From IMG/VR virus record IMGVR_UViG_3300046804_001205, positions 1-47,313 of that record: a stretch of DNA of 47,313 nt; one strand, 5' to 3'. Below the pieces are notes generated by a model. The model saw only the letters and a list, made by a program, of their open reading frames with translations, searched no databases and was not told the DNA's origin. Both the position numbers and the translations under genes were made by a program. Source of the stretch: a virus. Below, one piece after another: positions 1 to 47,313 of the stretch (position 1 is its first letter; the number at the start of each line of letters is the position of its first letter).

Positions 1-1374
1 GAAGAGAATATTCTGAAGGTAAACTATAAGTCTTTTACTCAAATTGTAATTTTGGGTAGTAGCACCTTTGTGCCGTTTATGCAACTTACAACTTCACATC
101 GTCGTGAAGTGATTGAAGATTTGTTAGATATTCGTATCTTTTCTGCGATGAATGCTCTTATCAAAGATAAAATTCGTGAGAAAAAGGATCAAGTTAAATC
201 TCTTGAATTGAAGAAAGAAAATCTCAAGGAAAAGATGAAGATGCAGCAAAACTTCATTGAAGAACTTGAGAATCGTGGTAATGCCAACATTAATGCCAAC
301 CAAGAAAAGATTTCCAAGTTGGATGTCGAAGTTGGTGTTTATCTTACAGAAAACGCAAGAACTGAAGAGGATATTTTTAAATTCGCTAAAGAACAAGAAG
401 AAGTCATTGGTGCTGGTGATAAGTTAGTAAAGCTTAACAATCTTAGAGGTAAAATCTCTCAAAAAGTAACTGCGATTACCAAAGAGCATAAGTTTTTTAC
501 TGAAAATACGGTCTGCCCCACCTGTACTCAAACTATTGAAGAAGAGTTTAGGTTAAATAGAATTGTAGACGCTCAAAATAAAGCAAAGGAACTCAAGAAA
601 GGTTACGAAGACCTAGAAGAGACTATAAAAATAGAACAGGAACGAGAGCGTCAATTCATCGCACTTTCTAAGGAGATTACGAAACTCAACCATGAGATTT
701 CTCAAAACAATACTCGGATTAGTCTCAACCAAAGACAAATCAGAGACCTTGAATCTGAAATTCAAACTATTACCCAAAACCTTGCAAACAGAAATACTGA
801 GCATGAGAAGCTAGAAGAATTTCAAACCAATCTCCAAAAAACATTCGAAGACCTCTCAAAGAAAAAAGAAGAAATCGTTTATTACGATTTTGCCTATTCC
901 TTACTCAAGGATGATGGTGTAAAAACGAAGATCATTAAGAAGTATCTTCCTTTCATAAATCAGCAGGTGAATCGTTATCTTCAGATGATGGACTTTTATA
1001 TTAATTTCCATCTTGATGAAGAATTTAACGAAACGGTAAAATCACCCATTCACGAAGACTTTTCTTATAGTTCCTTTAGTGAGGGTGAGAAAATGAGAAT
1101 CGACCTTGCCCTTCTCTTCACTTGGAGAGAAGTTGCCCGAGTTAAAAATTCCGTCAATACCAATCTGCTGATTATGGATGAGGTATTTGATTCCTCACTT
1201 GATGGTTTCGGCACTGATGAGTTTTTGAAGATTATCCGTTATGTGATTAAGGATGCTAATATCTTCGTGATTTCTCATAAGGCAGATCTCCATGACAAAT
1301 TTGAAAGTGTCATAAGGTTCGAGAAAGTCAAAGGGTTTTCTCGTATGCTATCTCAAGAATCAGCAGAAAAATGA
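1..1374 (+). CDS. 46: gp46 recombination endonuclease subunit (SbcC/Rad50-like), 5' end missing
   Basis: This is the ATPase subunit of the gp46/gp47 complex, which resects DNA ends for recombination-dependent replication. The reading frame is open from base 1, so the start and the Walker A motif lie upstream of the window. Visible are a long coiled coil interrupted by a Rad50-type zinc hook (CPTC, visible residues 172-175), the ABC signature FSEGEK near residue 359, a Walker B strand ending in MDEVFD near 391, and an H-loop IFVISHK near the C terminus. That order is the SbcC/Rad50 architecture. It overlaps the next small gene by 4 nt, in T4 style. Gp47 should lie just upstream. Confidence 0.95.
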   Translation, partial: EENILKVNYKSFTQIVILGSSTFVPFMQLTTSHRREVIEDLLDIRIFSAMNALIKDKIREKKDQVKSLELKKENLKEKMKMQQNFIEELENRGNANINANQEKISKLDVEVGVYLTENARTEEDIFKFAKEQEEVIGAGDKLVKLNNLRGKISQKVTAITKEHKFFTENTVCPTCTQTIEEEFRLNRIVDAQNKAKELKKGYEDLEETIKIEQERERQFIALSKEITKLNHEISQNNTRISLNQRQIRDLESEIQTITQNLANRNTEHEKLEEFQTNLQKTFEDLSKKKEEIVYYDFAYSLLKDDGVKTKIIKKYLPFINQQVNRYLQMMDFYINFHLDEEFNETVKSPIHEDFSYSSFSEGEKMRIDLALLFTWREVARVKNSVNTNLLIMDEVFDSSLDGFGTDEFLKIIRYVIKDANIFVISHKADLHDKFESVIRFEKVKGFSRMLSQESAEK

Positions 1375-1544
1375 CCACTCCCAACTGGCAGCACCATTCT
1401 AAGAAGGAGCAGAAGCGGAAACTGAAACCGCAAGCACTACGACAAGCAAAAGCAAGATTGAGCCACTTTAAAAAGCGGCACATGACCTCCCCCAAAAAGG
1501 GAGGTTCTCTTGTATTATACGTTCATACGATTCAAGTCAAATGA
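1371..1544 (+). CDS. small basic hypothetical protein (57 aa)
   Basis: A 57-residue ORF begins at an ATG overlapping the gp46 stop (ATGA) and ends overlapping the next start (also ATGA). This tight coupling is the main support for it. The product is very basic, rich in Lys, Arg, Gln and His (starts MTTPNWQHHSKKEQ), with no cysteines and no membrane segment. Its 3' third covers a terminator-like hairpin (1485-1505), so the last 20 or so residues may not be conserved. I do not recognise a function. Small genes after gp46 are common in T4-like phages. Confidence 0.5.
   Translation: MTTPNWQHHSKKEQKRKLKPQALRQAKARLSHFKKRHMTSPKKGGSLVLYVHTIQVK
1485..1512 (+). terminator. possible weak terminator hairpin
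   Basis: ACCTCCC pairs with GGGAGGT around a CCAAAAA loop (1485-1505), followed by only a short T-rich tail (TCTCTTG). It lies between gp46 and the VWA gene, inside the small ORF. The weak tail suggests attenuation rather than full termination. Confidence 0.45.
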
Positions 1545-3685
1545 CAGTCCGCCACGAAATCAAGTCCCAACTTGCTAAACTGCTTGCTACCGAAGACCTT
1601 GTGGTTGAGCACAAGAAGGTAGAGACTGCCCAGTTTAATGTTCACACCCGTGTGCTGACCCTTCCTATGTGGGAGAAGGCAAGCAACACCGTGTATGACC
1701 TTCTGGTGGGGCACGAGGTCGGACACGCTCTCTATACACCTGATGAGGACTGGACTGAGAAGGTCAAGGTTCCTCCGCAGTTCGTGAATATTGTGGAAGA
1801 CGCTCGCATTGAGAAACTGATGAAGCGGCGTTATCCTGGTCTTGCTAAAACTTTCTTCAACGGATACAAGGAACTCGCTGATGACGACTTTTTCCAGATT
1901 GCTGATGAAAAAATCGATGAGATGAATCTTGCCGACCGTGCAAATCTGTGGTTCAAGATTGGTAACTTTACCGATATTCTCATTGAGCGTGGCGAAGAAA
2001 CTGAGATTATCAATCAGATTGCTGATACTGAAACTTTTCCTGATGTTTTGATTGCTGCTGAGGCACTGTATAAGTATTGTAAGCAGAAGCAACAGGAAGA
2101 AACTAATATTCAATTGGATAGTCTGGAATCGCAGCAGAGTGGTTCCAATCAACCTGCTTCTGATTTCTCTGACCAGCAGGAAGGTGAGAATGACCAACTT
2201 GAGTCTGGTGATTCTGAAGGTGCTCCTTCTGGTGAAACTTCTCAGCAGCAGCAAACTGATGCTCCTGTTGGTGGTGAGAAGGATGAAGAACCAGAAGTTA
2301 AGACGATGGACAATCTGGAAGAGGCACTCAAAGAACTGGTGAATCGTGATGGTTATGAGAATGTATATCTGGAACTTCCTCAACTTGATTTGAAAAAAAT
2401 TATTGTTCCTAACGCTGAGATTCACAATCGCTGTAGTGAAGAGTGGAACAACTTTTTGGAAAGGACTGGATATTCATACGAAACCATTTTTGGCGCCACC
2501 GATTCTCAGTTTAATCAGTTCAAGCGTTCGGCACAGAAAGAAGTCAACTATCTGGTAAAAGAATTCGAATGTCGTAAGGCAGCAGATTCTTACTCCCGTG
2601 CTTCTACTGCTCGCACTGGCGTTCTGGACTGTACCAAACTTCACACTTATAAGTACAACGAAGACCTGTTTCGTAAAGTAACAACTCTTGCTGATGGTAA
2701 GAATCACGGTCTGGTGTTTGTTCTGGACTGGTCTGGTTCAATGTGTGATGTAATGCTAGATACGGTCAAGCAATTGTTCAACCTTGTGTGGTTCTGTAAG
2801 AAAGTTGCGATTCCTTTTGAGGTTTATGCTTTCACAAATGACTATCCTCTGGTGACTTATGATGAGCAAGGTAAGGCAAATCTGCGTGAAGTTGCTTATA
2901 AGAAAAAAGATAGTCTGGTTCAAGTTGGTGAGTGGTTCTCTATGATGAATCTCCTTACTAGCAAAGTGAATGGTAAAACTCTTGATGAGCAGATGAAGAA
3001 TATCTTCCGTCTTGCTACTTCTTTCGGTCGTTGGACCCAATCTTCTTATCCTGTTCCTACTGGTTTGAGTTTGTCTGGAACTCCTCTGAATGAGGCACTG
3101 ATTACCCTTCATCAAATTCTTCCTAAGTTCCAGAAAGAAAACAAACTTCAGAAAGTTCAGTGTGTTGTTCTAACTGACGGTGAGGCTTGTATGGTCAAGT
3201 ATCATCGTGAAGTTCAACGTCATTGGGAACAAGAACCCTTTATGGGCACTGCCCACATTGGTCCCAATGCTTTCCTTCGTGATCGTAAGACTGGCAACAC
3301 TTATTCTTGTGATGTAGAGTGGCATCAATTCACTGATATTCTGCTTCGTAATCTTCGTGATAAGTTTACTGATATTAACTTTATTGGTATTCGTGTTCTT
3401 GAAGGACGTGATGCGGGCAACTTTATCCGTCGCTACTGTGGATATTATGGAGATACTTATCTCAAGACTTTGAATGCTTGGAAAAAGGAAAAGGCATTTA
3501 CCATTAAATCTTCTGGATATCATTCTTACTTTGGTCTTTCTGCTAATGCTCTTGCCCAAAATACTGAGTTTGATGTTGCTGAAGACGCTACTAAATCTCA
3601 AATCAAATCTGCTTTTGCCAAGAGTTTGAAGTCTAAAAAGATGAACAAAAAGATTCTTGGTGAGTTTGTGGAACTCGTCGCCTGA
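1541..3685 (+). CDS. VWA-domain protein with N-terminal HExxH motif (CobT-like / phage peptidase)
   Basis: The 714-residue protein has three parts. The N-terminal third carries a metallopeptidase-type motif HEVGH (residues 58-62) followed by a Glu in IVEDARIEK (about 86), a plausible zinc site. A low-complexity Gln/Ser/Glu-rich linker covers about 185-260. The C-terminal half is a von Willebrand A domain with a MIDAS motif DWSGS near 396, a later SGTPL threonine and VVLTDGEA. Cyanophage homologues are annotated as peptidase or CobT-like. The CobS-like AAA+ gene follows after one small gene. The pair resembles MoxR-ATPase/VWA systems, which remodel or load metal into proteins. A role in cobalamin synthesis is not shown here: no other cob gene is in the window. 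Confidence 0.8.
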   Translation: MTVRHEIKSQLAKLLATEDLVVEHKKVETAQFNVHTRVLTLPMWEKASNTVYDLLVGHEVGHALYTPDEDWTEKVKVPPQFVNIVEDARIEKLMKRRYPGLAKTFFNGYKELADDDFFQIADEKIDEMNLADRANLWFKIGNFTDILIERGEETEIINQIADTETFPDVLIAAEALYKYCKQKQQEETNIQLDSLESQQSGSNQPASDFSDQQEGENDQLESGDSEGAPSGETSQQQQTDAPVGGEKDEEPEVKTMDNLEEALKELVNRDGYENVYLELPQLDLKKIIVPNAEIHNRCSEEWNNFLERTGYSYETIFGATDSQFNQFKRSAQKEVNYLVKEFECRKAADSYSRASTARTGVLDCTKLHTYKYNEDLFRKVTTLADGKNHGLVFVLDWSGSMCDVMLDTVKQLFNLVWFCKKVAIPFEVYAFTNDYPLVTYDEQGKANLREVAYKKKDSLVQVGEWFSMMNLLTSKVNGKTLDEQMKNIFRLATSFGRWTQSSYPVPTGLSLSGTPLNEALITLHQILPKFQKENKLQKVQCVVLTDGEACMVKYHREVQRHWEQEPFMGTAHIGPNAFLRDRKTGNTYSCDVEWHQFTDILLRNLRDKFTDINFIGIRVLEGRDAGNFIRRYCGYYGDTYLKTLNAWKKEKAFTIKSSGYHSYFGLSANALAQNTEFDVAEDATKSQIKSAFAKSLKSKKMNKKILGEFVELVA

Positions 3686-3691
3686 TAAATA
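3684..3691 (+). promoter_or_regulatory. late-promoter-like motif GATAAATA
   Basis: The motif overlaps the stop of the VWA gene, 26 nt before the next small gene. It differs from the T4 late consensus TATAAATA at the first base. This is the only such motif in the early region before 10.2 kb. Confidence 0.35.
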
Positions 3692-3716
3692 ATTTTACGG
3701 AATTCTATTAGGTCTA

Positions 3717-3857
3717 ATGAGCAGATTTTCAGACTTATTTCAGGAACCAGCACCATCTCCTGAACCAGCACCAGAACCAGTAAAGATTGAAGAAGTTGTT
3801 GCGGAAAAACCAGCACCAACTCCAAAAATTGCTAAGAAAAAATTTACAATGAGTTGA
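3717..3857 (+). CDS. small Pro/Glu-rich hypothetical protein (46 aa)
   Basis: A 46-residue ORF starts MSRFSDLFQE, continues with a Pro-Ala-Glu-rich middle (repeated EPAP units) and ends in a lysine-rich tail (KIAKKKF). A late-promoter-like motif precedes it and a strong terminator follows 26 nt after the stop, so it forms its own cassette between the VWA and CobS-like genes. No domain is recognised. The composition suggests a flexible linker-like protein. Confidence 0.55.
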   Translation: MSRFSDLFQEPAPSPEPAPEPVKIEEVVAEKPAPTPKIAKKKFTMS

Positions 3858-3883
3858 TCTGACCACTTCTCAAACTGTCACAT

Positions 3884-3907
3884 GGGGCACTTGGTTGCCC
3901 CTTTTTT
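3884..3907 (+). terminator. rho-independent terminator
   Basis: GGGGCA and TGCCCC form a 6-bp stem around CTTGGT, followed directly by TTTTTT. It ends the VWA/small-gene unit before the CobS-like gene. Confidence 0.85.
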
Positions 3908-3918
3908 GTGTGTATAAT
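3891..3918 (+). promoter_or_regulatory. sigma70-like promoter for the CobS-like gene
   Basis: A perfect TATAAT (3913-3918) lies 33 nt before the ATG at 3951. The best -35 match is TTGGTT (3891-3896) at 16-nt spacing. It falls in the loop and stem of the terminator just before it. Confidence 0.5.
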
Positions 3919-3950
3919 ATCTTCAGTTAACAAACCCACCTAACTACATC

Positions 3951-5087
3951 ATGCCTCGCAAGTCTTCCGTGAACGACCAACAACTTATTGAAAGCATCAA
4001 GGAACTCTATGGTTCTGAAATTACTTCTGGCGACCTCAAAGGTTTCTGTGCCTCTCGCAGTCTCAACTATCAGACTGTGACTCGTCGCCTTGAAGGATAC
4101 AAGACTGCTCGTGGTCGTTGGAATCTGGAAGTGACCCAAGAACGTGTTGAGGAGATTGAGCGTTCTTATCAAGCTCCTGCTGCCCTTCCTTCTGTGGAAC
4201 AAAATCTCATTCCTGATAAAGATGATACCTTCGTCAAGTTTGGTAACTTTGGTGATATTAAAAAAATTATTCAGTCCCGTATTTTTTATCCTGCGTTCAT
4301 TACGGGTCTTTCGGGTAACGGTAAAACGTTCAGTGTTGAGCAAGCGTGTGCTCAACTTAAGCGTGAACTCATCCGTGTGAACATTACGATTGAGACCGAT
4401 GAAGATGATCTGATTGGTGGTTTCCGCCTGGTGAATGGTGAAACCGTTTGGCACAATGGTCCTGTGGTTGAGGCACTTGAGCGTGGTGCTGTGCTGCTGC
4501 TGGATGAGATTGACCTTGCTTCTAACAAGATCCTGTGCCTTCAATCCATTCTGGAAGGTAAAGGTGTTTTCCTGAAAAAAATCGGTCGCTTTGTGAAACC
4601 TGCCGCTGGTTTCAACGTCATCGCCACTGCTAACACCAAAGGTAAGGGTTCTGATGATGGACGTTTCATCGGCACCAACGTGCTGAACGAAGCATTCCTT
4701 GAGCGTTTCCCTGTGACCTTTGAGCAGTCCTATCCCGCTCCTGCTACTGAGCAGAAGATCCTGGAAGGCATCTCTTTGGATCTTGGTGTGGAAGATCGTG
4801 AGTTCTGTAAGCGCCTTGTGGACTGGGCAGACATCATCCGTAAAACCTTCTATGATGGTGGTATTGAAGAAATCATCAGCACCCGCCGTCTGGTTCACAT
4901 CATCCGTGCCTACAGCATCTTCCAAGATAAGGCAAAGGCAATCCAAGTGTGTGTGAACCGCTTTGATGATGAAACCAAGCAGTCCTTCATGGAACTGTAC
5001 GACAAAGTGGATGCTGACTTCCAGATGCCTTCTGGTCATACTGAAGCAGAAACCCGTGCGGCGGTTGCCTCTGACGAAGTTTTCTGA
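3951..5087 (+). CDS. cobS: CobS-like AAA+ ATPase (MoxR family)
   Basis: This 378-residue AAA+ ATPase has Walker A GLSGNGKT (119-126) and Walker B LLLDEID (182-188). The N-terminal region (about 1-90) looks DNA- or partner-binding, and a GTNVLNEAFLERF segment matches the sensor/arginine-finger region of MoxR/CobS proteins. Cyanophages commonly carry this gene as cobS, named for the aerobic cobalt chelatase subunit. Its partner here is the VWA protein at 1541-3685, so an ATPase/VWA chaperone pair is at least as likely as cobalt insertion. It has its own promoter and terminator upstream. An internal promoter for the next gene overlaps its 3' end. Confidence 0.85.
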   Translation: MPRKSSVNDQQLIESIKELYGSEITSGDLKGFCASRSLNYQTVTRRLEGYKTARGRWNLEVTQERVEEIERSYQAPAALPSVEQNLIPDKDDTFVKFGNFGDIKKIIQSRIFYPAFITGLSGNGKTFSVEQACAQLKRELIRVNITIETDEDDLIGGFRLVNGETVWHNGPVVEALERGAVLLLDEIDLASNKILCLQSILEGKGVFLKKIGRFVKPAAGFNVIATANTKGKGSDDGRFIGTNVLNEAFLERFPVTFEQSYPAPATEQKILEGISLDLGVEDREFCKRLVDWADIIRKTFYDGGIEEIISTRRLVHIIRAYSIFQDKAKAIQVCVNRFDDETKQSFMELYDKVDADFQMPSGHTEAETRAAVASDEVF

Positions 5088-5093
5088 TATAAT
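5065..5093 (+). promoter_or_regulatory. sigma70-like promoter before the DUF3310/clamp operon
   Basis: TTGCCT (5065-5070), 17 nt, then TATAAT (5088-5093). The -10 box overlaps the CobS-like stop codon. A GGGGGAGG ribosome binding site follows before the ATG at 5109. This likely starts the 45-44-dam-62-regA transcript. Confidence 0.6.
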
Positions 5094-5108
5094 TGGGGGA
5101 GGTAAATT

Positions 5109-5543
5109 ATGACCCTTTCCCCCTTTATTATGGACGAGCATCCTTATCCTGAAAGTAAATTCACCATGTACATTAGTGGTGATGATATGATTAAACTTGA
5201 AAAAACTCCTGTTACTATGAGCGAATCTACGAATCACCTCTGGAAATATAACGAAGACAAAATCCTGAAGGACATTCAGGATTATGTGACTGGGACTTAT
5301 AATAGTCACTATTGTGGTCACAACGAAGCGTATAAAAACACGCAAACGATTGACCTAATGGCAGCAAAAGACCTTGCCGCTCATTTCTGTCAGGCAAACA
5401 TCCTGAAGTATGGTAGCCGCTATGGTGATAAAGATGGACGCAATAAGCGTGACCTCCTCAAAGTCATTCACTATGCTATGCTTCTGCTCCACTTCGACGG
5501 GCACTATTCCCGTAAAGATAATGGTCTTACTGAATTCCGTTGA
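5109..5543 (+). CDS. DUF3310-family protein
   Basis: The 144-residue protein matches the phage DUF3310 (SaV-like) pattern: an NSHYCGH segment, then ILKYGSRYGDKDGRNKRDLLKVIHYAMLLL (read as ILKY..R...K.....DLLK..HY). The family is widespread in phages and is sometimes annotated as a nucleotide kinase, but its biochemical role is not established. A strong ribosome binding site (GGGGGAGG, 7-8 nt before the ATG) marks the start. It is the first gene of the clamp/clamp-loader operon and ends just before gp45. Confidence 0.7.
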   Translation: MTLSPFIMDEHPYPESKFTMYISGDDMIKLEKTPVTMSESTNHLWKYNEDKILKDIQDYVTGTYNSHYCGHNEAYKNTQTIDLMAAKDLAAHFCQANILKYGSRYGDKDGRNKRDLLKVIHYAMLLLHFDGHYSRKDNGLTEFR

Positions 5544-5566
5544 TTATGAAACTTCAAAACAAAACT

Positions 5567-6232
5567 ATGAAACTCTCTGACAATACCCTCGCTCTTCTCA
5601 AGAACTTCGCAGGTATCAATAACTCCATTCTTGTGAAACAGGGTACTCAACTTCGTACTATCTCTGTGGCAAAGAACATTCTTGCTGAAGCAGATATCAC
5701 TGAAGAGTTTCCTCGTGACTTTGCTATCTATGACCTGAACCAGTTTCTGAATGGTCTTAGTCTTCATCAGGACCCTGACCTGGACTTTACTGAAGAATCA
5801 TATCTCAGCATCAAAGAAGGTAAGCGTCGGGTGAAGTATTTCTATGCCGATCCTAACGTGATTATCTCACCTCCCGACAAGGCAATCCAACTGCCCTCTG
5901 AGGACGTGTGTTTCCAACTGGACAGCACCTCTCTGGAGAAACTGGTCAAGGCAGCAGCAGTGTATCAACTGCCCGACCTGTCTGCCGTTGGTGAGAATGG
6001 TGTGATCAAACTGGTGGTTCGTGATAAGAAGAACGATACTTCTAACGAATATGCCATCGTGGTTGGTGAGACCGATGCTGAATTCACTTTTAACTTTAAG
6101 GTGGAAAACATCAAGATTATCCCTGGTGCCTATGACGTTGTGGTGTCTTCTAAACTTTTGTCTCAGTTCACGAATACCAAGTATAACCTGAAGTATTATA
6201 TTGCTCTGGAACCCGATTCTACTTTTGGATGA
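5567..6232 (+). CDS. 45: gp45 sliding clamp
   Basis: This is the trimeric DNA polymerase processivity clamp of T4-like phages, which also activates late transcription through sigma factor gp55 and co-activator gp33. The 221-residue length fits the family. Recognisable segments are the LLKNFAGIN start, FPRDFAIYDLNQFLNGL and the YFYADPNVIISPP stretch. I chose the ATG at 5567 because the protein then begins MKLSDNTLALLKNF as in relatives. An in-frame ATG at 5546 would add seven residues, and neither start has a good Shine-Dalgarno sequence. The stop overlaps the next start. Confidence 0.88.
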   Translation: MKLSDNTLALLKNFAGINNSILVKQGTQLRTISVAKNILAEADITEEFPRDFAIYDLNQFLNGLSLHQDPDLDFTEESYLSIKEGKRRVKYFYADPNVIISPPDKAIQLPSEDVCFQLDSTSLEKLVKAAAVYQLPDLSAVGENGVIKLVVRDKKNDTSNEYAIVVGETDAEFTFNFKVENIKIIPGAYDVVVSSKLLSQFTNTKYNLKYYIALEPDSTFG

Positions 6233-6741
6233 ACATCTTCGTAACATCACCCTGGCCTGCTGAAAGTGCCTTATGTCTCCCTGACAAACACATCGTCAAG
6301 ATGCCTCTGGAATGCTGCCAAATGCTTTCCATTGTGGCATCTGAAAAATGGGGTCATAACTACGGCACTTTGCCTAAAACTGATGGCACTCCCTATCGAA
6401 CTGAAAAGGGTGCGTTTCGTAATCATCCCTGTACCAAATGGGCAATGGATAGTATCCACAATGCCTATTGGTTGATTAAGTGGGGAATGAACTTGTGCGA
6501 TGAGTATGCCTTACGCTATAATAAAACTCACTCCTGTTACAAGACACTTGTAGATGCTTATTATCTTTTCCCAAAAGGAAAGATTACAGAAGTAACTCCA
6601 TTTGCTCGGGCAATGCCTGAAGAATGGAAATTTGATGATAGCATTGATACCTTTACCGCTTATAAAAGGTATATTGCTTCAAAACCTTGGGTGGCGGATA
6701 ATTATCTCCGTATGCCTGAGCGTAAACCTGATTGGATTTGA
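6229..6741 (+). CDS. pyrimidine-dimer excision (Pyr_excise/DenV-like) family protein
   Basis: The 170-residue protein begins MNIFVTSPWPAESALCLPDKH and carries an NHPCTKWAMDSIHNAYWL stretch. Together with the WLIKWGMNLCDEYALRYNKTH region this resembles the Pyr_excise family (PF03013), related to T4 endonuclease V. Family members are DNA glycosylases or proteins of unassigned role. It sits between the clamp and the clamp loader, overlapping gp45 by 4 nt, so it is co-transcribed with replication genes. A DNA repair role is inferred from family and context. Catalytic activity is not demonstrable from the sequence alone. Confidence 0.55.
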   Translation: MNIFVTSPWPAESALCLPDKHIVKMPLECCQMLSIVASEKWGHNYGTLPKTDGTPYRTEKGAFRNHPCTKWAMDSIHNAYWLIKWGMNLCDEYALRYNKTHSCYKTLVDAYYLFPKGKITEVTPFARAMPEEWKFDDSIDTFTAYKRYIASKPWVADNYLRMPERKPDWI

Positions 6742-6743
6742 CT

Positions 6744-7688
6744 ATGAACAGTGATTTTATTTGGGTTGAGAAGTATCGACCCAAGACTATTGAAGATTGT
6801 ATTCTTCCAGAGTCTACTAAGACTATGTTTCGGGAGTTTCTAAATAAAGGTGAAATTCCAAATATGCTTCTTGCTGGTCCTCCTGGTATCGGCAAAACTA
6901 CAGTCGCAAAAGCACTCTGTAATGAATTGGGGGTAGATGTTTATGTCATCAATGGATCCGACGAAGGTAGATTCCTCGATACTGTCCGAAACAATGCGAA
7001 GAACTTCGCTTCCACCGTATCGCTTTCGTCAGATGCTAAACACAAAGTCGTCATCATTGATGAGGCAGATAACACAGGGAACGACGTACAACTCCTCCTA
7101 CGGGCGTTTATTGAGGAATTTGCTGGTAACTGCCGATTCATCTTCACCTGTAACTACAAAAACAAAATCATCGAACCCCTCCACTCCCGATGTGCCGTCA
7201 TCGACTTCTCCATCAAAGGGAAAGAAAAAACCGCATTGGCAGGATCCTTCTTCAAGCGTCTACAAAACATCTTGGATGCGGAAGGCGTCGAATTCGATCA
7301 AAGAGTACTTGCAGAGCTTATCAACAAGCACTTCCCCGATTGGCGACGAGTCCTCAATGAATGTCAAAGATATTCGGTCGGGGGAAAAATTGATTCTGGG
7401 ATTCTTGCTGCTTTCTCTGACATCGCTGTAAATGATCTCCTTCAAAACCTTAAAGAAAAGAACTTCCCTGAAGTTCGGAAGTGGGTGGTTTCTAATATGG
7501 ACAATGATACTACTGTATTGTTGCGCCGTATTTACGATGCTCTTTATAGCGCCCTTGAAAACAATAGTATTCCTGCTGCTGTGCTTGTGCTTGCTAAGTA
7601 TCAGTATCAAAGTGCGTTTGTAGCAGACCAAGAAATCAATATGCTTGCCTGTCTAACTGAGATTATGGTGGAGTGTGAGTTCCGATGA
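6744..7688 (+). CDS. 44: gp44 clamp loader large subunit
   Basis: The AAA+ clamp-loader ATPase (314 aa) loads gp45 onto primer-template. It begins FIWVEKYRPKTIEDCILP, the clamp-loader signature, with Walker A GPPGIGKT (45-52), Walker B VVIIDEAD (102-109) and an arginine-finger SRC motif in EPLHSRCAVIDF. The ATG at 6744 sits 2 nt after the previous stop. An upstream in-frame TTG is not needed. In T4 gene 62 follows directly, but here three genes are interposed before gp62. Confidence 0.95.
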   Translation: MNSDFIWVEKYRPKTIEDCILPESTKTMFREFLNKGEIPNMLLAGPPGIGKTTVAKALCNELGVDVYVINGSDEGRFLDTVRNNAKNFASTVSLSSDAKHKVVIIDEADNTGNDVQLLLRAFIEEFAGNCRFIFTCNYKNKIIEPLHSRCAVIDFSIKGKEKTALAGSFFKRLQNILDAEGVEFDQRVLAELINKHFPDWRRVLNECQRYSVGGKIDSGILAAFSDIAVNDLLQNLKEKNFPEVRKWVVSNMDNDTTVLLRRIYDALYSALENNSIPAAVLVLAKYQYQSAFVADQEINMLACLTEIMVECEFR

Positions 7689-7939
7689 AAAACAAGAAAC
7701 TTAAAGCACTGATACAAAAACCCCTAAGGTTTCATCATCAGGACATCCATGAAGAACTTGATGAACTTAAGAAGCAACATCAGGTTAAGTCCAAATGGTA
7801 TTACATTTTCTGGGGTGCCTGTGCCGTTGCCGTAGTTGGTGGGCAGATTTACGTTGGGTCTGGATATCGTGAGATGGCAGAAGCAACTAAAAATACTCAA
7901 ATCGTTGTGAGGTGTGTAAATGGGTCTGCTGAAAATTGA
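7685..7939 (+). CDS. small single-pass membrane protein (84 aa)
   Basis: Starts at an ATGA overlap with gp44. The N-terminal half is basic and helical (HHQDIHEELDELKKQH), followed by one hydrophobic segment (about 36-57, YYIFWGACAVAVVGGQIYVG) and a short polar tail. It looks like an inner-membrane protein with its N-terminal helix in the cytoplasm. No function is recognised. Its place between the clamp-loader genes means it is expressed with the replication proteins. The 3' end overlaps the next ORF by 20 nt. Confidence 0.6.
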   Translation: MKNKKLKALIQKPLRFHHQDIHEELDELKKQHQVKSKWYYIFWGACAVAVVGGQIYVGSGYREMAEATKNTQIVVRCVNGSAEN

Positions 7940-8141
7940 TAAGGCATCTCTTTATGAGGTTCCCGTGAAGACAACTCCTGAGAATGTAAAAGAAGCAAAT
8001 GAAGGTTTGTTTCGTGCTAAAATGACCATTCCTGCTGCCGCAAAGCATTGTGGTATGACGCAGAAAGAAATGAAACTCACTTTTAGAGAATATTTGAAGT
8101 ATCATCCAGCAGATTATGAAATCCCTAAAAACACCCCTTAG
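7920..8141 (+). CDS. small hypothetical protein, HTH-like (73 aa)
   Basis: A 73-residue acidic/basic mixed protein (MGLLKIDKASLYEV...) with a central KMTIPAAAKHCGMTQKEMKL stretch that reads like a helix-turn-helix: AAAKHCGMTQKEM resembles AA..lG.s...v. It overlaps the membrane-protein gene by 20 nt and dam by 26 nt. Context puts it in the replication operon. A DNA-binding role is an inference from that one motif. Confidence 0.6.
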   Translation: MGLLKIDKASLYEVPVKTTPENVKEANEGLFRAKMTIPAAAKHCGMTQKEMKLTFREYLKYHPADYEIPKNTP

Positions 8142-8964
8142 ATATCCTGGCGGCAAGTCCCGTGCTTGCGTCAAGATGGATCCCTATTTTCCAGATCTTC
8201 TCAACTATGATGAGTTTCGTGAACCATTTCTTGGTGGTGGAAGTGTTGCGATTCATATCACTAAGAAATATCCTAGCCTAGATATTTGGGTGAACGATCT
8301 TTATGAACCTCTTGTCAACTTCTGGCAACAACTCCAGATGTTTGGTCCCGATCTGAAGGATAAACTGGTAAACCTTAAATCAAAGCACAATAATCCAGCA
8401 TCCGCAAAAGAACTTTTCCTCGCAAGTAAGGAGAAAATCAATGACCAAAGTTTGCCCAGTCTTGATCGTGCTGTGGCTTTCTATATTGTCAATAAGTGTT
8501 CTTTCAGTGGTCTCACAGAGAGCTCTTCATTTTCTCCACAAGCCTCCAACGCCAACTTCTCAATGCGTGGGATCGAAAAACTGCCTGCGTATTCTAAACT
8601 GATTGAGCATTGGCGTATAACTAATTACTCGTATGATTATCTGATGGATGGAAACAAGGGTGCTTTTATGTATCTCGATCCTCCTTATGACATTAAGGAT
8701 AATCTCTATGGGCGTAAGGGATCAATGCACAAAGGATTTGATCACGATAAGTTTGCTGCTGACTGCGATGCTAACGATATGGACCAGTTGGTAAGTTATA
8801 ACTCTGATCAACTTGTAAAAGACCGCTTTAAGAACTGGAACGCTGCTGAGTTTGATTTGACTTATACGATGCGTTCGGTTGGTGAATATATGCGTGAGCA
8901 AAAGAAACGTAAAGAACTGCTGCTTTTTAATTATGGAATTGAAGGACTGGTTAAATTCGATTAA
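8116..8964 (+). CDS. dam: DNA adenine methylase (Dam / D12 class)
   Basis: An N6-adenine methyltransferase of the D12 family (282 aa). The SAM-binding motif I is split as LRYPGGKSRA (8-17) and FREPFLGGGSV (34-44), and the catalytic DPPY motif is at 188-191 (YLDPPYDI). This is the T4 Dam order. Such enzymes usually methylate GATC and can protect phage DNA from host or rival nucleases. It lies between the 44 and 62 genes and overlaps gp62 by 32 nt, an insertion relative to the T4 gene order. The recognition site cannot be told from sequence alone. Confidence 0.9.
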   Translation: MKSLKTPLRYPGGKSRACVKMDPYFPDLLNYDEFREPFLGGGSVAIHITKKYPSLDIWVNDLYEPLVNFWQQLQMFGPDLKDKLVNLKSKHNNPASAKELFLASKEKINDQSLPSLDRAVAFYIVNKCSFSGLTESSSFSPQASNANFSMRGIEKLPAYSKLIEHWRITNYSYDYLMDGNKGAFMYLDPPYDIKDNLYGRKGSMHKGFDHDKFAADCDANDMDQLVSYNSDQLVKDRFKNWNAAEFDLTYTMRSVGEYMREQKKRKELLLFNYGIEGLVKFD

Positions 8965-9313
8965 TCAAACGAAGAATCATCTGATTGACGAAGATCCCTC
9001 ACTTGAGAAAGAATATGCTCCTTATATTATCAATCGTTGTCTATCAGGTCATCTTGATTGCGTTTTGTTTGCGAATGAAATGAATCGTTATCATTTTCTT
9101 CCAAAGAAACTCCAGTATGACTTTTTTATAAATAGTCTGAGGAAAAAGAAGAGATTTTCTCCCTGGCTCCGAAAAGATACAATCAAAGATCTTGATTATG
9201 TTAAACGTTACTATGGTTATAGTAATGAGAAGGCAAAACAAGCTTTGAGGATTCTTACTAAAGAACAACTTACTTTTATTAAATCGAAATTTGAAACTGG
9301 AGGATCAAAATGA
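8933..9313 (+). CDS. 62: gp62 clamp loader small subunit
   Basis: The 126-residue protein partners gp44 in the 4:1 clamp loader. The cyanophage gp62 pattern is clear: YAPYIINRCLSG, FANEMNRYHFLPKKLQYDFF, RKKKRFSPWLRK and YYGYSNEKAKQAL. The ATG at 8933 (MELKDWLNSIN) gives the family length. Upstream in-frame starts would lie deeper in dam. It overlaps dam at its 5' end and regA by 4 nt (ATGA). Confidence 0.85.
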   Translation: MELKDWLNSINQTKNHLIDEDPSLEKEYAPYIINRCLSGHLDCVLFANEMNRYHFLPKKLQYDFFINSLRKKKRFSPWLRKDTIKDLDYVKRYYGYSNEKAKQALRILTKEQLTFIKSKFETGGSK

Positions 9314-9750
9314 GTGTCGTTCAAGAACCTGAAGTGAAGTGGACGCCCGACCAAATGGTAGAAGTGATTCTCAATGAACCTGATGACTTTCTTAAGGTTC
9401 GTGAGACTTTGACCCGTATCGGAGTTGCTTCAAGAAAAGAAAAGAAAATCTATCAGTCTTGCCATATTCTACACAAGCAAGGTAGATATTACCTCGTTCA
9501 CTTTAAGGAACTGTTTGCCCTGGATGGTAAACACGCAAACCTGACCGTGAATGATGTTCAGCGTCGCAATCGTATCGCACAACTTCTTGCTGATTGGGGT
9601 CTGATTGATATCGTAGATGTTAGCAAGATTCAAGATATTGCCCCTCTGAACCAAATCAAAGTTCTTGCTTATAAGGATAAGGGCGATTGGATTTTGGAAA
9701 CCAAGTATAATATTGGTGCAAAGAAGAAAAAGGTAGAGGATGCCGAATGA
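9310..9750 (+). CDS. regA: RegA translational repressor
   Basis: RegA binds start regions of many early phage mRNAs and blocks ribosome access, shutting early synthesis down. The 146-residue protein has the family core: ETLTRIGVASRKEKKIYQSC, HILHKQGRYYLVHFKELFALDG and NRIAQLLADWGLI. A GGAGGA ribosome binding site precedes the ATG at 9310. It is the last gene of the 45-44-62 operon, as in T4, and is followed by a terminator. Confidence 0.93.
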   Translation: MSVVQEPEVKWTPDQMVEVILNEPDDFLKVRETLTRIGVASRKEKKIYQSCHILHKQGRYYLVHFKELFALDGKHANLTVNDVQRRNRIAQLLADWGLIDIVDVSKIQDIAPLNQIKVLAYKDKGDWILETKYNIGAKKKKVEDAE

Positions 9751-9755
9751 TAAAG

Positions 9756-9783
9756 TGGGGGGTTCAACACTCCCCCTTTTATT
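9756..9783 (+). terminator. rho-independent terminator after regA
   Basis: A G6 run (GTGGGGGG) pairs with CTCCCCC around TTCAACA, followed by TTTTATT. It ends the clamp/clamp-loader/regA transcript. Confidence 0.85.
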
Positions 9784-9794
9784 AACTATACCTA

Positions 9795-9800
9795 TATAAT
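9795..9800 (+). promoter_or_regulatory. candidate -10 box upstream of hsp20
   Basis: TATAAT lies 58 nt before the Hsp20 ATG. No convincing -35 box is present at 16-18 nt. A small hairpin (GGAC...GTCC around CGCCTTCGGG, 9807-9822) and an AAAGGAG ribosome binding site follow in the leader. Confidence 0.4.
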
Positions 9801-9858
9801 AGTAAGGACGCCTTCGGGGTCCACAAAACACAAACTCGCTTTTAAAGGAGCTACCATA

Positions 9859-10293
9859 ATGACCAGTATTACAAGGTATACTGCTGCGGATCTTCCTGCT
9901 CTGATGGAAAAGATCAATAAGTACAGTATTGGAATGGATGAATATTTTGATCGTCTATTCCATCTTCATGAAACTACTTCTAACTATCCTCCATACAATC
10001 TTGTTCAAGTCAGTAATGTGGAATCACGACTAGAACTTGCTCTTGCTGGATTCAAAAAGAAAGAAGTCTATGTCTACACACAGGACGGTAAACTCTTTGT
10101 TGAAGGTCAAAAAGAGGATAAAGAAACTGATACCAGGTATGTACACAAGGGTTTGGCTCAACGGAGTTTTACACGAGCCTGGACACTCTCTGATGATACG
10201 GAAGTTAGATCAGTTGATTTTGAGGATGGGCTTTTGACAGTTACTCTTGGTAGGATTGTCCCTGAACATCATAAGAGGAAGGACTATCTCTAA
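9859..10293 (+). CDS. hsp20: Hsp20 small heat-shock protein
   Basis: A 144-residue small heat-shock protein, an ATP-independent holdase. The alpha-crystallin domain is visible in the C-terminal two thirds: SNVESRLELALAGFKKKEVYV, DGKLFVEGQKE, and RSFTRAWTLSDDTEVRSVDFEDGLLTVTL, the classic end of the domain. Hsp20 is near-universal in T4-like cyanophages. An AAAGGAG sequence lies 8 nt before the ATG at 9859. It has a leader of its own between the regA terminator and the late motif of the next gene. Confidence 0.9.
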   Translation: MTSITRYTAADLPALMEKINKYSIGMDEYFDRLFHLHETTSNYPPYNLVQVSNVESRLELALAGFKKKEVYVYTQDGKLFVEGQKEDKETDTRYVHKGLAQRSFTRAWTLSDDTEVRSVDFEDGLLTVTLGRIVPEHHKRKDYL

Positions 10294-10296
10294 ATA
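10290..10296 (+). promoter_or_regulatory. late promoter motif CTAAATA
   Basis: CTAAATA overlaps the hsp20 stop codon and lies 14 nt before the next ATG. This form is used repeatedly before late genes in this window. Confidence 0.55.
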
Positions 10297-10310
10297 AAAT
10301 AAAAAACAAA

Positions 10311-10475
10311 ATGAAAACCTTCCAGCAATTCATTGAAGAATCTAAGATGAATCCTATCAAGGTTATTAATTACCCAATGGCAAAACCAAACTTAGGATTG
10401 TCAAAAGGTAAAGCATTTGCCAAGAGATCCTCTTCAAGTGCTGGTGGCGGTGGTAATGGTAACGGTAGTGAATAA
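10311..10475 (+). CDS. small protein with T4-type capsid-targeting N terminus (54 aa)
   Basis: The 54-residue product begins MKTFQQFIEESKM, very close to the capsid-targeting sequence of T4 internal head proteins (MKTYQEFIAE), which ends at the gp21 protease motif [I/L]xE. FIEE supplies that cleavage site here. The remainder is basic and ends in a Ser/Gly/Asn-rich tail (GGGGNGNGSE). It has its own late promoter motif and is followed by a terminator, unlike the early genes on both sides. The inference is a minor internal head protein packaged with DNA. The leader match is seen directly; packaging is inferred. Confidence 0.6.
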   Translation: MKTFQQFIEESKMNPIKVINYPMAKPNLGLSKGKAFAKRSSSSAGGGGNGNGSE

Positions 10476-10478
10476 ATA
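10471..10478 (+). promoter_or_regulatory. late-like motif AATAAATA
   Basis: The motif overlaps the stop of the 54-aa gene, about 100 nt before the next gene and before a strong terminator, so it may not be used. Confidence 0.2.
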
Positions 10479-10506
10479 ACTCTGAATATCGTCGGCGCTA
10501 TGCCAC

Positions 10507-10547
10507 GGGAGGCAACTGGCAAAATCCAGTTGACGCCTCCCCTTTTT
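10507..10547 (+). terminator. strong rho-independent terminator
   Basis: GGGAGGC pairs with GCCTCCC and AACTGG with CCAGTT (loop CAAAAT), followed by CTTTTT. The 13-bp stem has a 3-nt bulge. It ends the 54-aa gene transcript. Confidence 0.92.
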
Positions 10548-10558
10548 ATTGGTATAAT
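10530..10558 (+). promoter_or_regulatory. sigma70-like promoter for the DNA polymerase operon
   Basis: TTGACG (10530-10535), 17 nt, TATAAT (10553-10558), near consensus. The -35 box is inside the descending arm of the terminator at 10507-10547. It sits 23 nt before the ATG at 10581 and probably drives 10581 through gp43, uvsX and gp41. Confidence 0.75.
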
Positions 10559-10580
10559 GATTAGAGGAATGATCTAAACA

Positions 10581-10907
10581 ATGTCAATCAAAGTAATTTT
10601 GTTAAGGTCTGGTGATCAGATCATTACTGATGTTAAAGAAGTAATCTCTGAAGATAAACCGGTAGCATATCTTTTCACAAATCCACAGAAAGTAACAATT
10701 AATAAACCTTTTTTGATTTCTGAACAAGAGAATGAAAGGTCTTATGAAATCACTTTTTCTCAGTGGATGCTGTTATCTGCTGACAAAGAGATAGCAGTTC
10801 CGACTAATTATGTGGTTACAATTGTAGAACCACTAGATAGTATTAAAGAAATGTATTTGGAGAAAATTAATGGAACAAATAGTGAAGTGTCTTCTACTAA
10901 AGAATGA
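10581..10907 (+). CDS. hypothetical protein, paralogue of next gene (108 aa)
   Basis: The 108-residue protein starts MSIKVILLRSGDQIITDVKEV and is rich in beta-strand residues, with a KPFLI segment and a VTIVEPLDSIKEMYLEKI end. The next gene repeats this plan (VKCLLLKNDIVLISEIVEI, KPFKLVEQ, LTIVDPTPDLLSKYFEMI), so the two are tandem paralogues. They open the DNA polymerase operon. No catalytic motif is seen, and a small beta-barrel of the Sm-like type is only a guess. Confidence 0.75.
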   Translation: MSIKVILLRSGDQIITDVKEVISEDKPVAYLFTNPQKVTINKPFLISEQENERSYEITFSQWMLLSADKEIAVPTNYVVTIVEPLDSIKEMYLEKINGTNSEVSSTKE

Positions 10908-11133
10908 CATAGTTTTAATATCTGAAATTGTAGAAATTGGTTCTGAACTTGGAGAACCAGACTGTAAACTTACCAAACCTTTTAAATTAGTTGAACAATC
11001 CGATTCCTTTACTTTAGAACCCTGGATTACTTTTAGTTTACAGGTTGAGTTTATGATTCATTCTGATAGTATACTTACTATAGTAGATCCTACTCCCGAT
11101 CTTCTTTCCAAATATTTTGAAATGATTGCCTAA
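10870..11133 (+). CDS. hypothetical protein, paralogue of previous gene (87 aa)
   Basis: This 87-residue protein shares its layout with the preceding gene: a first strand VKCLLLKNDIVLISE, a KPFKL segment and a closing SILTIVDPTPDLLSKYF. Its ATG lies 38 nt inside the end of the upstream gene, and its stop overlaps the gp43 start by one base. That places it as a translationally coupled partner directly before the polymerase. Function unknown. Confidence 0.75.
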   Translation: MEQIVKCLLLKNDIVLISEIVEIGSELGEPDCKLTKPFKLVEQSDSFTLEPWITFSLQVEFMIHSDSILTIVDPTPDLLSKYFEMIA

Positions 11134-13634
11134 TGAGATTTTATACAAACGTCCAGATGGTCGGGGACCACTTCTTGGTTCGTGGTTATGAAGATGGAAA
11201 ACACTTCATGACCCGTGAGAAGTTTAACCCGACTCTTTTTGTCCCTGCCAATAAAAAAACTAAATATCAAACTTTGAATGGGGAATATGTTGAATCAGTT
11301 CAACCTGGTTCTATTCGTGACTGTCGTGAATTTATCAAAAGATATGAGGGCGTAGAAAACTTTAAAATTTATGGGAATACTGGATACATCTATCAATATA
11401 TTTCTGAGATGTATCCAGAAGAAGAATTGAAGTTTGATATTAGTAAGATCAAAGTTACGACTCTTGATATTGAGGTTGCTTCAGAGAATGGATTTCCTGA
11501 TGTAGAATCTGCTGCCGAAGAAGTTCTTCTTATCACCATTCAGGATTATTCTTCCAAGAAAATTCGCACCTGGGGGCAAGGTCCTTTCAAGAATCAGCAG
11601 AAGAATGTTGAGTATCGCTCTTTTTCAAGTGAATACGATCTTCTCAATGATTTCATCAACTGGTGGATGATTGAGGAAAATACTCCAGAAGTTGTGACTG
11701 GTTGGAACATTGAACTATACGATATTCCATACCTTGTACGTCGCCTGGATCGTGTTCTGGGTGAGAAACTGATGAAGCGTATGTCTCCCTGGGGTCTTGT
11801 GACTGAAGATGAGATTTACATTGCTGGTCGTAAGCACATTTCATACGATGTGGGTGGTGTTACTCAACTTGACTATCTGAATCTTTATAAGAAGTTTACT
11901 TATAAGGCACAGGAGTCATATCGTCTTGATTACATTGCCTCTGTAGAACTTGGACAGAAAAAACTGGATCACTCTGAGTTTGATACCTTCAAAGACTTCT
12001 ATACCAAAGGTTGGCAGAAGTTTGTAGAATATAACATCATTGACGTGGAACTTGTTGACCGTATGGAAGACAAGATGAAACTGATTGAACTTGCGATCAC
12101 GATGGCATATGACGCTAAGGCAAATTATGCTGATGTCTTTTCACAAGTTCGGATGTGGGATACGATTATCTACAACTATCTGAAAAAGAGGAACATTGTC
12201 ATTCCCCCTAAAGAACGTTCCGATAAGGATTCCAAGTATGCTGGTGCTTATGTGAAGGAACCCATTCCTGGTAAGTATGACTGGGTGGTGAGTTTTGACC
12301 TTAATTCTCTTTATCCTCACCTTATTATGCAGTACAACATCTCACCAGAAACTCTTCTAGATGAGAGACACCCAACTGTAACTGTTGATAAGATTCTGAA
12401 CCAGGACATTACATTTGAACTTTATAAGGACAAGGCAGTATGTGCGAACGGAGCAATGTTCCGTAAAGATGTGCGTGGGTTCTTGCCTGAACTGATGGAG
12501 AAGATCTACCAGGACCGCACTATCTACAAAAAGAAAATGCTTGCGGCAAAACAGGAGTATGAAAAGAAAAAGACAAAAGAACTGGAAAAAGAGATTGCTC
12601 GCTGTAACAACATCCAAATGGCGAGGAAGATTCAACTTAACTCTGCTTATGGTGCTATCGGCAATCAGTATTTCCGTTATTACAAACTAGCAAATGCTGA
12701 GGCAATCACCTTGTCTGGTCAGGTATCGATCCGCTGGATTGAGAACAAGATGAATGCCTATCTAAACAAGATTCTCAAAACAAGCGAGGTTGATTATGTT
12801 ATTGCTTCAGATACTGATTCTATTTACCTTAATATGGGTCCTCTGGTTGAAACTGTATACAAGGGAAGAGAGAAAACTACTGAAGGCGTTGTCACGTTCC
12901 TTGATAAGATCTGTAAGGTGGAACTTGAAAAGTATATTGAAGGTTGCTACCAAGAACTGGCTGACTATGTAAATGCTTATGATCAGAAGATGCAGATGAA
13001 GCGTGAGAACATTGCTGAGCGTGGAATCTGGACTGCTAAGAAGCGTTACATTCTCAACGTGTGGGATAGTGAAGGTGTCCGCTATGAAGAACCCAAACTA
13101 AAAATGATGGGTATTGAAGCGGTCAAGTCATCAACTCCTGCTCCTTGTCGCAAGATGATTAAAGATGGACTCAAATTGATGATGAGTGGAACTGAGGATG
13201 ATGTGATTGAGTTTATTGATCAATGCCGCAGTGAATTTAAAAAACTTCCACCAGAACAGATTGCTTTTCCTAGAACTGCTTCTGATGTTCGTAAATATCA
13301 TTCATCGTCAAGCATTTACGCCCATAAAACCCCAATTCATATTCGTGGAGCACTTCTTTTTAATCATTATATAAAAGAGAAAAAATTGACCAATAAGTAT
13401 TCTCTGATTGCTAATGGTGAAAAGGTCAAGTATATTTTCTTAAAGAAACCAAATATAATTCAGGAAAATGTCATCTCGTTCATCCAAGATTTTCCAAAGG
13501 AACTTGGTCTTGACAAATACATTGACTATGAACTACAATTTGAAAAGAGTTTTGTAGACCCACTGAAATCTATCCTTGATGCGATTGGATGGAATGTGGA
13601 AAAAACTGTAAACCTTGAACTATTTTTTACCTAA
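11133..13634 (+). CDS. 43: gp43 DNA polymerase (family B)
   Basis: The replicative family-B polymerase with 3'-5' exonuclease (833 aa). Exo I is TLDIEVAS (near 112), motif A is FDLNSLYPHLIMQYN (near 389), motif B is KIQLNSAYGAIGNQYFRY, and motif C is ASDTDSIY (near 560). The C terminus carries a clamp-binding-type tail (LELFFT). The gene is uninterrupted: no intron, split or frameshift is seen, unlike some T4-like polymerases. It overlaps neighbours by one base on each side. Confidence 0.97.
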   Translation: MRFYTNVQMVGDHFLVRGYEDGKHFMTREKFNPTLFVPANKKTKYQTLNGEYVESVQPGSIRDCREFIKRYEGVENFKIYGNTGYIYQYISEMYPEEELKFDISKIKVTTLDIEVASENGFPDVESAAEEVLLITIQDYSSKKIRTWGQGPFKNQQKNVEYRSFSSEYDLLNDFINWWMIEENTPEVVTGWNIELYDIPYLVRRLDRVLGEKLMKRMSPWGLVTEDEIYIAGRKHISYDVGGVTQLDYLNLYKKFTYKAQESYRLDYIASVELGQKKLDHSEFDTFKDFYTKGWQKFVEYNIIDVELVDRMEDKMKLIELAITMAYDAKANYADVFSQVRMWDTIIYNYLKKRNIVIPPKERSDKDSKYAGAYVKEPIPGKYDWVVSFDLNSLYPHLIMQYNISPETLLDERHPTVTVDKILNQDITFELYKDKAVCANGAMFRKDVRGFLPELMEKIYQDRTIYKKKMLAAKQEYEKKKTKELEKEIARCNNIQMARKIQLNSAYGAIGNQYFRYYKLANAEAITLSGQVSIRWIENKMNAYLNKILKTSEVDYVIASDTDSIYLNMGPLVETVYKGREKTTEGVVTFLDKICKVELEKYIEGCYQELADYVNAYDQKMQMKRENIAERGIWTAKKRYILNVWDSEGVRYEEPKLKMMGIEAVKSSTPAPCRKMIKDGLKLMMSGTEDDVIEFIDQCRSEFKKLPPEQIAFPRTASDVRKYHSSSSIYAHKTPIHIRGALLFNHYIKEKKLTNKYSLIANGEKVKYIFLKKPNIIQENVISFIQDFPKELGLDKYIDYELQFEKSFVDPLKSILDAIGWNVEKTVNLELFFT

Positions 13635-13798
13635 TGGATCTACCTATTAACGATCAAGAACTGAATACTATTGTAAGTGCTATGGCTTTGGGTGGAGATA
13701 CGGCACTATACCAAAAACTTAAATTGGTAAAAGAACTTAGAGAACAGGGTTTACCTTATAAAAAAATCTTACGTGAAGAATATGGGATGGTGGCGTGA
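13634..13798 (+). CDS. small conserved-type protein between gp43 and uvsX (54 aa)
   Basis: The 54-residue ORF starts on the last base of gp43 and ends on the first base of uvsX, an exact fit that argues for a real gene. The product is helical (QELNTIVSAMALGGDTALYQKL, then a basic helix) without cysteines or membrane segments. Small genes at this place occur in other T4-like cyanophages. Function unknown. Confidence 0.65.
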   Translation: MDLPINDQELNTIVSAMALGGDTALYQKLKLVKELREQGLPYKKILREEYGMVA

Positions 13799-14805
13799 TG
13801 GACTTTCTTAAAGAAATTGTAAAAGAAGTTGGTGGTGAGTATACACAACTTGCCGCAGATATTGATGAGACTGAAAAGTATGTTGACACGGGTTCGTACA
13901 TTTTTAACGCACTGGTTTCAGGTAGCATATTTGGCGGTGTATCTGGGAATAAGATTACTGCTATTGCTGGAGAGTCTTCTACTGGAAAAACTTTCTTCTC
14001 TCTCGCTGTGGTTAAGAATTTTCTTGATAATAACCCCGATGGTTATTGTCTCTATTTTGATACTGAGGCTGCCATTACAAAGTCTCTCTTGGAATCACGG
14101 GGCATCGACACATCTCGTCTTGTCGTGGTTAATGTTGTCACAGTAGAAGAGTTTCGTGGAAAAGCACTTAAAGCAGTGGATATTTACTTAAAAAAACCTA
14201 TAGATGAACGCAAACCTTGTATGTTTGTGTTAGACTCTCTGGGTATGCTTTCAACTGAGAAAGAGATTACTGACGCACTGAATGACAAACAAGTTCGTGA
14301 CATGACTAAATCCCAACTGGTAAAAGGTGCATTCCGTATGCTCACTCTCAAGTTGGGGCAGGCAAATATTCCTATGATTGTAACTAACCACACCTACGAT
14401 GTTATTGGCGCTTACGTTCCTACAAAAGAAATGGGTGGTGGTAGTGGTCTTAAGTATGCCGCTTCTACTATTATCTATCTCAGCAAGTCGAAAGAGAAAG
14501 ATGGAAAAGAAGTTATTGGAAACATTATCAAGGCAAAGACTGCTAAGTCACGTTTGAGTAAGGAGAACCAACAAGTTGAAGTCCGTTTATTTTATGATGA
14601 GCGTGGTCTTGATCGCTATTATGGTCTTCTGGAACTCGGGGAACTCGCTGGACTCTGGAAGAATACTGCGGGGCGTTATGAGATCAATGGTAAAAAACTT
14701 TATGCGAAAGAGATCTTAAAAAACCCAGATCAATATTTTACCGAAGAAGTAATGCAGCAACTTGATGCTGCCGCAAAACAACAATTCTCTTATGGAACGA
14801 ATTGA
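13798..14805 (+). CDS. uvsX: UvsX RecA-like recombinase
   Basis: The strand-exchange recombinase of T4-like phages (335 aa). It has Walker A GESSTGKT (58-65), Walker B CMFVLDSLGML, a RecA-type MGGGSGLKYAAS loop and a KAKTAKSR segment. The ATG at 13798 overlaps the preceding stop (TGATG). A GTG one codon upstream is a less likely start. It overlaps gp41 by 14 nt. It would act with gp46/47 ends in recombination-dependent replication. Confidence 0.93.
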   Translation: MDFLKEIVKEVGGEYTQLAADIDETEKYVDTGSYIFNALVSGSIFGGVSGNKITAIAGESSTGKTFFSLAVVKNFLDNNPDGYCLYFDTEAAITKSLLESRGIDTSRLVVVNVVTVEEFRGKALKAVDIYLKKPIDERKPCMFVLDSLGMLSTEKEITDALNDKQVRDMTKSQLVKGAFRMLTLKLGQANIPMIVTNHTYDVIGAYVPTKEMGGGSGLKYAASTIIYLSKSKEKDGKEVIGNIIKAKTAKSRLSKENQQVEVRLFYDERGLDRYYGLLELGELAGLWKNTAGRYEINGKKLYAKEILKNPDQYFTEEVMQQLDAAAKQQFSYGTN

Positions 14806-16168
14806 GACAACTATTCTCAGAAACTTAGTATTTAATGAAGACTATTCACGAAAGGTCATACCTTTCATTCAACCAGATTATTTTGAGCAAAAGACCGAGA
14901 AGGTCATTTTTGAAGAGATTGTCCAGTTCATTGTTAAGTATGGTTCAGCAATTACAATTGAAGCACTTAATATTGAAGTAGAGAATCGCACTGATTTAAC
15001 TGAAGAACAAATTAAAGAAGTTAGGGAAATTAATAATTCTTTAAATGATTTTCCTGTAGATAAACAGTGGTTGCTTGACACAACTGAGAAGTGGTGTCGT
15101 GATCGTGCTATTTACTTAGCACTGATGGAATCAATTCATATTGCTGATGGTAATGATGACAAGAAGAATCGGGATGCTATTCCGACCATTCTTTCTGATG
15201 CTCTTGCGGTAAGTTTTGATAATAATATCGGTCACGATTATCTCCAGAACTATGAGGAGCGATATGAGTTTTACCACCGTAAGGAAGATAAAATCGAGTT
15301 TGATTTGGAATATTTCAACAAAATCACGAAAGGTGGTCTTCCTAATAAGACTCTCAACATTGCTCTCGCTGGAACGGGTGTTGGGAAATCACTGTTTATG
15401 TGTCATCTGGCTAGCTCCGTCTTGCTACAGGGCAGGTCCGTACTCTATATCACTCTTGAAATGGCGGAAGAGCGAATTGCAGAAAGAATTGATGCGAACC
15501 TTCTCAATGTACCGATTCAGCAACTGGTTGATCTTCCACGCCAGATGTTTGAAAACAAAGTTACAAATATCTCAAAGAAGACACAAGGAACCCTTATAAT
15601 TAAGGAGTATCCAACTGCCTCTGCCCATAGTGGACACTTTAAGGCACTGCTTAATGAACTTTCACTTAAGAAGTCATTTAGACCTGATATTATTTTCATT
15701 GATTACCTTAATATATGTGCTTCCAGCAGGTATAAGTCAAACCTTTCTGTCAATTCATATTCATATATCAAGGCAATTGCTGAAGAACTTAGGGGGCTCG
15801 CAGTGGAGTTTAATGTCCCAATTGTCTCCGCTACTCAGACCACCCGTTCAGGTTATGGTAATTCTGATGTTGAACTTACTGATACTTCAGAGTCCTTTGG
15901 TTTGCCTGCTACTGCTGATCTTATGTTTGCCCTTATTAGCACTGAAGAGCTTGAGCAGTTGGGACAGATTATGGTAAAACAATTGAAGAACCGATACAAT
16001 GACCCCACTATCTACAAGCGTTTCATTGTAGGTATTGACCGTGCTAAAATGAGACTATATGATTGTGAACAGTCTGCTCAGAAAGACATACTTGACTCTG
16101 GACAAGATGACGAGTATAATGATGAGGACAAGAAATCTAAAAAGTCGTTTGAAGGATTCAAATTTTAA
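14792..16168 (+). CDS. 41: gp41 replicative DNA helicase (DnaB-like)
   Basis: The hexameric 5'-3' helicase (458 aa) couples with gp61 primase at the fork. The N-terminal DnaB-type helical domain (about 1-110) is followed by a RecA-like core with Walker A AGTGVGKS near 195 and Walker B IIFIDYLNIC. VPIVSATQTTRSGY is the DnaB motif-3-like glutamine region. The ATG at 14792 (MERIETTILRNLVF) matches family starts. An upstream in-frame ATG at 14762 is deeper inside uvsX. Confidence 0.92.
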   Translation: MERIETTILRNLVFNEDYSRKVIPFIQPDYFEQKTEKVIFEEIVQFIVKYGSAITIEALNIEVENRTDLTEEQIKEVREINNSLNDFPVDKQWLLDTTEKWCRDRAIYLALMESIHIADGNDDKKNRDAIPTILSDALAVSFDNNIGHDYLQNYEERYEFYHRKEDKIEFDLEYFNKITKGGLPNKTLNIALAGTGVGKSLFMCHLASSVLLQGRSVLYITLEMAEERIAERIDANLLNVPIQQLVDLPRQMFENKVTNISKKTQGTLIIKEYPTASAHSGHFKALLNELSLKKSFRPDIIFIDYLNICASSRYKSNLSVNSYSYIKAIAEELRGLAVEFNVPIVSATQTTRSGYGNSDVELTDTSESFGLPATADLMFALISTEELEQLGQIMVKQLKNRYNDPTIYKRFIVGIDRAKMRLYDCEQSAQKDILDSGQDDEYNDEDKKSKKSFEGFKF

Positions 16169-16581
16169 TGAACCCATCTATGAAAAATTTTCAATCTGAA
16201 AGCACTGCTTCTGGCGGTCTTTTTGAAGATATTGTAGAAGAAAATCTTGTCATAAACGGTTATACAATTATTTCTACCAATACAAAAATTGATGGAATTG
16301 GTGTAAACGTTGATGTTATAGCAGAAAAAAATGGTGTAGTAGAGTACATTGAAGATAAAGGAGGTAGACCTGGTAAAGGAAAACGTCCTGGCGCTCAACG
16401 TACAGATAATGTAAAAAAAGCTATTTGTAATGGAGCACTTTTAAAATTTAAAAATCCGAGTGCTCGTTACGTTATTTACTTTTCTGCTAAACCAAAAGAA
16501 GGAAACTCTTCAGATGAAATGATTAAAACAGCAATCGCTGCTGGATTTGTTGATGAAGTTCGCTATTTAAATTACAAATAA
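16168..16581 (+). CDS. PD-(D/E)XK nuclease-like hypothetical protein (137 aa)
   Basis: The 137-residue protein has a compact restriction-nuclease-like core: GIGVNVDVIAEKNGVVEYIEDKGG gives Asp49 followed by Glu62-x-Lys64 across a beta hairpin, the PD-(D/E)XK spacing. A helix with FEDIVEENL precedes it, where many members place an early acidic residue. It starts on the last base of gp41, so it belongs to the replication operon, where a repair or junction nuclease would fit. The fold call rests on motif spacing only. Confidence 0.6.
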   Translation: MNPSMKNFQSESTASGGLFEDIVEENLVINGYTIISTNTKIDGIGVNVDVIAEKNGVVEYIEDKGGRPGKGKRPGAQRTDNVKKAICNGALLKFKNPSARYVIYFSAKPKEGNSSDEMIKTAIAAGFVDEVRYLNYK

Positions 16582-16592
16582 AGGATTATAAA

Positions 16593-17009
16593 ATGGAAAC
16601 CGCTAGACACGTTAATTTTGATAAGTACGCAGAGTTTGTGGATGCTGTAACTTCAGATGCATCCAAAGACTTTCTCTCTCTTTCAGATCGTCTTGTCGCA
16701 CTTGATGAGAAAGGTGCTAATATTGAGCGACTCTTGACTGCCGCTGTTGGTATCAATGCTGAAGGTGGTGAGTTTATGGAAATCGTCAAGAAGATGATCT
16801 TTCAAGGTAAACCCTTCAATGAAGATAATCGTGAACACATGATTATTGAACTGGGTGATATTATGTGGTATGTTGCTCAAGCATGTATGGCACTTGAAGT
16901 GACCCTTGATGATGTTGTTGCCCGCAACGTACAAAAACTTCTTAAGCGTTATCCTGAAGGTGCGTTTGATGTTTATTTCTCTGAAAACCGTGCTGCTGAC
17001 GACCGATGA
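16593..17009 (+). CDS. mazG: MazG-like nucleoside triphosphate pyrophosphohydrolase
   Basis: The 138-residue protein shows the MazG all-alpha NTP-PPase motifs: EGGEFMEIVKK supplies the E..E metal ligands and ELGDIMWYVAQ the later ExxD pair. Cyanophages commonly carry mazG, proposed to hydrolyse non-canonical or alarmone-type nucleotides and to recycle host nucleotides. A short AAAGGA ribosome binding site precedes the ATG at 16593. The stop overlaps the next start (ATGA). Confidence 0.85.
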   Translation: METARHVNFDKYAEFVDAVTSDASKDFLSLSDRLVALDEKGANIERLLTAAVGINAEGGEFMEIVKKMIFQGKPFNEDNREHMIIELGDIMWYVAQACMALEVTLDDVVARNVQKLLKRYPEGAFDVYFSENRAADDR

Positions 17010-17185
17010 CTAAACAAAAACAAGTGACAATTAAAATGGACGTTCGATCTGCTGCCGCAGTTCGTCAAGTTCTATTTGATGCCCAAAAAGGATATGGTCT
17101 TGAACATACCCCCGAGCGCATCGTTGACATCCGTTCGGTAATTCAAGACATTGACGATAATATTGGATCTGTATTAGGAGTCTGA
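17006..17185 (+). CDS. small hypothetical protein (59 aa)
   Basis: A 59-residue ORF starts in the mazG stop (ATGA) and ends overlapping the following ATG. The product is basic at its N terminus (MTKQKQVTIKMDVR), then helical (SAAAVRQVLFDAQKGYG, RIVDIRSVIQDIDDNI). The coupling on both sides and the resemblance to small cyanophage proteins at this locus support it as real. Function unknown. Confidence 0.65.
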   Translation: MTKQKQVTIKMDVRSAAAVRQVLFDAQKGYGLEHTPERIVDIRSVIQDIDDNIGSVLGV

Positions 17186-17811
17186 TGAAAGTCCATAAGT
17201 TCGCACCAGTAACAGTATTTGAAACGGAAATTCCTGGATATGGTAATCTTCTAAAAGATCTATATCGTGGACATTCATTTAATGATGAAACTGGAATGAT
17301 TACTGGTGAACTTAATGGAAAAGTTCTCGTACATAAAGATCCTGCTTTTGCCTCTTTTTTTAAAGAGATAAAATCAAAAGTCAAAGATTATCTTAATGTT
17401 TTTGATTTTCAACATGAACTGTATGATCTAAACATTGTCAAGAGTTGGTACACTGTTTGTGGAACTCAATTCAATGTTCCCAAACATTATCATTCTTGTT
17501 CTCATATTAGTTTTGTTTATTATATTGATGTAAAAGACAATGATCCTTTGTTGTTCTCTATTGAAAATAAAAATGAATGGTTTGGTGATGCGTTTTATTT
17601 TGTAAATAATCGCCACGAACTTAATGGTTTAAATTATGCGGTTCAACCAAAAAATGAAAGTCTTTTAATTTTCCCTGGAAGTCTTAGACATTTTACAGCA
17701 GCAAAAAGAAATTATAAACGAATGTCAATTGCTGGTGATATCCTCTTGACACTTAAAGAAAATATGTTAGACTTTGAATCTGGATTACTTCCAACTAAAT
17801 ATTGGACTTAG
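17185..17811 (+). CDS. putative 2OG-Fe(II) oxygenase (208 aa)
   Basis: A cupin-fold oxygenase of the phage 2OG-Fe(II) type is suggested by KHYHSCSHISFVYYIDV (iron-binding His region) and LLIFPGSLRHFTA followed by KRMSIAGDI, matching the distal His and the Arg that holds 2-oxoglutarate (H...R.S.a.d). Such enzymes are abundant in cyanophages and their substrates are mostly unknown. It overlaps the preceding stop. A promoter for the following tRNAs lies inside its 3' end. Confidence 0.65.
   Translation: MKVHKFAPVTVFETEIPGYGNLLKDLYRGHSFNDETGMITGELNGKVLVHKDPAFASFFKEIKSKVKDYLNVFDFQHELYDLNIVKSWYTVCGTQFNVPKHYHSCSHISFVYYIDVKDNDPLLFSIENKNEWFGDAFYFVNNRHELNGLNYAVQPKNESLLIFPGSLRHFTAAKRNYKRMSIAGDILLTLKENMLDFESGLLPTKYWT
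17746..17773 (+). promoter_or_regulatory. sigma70-like promoter for tRNA-Ala/tRNA-Leu
   Basis: TTGACA (17746-17751), 16 nt, TGtTAGACT (extended -10 at 17768-17773), inside the 3' end of the oxygenase gene and about 40 nt before tRNA-Ala. Confidence 0.55.
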
Positions 17812-17813
17812 TT

Positions 17814-17886
17814 GGGGAATTAGCTCACTTGGTAGAGCGCCTGCTTTGCACGCAGGAGGTAAGGGGTTCGACTCCCCTATTCTCCA
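17814..17886 (+). tRNA. tRNA-Ala (anticodon UGC)
   Basis: 73 nt. GGGGAAT pairs with ATTCTCC (one G-U), D arm AGCTC/GAGC, anticodon stem CCTGC/GCAGG with loop TTTGCAC, T loop TTCGACT. The CCA end is not encoded. Confidence 0.95.
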
Positions 17887-17908
17887 TTCGCTATTCGCAA
17901 ATAGCGAA
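17887..17908. repeat. 9-bp perfect hairpin between two tRNAs
   Basis: TTCGCTATT and AATAGCGAA pair around CGCA, beginning on the base after tRNA-Ala and ending 4 nt before tRNA-Leu. It has no T tract, so it is more likely a processing signal than a terminator. Confidence 0.8.
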
Positions 17909-17912
17909 TACT

Positions 17913-17992
17913 GCCCAAGTGGTGAAATTGGTATACACGCATGACTTAGGATCATGTGCTTCGGCGTGGAGGTTCGAGTCCTCTCTTGGGCA
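17913..17992 (+). tRNA. tRNA-Leu (anticodon UAG)
   Basis: 80 nt. GCCCAAG pairs with CTTGGGC. The anticodon stem CATGA/TCATG has loop CTTAGGA. The long variable arm (class II, GTGCTTCGGCGT) and the T loop TTCGAGT fit. CCA is not encoded. Confidence 0.94.
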
Positions 17993-17995
17993 TTT

Positions 17996-18002
17996 CTAAA
18001 TA
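17996..18002 (+). promoter_or_regulatory. late promoter motif CTAAATA
   Basis: Lies 3 nt after tRNA-Leu and 33 nt before the ATG at 18035. It is the first of the run of late motifs that begins here. Confidence 0.55.
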
Positions 18003-18034
18003 GAATATAAGATATTAAAATACAAAAAGTAGAG

Positions 18035-19426
18035 ATGATAGAACCAAAATCCTTTAAAGATTTGATGATGATTTTGGAAGAAAAGAAGGGTCGTGGTGGT
18101 CCAGACTATAACTACGAAGTTGCTCTTGTCAATCTTTATAATCATTTAATCAAAGCTAACGATAAAGGCAATGTTAGAGGTAAATTGCTTCGTGGTGCGG
18201 TCAGTCGTGGAGATATGGATACTGTAACTGATATTCTTTCTGATGAATTAAACAAAGCAAAAACTGATCCAAAACATCCACTTCATTTTAATAATGCTGA
18301 CAATGAAGGATTTACTGGTAAGGCAGGAAAGACAGAGGAGCATAAAGACGCATATTATAAAGCACTTGAAGATCAGGCATATACCTTTCTAAATGATGCT
18401 CAAAGTAGAGTCGGTAAAAATCTTATATCTCAAGGATATACTGTAAAGAGGCAGGGTGCCGAACAGGCTCCACTATCCAAGACAGGTCAGAAAGCATACG
18501 GTAAAAAAACTGATACATCTAAGCCTGATATTGTATTCCAACATCCAACAAGACCTGAGAGAGTTAATTATGTGAGTTTGAAGAAAGCATCTGGTGCTGT
18601 ATCAGCATCTTCTGGTGCAGAAGAAACCGCAGGAAATTACACTGTAGGAATGAAGGCAGCTTTAAACCTTGCCCTTAAGAGTGGAAGAATCACCAAGGAT
18701 CAAAAGACAGAATTAGAAAAGCAAGCAGGGGAGAAAATTACTCAACTTCGTGATGTGATGTCCAGTAGTAAGGGAATGAGCAAGGAACAACAAAAAGATC
18801 TTCTTCCCAAGATAGACAGTATCCGTAGTGAAATTGAAAAGATGGTTGCCGGAACTGAAAGGGAAACCGGAAAAGAGCAGTTGAGTGGTAAGGGTAAATA
18901 TCAGCAAGGTGTTCATAGTTTCTTGTCTACTGGCCCTGGTGGTGGAAGAAAGCAAAAACCAGAGGAAGTTTCTGGACCTCATCAGAGAGCAAGACTTGGT
19001 AAAGGAACATCTAAAACTGCAGCAGGACCTGTTCAGAGACCAGTGACAATGACTGGTGACATTAAGAAACCTATTACTGGTCAACCATCATCGTTTAGTC
19101 AACAAGAACCCACACAACAATCTCTACAACGCAGAGAACAAATACCTCAATTAGCACAAAGTATAGCAGCAAGAAGAGGGTTTGAAGTTCCAAAAGGAAT
19201 CAGATTACAACACATTGGGAACTTTATCAGAAATCAAGCTGCTCAACAAGCAAGACTTCAGCAGATGAGAGGAGCACAACCTGCTGCTCAACAACCACAA
19301 ACTAGAGAACCTTCTAGACCAGAACCTCAACAATCACAACAGCAAAGACCTCAACCCACCCAACAGCAACAACCAGCACAAACTCAACCGAAGAAAAAAC
19401 CTCAAGGTCAACAACCCCAGATGTGA
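18035..19426 (+). CDS. PD-(D/E)XK-like protein with Gln/Pro-rich tail, possible virion protein (463 aa)
   Basis: The N terminus reads MIEPKSFKDLMMILEE, ending in an LEE site of the kind cut by gp21-type prohead proteases and weakly like a capsid-targeting leader. The middle has SKPDIVFQHP (Asp165) followed by NYVSLKKASGAVS (Lys183-184), the nuclease-type PD...(S/E)xK pattern. From about residue 300 the protein becomes low complexity, and the last 70 residues are nearly all Q, P, R and K. A late motif precedes it. The nuclease fold is an inference from motif spacing. The adjacent gene has the same pattern. Confidence 0.6.
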   Translation: MIEPKSFKDLMMILEEKKGRGGPDYNYEVALVNLYNHLIKANDKGNVRGKLLRGAVSRGDMDTVTDILSDELNKAKTDPKHPLHFNNADNEGFTGKAGKTEEHKDAYYKALEDQAYTFLNDAQSRVGKNLISQGYTVKRQGAEQAPLSKTGQKAYGKKTDTSKPDIVFQHPTRPERVNYVSLKKASGAVSASSGAEETAGNYTVGMKAALNLALKSGRITKDQKTELEKQAGEKITQLRDVMSSSKGMSKEQQKDLLPKIDSIRSEIEKMVAGTERETGKEQLSGKGKYQQGVHSFLSTGPGGGRKQKPEEVSGPHQRARLGKGTSKTAAGPVQRPVTMTGDIKKPITGQPSSFSQQEPTQQSLQRREQIPQLAQSIAARRGFEVPKGIRLQHIGNFIRNQAAQQARLQQMRGAQPAAQQPQTREPSRPEPQQSQQQRPQPTQQQQPAQTQPKKKPQGQQPQM

Positions 19427-19427
19427 A

Positions 19428-19435
19428 AATAAATA
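19428..19435 (+). promoter_or_regulatory. late-like motif AATAAATA
   Basis: Begins 2 nt after the previous stop and 21 nt before the ATG at 19456. Confidence 0.4.
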
Positions 19436-19455
19436 TCTAAAACGACATGTAAAAG

Positions 19456-20994
19456 ATGGCACTTCCTGCTGCAGAAATAATTAATGAAACGATGTGGGTT
19501 GTTTATTATGCCATCTCAAAAAAATCTCCAAAATTTGTTGTGAATGGAATAGAAGTGAATGAAAATTTTTGGGTAAATGCTTTTTCATCTAAAGATAAAT
19601 TATCTGGATCTTTAAAGGCACTAGGTATTTCATCTGACCTTGCTAATTTATCTTATGAAGTTAAAAATATTGATTCAAAGATGACGGAAAAGGATGCTAC
19701 ATCTTACTTTGTAAAAAATAAATGGCATGAGGCACTTAAGTCCCAAATTTCAAAGTTTGTTTCTAATCCAAAATTTTCTTTTATATCTGGACTTAAAATT
19801 GTCAGACAATCTGATTTTTATGATGAAAGTGGGTTAAGTGATTTTCTCAAAAAAGTTTGGAACATATTTAAATTTTCTGGAACTTTTGATAGATGGAATC
19901 CTGCTGATGTTTGGTTTTATAGTTCAAATTCAATTAAAGACATCAAAGACTATCTTAAAGTTTGCTCTGTTTATAAACCAGAAATAAAATCTCTTCCACC
20001 AAGAGTTCAAAAGAATCTTGCTCTTGAAGACATTATTGGATTAAATAAATTATTTGTCAAATTATTTGATGAAAAAAAATTGGTTCCAATTTCATTAAAA
20101 AAATCTACTTTATATAAAGCGGAATATTCTTTTAGAATTGGACTTGTCAATGTTCCTCAAAATGATCTTGGAAGACCAGCACCACCGAAGGTGACTAAAA
20201 AACAAATGCCAATTAAACAAAGTGGATCGTCAGCAATCGTTGGTGGCGCCGCAGGATCTGGTGGAATAAACTTGAAGTATGATATTGAAATAGATCAAGT
20301 TGAATATGATATGAAAGGTAGAAAGAAGTATGTTAGAGAATATGATTATATTGGATATAATGAAAAAGGAAAAACTTTAGGAGTAAAAAAAGAAAGACAA
20401 TTTGAATCTGCTCAAGGCGGATCTCTAGGAATGGATCTAGCAGAGAAGGTATTATATACTGCTTCTGGTAGCAGAGCGATTAAACAAGTCAGAGATCGTA
20501 TTTTTGACCAGTCATTATCACCTGATATTTTGAGTAAAGGTAAAATGATTGGTAAAGATTATCAAGATAAACTTGCTAATGCATTTGATTATATTAGTGA
20601 GATGGCAAGAGAATTGGATCCATCTATAAAAAACGCAAAAATAAAATTTGCTGTTGCCGAATCAAATAATAAATCTTTTGTAAAGGATAAGAACGTATTA
20701 GAAGAAATACAGAATAAACTTGAGATTGCTATGTCAATTGATAAGTCTAATATGTCCGATGAATTGATTTTGGATTTATGGTCTGCTATTACAAGTAAGG
20801 GAATTACTAATAGAAAAGATTATGAAAAGTTGGTTGAAAGAATTGGTAAAGGCAAATTAGAAAAGTCTAGAAAAAAAGGACAAAAACAATTAAGTCAGCA
20901 AGAAGCAGATCTTCAAGCAAAACAGGCATTATCTGCTACAATAGTTGGAGACAAAACAAAAATTCCTGGATCTTTTCACGTTAAACTTTATTGA
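19456..20994 (+). CDS. PD-(D/E)XK-like large hypothetical protein (512 aa)
   Basis: Residues 135-216 hold FDRWNPADVWFYS (Asp151) and, after a helical spacer, KKLVPISLKKS (Lys215-216), the order and spacing of PD-(D/E)XK nucleases. WNPADIW is a common form of the metal-Asp motif in phage members. The C-terminal half is lysine-rich and helical (KLANAFDYISEMAREL, KLEIAMSIDKS). It is AT-rich compared with its neighbours. It follows another protein with the same ISLKK-type motif and precedes a capsid-targeted enzyme, so a virion-associated nuclease is possible. No exact family is recognised. Confidence 0.6.
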   Translation: MALPAAEIINETMWVVYYAISKKSPKFVVNGIEVNENFWVNAFSSKDKLSGSLKALGISSDLANLSYEVKNIDSKMTEKDATSYFVKNKWHEALKSQISKFVSNPKFSFISGLKIVRQSDFYDESGLSDFLKKVWNIFKFSGTFDRWNPADVWFYSSNSIKDIKDYLKVCSVYKPEIKSLPPRVQKNLALEDIIGLNKLFVKLFDEKKLVPISLKKSTLYKAEYSFRIGLVNVPQNDLGRPAPPKVTKKQMPIKQSGSSAIVGGAAGSGGINLKYDIEIDQVEYDMKGRKKYVREYDYIGYNEKGKTLGVKKERQFESAQGGSLGMDLAEKVLYTASGSRAIKQVRDRIFDQSLSPDILSKGKMIGKDYQDKLANAFDYISEMARELDPSIKNAKIKFAVAESNNKSFVKDKNVLEEIQNKLEIAMSIDKSNMSDELILDLWSAITSKGITNRKDYEKLVERIGKGKLEKSRKKGQKQLSQQEADLQAKQALSATIVGDKTKIPGSFHVKLY

Positions 20995-20996
20995 TT

Positions 20997-21227
20997 ATGA
21001 ATCCCCAAATATTAGAATTGATTCAGTCATTTGAAACTGATGCCGTTACACCTAGAAAAAAGTATAATGATTTTCTCGCCCATGTTTACTATGTGTTTGA
21101 CAAAAGGATTTCATTGTGTAAGGCAAACGCAGCGATGAATAAATATAAAAAGATGAGGATGAGTATTTTGCGATACATAGTCGCAAACGAAAGAGCAATA
21201 ACGACTGAAATCTGTAAAAATAAGTAA
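20997..21227 (+). CDS. small basic helical hypothetical protein (76 aa)
   Basis: The ATG at 20997 follows the previous stop by 2 nt, and the TAA overlaps the next ATG by one base. The product is helical and basic (RKKYNDFLAHVYYVFDKR, NKYKKMRMSILRYIV). No motif is recognised. The tight coupling to both neighbours suggests it works with the late block 18035-24065. Confidence 0.6.
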   Translation: MNPQILELIQSFETDAVTPRKKYNDFLAHVYYVFDKRISLCKANAAMNKYKKMRMSILRYIVANERAITTEICKNK

Positions 21228-22519
21228 TGAAGAATTTTTTCCAATTTTTATCTGAGGCATCTGCTTCACTTGCCGTCCAACAAGCCCAACGTATGGGACT
21301 TGTTGGAGATGGTCATGGTGGGTGGTATGATAAAAGAACTGGGGAGTTTGTTGCCAAAACTGAAAAGGGGCAATTAAAGTTTTATAATAAGCGCCAGAGA
21401 ATTGGTCAACAGGATCCACGTCAGTCGGATAAAGAAAAAAGATTATCTCAAACAACGACAGAACCAGCACCTCAACAAGAACCACAGGCACAACAACCAA
21501 CAGAAATGGTTCCGCCCGAAGTTGAAAAGACAAAAGGAACTCTAACGATTGCTTTTGGTCGTTTCAATCCACCTACAACTGGGCACGAAAAACTGTTAGA
21601 TACTGTAGCAACATCTTCTGACGATGGTGACTATATTATTGTACCTTCACGCAGTCAGGATAAGAAAAAGAATCCATTAGATCCTGATACTAAAGTCTCC
21701 GTAATGAGACAGATGTTTCCAAAGCATAGTGAAAAGATTGTTAATGATCCAACAAACCGCACCATCTTTGATGTGCTTAAGAGAGCTCATATGGATGGAT
21801 ATACTAATGTAAGAATTATTGGTGGTGCTGATAGAGTAAAAGAGTTTGAAAATCTCTCTGGAAATTATAATGGCAAACTCTATCAGTTTGATAATATTGA
21901 GGTTCGTTCAGCTGGCGAAAGAGATCCTGATGCTGAAGATAATGTAACAGGGATGTCAGCATCAAAGCAAAGAAAAGCAGCAGCAGAAGGAGATTTCAAA
22001 ACATTCCGTAAGGGTGTTCCTGCTTCAATGAATGATAAACAGGCAAAAGAACTTTATAATACTCTTCGTTCTGCAATGAATATCAAAGAGGGGTGGACTC
22101 TTTGGGAAATTGCTCCTAAGTTTGATTGGTTAAATCTCCGTGAAAATTATATTCAAGAAAAGATTTATAAGATTGGTCAACTCGTAGAAAATCTTAACAC
22201 TGGATTAGTTGGCAAAATTATTCGTCGTGGAACTAATTATTTGATCTGTGTTACTGAAGACAATATTATGTTTAAGTCCTGGATCAAAGATGTTGTAGAA
22301 ACTAAAAATTATCAAGAAGTTCCAATGAAGAATCTTAAAAAACTTGTAGAGGAATCTTCTAATAAAAGTCAAATCACCAAAATTAAAAGGTTCACTGATG
22401 AGTCTGGAGTTCCAGCAAATCAAAGGGAAGTTGGCACGGACGCCTTTAGAGAATATGCGATGAGAATGACAAATACTGCTTATATAAAGAATTTCATAAA
22501 TAGATACAGGAAAAAGTAG
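21227..22519 (+). CDS. nucleotidyltransferase with capsid-targeting-like N terminus (430 aa)
   Basis: The first residues, MKNFFQFLSEASAS, resemble the T4 capsid-targeting leader ending in an [I/L]xE protease site (FLSE). After a Gln/Pro-rich linker (about 60-100), a cytidylyltransferase-like Rossmann domain begins: TIAFGRFNPPTTGHEKLL (107-124, the HxGH-type motif), VRIIGGADRV, and MSASKQRKAA, equivalent to the ISSTxxR motif. This is the NadM/PPAT-type fold. The C-terminal 130 residues are a separate domain. Cyanophage versions are annotated as cytitidyltransferase. The leader suggests the enzyme is packed in the head. Its substrate is unknown. Confidence 0.75.
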   Translation: MKNFFQFLSEASASLAVQQAQRMGLVGDGHGGWYDKRTGEFVAKTEKGQLKFYNKRQRIGQQDPRQSDKEKRLSQTTTEPAPQQEPQAQQPTEMVPPEVEKTKGTLTIAFGRFNPPTTGHEKLLDTVATSSDDGDYIIVPSRSQDKKKNPLDPDTKVSVMRQMFPKHSEKIVNDPTNRTIFDVLKRAHMDGYTNVRIIGGADRVKEFENLSGNYNGKLYQFDNIEVRSAGERDPDAEDNVTGMSASKQRKAAAEGDFKTFRKGVPASMNDKQAKELYNTLRSAMNIKEGWTLWEIAPKFDWLNLRENYIQEKIYKIGQLVENLNTGLVGKIIRRGTNYLICVTEDNIMFKSWIKDVVETKNYQEVPMKNLKKLVEESSNKSQITKIKRFTDESGVPANQREVGTDAFREYAMRMTNTAYIKNFINRYRKK

Positions 22520-22535
22520 CAATTAAATCTTTTAA

Positions 22536-24065
22536 ATGGAAAAACCTACAGGATCTCCTGCTTCTGGAGCAAAAGAGAAAATTGAAAAGCAGGCAAGACA
22601 ACTAGCTTATGACACTCGTTATAAGGTAAGGCAGTCATTGAATAAGGGTACGAAGATGAACCCTGCTCAAGTTTCCAAAGCATATATGGCACAACTTGCC
22701 AAATCTAGTGCTGCTCCAGCGGTCAAGGCAAGAGCAAAGCAAATGCTTCTTGGTGAAGATTTAGTTGATACAAAGAGACTGGCAACTGATACTGTCGTTT
22801 CTGCTCTTTATAAAGTTTTTGTTGAAGGTGTTCAGGAAGAAGTTGTTGTTGAGGAGAATGAGTATCTTCAACAACTCAATGAGATGGAAGAGAAGAAGTA
22901 TAAAATTAGAGTTACCGACAAGAAGACTGGTAATACTTATGTAAGAATGGCAACTCGTGCCAAGATTGCTGAACTTCGTGCAAATCCAAATATTTCATCT
23001 GTTGAGATGACTCAGTATGGTGATGTCTCAAAGAGTGAGAAACTCAAAGGCGCAGCAACCGCAAAAGCAAAATCTGGTAAGGGTCTAGATCCTGTAGGTC
23101 AAGAAGATTCTGATGTTAATAATGATGGTAAAGTTGATAAAACTGATAAGTATCTTAAAAATCGTCGCAACGCAATTGGTAAAGCGATGGCGACTCGTAA
23201 AGAAGATTACAACTGGCAAGACGGTTTTGCTGAACTGATTGAAAAGAAAAAAGAAGAGGAAGGTGAGAAAAAAATCACCGGTGAAGGAGTCAATAATACC
23301 AAACTGATTAAAGTTTTTCCAGATGAGAACTCCGGAATCAAAGAGCAAGTAAGACCTGAACAGCAAATGAATTCGGGTCAACAGAAACCTCAACAAAATG
23401 TATCTGCTATTAATCAAGTATTAACCGCAAAACAGAGAGCAGATGTTGCCCAAAGAGAATTGGCAATGAAGCAAAAAATGGCTGCTCAAAAAGGAGTTAA
23501 TTTAACTTCTTTATCAGCGTCCTATGAGCCAGAAGGTGATCAAATTGATGAAAAGATCACTGCTAAAACTGATATGGGAATGGCAATCAAAGATTTCTAT
23601 GCTTCTAAGTCACCTCAGTTAGCAGGTAGAACCAAAGAAGAAAGAAGAAAGGCTGCGATTGCTGCTGTATTGACTGCTCGCCGTGGCGGTAAGAAACTTG
23701 GTGAAGAGTGTGAGTGTGAAGATGAAAAAGCGCCAAAAATGAAAAAGACTGAGAACGGTGCGGAAGATCCAAGATCAATCCCAACTAAAATTAATCTTGT
23801 AAAAAATAAAATGAGAGCAATGGGCGTGAAAAATCCAATTGTAATGGTTGCCTCTGAAGAACTCGTTTCAGAAGAAGATTATGATAAAATGAAGGATACT
23901 CACCTACAAAGAGGTGGTATGGGAATTCGTGCTTCGCAATCTCCTGCTAAAACTGGAACATCCAAACCAGTTGATCCAAAGAAGTATGCTGAAACCAGTA
24001 AAAAAGCAATGGATCTTGTAAGGCAATCAATTATTGCTAAGCACGGAAAAGGATCTTTAATGTGA
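22536..24065 (+). CDS. large low-complexity structural-type protein (509 aa)
   Basis: A 509-residue hydrophilic protein rich in Lys, Glu, Ala and Gln. It holds several helical blocks, a Lys-rich KYKIRVTDKKTGNTYVRMAT segment, a calcium-loop-like DVNNDGKVDKTDKY (DxNxDGxxD, dockerin/EF-hand type) near 190, and acidic stretches with LVSEED-type potential protease sites. Proteins of this kind are virion components in T4-like cyanophages. It follows the capsid-targeted nucleotidyltransferase by 16 nt. Enzymatic motifs are not seen. Confidence 0.65.
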   Translation: MEKPTGSPASGAKEKIEKQARQLAYDTRYKVRQSLNKGTKMNPAQVSKAYMAQLAKSSAAPAVKARAKQMLLGEDLVDTKRLATDTVVSALYKVFVEGVQEEVVVEENEYLQQLNEMEEKKYKIRVTDKKTGNTYVRMATRAKIAELRANPNISSVEMTQYGDVSKSEKLKGAATAKAKSGKGLDPVGQEDSDVNNDGKVDKTDKYLKNRRNAIGKAMATRKEDYNWQDGFAELIEKKKEEEGEKKITGEGVNNTKLIKVFPDENSGIKEQVRPEQQMNSGQQKPQQNVSAINQVLTAKQRADVAQRELAMKQKMAAQKGVNLTSLSASYEPEGDQIDEKITAKTDMGMAIKDFYASKSPQLAGRTKEERRKAAIAAVLTARRGGKKLGEECECEDEKAPKMKKTENGAEDPRSIPTKINLVKNKMRAMGVKNPIVMVASEELVSEEDYDKMKDTHLQRGGMGIRASQSPAKTGTSKPVDPKKYAETSKKAMDLVRQSIIAKHGKGSLM

Positions 24066-24070
24066 TCTGT

Positions 24071-24077
24071 TTCTAAA
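24071..24077 (+). promoter_or_regulatory. late promoter motif CTAAATA
   Basis: Lies 33 nt before the ATG at 24110. A good GGAGG ribosome binding site follows it. Confidence 0.55.
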
Positions 24078-24109
24078 TAGGACAGGATACTCTTCACACG
24101 GAGGTTATT

Positions 24110-24295
24110 ATGTCCGCAGTAGTCGCATGGTGTCTTGCTAATCAGGCTCTAATCGCAACTGTACTTTTTGCAGTTTCGGAAGCATTGGGAGCAAACCCAA
24201 AGGTCAAATCAAACGGTATTCTTTCACTCATTCTTTTACAAGTTCAAGGACAACTGAAAGCAAAGGGTGCTAAGGATCTCACTCCTGGAGAGTGA
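24110..24295 (+). CDS. small membrane protein, holin-like size (61 aa)
   Basis: The 61-residue protein has an N-terminal hydrophobic helix (about 2-26, VVAWCLANQALIATVLFAVSE), a short NPKVKSNG turn and a second hydrophobic stretch (GILSLILLQVQ) before a charged tail. Size and topology fit a class II holin but also many small membrane proteins. It has its own late motif, a GGAGG ribosome binding site 6-7 nt before the ATG, and a terminator, so it is a single-gene late unit. Confidence 0.65.
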   Translation: MSAVVAWCLANQALIATVLFAVSEALGANPKVKSNGILSLILLQVQGQLKAKGAKDLTPGE

Positions 24296-24303
24296 ATAAT
24301 CAA

Positions 24304-24332
24304 GGAGACCAAATATAAGGTCTCCTTTTTTT
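24304..24332 (+). terminator. rho-independent terminator
   Basis: GGAGACC pairs with GGTCTCC around AAATATAA, followed by seven T. The T run merges into the next late promoter motif. Confidence 0.9.
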
Positions 24333-24339
24333 ATAAATA
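24332..24339 (+). promoter_or_regulatory. late promoter TATAAATA
   Basis: A perfect T4 late consensus directly after the terminator and 32 nt before the structural gene at 24372. Confidence 0.8.
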
Positions 24340-24371
24340 TCTGTATACAAAGAATTTATAGGTAGGGAAAC

Positions 24372-24929
24372 ATGGCTCTTTGGGGCAATAAAGATTCTTT
24401 AAGCAATCTCACTGGAACTATAACAATTAATCTTGGTACTGAAGTTGTACTTGGAAGTGGCACAACTTTTGTAACTGCTGGTATCTCAACGGGCGATATC
24501 CTAGTCGTTGGCGCTGGAGCAACCTATGGTCAGGCAGTGATCACTGGAATTACCTCTGCCACTCAACTTTCAATCGGATCTACGCAGTTCTTGATTCCTC
24601 ATCCAACACTCAACACGATTGCTGGTGCTGCATATACCGTAACTCAAAAACCAAAGTATACTCTTGAGGATGGTCAATACTTTGCTCCTGAAGTAAAGTC
24701 TAATAGATTCTCTGCGGTATTTGGTGTAGATACTACCGAAACTAGGGTAGCTGCAGGAAGAACTGTTGGCAATAAAAACGCCGCTTATGCTGTAGCACAC
24801 GCTGGTTGGGTTGGCGTTACAACTTATGTTGACAACCACGGTAACTTCAGAGTCAAGTCTGAAACTTTAGTTGCTGGAAGCACGATTACCGGTGATGCTG
24901 CTGACGATACAAGATATCCAGATAGCTGA
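24372..24929 (+). CDS. virion structural-type protein (185 aa)
   Basis: The 185-residue protein begins MALWGNKDSLSNLTGTITI and is built almost entirely of short beta strands with Gly/Thr/Ala turns (VVLGSGTTFVTAGISTGDILVVG), typical of phage decoration or fibre-like proteins. Small proteins with a MALWG start are structural in T4-like cyanophages. A perfect late promoter supports a virion role. The exact virion location is not determined. Confidence 0.65.
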   Translation: MALWGNKDSLSNLTGTITINLGTEVVLGSGTTFVTAGISTGDILVVGAGATYGQAVITGITSATQLSIGSTQFLIPHPTLNTIAGAAYTVTQKPKYTLEDGQYFAPEVKSNRFSAVFGVDTTETRVAAGRTVGNKNAAYAVAHAGWVGVTTYVDNHGNFRVKSETLVAGSTITGDAADDTRYPDS

Positions 24930-24938
24930 TAATATGGT

Positions 24939-25310
24939 ATGAGATTTGATGAGTTGAATGAAAATAACTATTTGTTATTTGCTATAAAATTCTATGACAA
25001 TCCCCACGCTCTCACTAGAGAAGACTTTGAGGATGATTTGAAGCGCATTAAATATGTGAAGAGACTTCTTAAAAGGTATAAAAATACTGGAGTCTTAAAA
25101 ACACATTTAATCTTAAATCATCTAACAATCTTGTTTAATGTTTTTAATGATGCTGCTGTTCCATTATTATTCTATAATTTGGAGCAGGATCTTTGGCCAG
25201 CAATTAAAAGTTTTTTGGTTTTTTTAAATAGAATTCCAGAGTTTCCAAAAACTCGCATTCACGAAATACCAGAAGATAATTTTTGTATAAAAGAATTAAA
25301 TTCAATCTAA
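24939..25310 (+). CDS. hypothetical protein (123 aa)
   Basis: The 123-residue helical protein reads MRFDELNENNYLLFAIKFYD, then EDDLKRIKYVKRLLKRYKNTG and LKTHLILNHLTILFNVFNDAA. The helices are amphipathic and no membrane segment is clear. Proteins with this KYVKRLLKRY...NHL..L.NVF pattern recur in cyanophages beside structural genes, and I know no assigned function. Its stop overlaps the next start by one base. Confidence 0.7.
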   Translation: MRFDELNENNYLLFAIKFYDNPHALTREDFEDDLKRIKYVKRLLKRYKNTGVLKTHLILNHLTILFNVFNDAAVPLLFYNLEQDLWPAIKSFLVFLNRIPEFPKTRIHEIPEDNFCIKELNSI

Positions 25311-25501
25311 TGGATATCAATAAGATCATTAATATAATTAGAGAACTTAAGGAAGAAGCACCAACGATGAGTCTTGGTGCTGGAAAGATTGCTGGTACAG
25401 TTGAAGCGGGAGATGATCCTCCTGTTAGGAAGAAAAACAAATATATTTACGGTACAGGGTTTCGTAAAAACTGGTTACAAAGAAGGAAACCACCACAATA
25501 A
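25310..25501 (+). CDS. small protein with LKEEAPT / IAG / DDPPV module (63 aa)
   Basis: The 63-residue protein starts MDINKIINIIRELKEEAPTMS and continues GAGKIAGTVEAGDDPPVRKKNK, ending in a basic aromatic tail. The order 'helix, EEAPT, G.G.IAG, DDPPV, basic tail' recurs in small cyanophage proteins and looks like a binding peptide or processed head peptide (LKEE is a possible prohead protease site). No function is established. Confidence 0.6.
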   Translation: MDINKIINIIRELKEEAPTMSLGAGKIAGTVEAGDDPPVRKKNKYIYGTGFRKNWLQRRKPPQ

Positions 25502-25509
25502 TTAGGACA

Positions 25510-25932
25510 ATGTTTAATCCATCATCTACCGAAACAAAAATAGCACTGCTTGAAGAGCGTATTAATGTTTATGAGCAGATGATGGAGCGTATTGATACCG
25601 CAATTCAAAAGATTGGTGAGACAAGTCAAAATATCAGTCAAATGCTTGCCGTTCATAATGAAAAGATTGAGCAGTGTAACCGAACCGATAATATTATTGT
25701 TAAAATGATTGAAGATATTAAAGAATCTTCAAAAGTACAACACGAAGCAATTAGTAAAGAACTTGGTGAAAGAATAGAAAAGGTTGAAGAAAAGGTTGAA
25801 GAAATATCACAGTTTAAATGGAAAGCAGTTGGAGCAATCGCAATCGTTGCTTTTCTAATCGGAGTCATTCCAACAGCATCTTCTTTATTGACTCCTGCTT
25901 CTACCCCTGCTACAATAGAAAGAGCGAAGTAA
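25510..25932 (+). CDS. coiled-coil protein with C-terminal membrane anchor (XhlA-like, 140 aa)
   Basis: Residues 5-105 form an almost uninterrupted heptad coiled coil (ETKIALLEERINVYEQMMER, then ERIEKVEEKVEEIS). One strong hydrophobic segment follows (about 110-128, AVGAIAIVAFLIGVIP), then a short Thr/Pro tail. The layout matches XhlA/holin-accessory proteins (coil then C-terminal TM). It precedes the primase gene. A lysis role is an inference from architecture. Confidence 0.65.
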   Translation: MFNPSSTETKIALLEERINVYEQMMERIDTAIQKIGETSQNISQMLAVHNEKIEQCNRTDNIIVKMIEDIKESSKVQHEAISKELGERIEKVEEKVEEISQFKWKAVGAIAIVAFLIGVIPTASSLLTPASTPATIERAK

Positions 25933-25944
25933 AGCACCTTTATA

Positions 25945-26916
25945 ATGGATTTGATTGACTCCAAGTACATTGGACTCGTTTCGTCACGCTTACAAAAGTT
26001 TAAGAGAGTCAAGGCAGATCTCTACAACTTCCGCTGCCCACTATGTGGAGACTCTCAAAAAAACAAGAATAAGACTAGGGGATACATTTACCCAGTCAAG
26101 AATAATACAAACTTTAAGTGTCACAACTGCGGAGCAAGTTTATCTTTTAATAACTTTCTCAAAGAGTTAGATCCTACACTTCATAAGCAATATACTCTGG
26201 AGAAGTTTAAGGAAGGTCACACTGGTAGAAATTTTGTGGTTGAGGAACCCAAGTTTGAGTTTGTGAAACCAGTGTTTAAAAAGAAACTGGATCTACCCAA
26301 AGCATCAGAGATTCCCATTGCCAGAGAATATCTGGAAAGGAGAAAACTCAATCCAGAAAAGTTTTATTTTGCTGACAAATTTAAACAGTGGACTAATGCT
26401 CAAAAAGTTACGTTTGACACTATCGGTAGGGATGAAAGTCGCATTATTATACCAATGTATGATGCTGATAGTAACTTGATTGGTTTTCAGGGAAGAGCAC
26501 TAGGACCGAACCCTGTTAAATATATTACCGTGATGCTTTCTGATGATGCCCCGAAGATTTATGGTCTTGACCAAGTGGATTCTTCGAAACCCATTTACAT
26601 TGTTGAAGGACCCTTCGACTCCACGTTTGTACAAAATGCTGTTGCTATGTGTGGGTCCGACGTTGATATTGGGTCGTTTGGTTGGGGCAATTATATTTAC
26701 GTTTTTGATAACGAACCTCGCAATCGAGAAATCGTCAACCGAATATCAAAAACCATCAACAGAGGCGACAAGGTGATTATCTGGCCAACATCCATTGAGC
26801 AAAAAGATATCAATGATATGGTGCTCACTGGACTTAACGTTATGGATGTGTTAAAATCAAATACATACTCAGGTTTAGAAGCAAAAATTAAGTTTAACAA
26901 CTGGAAGAAAATATGA
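25945..26916 (+). CDS. 61: gp61 DNA primase
   Basis: The T4-type primase (323 aa) makes RNA primers with gp41. The N-terminal zinc-binding domain has CPLCGD (about 30-35) and CHNCG (near 59), and a Toprim region includes YIVEGPFDSTF with the catalytic Glu and later YVFDNEP with the DxE-type acid. The ATG at 25945 (MDLIDSKYIGLVS) fits family starts. The stop overlaps nrdA by 4 nt. The primase is separated from its partner helicase by about 10 kb. Confidence 0.9.
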   Translation: MDLIDSKYIGLVSSRLQKFKRVKADLYNFRCPLCGDSQKNKNKTRGYIYPVKNNTNFKCHNCGASLSFNNFLKELDPTLHKQYTLEKFKEGHTGRNFVVEEPKFEFVKPVFKKKLDLPKASEIPIAREYLERRKLNPEKFYFADKFKQWTNAQKVTFDTIGRDESRIIIPMYDADSNLIGFQGRALGPNPVKYITVMLSDDAPKIYGLDQVDSSKPIYIVEGPFDSTFVQNAVAMCGSDVDIGSFGWGNYIYVFDNEPRNREIVNRISKTINRGDKVIIWPTSIEQKDINDMVLTGLNVMDVLKSNTYSGLEAKIKFNNWKKI

Positions 26917-29210
26917 GCAACGGAACGAAAGTCGTCAAAAGAAACGGTAAAACCGAACCCCTTGATTTAAATAAACTCCACGTCATGGTGGAAGAGGCAT
27001 GTAAAGACCTCGCAAATGTATCCGCATCACAAGTTGAGATGCAGTCTGGAATCCAATTTTATGACGGCATTACAACCGCAGAGATTCAGGAGATTCTGAT
27101 TCGTTCTGCTTCTGACCTGATTGACCTGGATCACCCCAATTATCAGTTCGTTGCTGCTCGTCTGCTGCTGTTTGCGCTTCGTAAGCAGTTGTTTGGACGT
27201 ATCTATGACTGCCCTAGCGTGAAGCAACACGTAGAGCGTTGTGTGGGTAGAGGAGTGTACGATCCAGAGATCCTATCACTGTATTCTGATGAAGAGTTTG
27301 ATAAACTTGAGTCGTTCATTGATCATAGTCGTGACTATTTGTTTACTTACGCAGGTTTACGTCAGGTCGTTGATAAGTACCTCGTGCAAGACAGAAGTTC
27401 TGGGGCACTTTACGAAACGCCACAGTTTATGTACCTTTTGATTGCGGCAACTATCTTTTCCAAGTATCCTAAAGAAACACGTTTAGATTACGTTAGGAAG
27501 TACTACGATGCAATCTCAAAGCACAAAATCAACATTCCGACCCCCATCATGGCAGGAGTTAGAACGCCACTTAGACAATACGCTAGCTGTGTCCTTGTTG
27601 ATGTTGATGACACCCTCGATAGTATCTTTACTAGCGATATGGCTATTGGCAGATATGTTGCACAAAGGGCGGGCATCGGTATCAACGCAGGTCGCATCCG
27701 TGGCATCAACAGTAAAATCAGAGGCGGAGAAGTTCAGCACACAGGTGTTGTCCCTTTCCTCAAAAAGTTTGAAGCAACTGTCCGATGCTGCACTCAAAAT
27801 GGCATCAGAGGTGGATCAGCAACTGTCCACTTCCCAATCTGGCACCAAGAAATCGAAGATATCCTAGTACTAAAAAATAATAAAGGAACCGAAGATAACC
27901 GTGTCCGTAAGTTAGACTATAGCATTCAAATCTCCAAACTCTTCTATGAACGATTCATCCGCAACGAAGAAATTTCTCTCTTTTCTCCCCACTCCGTTCC
28001 TGGCTTGTATGATGCTTTTGGTACTGATGGATTTGACGAGTTATATGTTCGTTATGAACGAGATGAGTCTATTCCAAGAAAAACTATCGCTGCTCAAGAA
28101 CTCTTTTTGGACCTCCTGAAAGAGAGAGCAGAAACTGGTCGTATTTACATTATGAATATTGACCATTGTAATTCTCACTCATCATTCTTGGATAAAGTTG
28201 AGATGAGCAATCTGTGTCAGGAAATTACTCTACCTACCAAACCTCTTCAACATATTGACGATACTGATGGCGAAATTGCTCTTTGTATTCTTTCTGCTAT
28301 CAATGTTGGCAAAATCAGGGATCTTGAGGATCTTCAAATTCTTTGCGATCTTGCTGTTAGGTCTCTTGATGAACTCATTGATTTTCAGGGATACCCCGTC
28401 AGAGCAGCAGAAATCGCCACCAGAGCACGTCGTTCACTTGGGGTAGGTTTTATTGGTCTTGCCCATTATCTCGCCAAGCACGGCGAACACTACGACGATC
28501 CTGGTGCCTGGAAACTGGTACACGATCTGACTGAGGCATTCCAGTATTATCTTATTCAGGCAACTGTTGATCTCGCAAAAGAAAAAGGTGCGTGTGAATA
28601 TTCACACAGAACCAAGTATGGTCAGGGTATTCTTCCTATAGATACTTACAAGAAAGATGTTGATGAAATCGTCCCGAACGAGTTAAACTATGATTGGGAG
28701 TCTCTTAGAGCACAGGTCTTACAGTACGGTGTACGGAACTCAACATTGTCCGCACAGATGCCATCGGAGAGCAGTTCCGTTGTGTCAAACGCAACCAACG
28801 GAATTGAGCCACCTCGGGGATACTTGTCCATTAAGAAGTCCAAGAAGGGTCCACTCAAGCAGATTGTTCCCCAGTACCAATCACTTAAGAACAACTATAC
28901 GCTGCTGTGGGATATGCCTAGCAATCGTGGGTATATTCATATTGTTGCTGTTATGCAAAAGTTCTTTGATCAAGCGATTTCTGGAAACTGGTCCTATAAT
29001 CCAGAAAATTACCCAGATAATGAAGTTCCTACTTCAGTAATGGCACAGGACCTTTTGACTACATATAAGTACGGCTGGAAAACCAGCTACTATCAAAATA
29101 CACACGACATGAAGAATGATGAGGTTGAAGAAACCCGTCAGTCTCTTGAGAATTTAATTTCCGATATTCTAGATTCAGAGGAGGAAGATTGTGAGTCTTG
29201 TAAGATTTAA
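26913..29210 (+). CDS. nrdA: ribonucleotide reductase class I alpha subunit NrdA
   Basis: The large subunit of aerobic ribonucleotide reductase (765 aa), which makes dNTPs for phage replication. An N-terminal ATP cone is present (VVKRNGKTEPLDLNKLHVMV). The catalytic core includes YASCVLVDVDDTL and MNIDHCNSHSS regions, with the redox Cys pair closed by the C-terminal ECEDCESCKI-type tail (CESCKI is visible). It overlaps gp61 by 4 nt. Length and motifs suggest a complete enzyme with no inserted intein or intron. Confidence 0.95.
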   Translation: MSNGTKVVKRNGKTEPLDLNKLHVMVEEACKDLANVSASQVEMQSGIQFYDGITTAEIQEILIRSASDLIDLDHPNYQFVAARLLLFALRKQLFGRIYDCPSVKQHVERCVGRGVYDPEILSLYSDEEFDKLESFIDHSRDYLFTYAGLRQVVDKYLVQDRSSGALYETPQFMYLLIAATIFSKYPKETRLDYVRKYYDAISKHKINIPTPIMAGVRTPLRQYASCVLVDVDDTLDSIFTSDMAIGRYVAQRAGIGINAGRIRGINSKIRGGEVQHTGVVPFLKKFEATVRCCTQNGIRGGSATVHFPIWHQEIEDILVLKNNKGTEDNRVRKLDYSIQISKLFYERFIRNEEISLFSPHSVPGLYDAFGTDGFDELYVRYERDESIPRKTIAAQELFLDLLKERAETGRIYIMNIDHCNSHSSFLDKVEMSNLCQEITLPTKPLQHIDDTDGEIALCILSAINVGKIRDLEDLQILCDLAVRSLDELIDFQGYPVRAAEIATRARRSLGVGFIGLAHYLAKHGEHYDDPGAWKLVHDLTEAFQYYLIQATVDLAKEKGACEYSHRTKYGQGILPIDTYKKDVDEIVPNELNYDWESLRAQVLQYGVRNSTLSAQMPSESSSVVSNATNGIEPPRGYLSIKKSKKGPLKQIVPQYQSLKNNYTLLWDMPSNRGYIHIVAVMQKFFDQAISGNWSYNPENYPDNEVPTSVMAQDLLTTYKYGWKTSYYQNTHDMKNDEVEETRQSLENLISDILDSEEEDCESCKI

Positions 29211-29244
29211 AACAGGTTTAGAGGGTAAATCAGTGGTTGAGTCA

Positions 29245-30375
29245 ATGACTGTTTTTAACCCTAATGAAGTAGATACCAAGAAGCAACCGATGTTTTTTGG
29301 TCAACCATTGGGAATTCAAAGATATGATTCTTACAAGTATCCAATATTCGATAAACTAACAACACAGCAACTGGGTTATTTCTGGAGACCCGAAGAGGTA
29401 TCTCTTCAAAAAGATCGTAGCGACTACCATATGCTACGCCCAGAGCAAAAACACATCTTTACCAGCAACCTAAAGTATCAGGTGATGCTGGACTCAGTTC
29501 AAGGTCGTGGACCTGGTATGGCATTTGCTCCATACTGCTCACTGCCCGAACTGGAAGCGTGTATGAAAGTGTGGGAGTTTATGGAGATGATCCATTCTCG
29601 TTCTTACACTTATATCATCAAGAATGTTTACTCAGACCCATCTGAAGTTTTTGACACGATTCTGAAAGAAGATCGCATTATGGAACGTGCCGTGAGTGTG
29701 ACTCAGGCATACAACGATTTCATCAATAGTGCTCATCACTATGATAATTCAAATGAGTGGGTTCACGCATTAGAACAAGTACCCTACGCAAAAGAAGCAA
29801 GGTATGAACTCAAGAGAAAACTTTTCAGAGCAGTTGCAAACGTTAATATTCTTGAAGGTATTCGTTTTTACGTCAGCTTCGCTTGTAGTTTTGCGTTTGG
29901 CGAGCTCAAGCTTATGGAGGGAAGTGCAAAGATCATCTCACTAATTGCTCGTGATGAGAACCAGCATCTAGTGATTACTCAGAATATTCTGAACAAGTGG
30001 AAAGAGGGTGATGACCCCGAGATGGCACAAATTGCTAAAGAGGAGGAACAATGGTTCTACAAAGCGTTTGAGAATGCCGTAGATCAAGAAAAACTTTGGG
30101 CAGAGTATCTGTTCAAAGATGGTTCTATGATTGGTCTGAATGACAAACTGTTACAGCAGTATGTTGAATGGATTGCCAACCGCAGAATGAAGGCAATTGG
30201 ACTCAAACCACTTTATGATATTTCTGCGAAGAACAATCCTCTTCCTTGGACTGAACACTGGATTTCCTCTAAAGGTCTTCAAGTGGCGCCACAAGAAACA
30301 GAAGTTGAATCATACATCGTCGGAGGAATCAAACAGGATGTTACCAAAGATACTTTCTCAGGATTCCAATTATGA
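29245..30375 (+). CDS. nrdB: ribonucleotide reductase class I beta subunit NrdB
   Basis: The radical-generating small subunit (376 aa from this start, equal to E. coli NrdB). Diiron and radical-site segments are visible: FWRPEEVSLQKDR, FMEMIHSRSYTYI, FYVSFACSFAFGE, and DENQHLVITQ, ending in the NrdA-docking tail FSGFQL. The ATG at 29245 gives the family-type start (MTVFNPNEVDTKKQPMFFG). A GTG at 29191 inside nrdA adds 18 unrelated residues but has a strong AGGAGG 6 nt upstream. That sequence also encodes the acidic end of NrdA, so I prefer the ATG. Confidence 0.93.
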   Translation: MTVFNPNEVDTKKQPMFFGQPLGIQRYDSYKYPIFDKLTTQQLGYFWRPEEVSLQKDRSDYHMLRPEQKHIFTSNLKYQVMLDSVQGRGPGMAFAPYCSLPELEACMKVWEFMEMIHSRSYTYIIKNVYSDPSEVFDTILKEDRIMERAVSVTQAYNDFINSAHHYDNSNEWVHALEQVPYAKEARYELKRKLFRAVANVNILEGIRFYVSFACSFAFGELKLMEGSAKIISLIARDENQHLVITQNILNKWKEGDDPEMAQIAKEEEQWFYKAFENAVDQEKLWAEYLFKDGSMIGLNDKLLQQYVEWIANRRMKAIGLKPLYDISAKNNPLPWTEHWISSKGLQVAPQETEVESYIVGGIKQDVTKDTFSGFQL

Positions 30376-30499
30376 TGAATGGTGTGAGCAGGCAATCCTG
30401 AACGCATATCAGGAAGCAGCAGAATGTGACGAATATTTGTTTGGTGATTATGATTATCATGCGGAGTGGTTAGGTAAGTGCCATGATGATGTAAAGTGA
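30338..30499 (+). CDS. small acidic protein overlapping nrdB (53 aa)
   Basis: The reading frame continues 124 nt past nrdB with clear coding character (DEWCEQAILNAYQEAAECDE, then YLFGDYDYHAEWLGKCH) and ends directly before a terminator. The only in-frame ATG is at 30338, 38 nt inside nrdB. The product is acidic with three Cys, so a glutaredoxin-like partner of RNR was considered, but no CPxC motif is present. Function unknown. Confidence 0.55.
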   Translation: MLPKILSQDSNYDEWCEQAILNAYQEAAECDEYLFGDYDYHAEWLGKCHDDVK

Positions 30500-30524
30500 G
30501 GGGTCTTTGGACCCCTTTTTTTTA
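30500..30524 (+). terminator. rho-independent terminator after nrdB unit
   Basis: GGGGTC pairs with GACCCC around TTTG, followed by nine T. Confidence 0.9.
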
Positions 30525-30530
30525 TAAATA
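30523..30530 (+). promoter_or_regulatory. late promoter TATAAATA
   Basis: A perfect late consensus fused to the T tract of the preceding terminator, 29 nt before the ATG at 30560. It has the same layout as 24304-24339. Confidence 0.8.
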
Positions 30531-30559
30531 TTCACAGGAATTCCTGTAAGTATAAAAAA

Positions 30560-31696
30560 ATGTTAGGATCTGAATTAAAAGCATTATATGATTCTTATCA
30601 AAATATCTACGAAGAAGGGGATGGAATCTCCTGTGAAATGATTGAAGAGATCGTAGAAGAACTCGTTGAAGAGTGTGTAGAATTCGGATACACTCTTGAT
30701 GAAGCAACCACTGCCGTAGAGAACGCAGCGTTTTTATTCATTGATGAGGCAAAGGTCACCTATGGTAGTGACACTGAAAGCCCAGAGCAAAGACGTGAGA
30801 GAGCAAAAGCAAAAGTTGGTGAAAAGCAGGCAGCGGCACGTAAGGCAGCAGTAAAGACCGCTGTAGGACGTGCTAAGGCAAAAGCAATGGGTGCCGTAGC
30901 AGGAGCAGGAATCGCTGCCTCAATGGCAAAGGACACTGCTAGAAGAGCAGGAAGAACTGCTGCTCACAAGATCACCTATGGTGCTCAGAAAAAGAAAGCA
31001 GAAGTCAAGAGTGGTGTAAAGAGTTTGATCGGAAGAGGTCTCCGTAAGGCAGCAGGAGCAGTCGGAAAGGTCGCTCAGAAGGCAGCAGGTGCCGCTTCAA
31101 GACTTGGTGAGGAAGCGGTTAATGAAGCAATCACCAGCGAAAAGGGTAAAGCAAAAATGAAAGCGATGCTTGATGCTCGCACTACTGCTTCAGGTAGAGC
31201 AAAACCAGGTAAAGGTGATAATGTTGCTCAAATTAAACACATTGGTCGTGCTAATGTAGATGGTTATCGTGGAACACCACCTAATCTAAAAGTTGCTAAG
31301 AACCCAGTAAAATCAAACTTTACTGGACTTAACACTGGAAGTGGAAACAAAGCAGCAAGAAGAGCAGGAACTTACCAAGAAGAGATTCATGTAGACGCTT
31401 GGGATGTGGTTCTTGAGTACCTCATCACTAACGGTCATGCTGATACCAACTCTGAAGCACTATACATTATGTCTCAATTGGATGAGGAAATGGTTCAAAG
31501 CATCATTGAAACTCGTATGGATCCAAGAGGTCGTCCTGCTTCCGGACCCATGAATGTTTATGCCAAGAACAAACCAAATACAGATCCTAAATTTCAAGCT
31601 GCTCTAAAAGCTGTTAGAGATGCTGACGCCAAAAAAACTCCAGAGCAAAGAAAGGCAGAACTGGATGCTTATAAGGCAAGACAAGCAAACAAATAA
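30560..31696 (+). CDS. Ala/Lys-rich basic virion-type protein (378 aa)
   Basis: Three parts: an acidic helical N terminus (ELKALYDSYQNIYEE, EEIVEELVEECVEFGYTLDEA), a long Ala/Lys/Arg-rich middle (about 75-190, repeated AKAK, RKAA and AGAA units, like histone H1 or a DNA-condensing protein), and a C-terminal helical domain (WDVVLEYLITNGHADTNSEA). Acidic LVEE/LGEE sites could be prohead protease targets. Late promoter and composition point to a structural or core protein that binds DNA. Homologues occur in cyanophages without clear function. Confidence 0.65.
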   Translation: MLGSELKALYDSYQNIYEEGDGISCEMIEEIVEELVEECVEFGYTLDEATTAVENAAFLFIDEAKVTYGSDTESPEQRRERAKAKVGEKQAAARKAAVKTAVGRAKAKAMGAVAGAGIAASMAKDTARRAGRTAAHKITYGAQKKKAEVKSGVKSLIGRGLRKAAGAVGKVAQKAAGAASRLGEEAVNEAITSEKGKAKMKAMLDARTTASGRAKPGKGDNVAQIKHIGRANVDGYRGTPPNLKVAKNPVKSNFTGLNTGSGNKAARRAGTYQEEIHVDAWDVVLEYLITNGHADTNSEALYIMSQLDEEMVQSIIETRMDPRGRPASGPMNVYAKNKPNTDPKFQAALKAVRDADAKKTPEQRKAELDAYKARQANK

Positions 31697-31716
31697 TTGA
31701 ATCCTAACATAATCCT

Positions 31717-31744
31717 AAGCACCTCTTGACAGGGGTGCTTTTTT
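31717..31744 (+). terminator. rho-independent terminator
   Basis: AAGCACC pairs with GGTGCTT around TCTTGACAGG, followed by a T6 tract broken by one A. Confidence 0.88.
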
Positions 31745-31755
31745 ATTGCTAGACT
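31726..31755 (+). promoter_or_regulatory. sigma70-like promoter with -35 in terminator loop
   Basis: TTGACA (31726-31731) forms most of the terminator loop. After 18 nt comes an extended -10, TGcTAGACT (31750-31755), the same -10 sequence as the tRNA promoter at 17768. It would give early expression of the GIY-YIG gene. Confidence 0.5.
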
Positions 31756-31773
31756 AGGTTTGTCTCCGTTGAA

Positions 31774-31781
31774 GATAAATA
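31774..31781 (+). promoter_or_regulatory. late-promoter-like GATAAATA
   Basis: Lies 23 nt before the GIY-YIG endonuclease ATG. One base off the consensus. Confidence 0.45.
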
Positions 31782-31803
31782 ATAGCTCATAAAGACTTTA
31801 AGT

Positions 31804-32253
31804 ATGAGTTATGAAAACCCCTGGATCTACAATGGGGAAGTATTTGATTCAACTGATATTCAAGATTATTTTGGTTTTGTTTATCATATACACTGCGATA
31901 AAACTGGTCGTAGTTATATTGGTCGAAAGTATTTCTGGTCTTTCCGCACACCAAGAGGAAAATCTAGAAAAGTTAAGTCGGAGTCCGATTGGAAAGCATA
32001 TTACGGCTCCTGTCCTGAACTCAAAGATGACGTTAAGTTTTGGGGAAAAAATTCGTTTAGCAGAACAATCCTCAGCCTCCACAAAACCAAAGGACAATGT
32101 AACTACGAAGAAACCAAACAACTTTTTCTAAATAATGTGTTGATTGAGTCTCTTGACGATGGAACGCCAGCGTATTACAATAGTAATATTCTAGGACGCT
32201 ACATGCGAAAAGATTATGGTAACTTTGGAAGAGACCCTTCAAACAACACATGA
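31804..32253 (+). CDS. SegE-like GIY-YIG homing endonuclease (149 aa)
   Basis: The GIY-YIG nuclease core reads GFVYHIHCDKTGRSYIGRKYFWS: FVY stands for GIY and YIG is intact, with the catalytic Arg in IGRKYFWSFR. Downstream, SDWKAYYGSCPELKDDV and KNSFSRTIL match the T4 Seg/SegE pattern (W..YyGSs, .F.R.IL). Such free-standing endonucleases spread by homing between phages. Both an early and a late promoter candidate lie upstream. The next small gene overlaps its 3' end by 38 nt. Confidence 0.75.
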   Translation: MSYENPWIYNGEVFDSTDIQDYFGFVYHIHCDKTGRSYIGRKYFWSFRTPRGKSRKVKSESDWKAYYGSCPELKDDVKFWGKNSFSRTILSLHKTKGQCNYEETKQLFLNNVLIESLDDGTPAYYNSNILGRYMRKDYGNFGRDPSNNT

Positions 32254-32404
32254 TTGGGCAGTTGACCGCATTCATACTCTCTGTGAAGAAAATATTGAGA
32301 ATGCCCATGCGATTCAATCTGAATTTAGTGAATGGTTGAATCCCGAAATTCCAGATCATGATATTTTCTCATTAGAGTTTATAGGAGAGGAAAATGACAC
32401 TTGA
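32216..32404 (+). CDS. small acidic hypothetical protein (62 aa)
   Basis: The 62-residue acidic helical protein (MVTLEETLQTTHDWAVDRIH) starts 38 nt inside the GIY-YIG gene, and its stop overlaps the next ATG by 11 nt. The sequence encoding its C terminus, GGAGAGGAAA, also serves as the ribosome binding site of the C39-like gene. It opens the peptidase/lysozyme group. Function unknown. Confidence 0.55.
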   Translation: MVTLEETLQTTHDWAVDRIHTLCEENIENAHAIQSEFSEWLNPEIPDHDIFSLEFIGEENDT

Positions 32405-33065
32405 TCTTCACAACTTTTTCAAGTTTTACGACGAAAAGAATTCAAATCACGTAGCAGCAGTTCAATGGTTAGAAGATAACCTACCTGCTCAATTTCTAGA
32501 TGATGCGGAGACTGACTGGATCGGTATTTTTAGAACAAAACCACCAACTCCAGAAGTACTCGCAGTTCCATACTTTAACCAAGTAGATAACTATAGAGAT
32601 GCACATAGAACTTGCAACAGTTCGTCATGTGCTATGTGTCTTGCTTTCCTCAAGCCAGGAAGCATCAAAGGTGATGACGAATATGTCAAGAAAGTATTTG
32701 AGATTGGTGACACGACTGACCATGCGGTACAGACAAAAGTTCTGGCGGCTTATGGAGTTAAGTCACACTTTAGTTACAATCTTTCTTTCTCTGATATTGA
32801 TAAAAGTCTCGACGCTGGGAAGCCCGTTGTTATTGGTATCCTGCACCGTGGTCCTTTATCTGCACCTACTGGTGGGCACATGTGTGTTGTAATCGGAAAA
32901 ACTCCGGATGGTAAAGGTTATTTTGTTAATGATCCTTACGGTTCCTGTAATGACAATTACACTGGTCCAGTGACAAATGGTAAGAAAACCATTTATACAA
33001 AGGCAATGCTTAAGCACCGCTGGTGTCCAGGAGGCAATGATGGCTGGGGAAGAATTTTCGATTAA
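32394..33065 (+). CDS. C39-like cysteine peptidase with DLHNFF module (223 aa)
   Basis: Residues 4-31 are an N-terminal module (DLHNFFKFYDEKNSNHV..) shared with the lysozyme gene downstream. Residues 57-223 resemble C39_2 (papain-like) peptidases: VPYFNQVDNYRD, then RTCNSSSCAMCLAF with Cys74 in the catalytic place, GGHMCVVIGKTPDGKGYFVNDPYG supplying His and Asp. Likely targets are peptide cross-links of the cell wall, since it sits beside a lysozyme. An AGGAGAGG ribosome binding site precedes the ATG. Confidence 0.75.
   Translation: MTLDLHNFFKFYDEKNSNHVAAVQWLEDNLPAQFLDDAETDWIGIFRTKPPTPEVLAVPYFNQVDNYRDAHRTCNSSSCAMCLAFLKPGSIKGDDEYVKKVFEIGDTTDHAVQTKVLAAYGVKSHFSYNLSFSDIDKSLDAGKPVVIGILHRGPLSAPTGGHMCVVIGKTPDGKGYFVNDPYGSCNDNYTGPVTNGKKTIYTKAMLKHRWCPGGNDGWGRIFD
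32457..32485 (+). repeat. 29-nt direct repeat, copy 1
   Basis: Identical at every base to 33230-33258. It encodes AVQWLEDNLP in the shared module, while the module's upstream half has diverged at synonymous sites. Confidence 0.9.
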
Positions 33066-33177
33066 TTTTAAAAGAAAGATCTTACAAAGAATTAAAGATC
33101 TAACCAATCACGGAAAGCACGTAGAGGCACAACAACTTTTTACAAAATACTTCGGAGGCAACGATGGCAAGAGTTGA
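33040..33177 (+). CDS. small basic protein between peptidase and lysozyme (45 aa)
   Basis: An AGGAGG lies 5 nt before the ATG at 33040 (a second ATG at 33037 is next to it). The product reads MAGEEFSINFKRKILQRIKD, then GKHVEAQQLFTKYFGG. It overlaps the peptidase gene by 26 nt and the lysozyme gene by 14 nt. The RIK.L...GK..EAQ.L..KYFG pattern is seen in other small cyanophage proteins. It could regulate or escort the two hydrolases, but this is only suggested by position. Confidence 0.65.
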   Translation: MAGEEFSINFKRKILQRIKDLTNHGKHVEAQQLFTKYFGGNDGKS

Positions 33178-33838
33178 CTTACATAACTTCTTTCAGTTCT
33201 ATGATGAAAGAAATCCAAATCACGTTAAAGCAGTTCAATGGTTAGAAGATAACCTACCAGTCAAATATCTTGAAGATAATAATGAGTGGGCGGAGATTTA
33301 TAGAGGAAAAAAGACTAGTGCTGCACCAGCAACCCCAGCTGCTGCAGCTCCTGCTCCTGTAGTCGGTGGTGATGATGTTCCACAAATGGGCATTAAGTTA
33401 ATTAAGGAGTTTGAAGGTTGTCACTTAAAGGCATACCCAGATCCTCTGACTGGTGGACTTCCAATCACAATCGGTTGGGGTTCAACTCGTAAGAAAGATG
33501 GTTCAGCATTCAAACTTGGTGATACTTTAACTCAACAAGAAGCAGATGAACTTCTGATTGAACAATGTAAGAAAGAGTTCCTTCCTGCTTTGCGTAAAAT
33601 CCCACATTGGAGTGAAATGTCAGATGGAAAAAGAGGAGCTCTGCTCAGCTTTGCTTATAATCTTGGTGCCGGTTTTTACGGTGGCGATAACTTTAATACT
33701 ATTACTAAACGCTTGAAGAATAAAGAATGGGATCAAGTTCCTGATGCTCTTTATATGTACCGCAATCCTGGTTCAAATGTAGAAGCAGGCTTGGCACGTA
33801 GAAGAAAGGCAGAAGGTGAATCTTGGAAAAAGGGATGA
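33164..33838 (+). CDS. GH24 phage lysozyme with DLHNFF module (224 aa)
   Basis: A T4-lysozyme-family muramidase. The catalytic region EFEGCHLKAYPDPL...PITIGWG gives Glu84, Asp93 and Thr102, with the Glu-Asp spacing of T4 lysozyme (9) and a 3-residue longer Asp-Thr gap. RGALLSFAYNLG and NPGSNVEAGLARRRKAE are typical later motifs. The N-terminal module (5-32) is nearly identical to that of the C39-like peptidase and is joined by an Ala/Pro linker (50-70). No signal peptide is present, so it needs a holin or acts from the virion. Confidence 0.88.
   Translation: MARVDLHNFFQFYDERNPNHVKAVQWLEDNLPVKYLEDNNEWAEIYRGKKTSAAPATPAAAAPAPVVGGDDVPQMGIKLIKEFEGCHLKAYPDPLTGGLPITIGWGSTRKKDGSAFKLGDTLTQQEADELLIEQCKKEFLPALRKIPHWSEMSDGKRGALLSFAYNLGAGFYGGDNFNTITKRLKNKEWDQVPDALYMYRNPGSNVEAGLARRRKAEGESWKKG
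33230..33258 (+). repeat. 29-nt direct repeat, copy 2
   Basis: Identical to 32457-32485. It encodes the second half of the shared N-terminal module. Confidence 0.9.
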
Positions 33839-33845
33839 CTAAATA
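33839..33845 (+). promoter_or_regulatory. late promoter motif CTAAATA
   Basis: Begins on the base after the lysozyme stop codon. A transcript from here would contain the whole structured leader before 33947. Confidence 0.6.
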
Positions 33846-33946
33846 GTTTCAATCAGTGAGTTGAAACTGCAACTCAAACCCACACCAAGGTGAGTTGTGT
33901 TTGGTAGTTCTAGAAGATTTCTACCACACCAACTCACCTTATTTTT
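33846..33946 (+). promoter_or_regulatory. structured leader with mutually exclusive hairpins
   Basis: TGAGTTG occurs at 33857 and 33891, and its complement CAACTCA at 33870 and 33930. The pairs 33857/33870 (6-nt loop) and 33891/33930 can coexist, and 33870/33891 is an alternative. The last pair extends to a long stem (33887-33940) followed by TTATTTTT, terminator-like, ending at the ATG of the next gene. GTTTCAA/TTGAAAC (33846-33867) is another competing stem. Confidence 0.65.
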
Positions 33947-35800
33947 ATGTCTACCTACTCGCAAAAGGCGCTGGCTGCAGCGTCTGCGCTTCTTCTTGGA
34001 GTGCCAACAGCAGCATTAGCACACACCAACTCTATCGGATATGTTGGTGGGGGCAACGGATCAGTTACTTTCTGGTATGGTAACTGGCATCCTGGAACTA
34101 CCTTCAATGAAGGAACTTTAACATTACAAGGTATTAATGGCACCAGTTTTTCTCCAACTACTGTAAACTGGTCTCAATTATCAGGAACAATGCCAAATGG
34201 ATTAATTCCTGGTACAAACTATTTTACTTCCAATGGATCTCAATTAGTTCCTTATGATCCTAGTATTCAAACATCATATACTTGGCAAGGTGTAACCTTC
34301 ACAGGTCTTTCTGCTGGTGATTATCAGTTTACTTATAATGCTGCTGGATCTCCAACAGTAAACTGGATGCCTATGGATAGTATTATTCTCTCTAGTACTG
34401 TAAGTCTTTCGGCATCTGCTCTTTCTGGTGATGCTAACCAAAATGGTATTCTTGACATTTATGAAACAGGTGGAACACCTCCACCTCCAACAGTTACTTC
34501 AACTGCTGCTGGAAACTCAATTGTAACTACATCAACAACTTATGGAACCAGAACAACTAGTGGAACTCCACATAGACACGTAATGGGTGTAGATGCGAAT
34601 GGAAATCAAACTGAAACTCATTATACGGATACAGCAGTTACAACCATTCCAACAACCACAGTTACAACGACCACAACTCCAGTTACTGTAACAACTTGGA
34701 GTGATGGATCTACTACCACAACTAATGGAACTCCAGTTGTAACTTCGGTTACTACTGATGATAATGCTGGAACAACCGTGATTACTCAAACTAATGTGAT
34801 TGATTGGGTAAAAACAAGAACTTATGATGTCTCTCCTGTTTCTTCAGTTCAGCATACAGCATCTGAAAGTGGTGGAAGACAAAAAGTTAATGCTTATACC
34901 ACAACGACAACTACAACCACTCCAGTTTATACTAAAGTATATCCAAACGGAAATCCAACTGAAGTAACATTTGGATCATCAACAGTTGACGTTACTTACG
35001 CTTCTAGAGATTATTTTGGACGTATTGACCAATTAGAAGTTCTTGATGGCATCAATGATAATATCAATGGACTTCTGAATCATGAACCAACCAGAACCAA
35101 ACAGAAACTGAGAGTATTTGAGAACAACCGTTTTGTTCAGTCCTATAATGCTGATGGGTATTCTGCAAATTCACAAATCTTTGGTGGTGGATTTGAATTG
35201 GATCTAAGTAAAGGTTGGACTGTTGGATATCAATACAATAATGTAAACGTTAATCTTCGTGGGGTAGATTCAAGTACATCACAGAAGAAAGATGTTCATG
35301 GTATCTTCAATACTTTTCATGGCAATACCTTTACTCTGAATACAAACGCTGCTCTAGCAAACAGCAACTACAATTACACCAGAAATGTGGAAGGTGTATT
35401 TAATAACGCTGGTGAAACAACGGGAACTGAGTGGTGGGTATCTAATAGACTCTATTGGCATCTATCCAAGAATGTAAAACCATTCATTGGATATACAGTT
35501 CAGAATGTAAAGAGAAATGCTTATACCGAAACTGGTTCTCCAGAATCTGCAAGAGTTGTCTCTGCAACTGATAACACCACACACGTTGGTGAAGCAGGTC
35601 TTAAATTAGAGGCAAGATTTGGTGGTAAGAAGCACAATCTTTTTGGTGTAAGTGTTGATGGTGCTTATGCAACTGATAGTTCTTATGGTGTAACTGCTTC
35701 TATTGATTATAAGGAATTATTGATTGTTGAAGGTTCTCATGGTGTTAATAATGGAGTTACTAACAATTCTGTTGCTGCGAGAGTTAAGTTTAGGTTCTAA
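33947..35800 (+). CDS. secreted outer-membrane-type protein with beta-barrel C terminus (617 aa)
   Basis: A Sec signal peptide is clear: basic start, hydrophobic core ASALLLGVPTAA and an ALA-H cleavage site near residue 26. A beta-rich domain follows, then a DANQNGILDIYETGG loop (calcium-type), a long Thr-rich stretch (about 180-330) and a C-terminal region of alternating strands ending KFRF, the aromatic end typical of outer-membrane barrels and autotransporters. It is preceded by a late promoter and a switch-like leader. A phage-encoded cell-surface or virion fibre protein is possible. The exact family is not recognised. Confidence 0.65.
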   Translation: MSTYSQKALAAASALLLGVPTAALAHTNSIGYVGGGNGSVTFWYGNWHPGTTFNEGTLTLQGINGTSFSPTTVNWSQLSGTMPNGLIPGTNYFTSNGSQLVPYDPSIQTSYTWQGVTFTGLSAGDYQFTYNAAGSPTVNWMPMDSIILSSTVSLSASALSGDANQNGILDIYETGGTPPPPTVTSTAAGNSIVTTSTTYGTRTTSGTPHRHVMGVDANGNQTETHYTDTAVTTIPTTTVTTTTTPVTVTTWSDGSTTTTNGTPVVTSVTTDDNAGTTVITQTNVIDWVKTRTYDVSPVSSVQHTASESGGRQKVNAYTTTTTTTTPVYTKVYPNGNPTEVTFGSSTVDVTYASRDYFGRIDQLEVLDGINDNINGLLNHEPTRTKQKLRVFENNRFVQSYNADGYSANSQIFGGGFELDLSKGWTVGYQYNNVNVNLRGVDSSTSQKKDVHGIFNTFHGNTFTLNTNAALANSNYNYTRNVEGVFNNAGETTGTEWWVSNRLYWHLSKNVKPFIGYTVQNVKRNAYTETGSPESARVVSATDNTTHVGEAGLKLEARFGGKKHNLFGVSVDGAYATDSSYGVTASIDYKELLIVEGSHGVNNGVTNNSVAARVKFRF

Positions 35801-35804
35801 AAAC

Positions 35805-35811
35805 CTAAATA
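35805..35811 (+). promoter_or_regulatory. late promoter motif CTAAATA
   Basis: Lies 5 nt after the preceding stop and 25 nt before the ATG at 35837. Confidence 0.55.
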
Positions 35812-35836
35812 AGAGAGACTTCATCACACGGAACTG

Positions 35837-36169
35837 ATGGATAACAAAAGAGAAAAAGCTATGGGACAAGTTATTCGTATTGCGATTTTGAGTTGGTCTG
35901 CTGCTCTTCTGACTGCTAGCTATGCTGGTATGCTGTCCAAAATGGACCCAACTTTCATTGCTACTGTCTTTACTGCTTCCGCTGCTACCTTTGGTATTAA
36001 TACTATGAAGAAAGGTGGCGAAGAAGAAGAAAAGAAAGAAGAACCACGTAGAGAAGAAGTTGTAGAAGCACCACCAGAACCTCCTGCTCCTGAAGCATTA
36101 ACAGCATCTCTTGAAGAAAGAGTTGAAGTGTTGGAAGGTCAAGTACAACCTCGCACAGGTGGCGCATAA
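35837..36169 (+). CDS. small membrane protein with acidic coiled tail, holin-like (110 aa)
   Basis: Two hydrophobic stretches (about 12-30, IRIAILSWSAALLTASYAG, and 38-55, FIATVFTASAATFGI) are followed by a charged Glu/Lys/Pro tail (EEEEKKEEPRREE) and a short coil. Two close membrane helices plus a charged cytoplasmic tail fit a holin, and lysis genes lie on both sides. An internal ATG at 35861 could be an alternative start. No family match is claimed. Confidence 0.65.
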   Translation: MDNKREKAMGQVIRIAILSWSAALLTASYAGMLSKMDPTFIATVFTASAATFGINTMKKGGEEEEKKEEPRREEVVEAPPEPPAPEALTASLEERVEVLEGQVQPRTGGA

Positions 36170-36291
36170 TGGCAAAGTCCGCAAACAAAGGTAAAAAGGG
36201 TTCTGGTGGAGCAGGTTCTGCCAATAACAAAAAACAGAACTCTGGAAACGCTAATGCCAATAAAGCGAAGAACGGTGGGAAGAAAAAATGA
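36169..36291 (+). CDS. small Lys/Gly/Asn-rich basic protein (40 aa)
   Basis: The 40-residue ORF starts on the last base of the previous gene and is nearly all Lys, Gly, Asn, Ala and Ser (MAKSANKGKKGSGGAGSAN, ending GGKKK). It is disordered and strongly basic, so nucleic-acid binding is likely. Similar tiny proteins occur in cyanophages at this kind of locus. The composition alone gives no function. Confidence 0.6.
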   Translation: MAKSANKGKKGSGGAGSANNKKQNSGNANANKAKNGGKKK

Positions 36292-36297
36292 GGTATT

Positions 36298-36498
36298 ATG
36301 CCAAGAGAATGGAATACACCCGTTCGGGAGCCTTGGAATCCTGTAATTAAAAAGTGTCTAGATGCTGTCGATGAACATATGCGACAGCATCTCAAGACAG
36401 GTGATGAGTGGCACCTTTCTCAAGCAGAAATCTTAAGAAAATATGTTAAAGACTTAAAAGTTTGGATACATAAACAAGAAGGATGGTGGGATGAATGA
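36298..36498 (+). CDS. small helical hypothetical protein (66 aa)
   Basis: The 66-residue protein starts MPREWNTPVREPWNPVIKKC and forms two helices with an EWHLSQAEILRKYVKDLKVW segment. The ATG follows 6 nt after the previous stop, and the stop overlaps the next gene's ATG (ATGAATGA). It is rich in Trp for its size. The EW...LR.YV..LK.WI pattern is familiar from cyanophages, without assigned function. Confidence 0.7.
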   Translation: MPREWNTPVREPWNPVIKKCLDAVDEHMRQHLKTGDEWHLSQAEILRKYVKDLKVWIHKQEGWWDE

Positions 36499-37241
36499 AA
36501 AAACTCCTTACAGCAATAGGATTATCATTAAGTTTAATTACTCCAGCATACGCAGACAAATTATTAAGTAAACAACCCACCGTTCCAGCATATAGTCTGG
36601 CAGCGATGGGTTGTATGATTTTAAGAGAGTGTACTGAAGGTGTAGAACAACTTACAGTAGATTCTGCTTCTATCAAAGGAAAAGAGTTTGATGCGTTTAG
36701 AGATGAAATTAAATCTATTCTTGCTGGACTTGATAAACTTGGTGTTCCTGTTTACATTGGACCAGCACGTTACTTTACACCAAGAACTGTAGGATTATAT
36801 AAACCCGAATATAATCGGTTCTTTGTGAATGAAGAACTCCTTAAAGATCCTAGGGAGTTTCTAGGAACGATGAGACATGAAGGATGGCATACGGTTCAAG
36901 ATTGTATGGGTGGTGGACTGAAGACTTCCTTTATGGCACAAGTACATCAGGATAGTGAGATCCCTGCTTGGGTCATGAAGATGACAAAACTTTCTTATGA
37001 GAGTATGGGTCAAAGTCGTGCCGTGCCTTGGGAAGCAGATGCTAACTGGGCAGAAGAACAAGCAAATGTAACAGCACAGAAGTTAGAAATGTGTGCTAAA
37101 GGTCCACTCTGGGAACAGATTAGACCGACACCACTTACAATGGAATGGTTGATTGGTTGTGGGTGGATGAAACCACAAGAAGGATATAAAGAGTATGTAC
37201 CTAACAAGAAATCAGATTATTGTGTAGAAGGTAAATACTGA
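36495..37241 (+). CDS. secreted putative zinc metallopeptidase (248 aa)
   Basis: A Sec signal peptide (KKLLTAIGLSLSLITPAYA, cleavage near residue 20) is followed by a domain with MRHEGWHTVQDC (HExxH-type zinc motif, near 130) and a downstream PWEADANWAEEQ glutamate that could be the third ligand. Four to six cysteines suggest disulfides outside the cytoplasm. The protein is predicted to be periplasmic. It could attack peptidoglycan peptides or host envelope proteins late in infection. Similar cyanophage proteins are unannotated, and the activity is inferred only from the motif. Confidence 0.65.
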   Translation: MKKLLTAIGLSLSLITPAYADKLLSKQPTVPAYSLAAMGCMILRECTEGVEQLTVDSASIKGKEFDAFRDEIKSILAGLDKLGVPVYIGPARYFTPRTVGLYKPEYNRFFVNEELLKDPREFLGTMRHEGWHTVQDCMGGGLKTSFMAQVHQDSEIPAWVMKMTKLSYESMGQSRAVPWEADANWAEEQANVTAQKLEMCAKGPLWEQIRPTPLTMEWLIGCGWMKPQEGYKEYVPNKKSDYCVEGKY

Positions 37242-37396
37242 TGCCACAAGAGTTTCCTTGGGGAGTAATGGCAATTCTTGTCCCAGGACTTATCTTTGTA
37301 TTGTATATCATTTACTACATATTACGACTAGCATTTGAGGAAATGAAAGATGAAGAACCTAGCACTGATTCTATCAACGACAAGCCTTCTCATTAG
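37241..37396 (+). CDS. small single-pass membrane protein (51 aa)
   Basis: The ATG overlaps the previous stop (TGATG). The product has one hydrophobic helix (about 8-30, VMAILVPGLIFVLYIIYYIL) followed by an acidic tail. Its last 47 nt overlap the next gene in another frame. The tight chaining and a clear membrane helix support it as real. A spanin or holin-accessory role would fit the location but is unproven. Confidence 0.6.
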   Translation: MPQEFPWGVMAILVPGLIFVLYIIYYILRLAFEEMKDEEPSTDSINDKPSH

Positions 37397-37562
37397 CGGA
37401 GCACTTTGTTATGGTGCTTATGTGACTTATAAGAAAGCAGAAGCAATTCTTAACAACCCAGAACAGTTTGTTGGTAAGGTTGTAGAGAATCAAGTCAATA
37501 AGGCATTTGAAAAATTACCTATTCCTAAACTAAATACTGGCAGTATTAAGTTTCCTTTCTAA
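37350..37562 (+). CDS. small membrane-anchored protein (70 aa)
   Basis: A 70-residue protein with an N-terminal hydrophobic helix (about 4-26, LALILSTTSLLISGALCYGAYV) and a polar C-terminal part (AEAILNNPEQFVGKVVENQV, ending SIKFPF). It is either anchored in the inner membrane with its C terminus in the periplasm or a weak secreted protein. It overlaps the preceding small membrane gene by 47 nt and the SNase gene by 1 nt. A Cys at the helix end could be a lipobox, but the context is not typical. Confidence 0.65.
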   Translation: MKNLALILSTTSLLISGALCYGAYVTYKKAEAILNNPEQFVGKVVENQVNKAFEKLPIPKLNTGSIKFPF

Positions 37563-37993
37563 TGGATAATAAAGACCCATACATATATCGTATACGCTCA
37601 ATCCATAAAGTAGTCGATGGGGACACTATTGACGCTGACATTGATTTGGGTTTTGACATCTCTCTCACTAAGCGAATTCGTCTTGCGGGTGTTGACACGC
37701 CAGAGAGTCGAACGGCGGATGCGAATGAGAAGAAATATGGACTTGAATCAAAAGAATGGTTGAAGCATCGCTGTGAAGGTGCTAAGAACATTCTAATCAA
37801 GACTGAACTTCCAGATTCTACTGAGAAGTATGGTAGAATTATTGGTCACTTGTTTATCAATGGTGAAGAGACTTCACTGAATAACCAGATGATTGCTGAA
37901 GGTTATGCCTGGGAATATTCAGGGGGCACCAAAGTAAAAGATTTTGAAAAACTTAAACAAATTCGCAAATCAAAAGGAACTCTGGTAGAATAA
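37562..37993 (+). CDS. staphylococcal-nuclease-like (TNase) protein (143 aa)
   Basis: A compact SNase-domain nuclease. The metal-binding and catalytic motifs are all present: KVVDGDTIDADID, RIRLAGVDTPESR (Asp and Glu ligands plus Arg) and EKYGRIIGHLF (second catalytic Arg). Length equals the minimal SNase fold. There is no signal peptide, so it would act in the cytoplasm on host DNA or RNA. A small membrane protein precedes it with 1-nt overlap, and an HNH endonuclease follows. Confidence 0.85.
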   Translation: MDNKDPYIYRIRSIHKVVDGDTIDADIDLGFDISLTKRIRLAGVDTPESRTADANEKKYGLESKEWLKHRCEGAKNILIKTELPDSTEKYGRIIGHLFINGEETSLNNQMIAEGYAWEYSGGTKVKDFEKLKQIRKSKGTLVE

Positions 37994-37996
37994 ATA
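37989..37996 (+). promoter_or_regulatory. late-like motif AATAAATA
   Basis: Overlaps the SNase stop codon. It lies before a terminator, so its use is doubtful. Confidence 0.25.
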
Positions 37997-38030
37997 GTAA
38001 TACCTGTGTGGTTCGCATCTATCAGGTAGA

Positions 38031-38052
38031 AGGGGTGCTTCGGCACCTTTTC
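38031..38052 (+). terminator. rho-independent terminator after SNase
   Basis: GGTGC pairs with GCACC around a TTCG tetraloop, followed by TTTTCTT. Confidence 0.82.
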
Positions 38053-38055
38053 TTG

Positions 38056-38063
38056 TATAAATA
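38056..38063 (+). promoter_or_regulatory. late promoter TATAAATA for HNH gene
   Basis: A perfect late consensus, 24 nt before the ATG at 38088 and inside the inverted repeat 38009-38076. Confidence 0.8.
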
Positions 38064-38087
38064 GTATTGCGAACCATAACAGAGTAG

Positions 38088-38525
38088 ATGAAACACATTC
38101 ACCATATTGTGCCTAAACATATGGGAGGCACGGACGACCCTAGTAATCTTATAGAGTTAAGTGTGGAAGAACACGCAGAAGCACATCGAAAACTCTATGA
38201 AGAATATGGTAATGAATATGATAGACTTGCTTGGTTGGGACTTTCTGGCATCATTGGTAAAGAAGAAATACGCAGAAAAGTTATTAGTGAAGCAAATAAG
38301 GGCAAAACTCCCTGGAACAAAGGAAAGAAAGGGGTTCAAAAAAATCCATATCTTGCCGAACTTAATAGAAGTAGAAGGGGGCAACCTATTAGTGATGAAA
38401 CAAAGGCAAAAGTGGGTGCCGCTAATAAAGGAAGAAATCGCCCAGATTTAGTGGAAAGAAATAAGAAAAGAAAGGGTATGGATATTCCTAGAGATGAAAA
38501 TGGGAGATTTATTAGTAAGAAGTAA
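38088..38525 (+). CDS. HNH homing endonuclease with NUMOD3 motifs (145 aa)
   Basis: The HNH core is HIHHIVPKHMGGTDDPSNLIEL, followed by EHAEAHRKLYEEYG, the usual H...N...H arrangement. Two NUMOD3-type DNA-binding repeats follow (GKTPWNKGKKG and SDETKAKVGAANKGR), as in homing endonucleases. It is free-standing, not within a visible intron. Its late promoter lies between the arms of an inverted repeat. Its stop codon is convergent with the end of the minus-strand operon, leaving no gap. Confidence 0.82.
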   Translation: MKHIHHIVPKHMGGTDDPSNLIELSVEEHAEAHRKLYEEYGNEYDRLAWLGLSGIIGKEEIRRKVISEANKGKTPWNKGKKGVQKNPYLAELNRSRRGQPISDETKAKVGAANKGRNRPDLVERNKKRKGMDIPRDENGRFISKK

Positions 38526-39203
38526 TCACTTGTCGTGAAACTTTTTGTATTGTTCTTGTTTTTCTTTCTTCCTTTCTTTTTTGAGTAACTTATTGACTTT
38601 CTTGAGGGATTGACTTTTCTCAAAAGCAAAGAATATCTGAAGTTCATAAGGGGTAAGATCTCTGCTCAAGAGTTTCTTACCCCTTACAAATATTTGTTGA
38701 ACAATCGGTTTCATTTTACCTACCAACCATTCCACCACAGATTTGCCAACAAGAGCCGCAGCAACAGAAGCAGTAGCAGTGGTGCCAGCAAGAATAACTT
38801 GTTCTTTAGGTGGTACTGGAACTTCCCCGATGATTGGTACTTCAATGACAGGTACTCCTAAGTTACTATTTTTAGGGACATCATCGGAAACATTCCGATT
38901 ATCCTGTGTATTTTGAACGGGAACTTGAACCTGTGGTAGAACTGGTTGGGTATCAGGAAGTCCTCTGGTCTTTTCTTCCTTCTCTTCCTGTTGTTTCTTT
39001 TGTTCTGCTCTGACCGCAGCATCAAACTCTTCTTGAGTTGGAACATCAATCACTGGATACTTGATGGTTGTATCTGGCATATTGATAATTGGCATATCAA
39101 TTTGAGGTATCACAGAAGGTTCTGTTCTGCGAGTCACAGGAGGTTCTATCGTTGGAATAATCGGTGGAGGATTACTTCTTATTTGGATTGGTTTGATTTC
39201 CAT
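38526..39203 (-). CDS. Pro-rich membrane-spanning protein, last gene of minus-strand operon (225 aa)
   Basis: Last of four minus-strand genes. The first 130 residues are Pro/Val/Ile-rich and low complexity (IPTIEPPVTRRTEPSVIPQ, VPVIEVPIIGEVPVPP), like TonB-type spacers that cross the periplasm. One hydrophobic segment follows (about 140-162, ILAGTTATASVAAALVG), then a basic C terminus (LLKKERKKEKQEQ). It has no N-terminal signal, so topology is uncertain: it may be anchored in the inner membrane by its central helix. It overlaps the upstream gene by 32 nt. Homology was not recognised. Confidence 0.65.
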   Translation of the reverse strand: MEIKPIQIRSNPPPIIPTIEPPVTRRTEPSVIPQIDMPIINMPDTTIKYPVIDVPTQEEFDAAVRAEQKKQQEEKEEKTRGLPDTQPVLPQVQVPVQNTQDNRNVSDDVPKNSNLGVPVIEVPIIGEVPVPPKEQVILAGTTATASVAAALVGKSVVEWLVGKMKPIVQQIFVRGKKLLSRDLTPYELQIFFAFEKSQSLKKVNKLLKKERKKEKQEQYKKFHDK

Positions 39204-39759
39204 TTGCTACATCCTGTACTTTGGGATACTTGACAACTACATCAGCGCATATTTTTGCGTATGGACTTTCTGGATGAAATGAGATACCAGACTTGATTGC
39301 TTCACCACACTTCAAGAGTCTTACAAGTTCAAAATCAAGTCGTGCCTTGTCTGCCTCCGCCTGCTGCCTGGTTATTTCAGTTCTGACTCGTGCTTTACAG
39401 AGTTCTTGAAACGACCCGTCAAGAGGCACAGAGAACCCAGCAGAGATACCTGCGTTGATAGAACCAGTTTGATATGTTTCTGGGTCTTTGCTAAGGTTCA
39501 AATTGTTATATCCAAAGGTTTGTAAGTTTAGAGTTGGACCTTGACAAGACACACCAGAACCATAAGTATTCACAGCAAAAGGACCCTGAAGCACCTGTAC
39601 TGCCTGGTTAGTAACATTACCAGTCGCAGATGCTGAGGGTCCTGCTATGTTTGTATTAGACGGTGCTTGCTGAGCAGTTGCTGGTAGGGCAAATACTATT
39701 GCGTAAAGACCGATAATGAGTTTGTGGTAGATTCTTCTACCGTTTTGCGATCTATCCAT
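39172..39759 (-). CDS. secreted Cys-containing protein of minus-strand operon (195 aa)
   Basis: A signal peptide (RRIYHKLIIGLYAIVFALPATAQQ, read as basic then hydrophobic, ATA-Q cleavage near residue 29) precedes a Gly/Asn/Thr-rich beta region and a Cys-containing helical segment (QAEADKARLDFELVRLLKCGEAIKSG, ..SPYAKICADV). Four cysteines could form disulfides. The start overlaps the upstream gene by 64 nt, so a later non-ATG start cannot be excluded, though residues 2-12 give a typical basic n-region. The helical cysteine motif recurs in cyanophage proteins of unknown role. Confidence 0.65.
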   Translation of the reverse strand: MDRSQNGRRIYHKLIIGLYAIVFALPATAQQAPSNTNIAGPSASATGNVTNQAVQVLQGPFAVNTYGSGVSCQGPTLNLQTFGYNNLNLSKDPETYQTGSINAGISAGFSVPLDGSFQELCKARVRTEITRQQAEADKARLDFELVRLLKCGEAIKSGISFHPESPYAKICADVVVKYPKVQDVANGNQTNPNKK

Positions 39760-40058
39760 GTTTCTTTCGCAATTCCAGGAGTCAGATAAGTCTCACTAAA
39801 CTGGAACGGAGCACCTTGCGTTTGAATTGTATAGTTCGCTCCTGGACCTGGGCGGTCAGGGATGTTGATATTAGTACCAGTGACAGTATAAGATGTCCCA
39901 GTGGTATATTCTATTTGTTTGATAACTTCAATCACTTCAGTGCGAGTTTTAGTCTCAGAAGTAATTGTCCCACTTGTAAAGTTGGGAGTTACTGGTCCAG
40001 CATATGAAGGAGATATAACTCCCAAGACTGCAACCAGTCCGAGAGTTATGTGTCTCAC
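39696..40058 (-). CDS. secreted beta-rich protein of minus-strand operon (120 aa)
   Basis: A signal peptide (MRHITLGLVAVLGVISPSYAG, cleavage near residue 20) is followed by a Thr-rich beta protein. Residues 55-92 carry a module shared with the upstream gene: GTNIN, then G.G...Y.I.T.G..F.FSE. It overlaps the upstream gene's stop by 4 nt (ATGA), so translation is coupled. The two shared modules suggest paralogous subunits of one secreted structure. No known family was recognised. Confidence 0.7.
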   Translation of the reverse strand: MRHITLGLVAVLGVISPSYAGPVTPNFTSGTITSETKTRTEVIEVIKQIEYTTGTSYTVTGTNINIPDRPGPGANYTIQTQGAPFQFSETYLTPGIAKETWIDRKTVEESTTNSLSVFTQ

Positions 40059-40516
40059 TTGAATACGCTCAATTCAACGGTTCTTTGTGCTGTACCAGTG
40101 CTTCCAGGACCACCAGCAGTGATGGTAGGAACTCCAGTTGGACTTATAGTTCCAGCAAGAGAACCTTTATCTCCACCTAACTGAGTAGTAGAGTTGCTAT
40201 AAAGGTTGGGAGAAGCAATTGTTCCAGAAGCTGCCGACTGAGTGGTGACAACTGTATCAGCAGTAATTGAGGATTCACTGAAAGAAAATGCTGAACCATT
40301 GGTGTTGATAGCATAAGAACCAGCAGATCCAACTCCACCAAGAGTTGTTACGTTAATATTAGTACCAGAGACAGCATATTGCCCACCGACTCTAGTTGAT
40401 TGTACCGCCGCACCCTGAACGCTTAATTGTACTGAATCAACGATTTTATTAGTAATTTCACCAGCAAAAGCAGGAGTAGTGAAGAATAACGAAAAGGCTA
40501 GAAGAAGCTTTTTCAT
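40055..40516 (-). CDS. secreted beta-rich protein, first gene of minus-strand operon (153 aa)
   Basis: A classical signal peptide (MKKLLLAFSLFFTTPAFAG) precedes a Gly/Ser/Thr-rich beta protein. Residues 45-85 contain the shared module: SGTNINV, GGVGSAGSYAINTNGSAFSFSES. The C-terminal half (STTQLGGDKGSLAGTISPTG) is also repetitive and strand-rich. A minus-strand CTAAATA lies 24 nt upstream, so the operon appears late-expressed. It looks like a fibre-forming or surface protein. Curli- or pilin-like roles are only analogies. Confidence 0.7.
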   Translation of the reverse strand: MKKLLLAFSLFFTTPAFAGEITNKIVDSVQLSVQGAAVQSTRVGGQYAVSGTNINVTTLGGVGSAGSYAINTNGSAFSFSESSITADTVVTTQSAASGTIASPNLYSNSTTQLGGDKGSLAGTISPTGVPTITAGGPGSTGTAQRTVELSVFK

Positions 40517-40540
40517 TGTTCTAAAGATGATAACCTAGCT

Positions 40541-40547
40541 TATTTAG
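40541..40547 (-). promoter_or_regulatory. late promoter motif CTAAATA for minus-strand operon
   Basis: TATTTAG on the + strand reads CTAAATA on the minus strand, 24 nt upstream of the ATG at 40516. Confidence 0.6.
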
Positions 40548-40583
40548 GAGTAGACACTTTTTAAACTGTCACCTTGACAAAAC

Positions 40584-40590
40584 CTAAATA
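40584..40590 (+). promoter_or_regulatory. late promoter motif CTAAATA (+ strand)
   Basis: Divergent to the minus-strand motif, 37 nt away. The first + strand gene is the lysozyme at 40735. A hairpin at 40607-40635 lies between. Confidence 0.45.
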
Positions 40591-40606
40591 TTAACTTATT
40601 ATGAAC

Positions 40607-40635
40607 AAACCCACTTCTAAAGAGTGGGTTTTCTG
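40607..40635 (+). terminator. hairpin, possible terminator or attenuator
   Basis: AAACCCACT pairs with AGTGGGTTT around TCTAAAG, followed by TCTG, so the T tract is poor on this strand. On the other strand the AAAC side gives GTTTGTTC, also weak. Confidence 0.5.
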
Positions 40636-40675
40636 TTATGAGTCATTGAAGTGACCATTAGAGCCGTGGGGTCTG

Positions 40676-40705
40676 CCCTCTGAGAAGAGGGAAGTGCGCT
40701 TTCCC
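40676..40705 (+). ncRNA. structured leader with two alternative hairpins
   Basis: CCCTCT/AGAGGG around a GAGA (GNRA) tetraloop (40676-40691) shares its GGG with a second stem GGGAA/TTCCC (40689-40705), so the two cannot both form fully. It lies in the 218-nt gap between the divergent promoters and the GTG-started lysozyme, with no other gene in the gap. Confidence 0.4.
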
Positions 40706-40734
40706 TATACGGATGTAGAGTTCAATTAAAACTA

Positions 40735-41376
40735 GTGCAAAATTTCTTTACAGTAGCCCTGCCTCTTCTGGCAACGGTTACAACCAATGTGGCAACACTG
40801 CCTTCAGTGTTTCCTCCTCCCCCTGTGACTGGTCCCCAACCATTCTCTATTATTCGTGAGGAGCCTACATCAAAGACAGCGACCAAAGAGGTTGCTCCCG
40901 AAAAACCTAAAGAGACAAGGTTAATTTGTAAAGGGTGTAATGAAAATGAAAATGCTACTCTGGCATACTTCCAGAGCATTGGAGTTAAAGACAGAAACGC
41001 CCTTGCTACTATCATGGGCAACATTAAGCAAGAATCTACTTTCGTGCCTAATGTTTGTGAAGGTGGTAGTAGAAGGTCCTATCACTCCTGCTGGGGTGGT
41101 TATGGACTGATTCAATGGACATCTGCCAACAGATATTATGGATTGGGTGATTTTGCTAGAAGGAATGGTGGGTCACCATCATCTCTGGATACGCAACTTC
41201 GTTATCTTACAAACGAGGTCCAATGGCAAAAGATTGAGGAGAAGATGAAAACTCCTGGTAAATCAATTAATCGCTATATGGACTATGCGTATGATTGGAT
41301 CGGATGGGGGCATCACGGTGCTCGTACATCTTATGCACGTGAATATGCTTCCAAACTGATTCAGGTAGAAGTTTGA
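40735..41376 (+). CDS. phage tail-lysozyme-like peptidoglycan hydrolase with N-terminal hydrophobic segment (213 aa)
   Basis: The C-terminal domain (about 75-205) matches the phage tail lysozyme family: AYFQSIGVKDRNALATIMGNIKQES (catalytic Glu in QES), then WGGYGLIQWTSANRY and YLTNEVQW. The N terminus is hydrophobic (FFTVALPLLATVTTNVATLP), a signal or signal-anchor segment, and a Pro/Thr linker follows. The start is GTG at 40735, since no ATG is available before the hydrophobic segment. It is the second lysozyme of the window, with a different fold from the GH24 enzyme. Confidence 0.78.
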   Translation: MQNFFTVALPLLATVTTNVATLPSVFPPPPVTGPQPFSIIREEPTSKTATKEVAPEKPKETRLICKGCNENENATLAYFQSIGVKDRNALATIMGNIKQESTFVPNVCEGGSRRSYHSCWGGYGLIQWTSANRYYGLGDFARRNGGSPSSLDTQLRYLTNEVQWQKIEEKMKTPGKSINRYMDYAYDWIGWGHHGARTSYAREYASKLIQVEV

Positions 41377-41381
41377 TATAT

Positions 41382-41411
41382 AAGGGGAGTGCTGCAGAAC
41401 TCCCCTTTCTT
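41382..41411 (+). terminator. hairpin between lysozyme and next gene
   Basis: AGGGGAGT pairs with ACTCCCCT around GCTGCAGA, followed by TTTCTT directly before the ATG at 41412. It is terminator-like and might also limit the downstream ribosome site. Confidence 0.7.
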
Positions 41412-41804
41412 ATGTTTAAATTTGGAAAACAAAAACCAGATATAAAAAAATACGCTATAATAGGAATTGTATTATCTTCTCTTATAGCAGCACTCTCACA
41501 ATGTACAGGAGTATCTCAAGATGGACTTTGGGACTTACTGGATGAGATTCAAAGAAAATATTTCCCACAAACTATTCTTAATGAGTTTGTTATTAAAGAT
41601 CCTGAAAAACTGAATAGAAGAATCAAACGTGATGTTGATAGAGAGATTGATGAGGTTACACCCGAATATGACCGCATCATTAGAGAATCAATAAAGAAAC
41701 CTAGATATGTTGAGAAACCACCAGATGGCAGTGAGGCACAGAAATTGCTTGGTGGAGAAATGAGAATCTGTGCTCCTTGGGTTGACGACTGCCCCAAGGA
41801 CTGA
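41412..41804 (+). CDS. membrane-anchored protein after lysozyme (spanin-like position, 130 aa)
   Basis: One hydrophobic helix (about 13-32, YAIIGIVLSSLIAALSQC) follows a short basic start. The remainder is charged and helical (DEIQRKYFPQTILNEF, RRIKRDVDREIDEV) and ends in a Cys pair. The LSQC segment could be a lipobox, making it an outer-membrane spanin candidate, but the basic residues before it also fit a simple inner-membrane anchor. It follows the tail-lysozyme gene. The promoter of the tRNA cluster overlaps its 3' end. Confidence 0.65.
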   Translation: MFKFGKQKPDIKKYAIIGIVLSSLIAALSQCTGVSQDGLWDLLDEIQRKYFPQTILNEFVIKDPEKLNRRIKRDVDREIDEVTPEYDRIIRESIKKPRYVEKPPDGSEAQKLLGGEMRICAPWVDDCPKD

Positions 41805-41810
41805 TATAAT
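41782..41810 (+). promoter_or_regulatory. sigma70-like promoter for the tRNA cluster
   Basis: TTGACG (41782-41787), 17 nt, TATAAT (41805-41810), 14 nt before tRNA-Arg. The -35 box opens the loop of a CCTTGGG/CCCAAGG hairpin (41775-41799) within the preceding gene. Confidence 0.72.
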
Positions 41811-41824
41811 ATGAGAGTTCAAAT

Positions 41825-41898
41825 GACTCAGTAGCTCAGATGGATAGAGCATCTGCCTTCTAAGCAGTTGGTCGGGGGTTCAAGTCCCTCCTGAGTCG
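41825..41898 (+). tRNA. tRNA-Arg (anticodon UCU)
   Basis: 74 nt. GACTCAG pairs with CTGAGTC, anticodon loop CTTCTAA on a CTGC/GCAG stem, T loop TTCAAGT. CCA is not encoded. The codons AGA/AGG are frequent in the AT-rich phage genes here. Confidence 0.94.
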
Positions 41899-41988
41899 TT
41901 GCTACTTGCGCTGGAAAGATAAACCAGAATGCCGTAGCAAACTTGGAGAAGTGATCCTGCGGGTTCGCCCAAGAGCTCTCCTTCTCCT
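41899..41988 (+). ncRNA. structured spacer RNA between tRNA-Arg and tRNA-Asn
   Basis: Two stem-loops fill the 93-nt gap. TTGCTAC (41899) pairs with GTAGCAA (41934-41940), with an inner CTGG/CCAG. GGAGAAG (41945-41951) pairs with CTTCTCC (41981-41987) and encloses GGG-TTCG-CCC. T4 carries stable non-tRNA RNAs (C and D) in its tRNA cluster, so a comparable small RNA is plausible. No family is recognised. Confidence 0.45.
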
Positions 41989-41991
41989 CAT

Positions 41992-42063
41992 TCCCCCTTG
42001 GCGCAGCGGTAGCGCAAACGACTGTTAATCGTAGGGTCCCTGGTTCGAATCCAGGAGGGGGAG
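41992..42063 (+). tRNA. tRNA-Asn (anticodon GUU)
   Basis: 72 nt. TCCCCCT pairs with AGGGGGA, D arm GCGC, anticodon loop CTGTTAA, T loop TTCGAAT. CCA is not encoded. A start with T is unusual but the seven acceptor pairs are perfect. Confidence 0.92.
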
Positions 42064-42067
42064 CCTC

Positions 42068-42139
42068 GCCTCTGTAGCTCAGTGGTAGAGCAGCGGTTTT
42101 GTAAACCGCTGGTCGCAAGTTCGAATCTTGTCGGGGGCT
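42068..42139 (+). tRNA. tRNA-Thr (anticodon UGU)
   Basis: 72 nt. GCCTCTG pairs with CGGGGGC (two G-U pairs), D arm GCTC/GAGC, anticodon loop TTTGTAA on AGCGG/CCGCT, T loop TTCGAAT. Confidence 0.92.
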
Positions 42140-42140
42140 C

Positions 42141-42169
42141 TTGACATAATACTCATTATGTCATATACT
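42141..42169 (+). promoter_or_regulatory. sigma70-like promoter with operator-like palindrome
   Basis: TTGACA (42141-42146), 17 nt, TATACT (42164-42169). A perfect palindrome GACATAAT-ACTC-ATTATGTC (42143-42162) covers the -35 box and spacer. It would serve the stretch 42170-42321 with tRNA-Gly. Confidence 0.62.
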
Positions 42170-42249
42170 TCAAATGTCCGTGTGAAGTGAAGTGCGTGGG
42201 GTTCCGTGCCTGTGAAGGGAAACCTGAGGCTGGGTAAATCCTCACCATT
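42170..42249 (+). ncRNA. non-coding leader upstream of tRNA-Gly
   Basis: This 80-nt stretch between the promoter and tRNA-Gly has no ORF. It contains short self-complementary parts (for example GAAGTGAAGTGC and a CCTGAGGCTGG region) but no family was recognised. It is either a tRNA leader or a small RNA. Confidence 0.3.
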
Positions 42250-42321
42250 GCGGAGTTAGTTCAGTGGTAGAACGCTATCCTTCCAAGTTAGATGTCGTCG
42301 GTTCGAATCCGATACTCCGCT
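42250..42321 (+). tRNA. tRNA-Gly (anticodon UCC)
   Basis: 72 nt. GCGGAGT pairs with ACTCCGC, D arm GTTC/GAAC, anticodon loop CTTCCAA, T loop TTCGAAT. CCA is not encoded. Confidence 0.95.
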
Positions 42322-42331
42322 TCTTAAAAAC

Positions 42332-42350
42332 CTTAACCAAATCTTAGTTG
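42332..42350 (+). promoter_or_regulatory. Pho-box-like repeat at the porin promoter
   Basis: CTTAACCA-AAT-CTTAGTTG: two 8-mers spaced by 3 nt, the layout of cyanobacterial Pho boxes (PyTTAAPyPy(T/A) twice). The second repeat is degenerate. Its end overlaps the -35 box at 42348, where a PhoB-type activator would sit. Confidence 0.55.
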
Positions 42351-42377
42351 ACACATCTGATACGGTTATGATATTAT
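42348..42377 (+). promoter_or_regulatory. sigma70-like promoter for the porin
   Basis: TTGACA (42348-42353), 18 nt, TATTAT (42372-42377). The leader to the ATG at 42541 is about 155 nt and contains a hairpin and a late promoter. Confidence 0.68.
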
Positions 42378-42385
42378 ACCAATAT

Positions 42386-42413
42386 CTTAATCATCTTTTA
42401 AGATTTGATTAAG
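42386..42413 (+). repeat. hairpin in porin leader
   Basis: CTTAATC and GATTAAG enclose ATCTT/AAGAT: a 12-bp stem interrupted by TT on one side. The ascending arm also reads CTTAATCA-TCT-TTTAAGAT, a second Pho-box-like 8-3-8 pair, so the hairpin may be by-product of that repeat. Confidence 0.6.
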
Positions 42414-42417
42414 ACTC

Positions 42418-42425
42418 TATAAATA
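42418..42425 (+). promoter_or_regulatory. late promoter TATAAATA for the porin
   Basis: A perfect late consensus, 115 nt before the ATG at 42541. The gene thus has both a host-type promoter and a phage late promoter. Confidence 0.75.
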
Positions 42426-42540
42426 ATGCCGCATAACGGGTGCCCCAATTACTCGCACCATTATGTGACCCCATAATACCTAAGGTTTAGTCTATTAAAC
42501 CTTGTGTAAAATGTCGTTTAGTACTAAAAACAAACTCTTT

Positions 42541-44040
42541 ATGAAACTCAAACAACTGATGCTTGCACCTGTTGCTCTGGGAATGGTTGCTCCTGTTGCT
42601 GCGAATGCCGCAGACCTTAATATGGCAGCAGTCAACCAATACACCTCAGAACAAGCTACAAGCGTCACACAATTTACAGATGTCAAGCCTGGTGATTGGG
42701 CATATCAAGCCCTGGGCAATCTGATTGAAAAGTATGGTTGTATCGCTGGTATGACTGACAGCAAGTTTGCTGGTGGTCAAACTCTGACTCGTTTTGAGGC
42801 AGCAGCACTGCTGAACTCTTGCCTTGAGCGTGTAACCGAAAATACCGATGAACTTCAGCGTCTTGCTACTGATTTCGCCAAGGAACTGACTGTCATCCGT
42901 GGTCAAGTTGCCAAACTGGAAAAGAAAGTTGGCACTCTGGAAGCAATGCAGTTTTCCACTACCACCAAACTCAAAGGTGAAGCAACCTTCGTTCTGGGTG
43001 GTGTAGATGGTGCTCGTCTTGCTAACAGCAGCAATGTCGGCAACACTGCCTTCAACTATGACCTCCGCCTGAGTTTTGATACTTCCTTCACTGGTAAGGA
43101 TCTGCTCAAGACTCGTCTGCGTTCTGGTAACTTCTCCAGTCAACCCTTCGGTTCATCTTCCTCCCTGTTCAAACTGGATAAGGCAGAAACTTATGCGAAC
43201 ACGATGACTCTGGACCGTCTGTACTATCGCTTCCCTGCACTTGCTAAGGGCGTGTATCTGACTGCTGGTGCTCAGGTTCGTAACACCGAGATGGCTTGGA
43301 TTCCTTCTGCTTATAAGTCGGACATCCTGGACTTCTTCCAAGTTGCTGGTGCTCCTGGTGTCTATAACAAGGCAACTGGTTCTGGTTTCGGTGTAGAGTG
43401 GGCACAACCTGTTAAGAAAGGTAAGCCTGGATTTGTTGCTAACCTGAACTATGTTGCTCAGAATGGTAACGATTCTACCAAGGGTCAGTTTGAAGAAGAC
43501 GGTTCTCTGAACACTCTTGCTCAAGTTGGTTACCGTGCTCCTCAGTATGGTATCGCTTTCGGTTACCGATATGGTACTGAAGGAACTCGTGTTCGTAACT
43601 TCAATGCTATCGGTGGTGGTTCTGGTGCTCTTGCTGCTAATCAAACCTCCAACGGTTATGCTATCAACGCATACTGGCAACCCAAGAAGTCTGGTATCAT
43701 TCCTTCTGTGAGTGGTGCTTATGGTTGGAACACTGTAAGTCTATCTAACAATGTTCAGACTCCTCGTGGTGCCACCGATTCACAAACTTGGTTCGCTGGT
43801 CTTCAGTGGAGCGATGTGTTCGCCAAGGGTAATGCTGCTGGTTTTGCTATCGGTGCTCCTGGTAATGCTGCTTCTCTTCCCGATGATCAGAAAGCCATTA
43901 TGTGGGAAGCATTCTATCGTTACAAGGTTAGCGATGCCGTTAGTGTAACTCCTGCTGTGTTCTATGTGTCCAACAACCAAGGTCTGAAGCAAAATTCTTC
44001 AAACTATGGTGGTGTGATTCAGACAACCTTCAAGTTCTGA
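42541..44040 (+). CDS. cyanobacterial-type SLH porin (SomA/OprB-like)
   Basis: An outer-membrane porin of the cyanobacterial type. It has a signal peptide (MKLKQLMLAPVALGMVAPVAANA), an SLH domain (about 35-85, FTDVKPGDWAYQALGNLIEK, ..LTRFEAAALLNSCL) that anchors to peptidoglycan, a short coiled coil (LQRLATDFAKELTVIRGQVAKLEKKV), and a beta-barrel ending TTFKF. I chose the ATG at 42541 for the signal peptide; the ATG at 42511 would add ten residues. Codon use is rich in GC-third bases compared with neighbours, as in pstS, suggesting host origin. It likely lets phosphate through together with PstS. Confidence 0.88.
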   Translation: MKLKQLMLAPVALGMVAPVAANAADLNMAAVNQYTSEQATSVTQFTDVKPGDWAYQALGNLIEKYGCIAGMTDSKFAGGQTLTRFEAAALLNSCLERVTENTDELQRLATDFAKELTVIRGQVAKLEKKVGTLEAMQFSTTTKLKGEATFVLGGVDGARLANSSNVGNTAFNYDLRLSFDTSFTGKDLLKTRLRSGNFSSQPFGSSSSLFKLDKAETYANTMTLDRLYYRFPALAKGVYLTAGAQVRNTEMAWIPSAYKSDILDFFQVAGAPGVYNKATGSGFGVEWAQPVKKGKPGFVANLNYVAQNGNDSTKGQFEEDGSLNTLAQVGYRAPQYGIAFGYRYGTEGTRVRNFNAIGGGSGALAANQTSNGYAINAYWQPKKSGIIPSVSGAYGWNTVSLSNNVQTPRGATDSQTWFAGLQWSDVFAKGNAAGFAIGAPGNAASLPDDQKAIMWEAFYRYKVSDAVSVTPAVFYVSNNQGLKQNSSNYGGVIQTTFKF

Positions 44041-44061
44041 TAGTATCTCCGATACCATTTG

Positions 44062-44084
44062 ACCTCCCTTCGGGGAGGTTTTTT
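44062..44084 (+). terminator. rho-independent terminator after porin
   Basis: ACCTCCC pairs with GGGAGGT around TTCG, followed by six T. Confidence 0.92.
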
Positions 44085-44098
44085 GGTGTTGAGACTTA

Positions 44099-44117
44099 TT
44101 TAACCTCTTCTTAACTT
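44099..44117 (+). promoter_or_regulatory. Pho-box-like repeat upstream of pstS
   Basis: TTTAACCT-CTT-CTTAACTT: two 8-mers separated by 3 nt, close to the cyanobacterial Pho-box consensus. The box ends 8 nt before the pstS ATG, which leaves little room for a -10 box and leader, so function is uncertain. Confidence 0.5.
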
Positions 44118-44125
44118 TAACTACA

Positions 44126-45106
44126 ATGAAACTCAAACGTATTGCTGCTATTTCTTTGCTTGCTGCTGCTCCTGGTGCCGCACTTGCTGCTCCCGCCATT
44201 AACGGTGCTGGTGCCACCTTTCCTGCTCCAATCTACCAACGCTGGTTCCAAGACTATGCTGGTGCTACTGGCGACCGTGTAAACTATCAGTCCGTTGGTT
44301 CTGGTGCTGGTATTCGCCAGTTCGTTGCTGGAACCGTTGACTTTGGTGCTTCTGATGAACCTATCAAGGCAAAGGAAGCAGCAAAGGTAAAGCGTGGTGT
44401 TGTTCAAATTCCTATGATTGGCGGAACCATCGCTGTTGCTTATAACAAGCCTGGATGTAAACTGAAACTCACACAGAAACAGGTTGTTGATATTTTTGCT
44501 GGACGCATCAACGACTACAAGCAAGTTGGTTGTGCTGCTGGTAAGATGGTTGTTGTCCATCGTTCTGATGGTTCTGGAACAACTTTTGCTTTCACTAACT
44601 CTCTGGATGCTTTTGGCGGTTGGACTGCTGGTGTAGGTAAGTCCATCAACTGGCCCACTGGAATCGGTGCCAAGGGTAATGAAGGCGTTGCTGGAACCAT
44701 CAAGAATACTCCTGGTGGTATTGGTTATGTGAACACTGGTTTCGTCCGTGTGAACAAACTCCAAGCTGCTGTCCTCCAGAACAAGGCAGGTAACTTTGTT
44801 GGACCTTCTGCCGTGACTGGTGCTGCTGCTCTCAACAGCATCAAACTGGACCCTGTAACCCTTGCTGGTGAAGACCCCAACCCCAGCAACCCCCGTGCCT
44901 ATCCTATCTCCACTCTGACTTGGATTGTTGCTTATAAGAGTGGTTATGCTCCTGGCAGAGCAGAGGCAGTCCGTGACGCTCTGAACTATGCTCTAAGCAC
45001 GAAAGCACAAGGTCTTGCTGATGACCTGGGTTATGTTCCTCTTGCTGGTTCGGTTCTACATCGTGCCCGCTTGAAAGTCCAACAAGTTGGTCTAGGCGAG
45101 AAGTGA
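44126..45106 (+). CDS. pstS: PstS phosphate-binding protein
   Basis: The periplasmic phosphate-binding protein of the Pst ABC transporter (326 aa). A signal peptide (MKLKRIAAISLLAAAPGAALA) is followed by INGAGATFPAPIYQRWFQDY, SVGSGAGIRQFVAGTVDFGASDEPI and VVHRSDGSGTTFAFT, which hold the phosphate ligands in SphX/PstS proteins. It would raise phosphate uptake in an infected, P-limited cell, feeding the host transporter since no pstABC genes are present. Like the porin it looks host-derived in base composition. Terminators bound it on both sides. Confidence 0.95.
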   Translation: MKLKRIAAISLLAAAPGAALAAPAINGAGATFPAPIYQRWFQDYAGATGDRVNYQSVGSGAGIRQFVAGTVDFGASDEPIKAKEAAKVKRGVVQIPMIGGTIAVAYNKPGCKLKLTQKQVVDIFAGRINDYKQVGCAAGKMVVVHRSDGSGTTFAFTNSLDAFGGWTAGVGKSINWPTGIGAKGNEGVAGTIKNTPGGIGYVNTGFVRVNKLQAAVLQNKAGNFVGPSAVTGAAALNSIKLDPVTLAGEDPNPSNPRAYPISTLTWIVAYKSGYAPGRAEAVRDALNYALSTKAQGLADDLGYVPLAGSVLHRARLKVQQVGLGEK

Positions 45107-45114
45107 TACATAGA

Positions 45115-45139
45115 GGGGGTTGACAAGACCCCCCTTTTT
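45115..45139 (+). terminator. rho-independent terminator after pstS
   Basis: GGGGGT pairs with ACCCCC around TGACAAG, followed by CTTTTT. Confidence 0.9.
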
Positions 45140-45149
45140 AATGTATTAT
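45120..45149 (+). promoter_or_regulatory. sigma70-like promoter with -35 in terminator loop
   Basis: TTGACA (45120-45125) lies in the loop of the pstS terminator. After 18 nt comes TATTAT (45144-45149), 21 nt before the ATG at 45171. An AGGAGG ribosome binding site follows. Confidence 0.68.
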
Positions 45150-45170
45150 AGATAACGAGTTAGGAGGTCT

Positions 45171-45365
45171 ATGTCTCTTATTTCCCAGCGAGATAGACAA
45201 CTCGCTATTGAAGCACTAGTGTATTATCGTGATGATATACTTCGCAGAGAGCAAGCATTTAAAGATCTTGGTGTTTCTGATGTTCAATTAAATGATGCCG
45301 CTATGATGGAACTTAATGCTCTTATCAACTGGGTCAAATTAGAATATCAGAAGCATGAAAATTAA
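45171..45365 (+). CDS. small helical hypothetical protein (64 aa)
   Basis: The ATG is preceded by a near-perfect TTAGGAGG ribosome binding site, unusual in this phage. The product is an amphipathic helical protein (ISQRDRQLAIEALVYYRDDILRRE, AAMMELNALINWVKLEYQK). Its stop overlaps the next ORF. A sigma70-like promoter directly upstream indicates strong early expression. Function unknown. Confidence 0.75.
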   Translation: MSLISQRDRQLAIEALVYYRDDILRREQAFKDLGVSDVQLNDAAMMELNALINWVKLEYQKHEN

Positions 45366-45519
45366 TCTGTGGTATTGTGCTGATATGAAACAGTGGCGTT
45401 GGACTCTTACAGACGACCATCGCCCAGTCGTAAGGCAAGAGTCGGGTCAAAGAGAAAATCTACGAGATGCTATGAATGATGTAGCAAATACTGTAGAATA
45501 TATGTTAAGTCAATCTTGA
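45355..45519 (+). CDS. small hypothetical protein (54 aa)
   Basis: A 54-residue ORF starts 10 nt inside the previous gene: MKINLWYCADMKQWRWTLTD, then an acidic helical end (RENLRDAMNDVANTVEYML). It is rich in Trp near the N terminus. Proteins with WY....QWRWTLTD..RP..RQESGQRE are seen in cyanophages, so I judge it real. Function unknown. Confidence 0.7.
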   Translation: MKINLWYCADMKQWRWTLTDDHRPVVRQESGQRENLRDAMNDVANTVEYMLSQS

Positions 45520-45523
45520 CTTT

Positions 45524-45560
45524 AACACACTTCTTGTATAAATAATATAAGAAATGTGTT
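45524..45560. repeat. 12-bp inverted repeat flanking a late promoter
   Basis: AACACACTTCTT (45524-45535) and AAGAAATGTGTT (45549-45560) match at 11 of 12 positions. The loop contains TATAAATA. The right arm ends 4 nt before the HNH ATG, where a ribosome binding site would be. Confidence 0.8.
45537..45544 (+). promoter_or_regulatory. late promoter TATAAATA for HNH gene
   Basis: A perfect late consensus in the loop of the inverted repeat, 20 nt before the ATG at 45565. Confidence 0.82.
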
Positions 45561-45564
45561 ATTA

Positions 45565-46095
45565 ATGGAAAAAGATTATCTAACTCAATTAGTTGTTAGT
45601 GGAAAAAGTATTAGGCAGATATCTAAACTTGTAAATAAAAGTGAGGGATCTGTAAGACATTGGTTAAGAAAATATAATCTTACAACTTATAAACCACCAA
45701 AATATGTGGAAAATTGTAAGTTTTGTAATATTAAACTTACTAATGAAAATACTTATGATTCTAAAAAAAGATGGTCTTGTAAATCTTGTGCTAATAAGTA
45801 TAGGAATGAAAGATTTGTCTTAACTAAACATAAAATGGTTGAATATAAAGGTGGAAAATGTATTTGTTGTGGTTTTGATAAACATTACTCAGCATTAGAT
45901 TTTCATCATTTAGATCCATCAATTAAAGAGTTTAATCTAACTCGCAATAGTATTGGATGGGATAAACTTCAACCAGAACTTGACAAATGCGTTCTTCTAT
46001 GTTCTAATTGTCATAGAATGATTCACGCAGGAGTTATTCAATTGCCCGATGACCCAGCTAGTGAAGGGACCTGCCTTACAAGCAGGCAGCGGTAG
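45565..46095 (+). CDS. HNH endonuclease with N-terminal HTH (176 aa)
   Basis: An N-terminal resolvase-like helix-turn-helix (SGKSIRQISKLVNKSEGSVR, about 11-30) and a Cys-rich region (CKFCNIKL, CKSCANKY) precede an HNH core: CICCGFDKHYSALDFHHLD, then LLCSNCHRMIHAG. This matches HTH-HNH homing endonucleases. The final 17 codons run through the tRNA-Val-like element at 46044-46116, and the stop TAG is its T-stem sequence, so the original C terminus may have been shorter or different. The ATG at 45565 is preferred to the upstream in-frame TTA/TTG start. Confidence 0.8.
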   Translation: MEKDYLTQLVVSGKSIRQISKLVNKSEGSVRHWLRKYNLTTYKPPKYVENCKFCNIKLTNENTYDSKKRWSCKSCANKYRNERFVLTKHKMVEYKGGKCICCGFDKHYSALDFHHLDPSIKEFNLTRNSIGWDKLQPELDKCVLLCSNCHRMIHAGVIQLPDDPASEGTCLTSRQR

Positions 46096-46116
46096 GGGCG
46101 GAACCTATATCGGGCA
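46044..46116 (+). tRNA. atypical tRNA-Val-like element (anticodon UAC)
   Basis: 73 nt with canonical geometry: acceptor GCCCGAT/ATCGGGC perfect, D stem CCC/GGG, anticodon stem CCTGC/GCAGG with loop CTTACAA, 5-nt variable region, T stem GTAGG/CCTAT. The T loop is GGCGGAA instead of TTCRANN, and position 8 is G instead of T, so it is not a normal tRNA. It overlaps the 3' end of the HNH gene. It may be a decayed, modified or mimic tRNA. Confidence 0.55.
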
Positions 46117-46120
46117 CTTT

Positions 46121-46128
46121 TATAAATA
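46121..46128 (+). promoter_or_regulatory. late promoter TATAAATA for dps
   Basis: A perfect consensus 5 nt after the tRNA-like element and 17 nt before the ATG at 46146. Confidence 0.8.
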
Positions 46129-46145
46129 CTTCAAAAAGAAGTATA

Positions 46146-46580
46146 ATGGAAAAGTTATATAAATCACTTTCTGATACTCAGGCATCATTGTTCCTGCTGT
46201 TCCAAAAAACTTGGGTCTATCATTGGCATATTGTAGGACCTGATTTCAAACAAATTCACGATCTGTTTGGAGAGCAGTATCTTGCCATTCAGGAGGAGAT
46301 TGACAGACTCTCTGAACATATGAGATTTTTGGGTATTAAACCGATTAGTTCTCTGTCAAGAGTTCTGGAAGTTTCTGGAGTTTCTGAAGCAAAGACTAAT
46401 ATTTCCTCAATGGAAATGATTCGTGATCTTCTTGAGGATCATAAGAAAATGGTTGCTATGTTTGATGCTGCTGCTACTGAAGCAGAGCAAGGAAAGTCAA
46501 GAGGAACTGTTAACCTTCTTGATGATTTAAACGAAGCACACGGTAAATTTATCTGGATGTTAAGATCATTCACAGAATGA
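46146..46580 (+). CDS. dps: Dps-like ferritin-family DNA protection protein
   Basis: A four-helix ferritin-like protein (144 aa). The Dps ferroxidase signature is present: QKTWVYHWHIVGPDFKQIHDLF and EEIDRLSEHMRFLG (His, Asp and Glu ligands at subunit interfaces). It stores iron and protects DNA from oxidative damage, a plausible benefit in a light-grown cyanobacterium. Length is slightly below the family's usual 150-170, with a short N-terminal tail. A perfect late promoter precedes it. Confidence 0.88.
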   Translation: MEKLYKSLSDTQASLFLLFQKTWVYHWHIVGPDFKQIHDLFGEQYLAIQEEIDRLSEHMRFLGIKPISSLSRVLEVSGVSEAKTNISSMEMIRDLLEDHKKMVAMFDAAATEAEQGKSRGTVNLLDDLNEAHGKFIWMLRSFTE

Positions 46581-46589
46581 AGTTGAATT

Positions 46590-46841
46590 ATGGTAAGCGT
46601 AAGATGCAAAGTCTGTGGGACTGAACTACACAGTCACCCAGTTAGAACAAAGTCTTGTGGTTGTACAAATATGACCACAGTAAAAGGAGACACGATTACT
46701 GCTTTGGATTTGTCCAAAGTGGTGATGACTTCTTCTGACAAGCAATCAAAAACTTCTAATCTTCTTACAAAAGAGGATCTTGCTTTTCAGGAAGCACGTA
46801 GAAATAGAACAGTACGAAAGTTAGATTTTGAGATCAGATAG
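46590..46841 (+). CDS. small zinc-ribbon-type protein (83 aa)
   Basis: The N terminus reads VRCKVCGTELHSHPVRTKSCGC, a CxxC...CGC arrangement that would bind one zinc ion. A beta strand and a helical C terminus follow (LTKEDLAFQEARRNRTVRKL). The VRCKVC.TE..SHP..T..CGC pattern is common in cyanophages. It is placed 10 nt after dps and overlaps the convergent minus-strand gene by 8 nt. Confidence 0.75.
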   Translation: MVSVRCKVCGTELHSHPVRTKSCGCTNMTTVKGDTITALDLSKVVMTSSDKQSKTSNLLTKEDLAFQEARRNRTVRKLDFEIR

Positions 46842-47313
46842 GATTTAAGTTAAGATCCTTATCATACTTGGCATACTGATAGTTGTATTGATCAAGATCA
46901 CCAAATCCAAACTTTTTATTAAGTAGGGATCTCTTTCTTGCGTTTTCTGGATGGTGAATCGGAACAAACAATGATCCATCCCAGGGAAGACCAACAAGAA
47001 CATCATTTGGTTTGGGACCATTTTCACCATCACCAACTTTGATGACTTCTATTACACCGTTCATAAAGGCAAATAATATTTTTCTATTGTCTTCAGTTGT
47101 GAAAAGTGCTGGGTTGCCACTGTGATTGATTTGCCAGTCAACTCTTGACACTCTTCCTGGTGTGTTTAAGTTGAGTTTGTTTGCTATATTTAAAACTCTT
47201 TCTGGATCCTGGTGTGACTCGTATTCTTGATACAAGAAACTGGTTTTATTTTTAAAGATATTGTAGACGACACCTAAAAATAAAATCTCATCATACTCTG
47301 TTGAAATTCTAAC
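46834..47313 (-). CDS. hypothetical protein, 5' end beyond the window (partial)
   Basis: The minus-strand frame is open to the right edge, so only the last 159 residues are visible. It reads RISTEYDEILFLGVVYNIFKNKTSF then LNIANKLNLNTPGRVSRVDW, INHSGNPALFTTEDNRKILF and LVGLPWDGSLFVPIHHPENA. Mixed alpha/beta composition, no membrane segment. I do not recognise the family. It is convergent with the zinc-ribbon gene, overlapping by 8 nt, and marks a second strand switch in the region. Confidence 0.65.
   Translation of the reverse strand, partial: VRISTEYDEILFLGVVYNIFKNKTSFLYQEYESHQDPERVLNIANKLNLNTPGRVSRVDWQINHSGNPALFTTEDNRKILFAFMNGVIEVIKVGDGENGPKPNDVLVGLPWDGSLFVPIHHPENARKRSLLNKKFGFGDLDQYNYQYAKYDKDLNLNPI

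Follow-up and report, generated by a model that had tools for sequence, protein, structure and literature searches.

What does a T4-type late promoter do between the arms of an inverted repeat that abuts the start of a homing-endonuclease-like gene? This arrangement precedes an HNH gene near the 3′ end of the window (the whole 47,313-nucleotide stretch of viral DNA analyzed here). Judging by RNA fold models and the T4 analogy, it is probably a switch that limits a free-standing HNH homing endonuclease gene of a T4-like cyanophage to late expression. Early in infection, RNA reading in from the upstream genes would carry both arms and could fold into a 16-bp hairpin that hides the HNH ribosome site, so that the gene would be poorly translated. 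Late transcripts, in contrast, are predicted by analogy with T4 to begin inside the hairpin, at about 45550, under the control of TATAAATA; such RNA would not contain the 5′ arm, leaving the ribosome site open. The features concerned are listed in Table 1.

Table 1. Coordinates of the promoter, hairpin, gene and RNA features discussed, as positions in the window.
Feature	Position	Strand	Basis
Second hairpin, 5′ strand	38001..38017	+	Upstream of HNH (NUMOD3) gene; fold
TATAAATA late promoter between arms of second hairpin	38056..38063	+	Motif; fold
Second hairpin, 3′ strand, ending 1 nt before ATG 38088	38068..38086	+	Fold
Second HNH/NUMOD3 endonuclease gene, unrelated to the first	38088..38525	+	Pfam
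Focal hairpin, 5′ strand TAACACACTTCTTGTAT	45523..45539	+	Fold; alignment; flank-versus-arm identity
Left arm AACACACTTCTT	45524-45535	+	Complementary to right arm
T4-type late promoter TATAAATA	45537..45544	+	Upper stem and loop of hairpin
Focal hairpin, 3′ strand ATATAAGAAATGTGTTA	45545..45561	+	Fold; early/late pairing
Right arm AAGAAATGTGTT	45549-45560	+	Complementary to left arm
HNH homing-endonuclease-like gene, 176 aa, ATG start	45565..46095	+	Reading frame; homologues; Pfam
tRNA-like RNA, UAC (Val) anticodon, non-canonical T loop	46044..46116	+	Rfam tRNA (33.6 bits); covariation
Weaker version of the arrangement before Dps-like gene (ATG 46146)	46121..46143	+	Motif; opening cost

The positions that a previous sequence-only reading had assigned to the arms, TATAAATA and the ATG are all exact. 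Its arm match of 11 out of 12 bases also stands, with C45530 opposite A45554 as the mismatch, but it understated the length of the stem. T45523 pairs with A45561 as well, and TTGTAT/ATATAA carry the stem inwards through the promoter, giving 16 pairs with one C·A mismatch (45523-45529 with 45555-45561, and 45531-45539 with 45545-45553) around a 5-nt loop, AAATA (45540-45544). The last three nucleotides of the 5′ strand are the TAT of the promoter, which lies 20 nt ahead of the ATG (45565-45567), and NATAAATA has been published as the late motif of cyanophages (PMC2984593). The 3′ strand spans about -20 to -4 relative to the ATG and thus the ribosome site; the Shine-Dalgarno-like stretch of this gene is weak (AGAAA), and the AUG itself is unpaired in the hairpin. 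The fold reaches -15.1 kcal/mol, compared with -3.7 ± 1.9 kcal/mol for 200 dinucleotide shuffles (z -5.97; 0 of 200 as stable). An equally stable fold occurred in only four of 503 equally AT-rich 47-nt windows from both strands of the contig, two of which were the focal site. Because the fold beats both the shuffles and the equally AT-rich windows, the inverted repeat is more than chance. An intrinsic terminator was rejected, as no T run lies behind the stem, and so was a known RNA family, the Rfam match being sub-threshold and at chance level.

The neighboring small genes and the Dps-like gene are encoded on the same strand as the HNH gene. Folding of the two transcript forms, one from upstream and one from about 45550, agreed with the sequence-only reading, with the ribosome site paired in the long RNA and open in the late one. 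The mean unpaired probability of the region from -16 to -4 is 0.10 in the long RNA and 0.77 in the late RNA, and opening the ribosome site is calculated to cost 8.7 kcal/mol in the read-through RNA versus 0.1 kcal/mol in the late RNA, a difference of 8.6 kcal/mol (3.4 ± 1.3 kcal/mol when the upstream sequence is shuffled). With the promoter located between the arms, the 5′ strand stops at 45539, ahead of the predicted late start, and the whole of it is absent from an RNA starting around 45550, even if the true start differs by a few nucleotides. Compared with shuffles, the RNA from 45550 is not unusually structured (z +0.7).

Other viral contigs contain twelve close homologues (84-98% identical as proteins), whose upstream neighbors vary (a small ORF, a manA RNA, an Asn-like tRNA-like RNA, a tRNA or another gene). 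These loci and the window together have eight distinct upstream regions, all of which keep the arms, TATAAATA and the spacing, and in all eight the ribosome site is less paired in the late form; ATAAATA is invariant across the 12 homologues. The L012 hairpin, which has diverged furthest, is far less stable (-5.2 kcal/mol). Of the conservation and compensation anticipated in relatives, the former is thus present in the 12 homologues, whereas the latter does not rise above shuffles: 88% of cells are paired, and double-sided change occurs in two of 17 pairs, which is too thin for significance. Covariation alone would not prove a structure in this family and is only suggestive. A 71%-identical homologue (L071) has neither the late promoter nor the hairpin, and because of this the hairpin/promoter module is not inseparable from the HNH protein family.

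The focal protein has an N-terminal helix-turn-helix (weak matches), zinc-finger cysteines and an HNH motif. Its HNH domain match in Pfam (E 0.0075) is below the cut-off, and tblastn with annotated phage HNH endonucleases gives E values of 1e-16 to 1e-23. The tRNA-like/Dps neighborhood occurs both with and without the HNH gene, indicating that the gene is mobile. In L035, the promoter, the right arm and nearly the whole gene are deleted, with the left arm and the last HNH codons remaining, and the upstream flank is 99.2% equal to that of L012; L035 derives by deletion from an allele like L012, and loss of the HNH gene is therefore documented. The HNH-less alleles L035, L058 and L044 keep the left arm beside the tRNA-like RNA.

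On the 3′ side, the HNH reading frame runs 52 nt into the tRNA-like RNA before it ends. This RNA has a cloverleaf with significant covariation, a T loop without TTC and a D loop without GG. ARAGORN did not detect it, and since the tRNA model alone gave a match, its reading as a group I intron or as any other Rfam family was rejected. About 60 viral contigs carry it, in 18 distinct versions, and a copy is present in the isolate S-N03 (L024:2001-2073). Relatives that lack the HNH gene have this RNA by itself, and in S-SRM01 a canonical tRNA-Val(UAC) is found at its place. In many loci of another HNH family, L085-L131, the reading frame terminates within a tRNA gene (Thr, Lys, Phe, Val or Met), the two overlapping by about 7 to 51 nt.

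The same plan appears elsewhere in the window. The second HNH/NUMOD3 gene is preceded by a 17-bp outer stem around a terminator-like hairpin and the late promoter; the fold of 38000-38092 amounts to -39.8 kcal/mol (z -6.3), and the extra opening cost in read-through RNA is 14.1 kcal/mol. Before the Dps-like gene (46121-46148), TATAAATA overlaps the left arm of a 6-bp hairpin (TACTTC-AAAAA-GAAGTA), with an extra opening cost of 6.2 kcal/mol. In relatives, short but varied stems are kept.

Across 687 kb of fetched phage contigs, mostly of cyanophages, a stem of -10 kcal/mol or better lies across the start site in 34 of 94 late-promoter genes versus 6.6 expected, and the strongest of these stems precede endonucleases. 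In a survey of 60 families from 1.45 Mb, the median extra opening cost was at least 7 kcal/mol in 12 families, all of them HNH or GIY-YIG endonucleases. With the four families used as queries omitted, this level was reached by eight of 17 endonuclease families (and the feature is absent from the other nine) versus none of 39 other late-promoter families (Fisher p 1.7e-5, with the cut-off set after seeing the data; Mann-Whitney p 0.004). The inclusion of L136 and L280 among the endonucleases has a weak basis, and both score low, which biases the comparison against the result. A generic trait of all late promoters was rejected, as the median extra cost of the non-endonuclease families is below 7 kcal/mol.

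The arm sequences are wholly different between families, and the plan is common to unrelated HNH and GIY-YIG genes. The promoter and repeat are present in all 21 distinct upstream regions of the HNH family L085-L131, 20 of them with a strong stem, and its Shine-Dalgarno GGAGG lies paired in the 3′ arm. The GIY-YIG family L245-L283 shows double-sided change in five of 20 pairs, above all or nearly all shuffles, with significant covariation. Among isolates, the HNH gene of the marine phage S-SKS1 has GATGGGAGC...GATAAATA...GCTCCCATC (-27.4 kcal/mol), S-B05 has a weak hairpin (7.2 kcal/mol), and the relatives B23 and S-H34 have no clear hairpin of the same plan. In S-SKS1 (L327; HQ633071, 57491-58398), the stem around GATAAATA abuts the ATG of the homing endonuclease; the deposited start codon lies 15 nt upstream of that ATG, within the stem.

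Taken together, the fold, the conservation and the recurrence before unrelated endonucleases suggest that late-only translation is the likely function of the hairpin. The I-TevI-like control proposed by the sequence-only reading is upheld as far as the anatomy goes, by the same fold and recurrence and by the 12 homologues in unrelated flanks, while compensatory change is only suggestive. A different possibility is that the inverted repeat acts in DNA, as an operator over the late promoter to which the HNH protein binds for autorepression. I-TevI does bind an operator that overlaps its own late promoter and resembles its homing site (PMC2988022), the weak helix-turn-helix matches of the HNH protein would suit such a role, and operator and hairpin roles are compatible. 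Nevertheless, an operator is unlikely to be the explanation: the unrelated nucleases have the geometry in common but not the sequence, and the compensatory changes in the GIY-YIG family keep the pairing while the sequence changes. Moreover, apart from the shared TATAAATA/AT-rich stretch, the hairpin region resembles the insertion region in alleles lacking the HNH gene no more than shuffled sequences do. The same comparison, in which only TATAAATA was shared, led us to reject the idea that the repeat arose as a scar or target-like sequence.

The left arm could also be a mere 5′ boundary of a mobile block, kept by descent and without regulatory function. Conservation that begins at the arm amid unrelated flanks is what such a boundary would produce. 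According to the alignment and the flank-versus-arm identity, the conserved block begins with the first base of the 5′ strand, beyond which identity is that of random flanks; in pairwise comparisons of the closer loci, the 34 nt ahead of the arm are on average 23-27% identical, the arm 91% and the promoter 100%. Arm remnants where the gene has been deleted, as in the three HNH-less alleles, would be accounted for as well. We regard this as distinctly unlikely, because the fold in the window is far beyond chance and that of seven out of eight haplotypes reaches -11 kcal/mol or better, the left arm is more conserved than the fourfold sites of the gene (85% vs 73% over eight haplotypes), and independent endonuclease families have hairpins in the same place. 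Finally, a stem directly 5′ of the gene, with an AT-rich promoter within it, might affect RNA stability or processing, or form a cruciform that aids promoter opening, rather than govern translation. This is very improbable, given that a stem whose 5′ arm is missing from the late RNA could not protect the late message, and that the other late promoters of the same phages have no such stems.

The preferred mechanism, a hairpin that permits only late translation, is already known in T-even phages, its use by HNH enzymes included, which makes the HNH case one of a known kind. Reviews describe the plan for I-TevI, I-TevII, I-TevIII (HNH), SegB and the free-standing HNH endonuclease MobE of Aeh1 (PMC2988022), as well as for the T4 genes e, soc and 49 (PMC3014915). 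Where the sequence-only reading had the same control arising for an unrelated HNH endonuclease in a cyanophage, the cyanophage case holds, but the free-standing MobE and the intron-encoded I-TevIII precede it (PMC2988022). MobE, from an Aeromonas phage, is the nearest functional precedent, being likewise a free-standing HNH gene with a late promoter and a hairpin over the ribosome site; it belongs to another phage lineage and insertion site, and the tests are those of MobE. In the T4 td intron, I-TevI resembles the focal gene in having TATAAATA between the arms, a late RNA without the 5′ arm and a reading frame whose 3′ end runs into structured RNA, but it is an intron-encoded GIY-YIG enzyme, unlike the free-standing cyanophage HNH gene beside a tRNA-like RNA. 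T4 SegB is also free-standing and linked to tRNA genes, with a predicted late promoter and hairpin; it differs in nuclease class (GIY-YIG) and lies in the T4 tRNA gene region, while the focal frame overlaps a tRNA-like gene. The genes e, soc and 49 share the late promoter in a stem that hides the ribosome site of a long early RNA but do not encode endonucleases.

What appears to be new is the recurrence of the plan in cyanophages, before unrelated endonucleases and with frames that end in a tRNA or tRNA-like RNA; no description of the plan in cyanophages was found in the open-access literature. A switch studied in a few T-even genes thus appears common to many unrelated selfish endonucleases of a distant, ecologically important phage group. 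The recurrence suggests strong repeated selection, either for enzymes that stay silent until late or for keeping ribosomes off adjacent RNAs. Deleting the I-TevI hairpin left viability unharmed and reduced td splicing, which was ascribed to ribosomes entering the intron core, and SegB, linked to tRNA genes, is reported to amplify them against a tRNA-cutting defence (2026; PMC13096335). As a tentative extension by analogy, late-only hairpins could be a general, repeatedly acquired rule for the homing endonucleases of T4-like cyanophages, and at tRNA-lodged genes the hairpin might also bar ribosomes early so that the tRNA or tRNA-like RNA can fold and mature. This protective role at tRNA-overlapping loci is one that we infer; if true, it would parallel, in a free-standing gene, the protection of td intron splicing by the I-TevI hairpin. 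The tRNA-overlapping genes allow the RNA-protection idea to be tested directly a second time. The signature could also be used for flagging endonuclease genes in raw phage sequence.

Further structured RNAs were noticed. Just upstream of the HNH start in two different HNH families (L004, L007 and L085-L131), another tRNA-like RNA directly adjoins the hairpin; its anticodon loop is Asn-like (GUU) and its T loop (GGCAGTA) similarly odd. In addition, Rfam and ARAGORN identified a cyanobacterial-type (permuted) tmRNA gene beside tRNA genes in one viral contig (L009:2036-2337).
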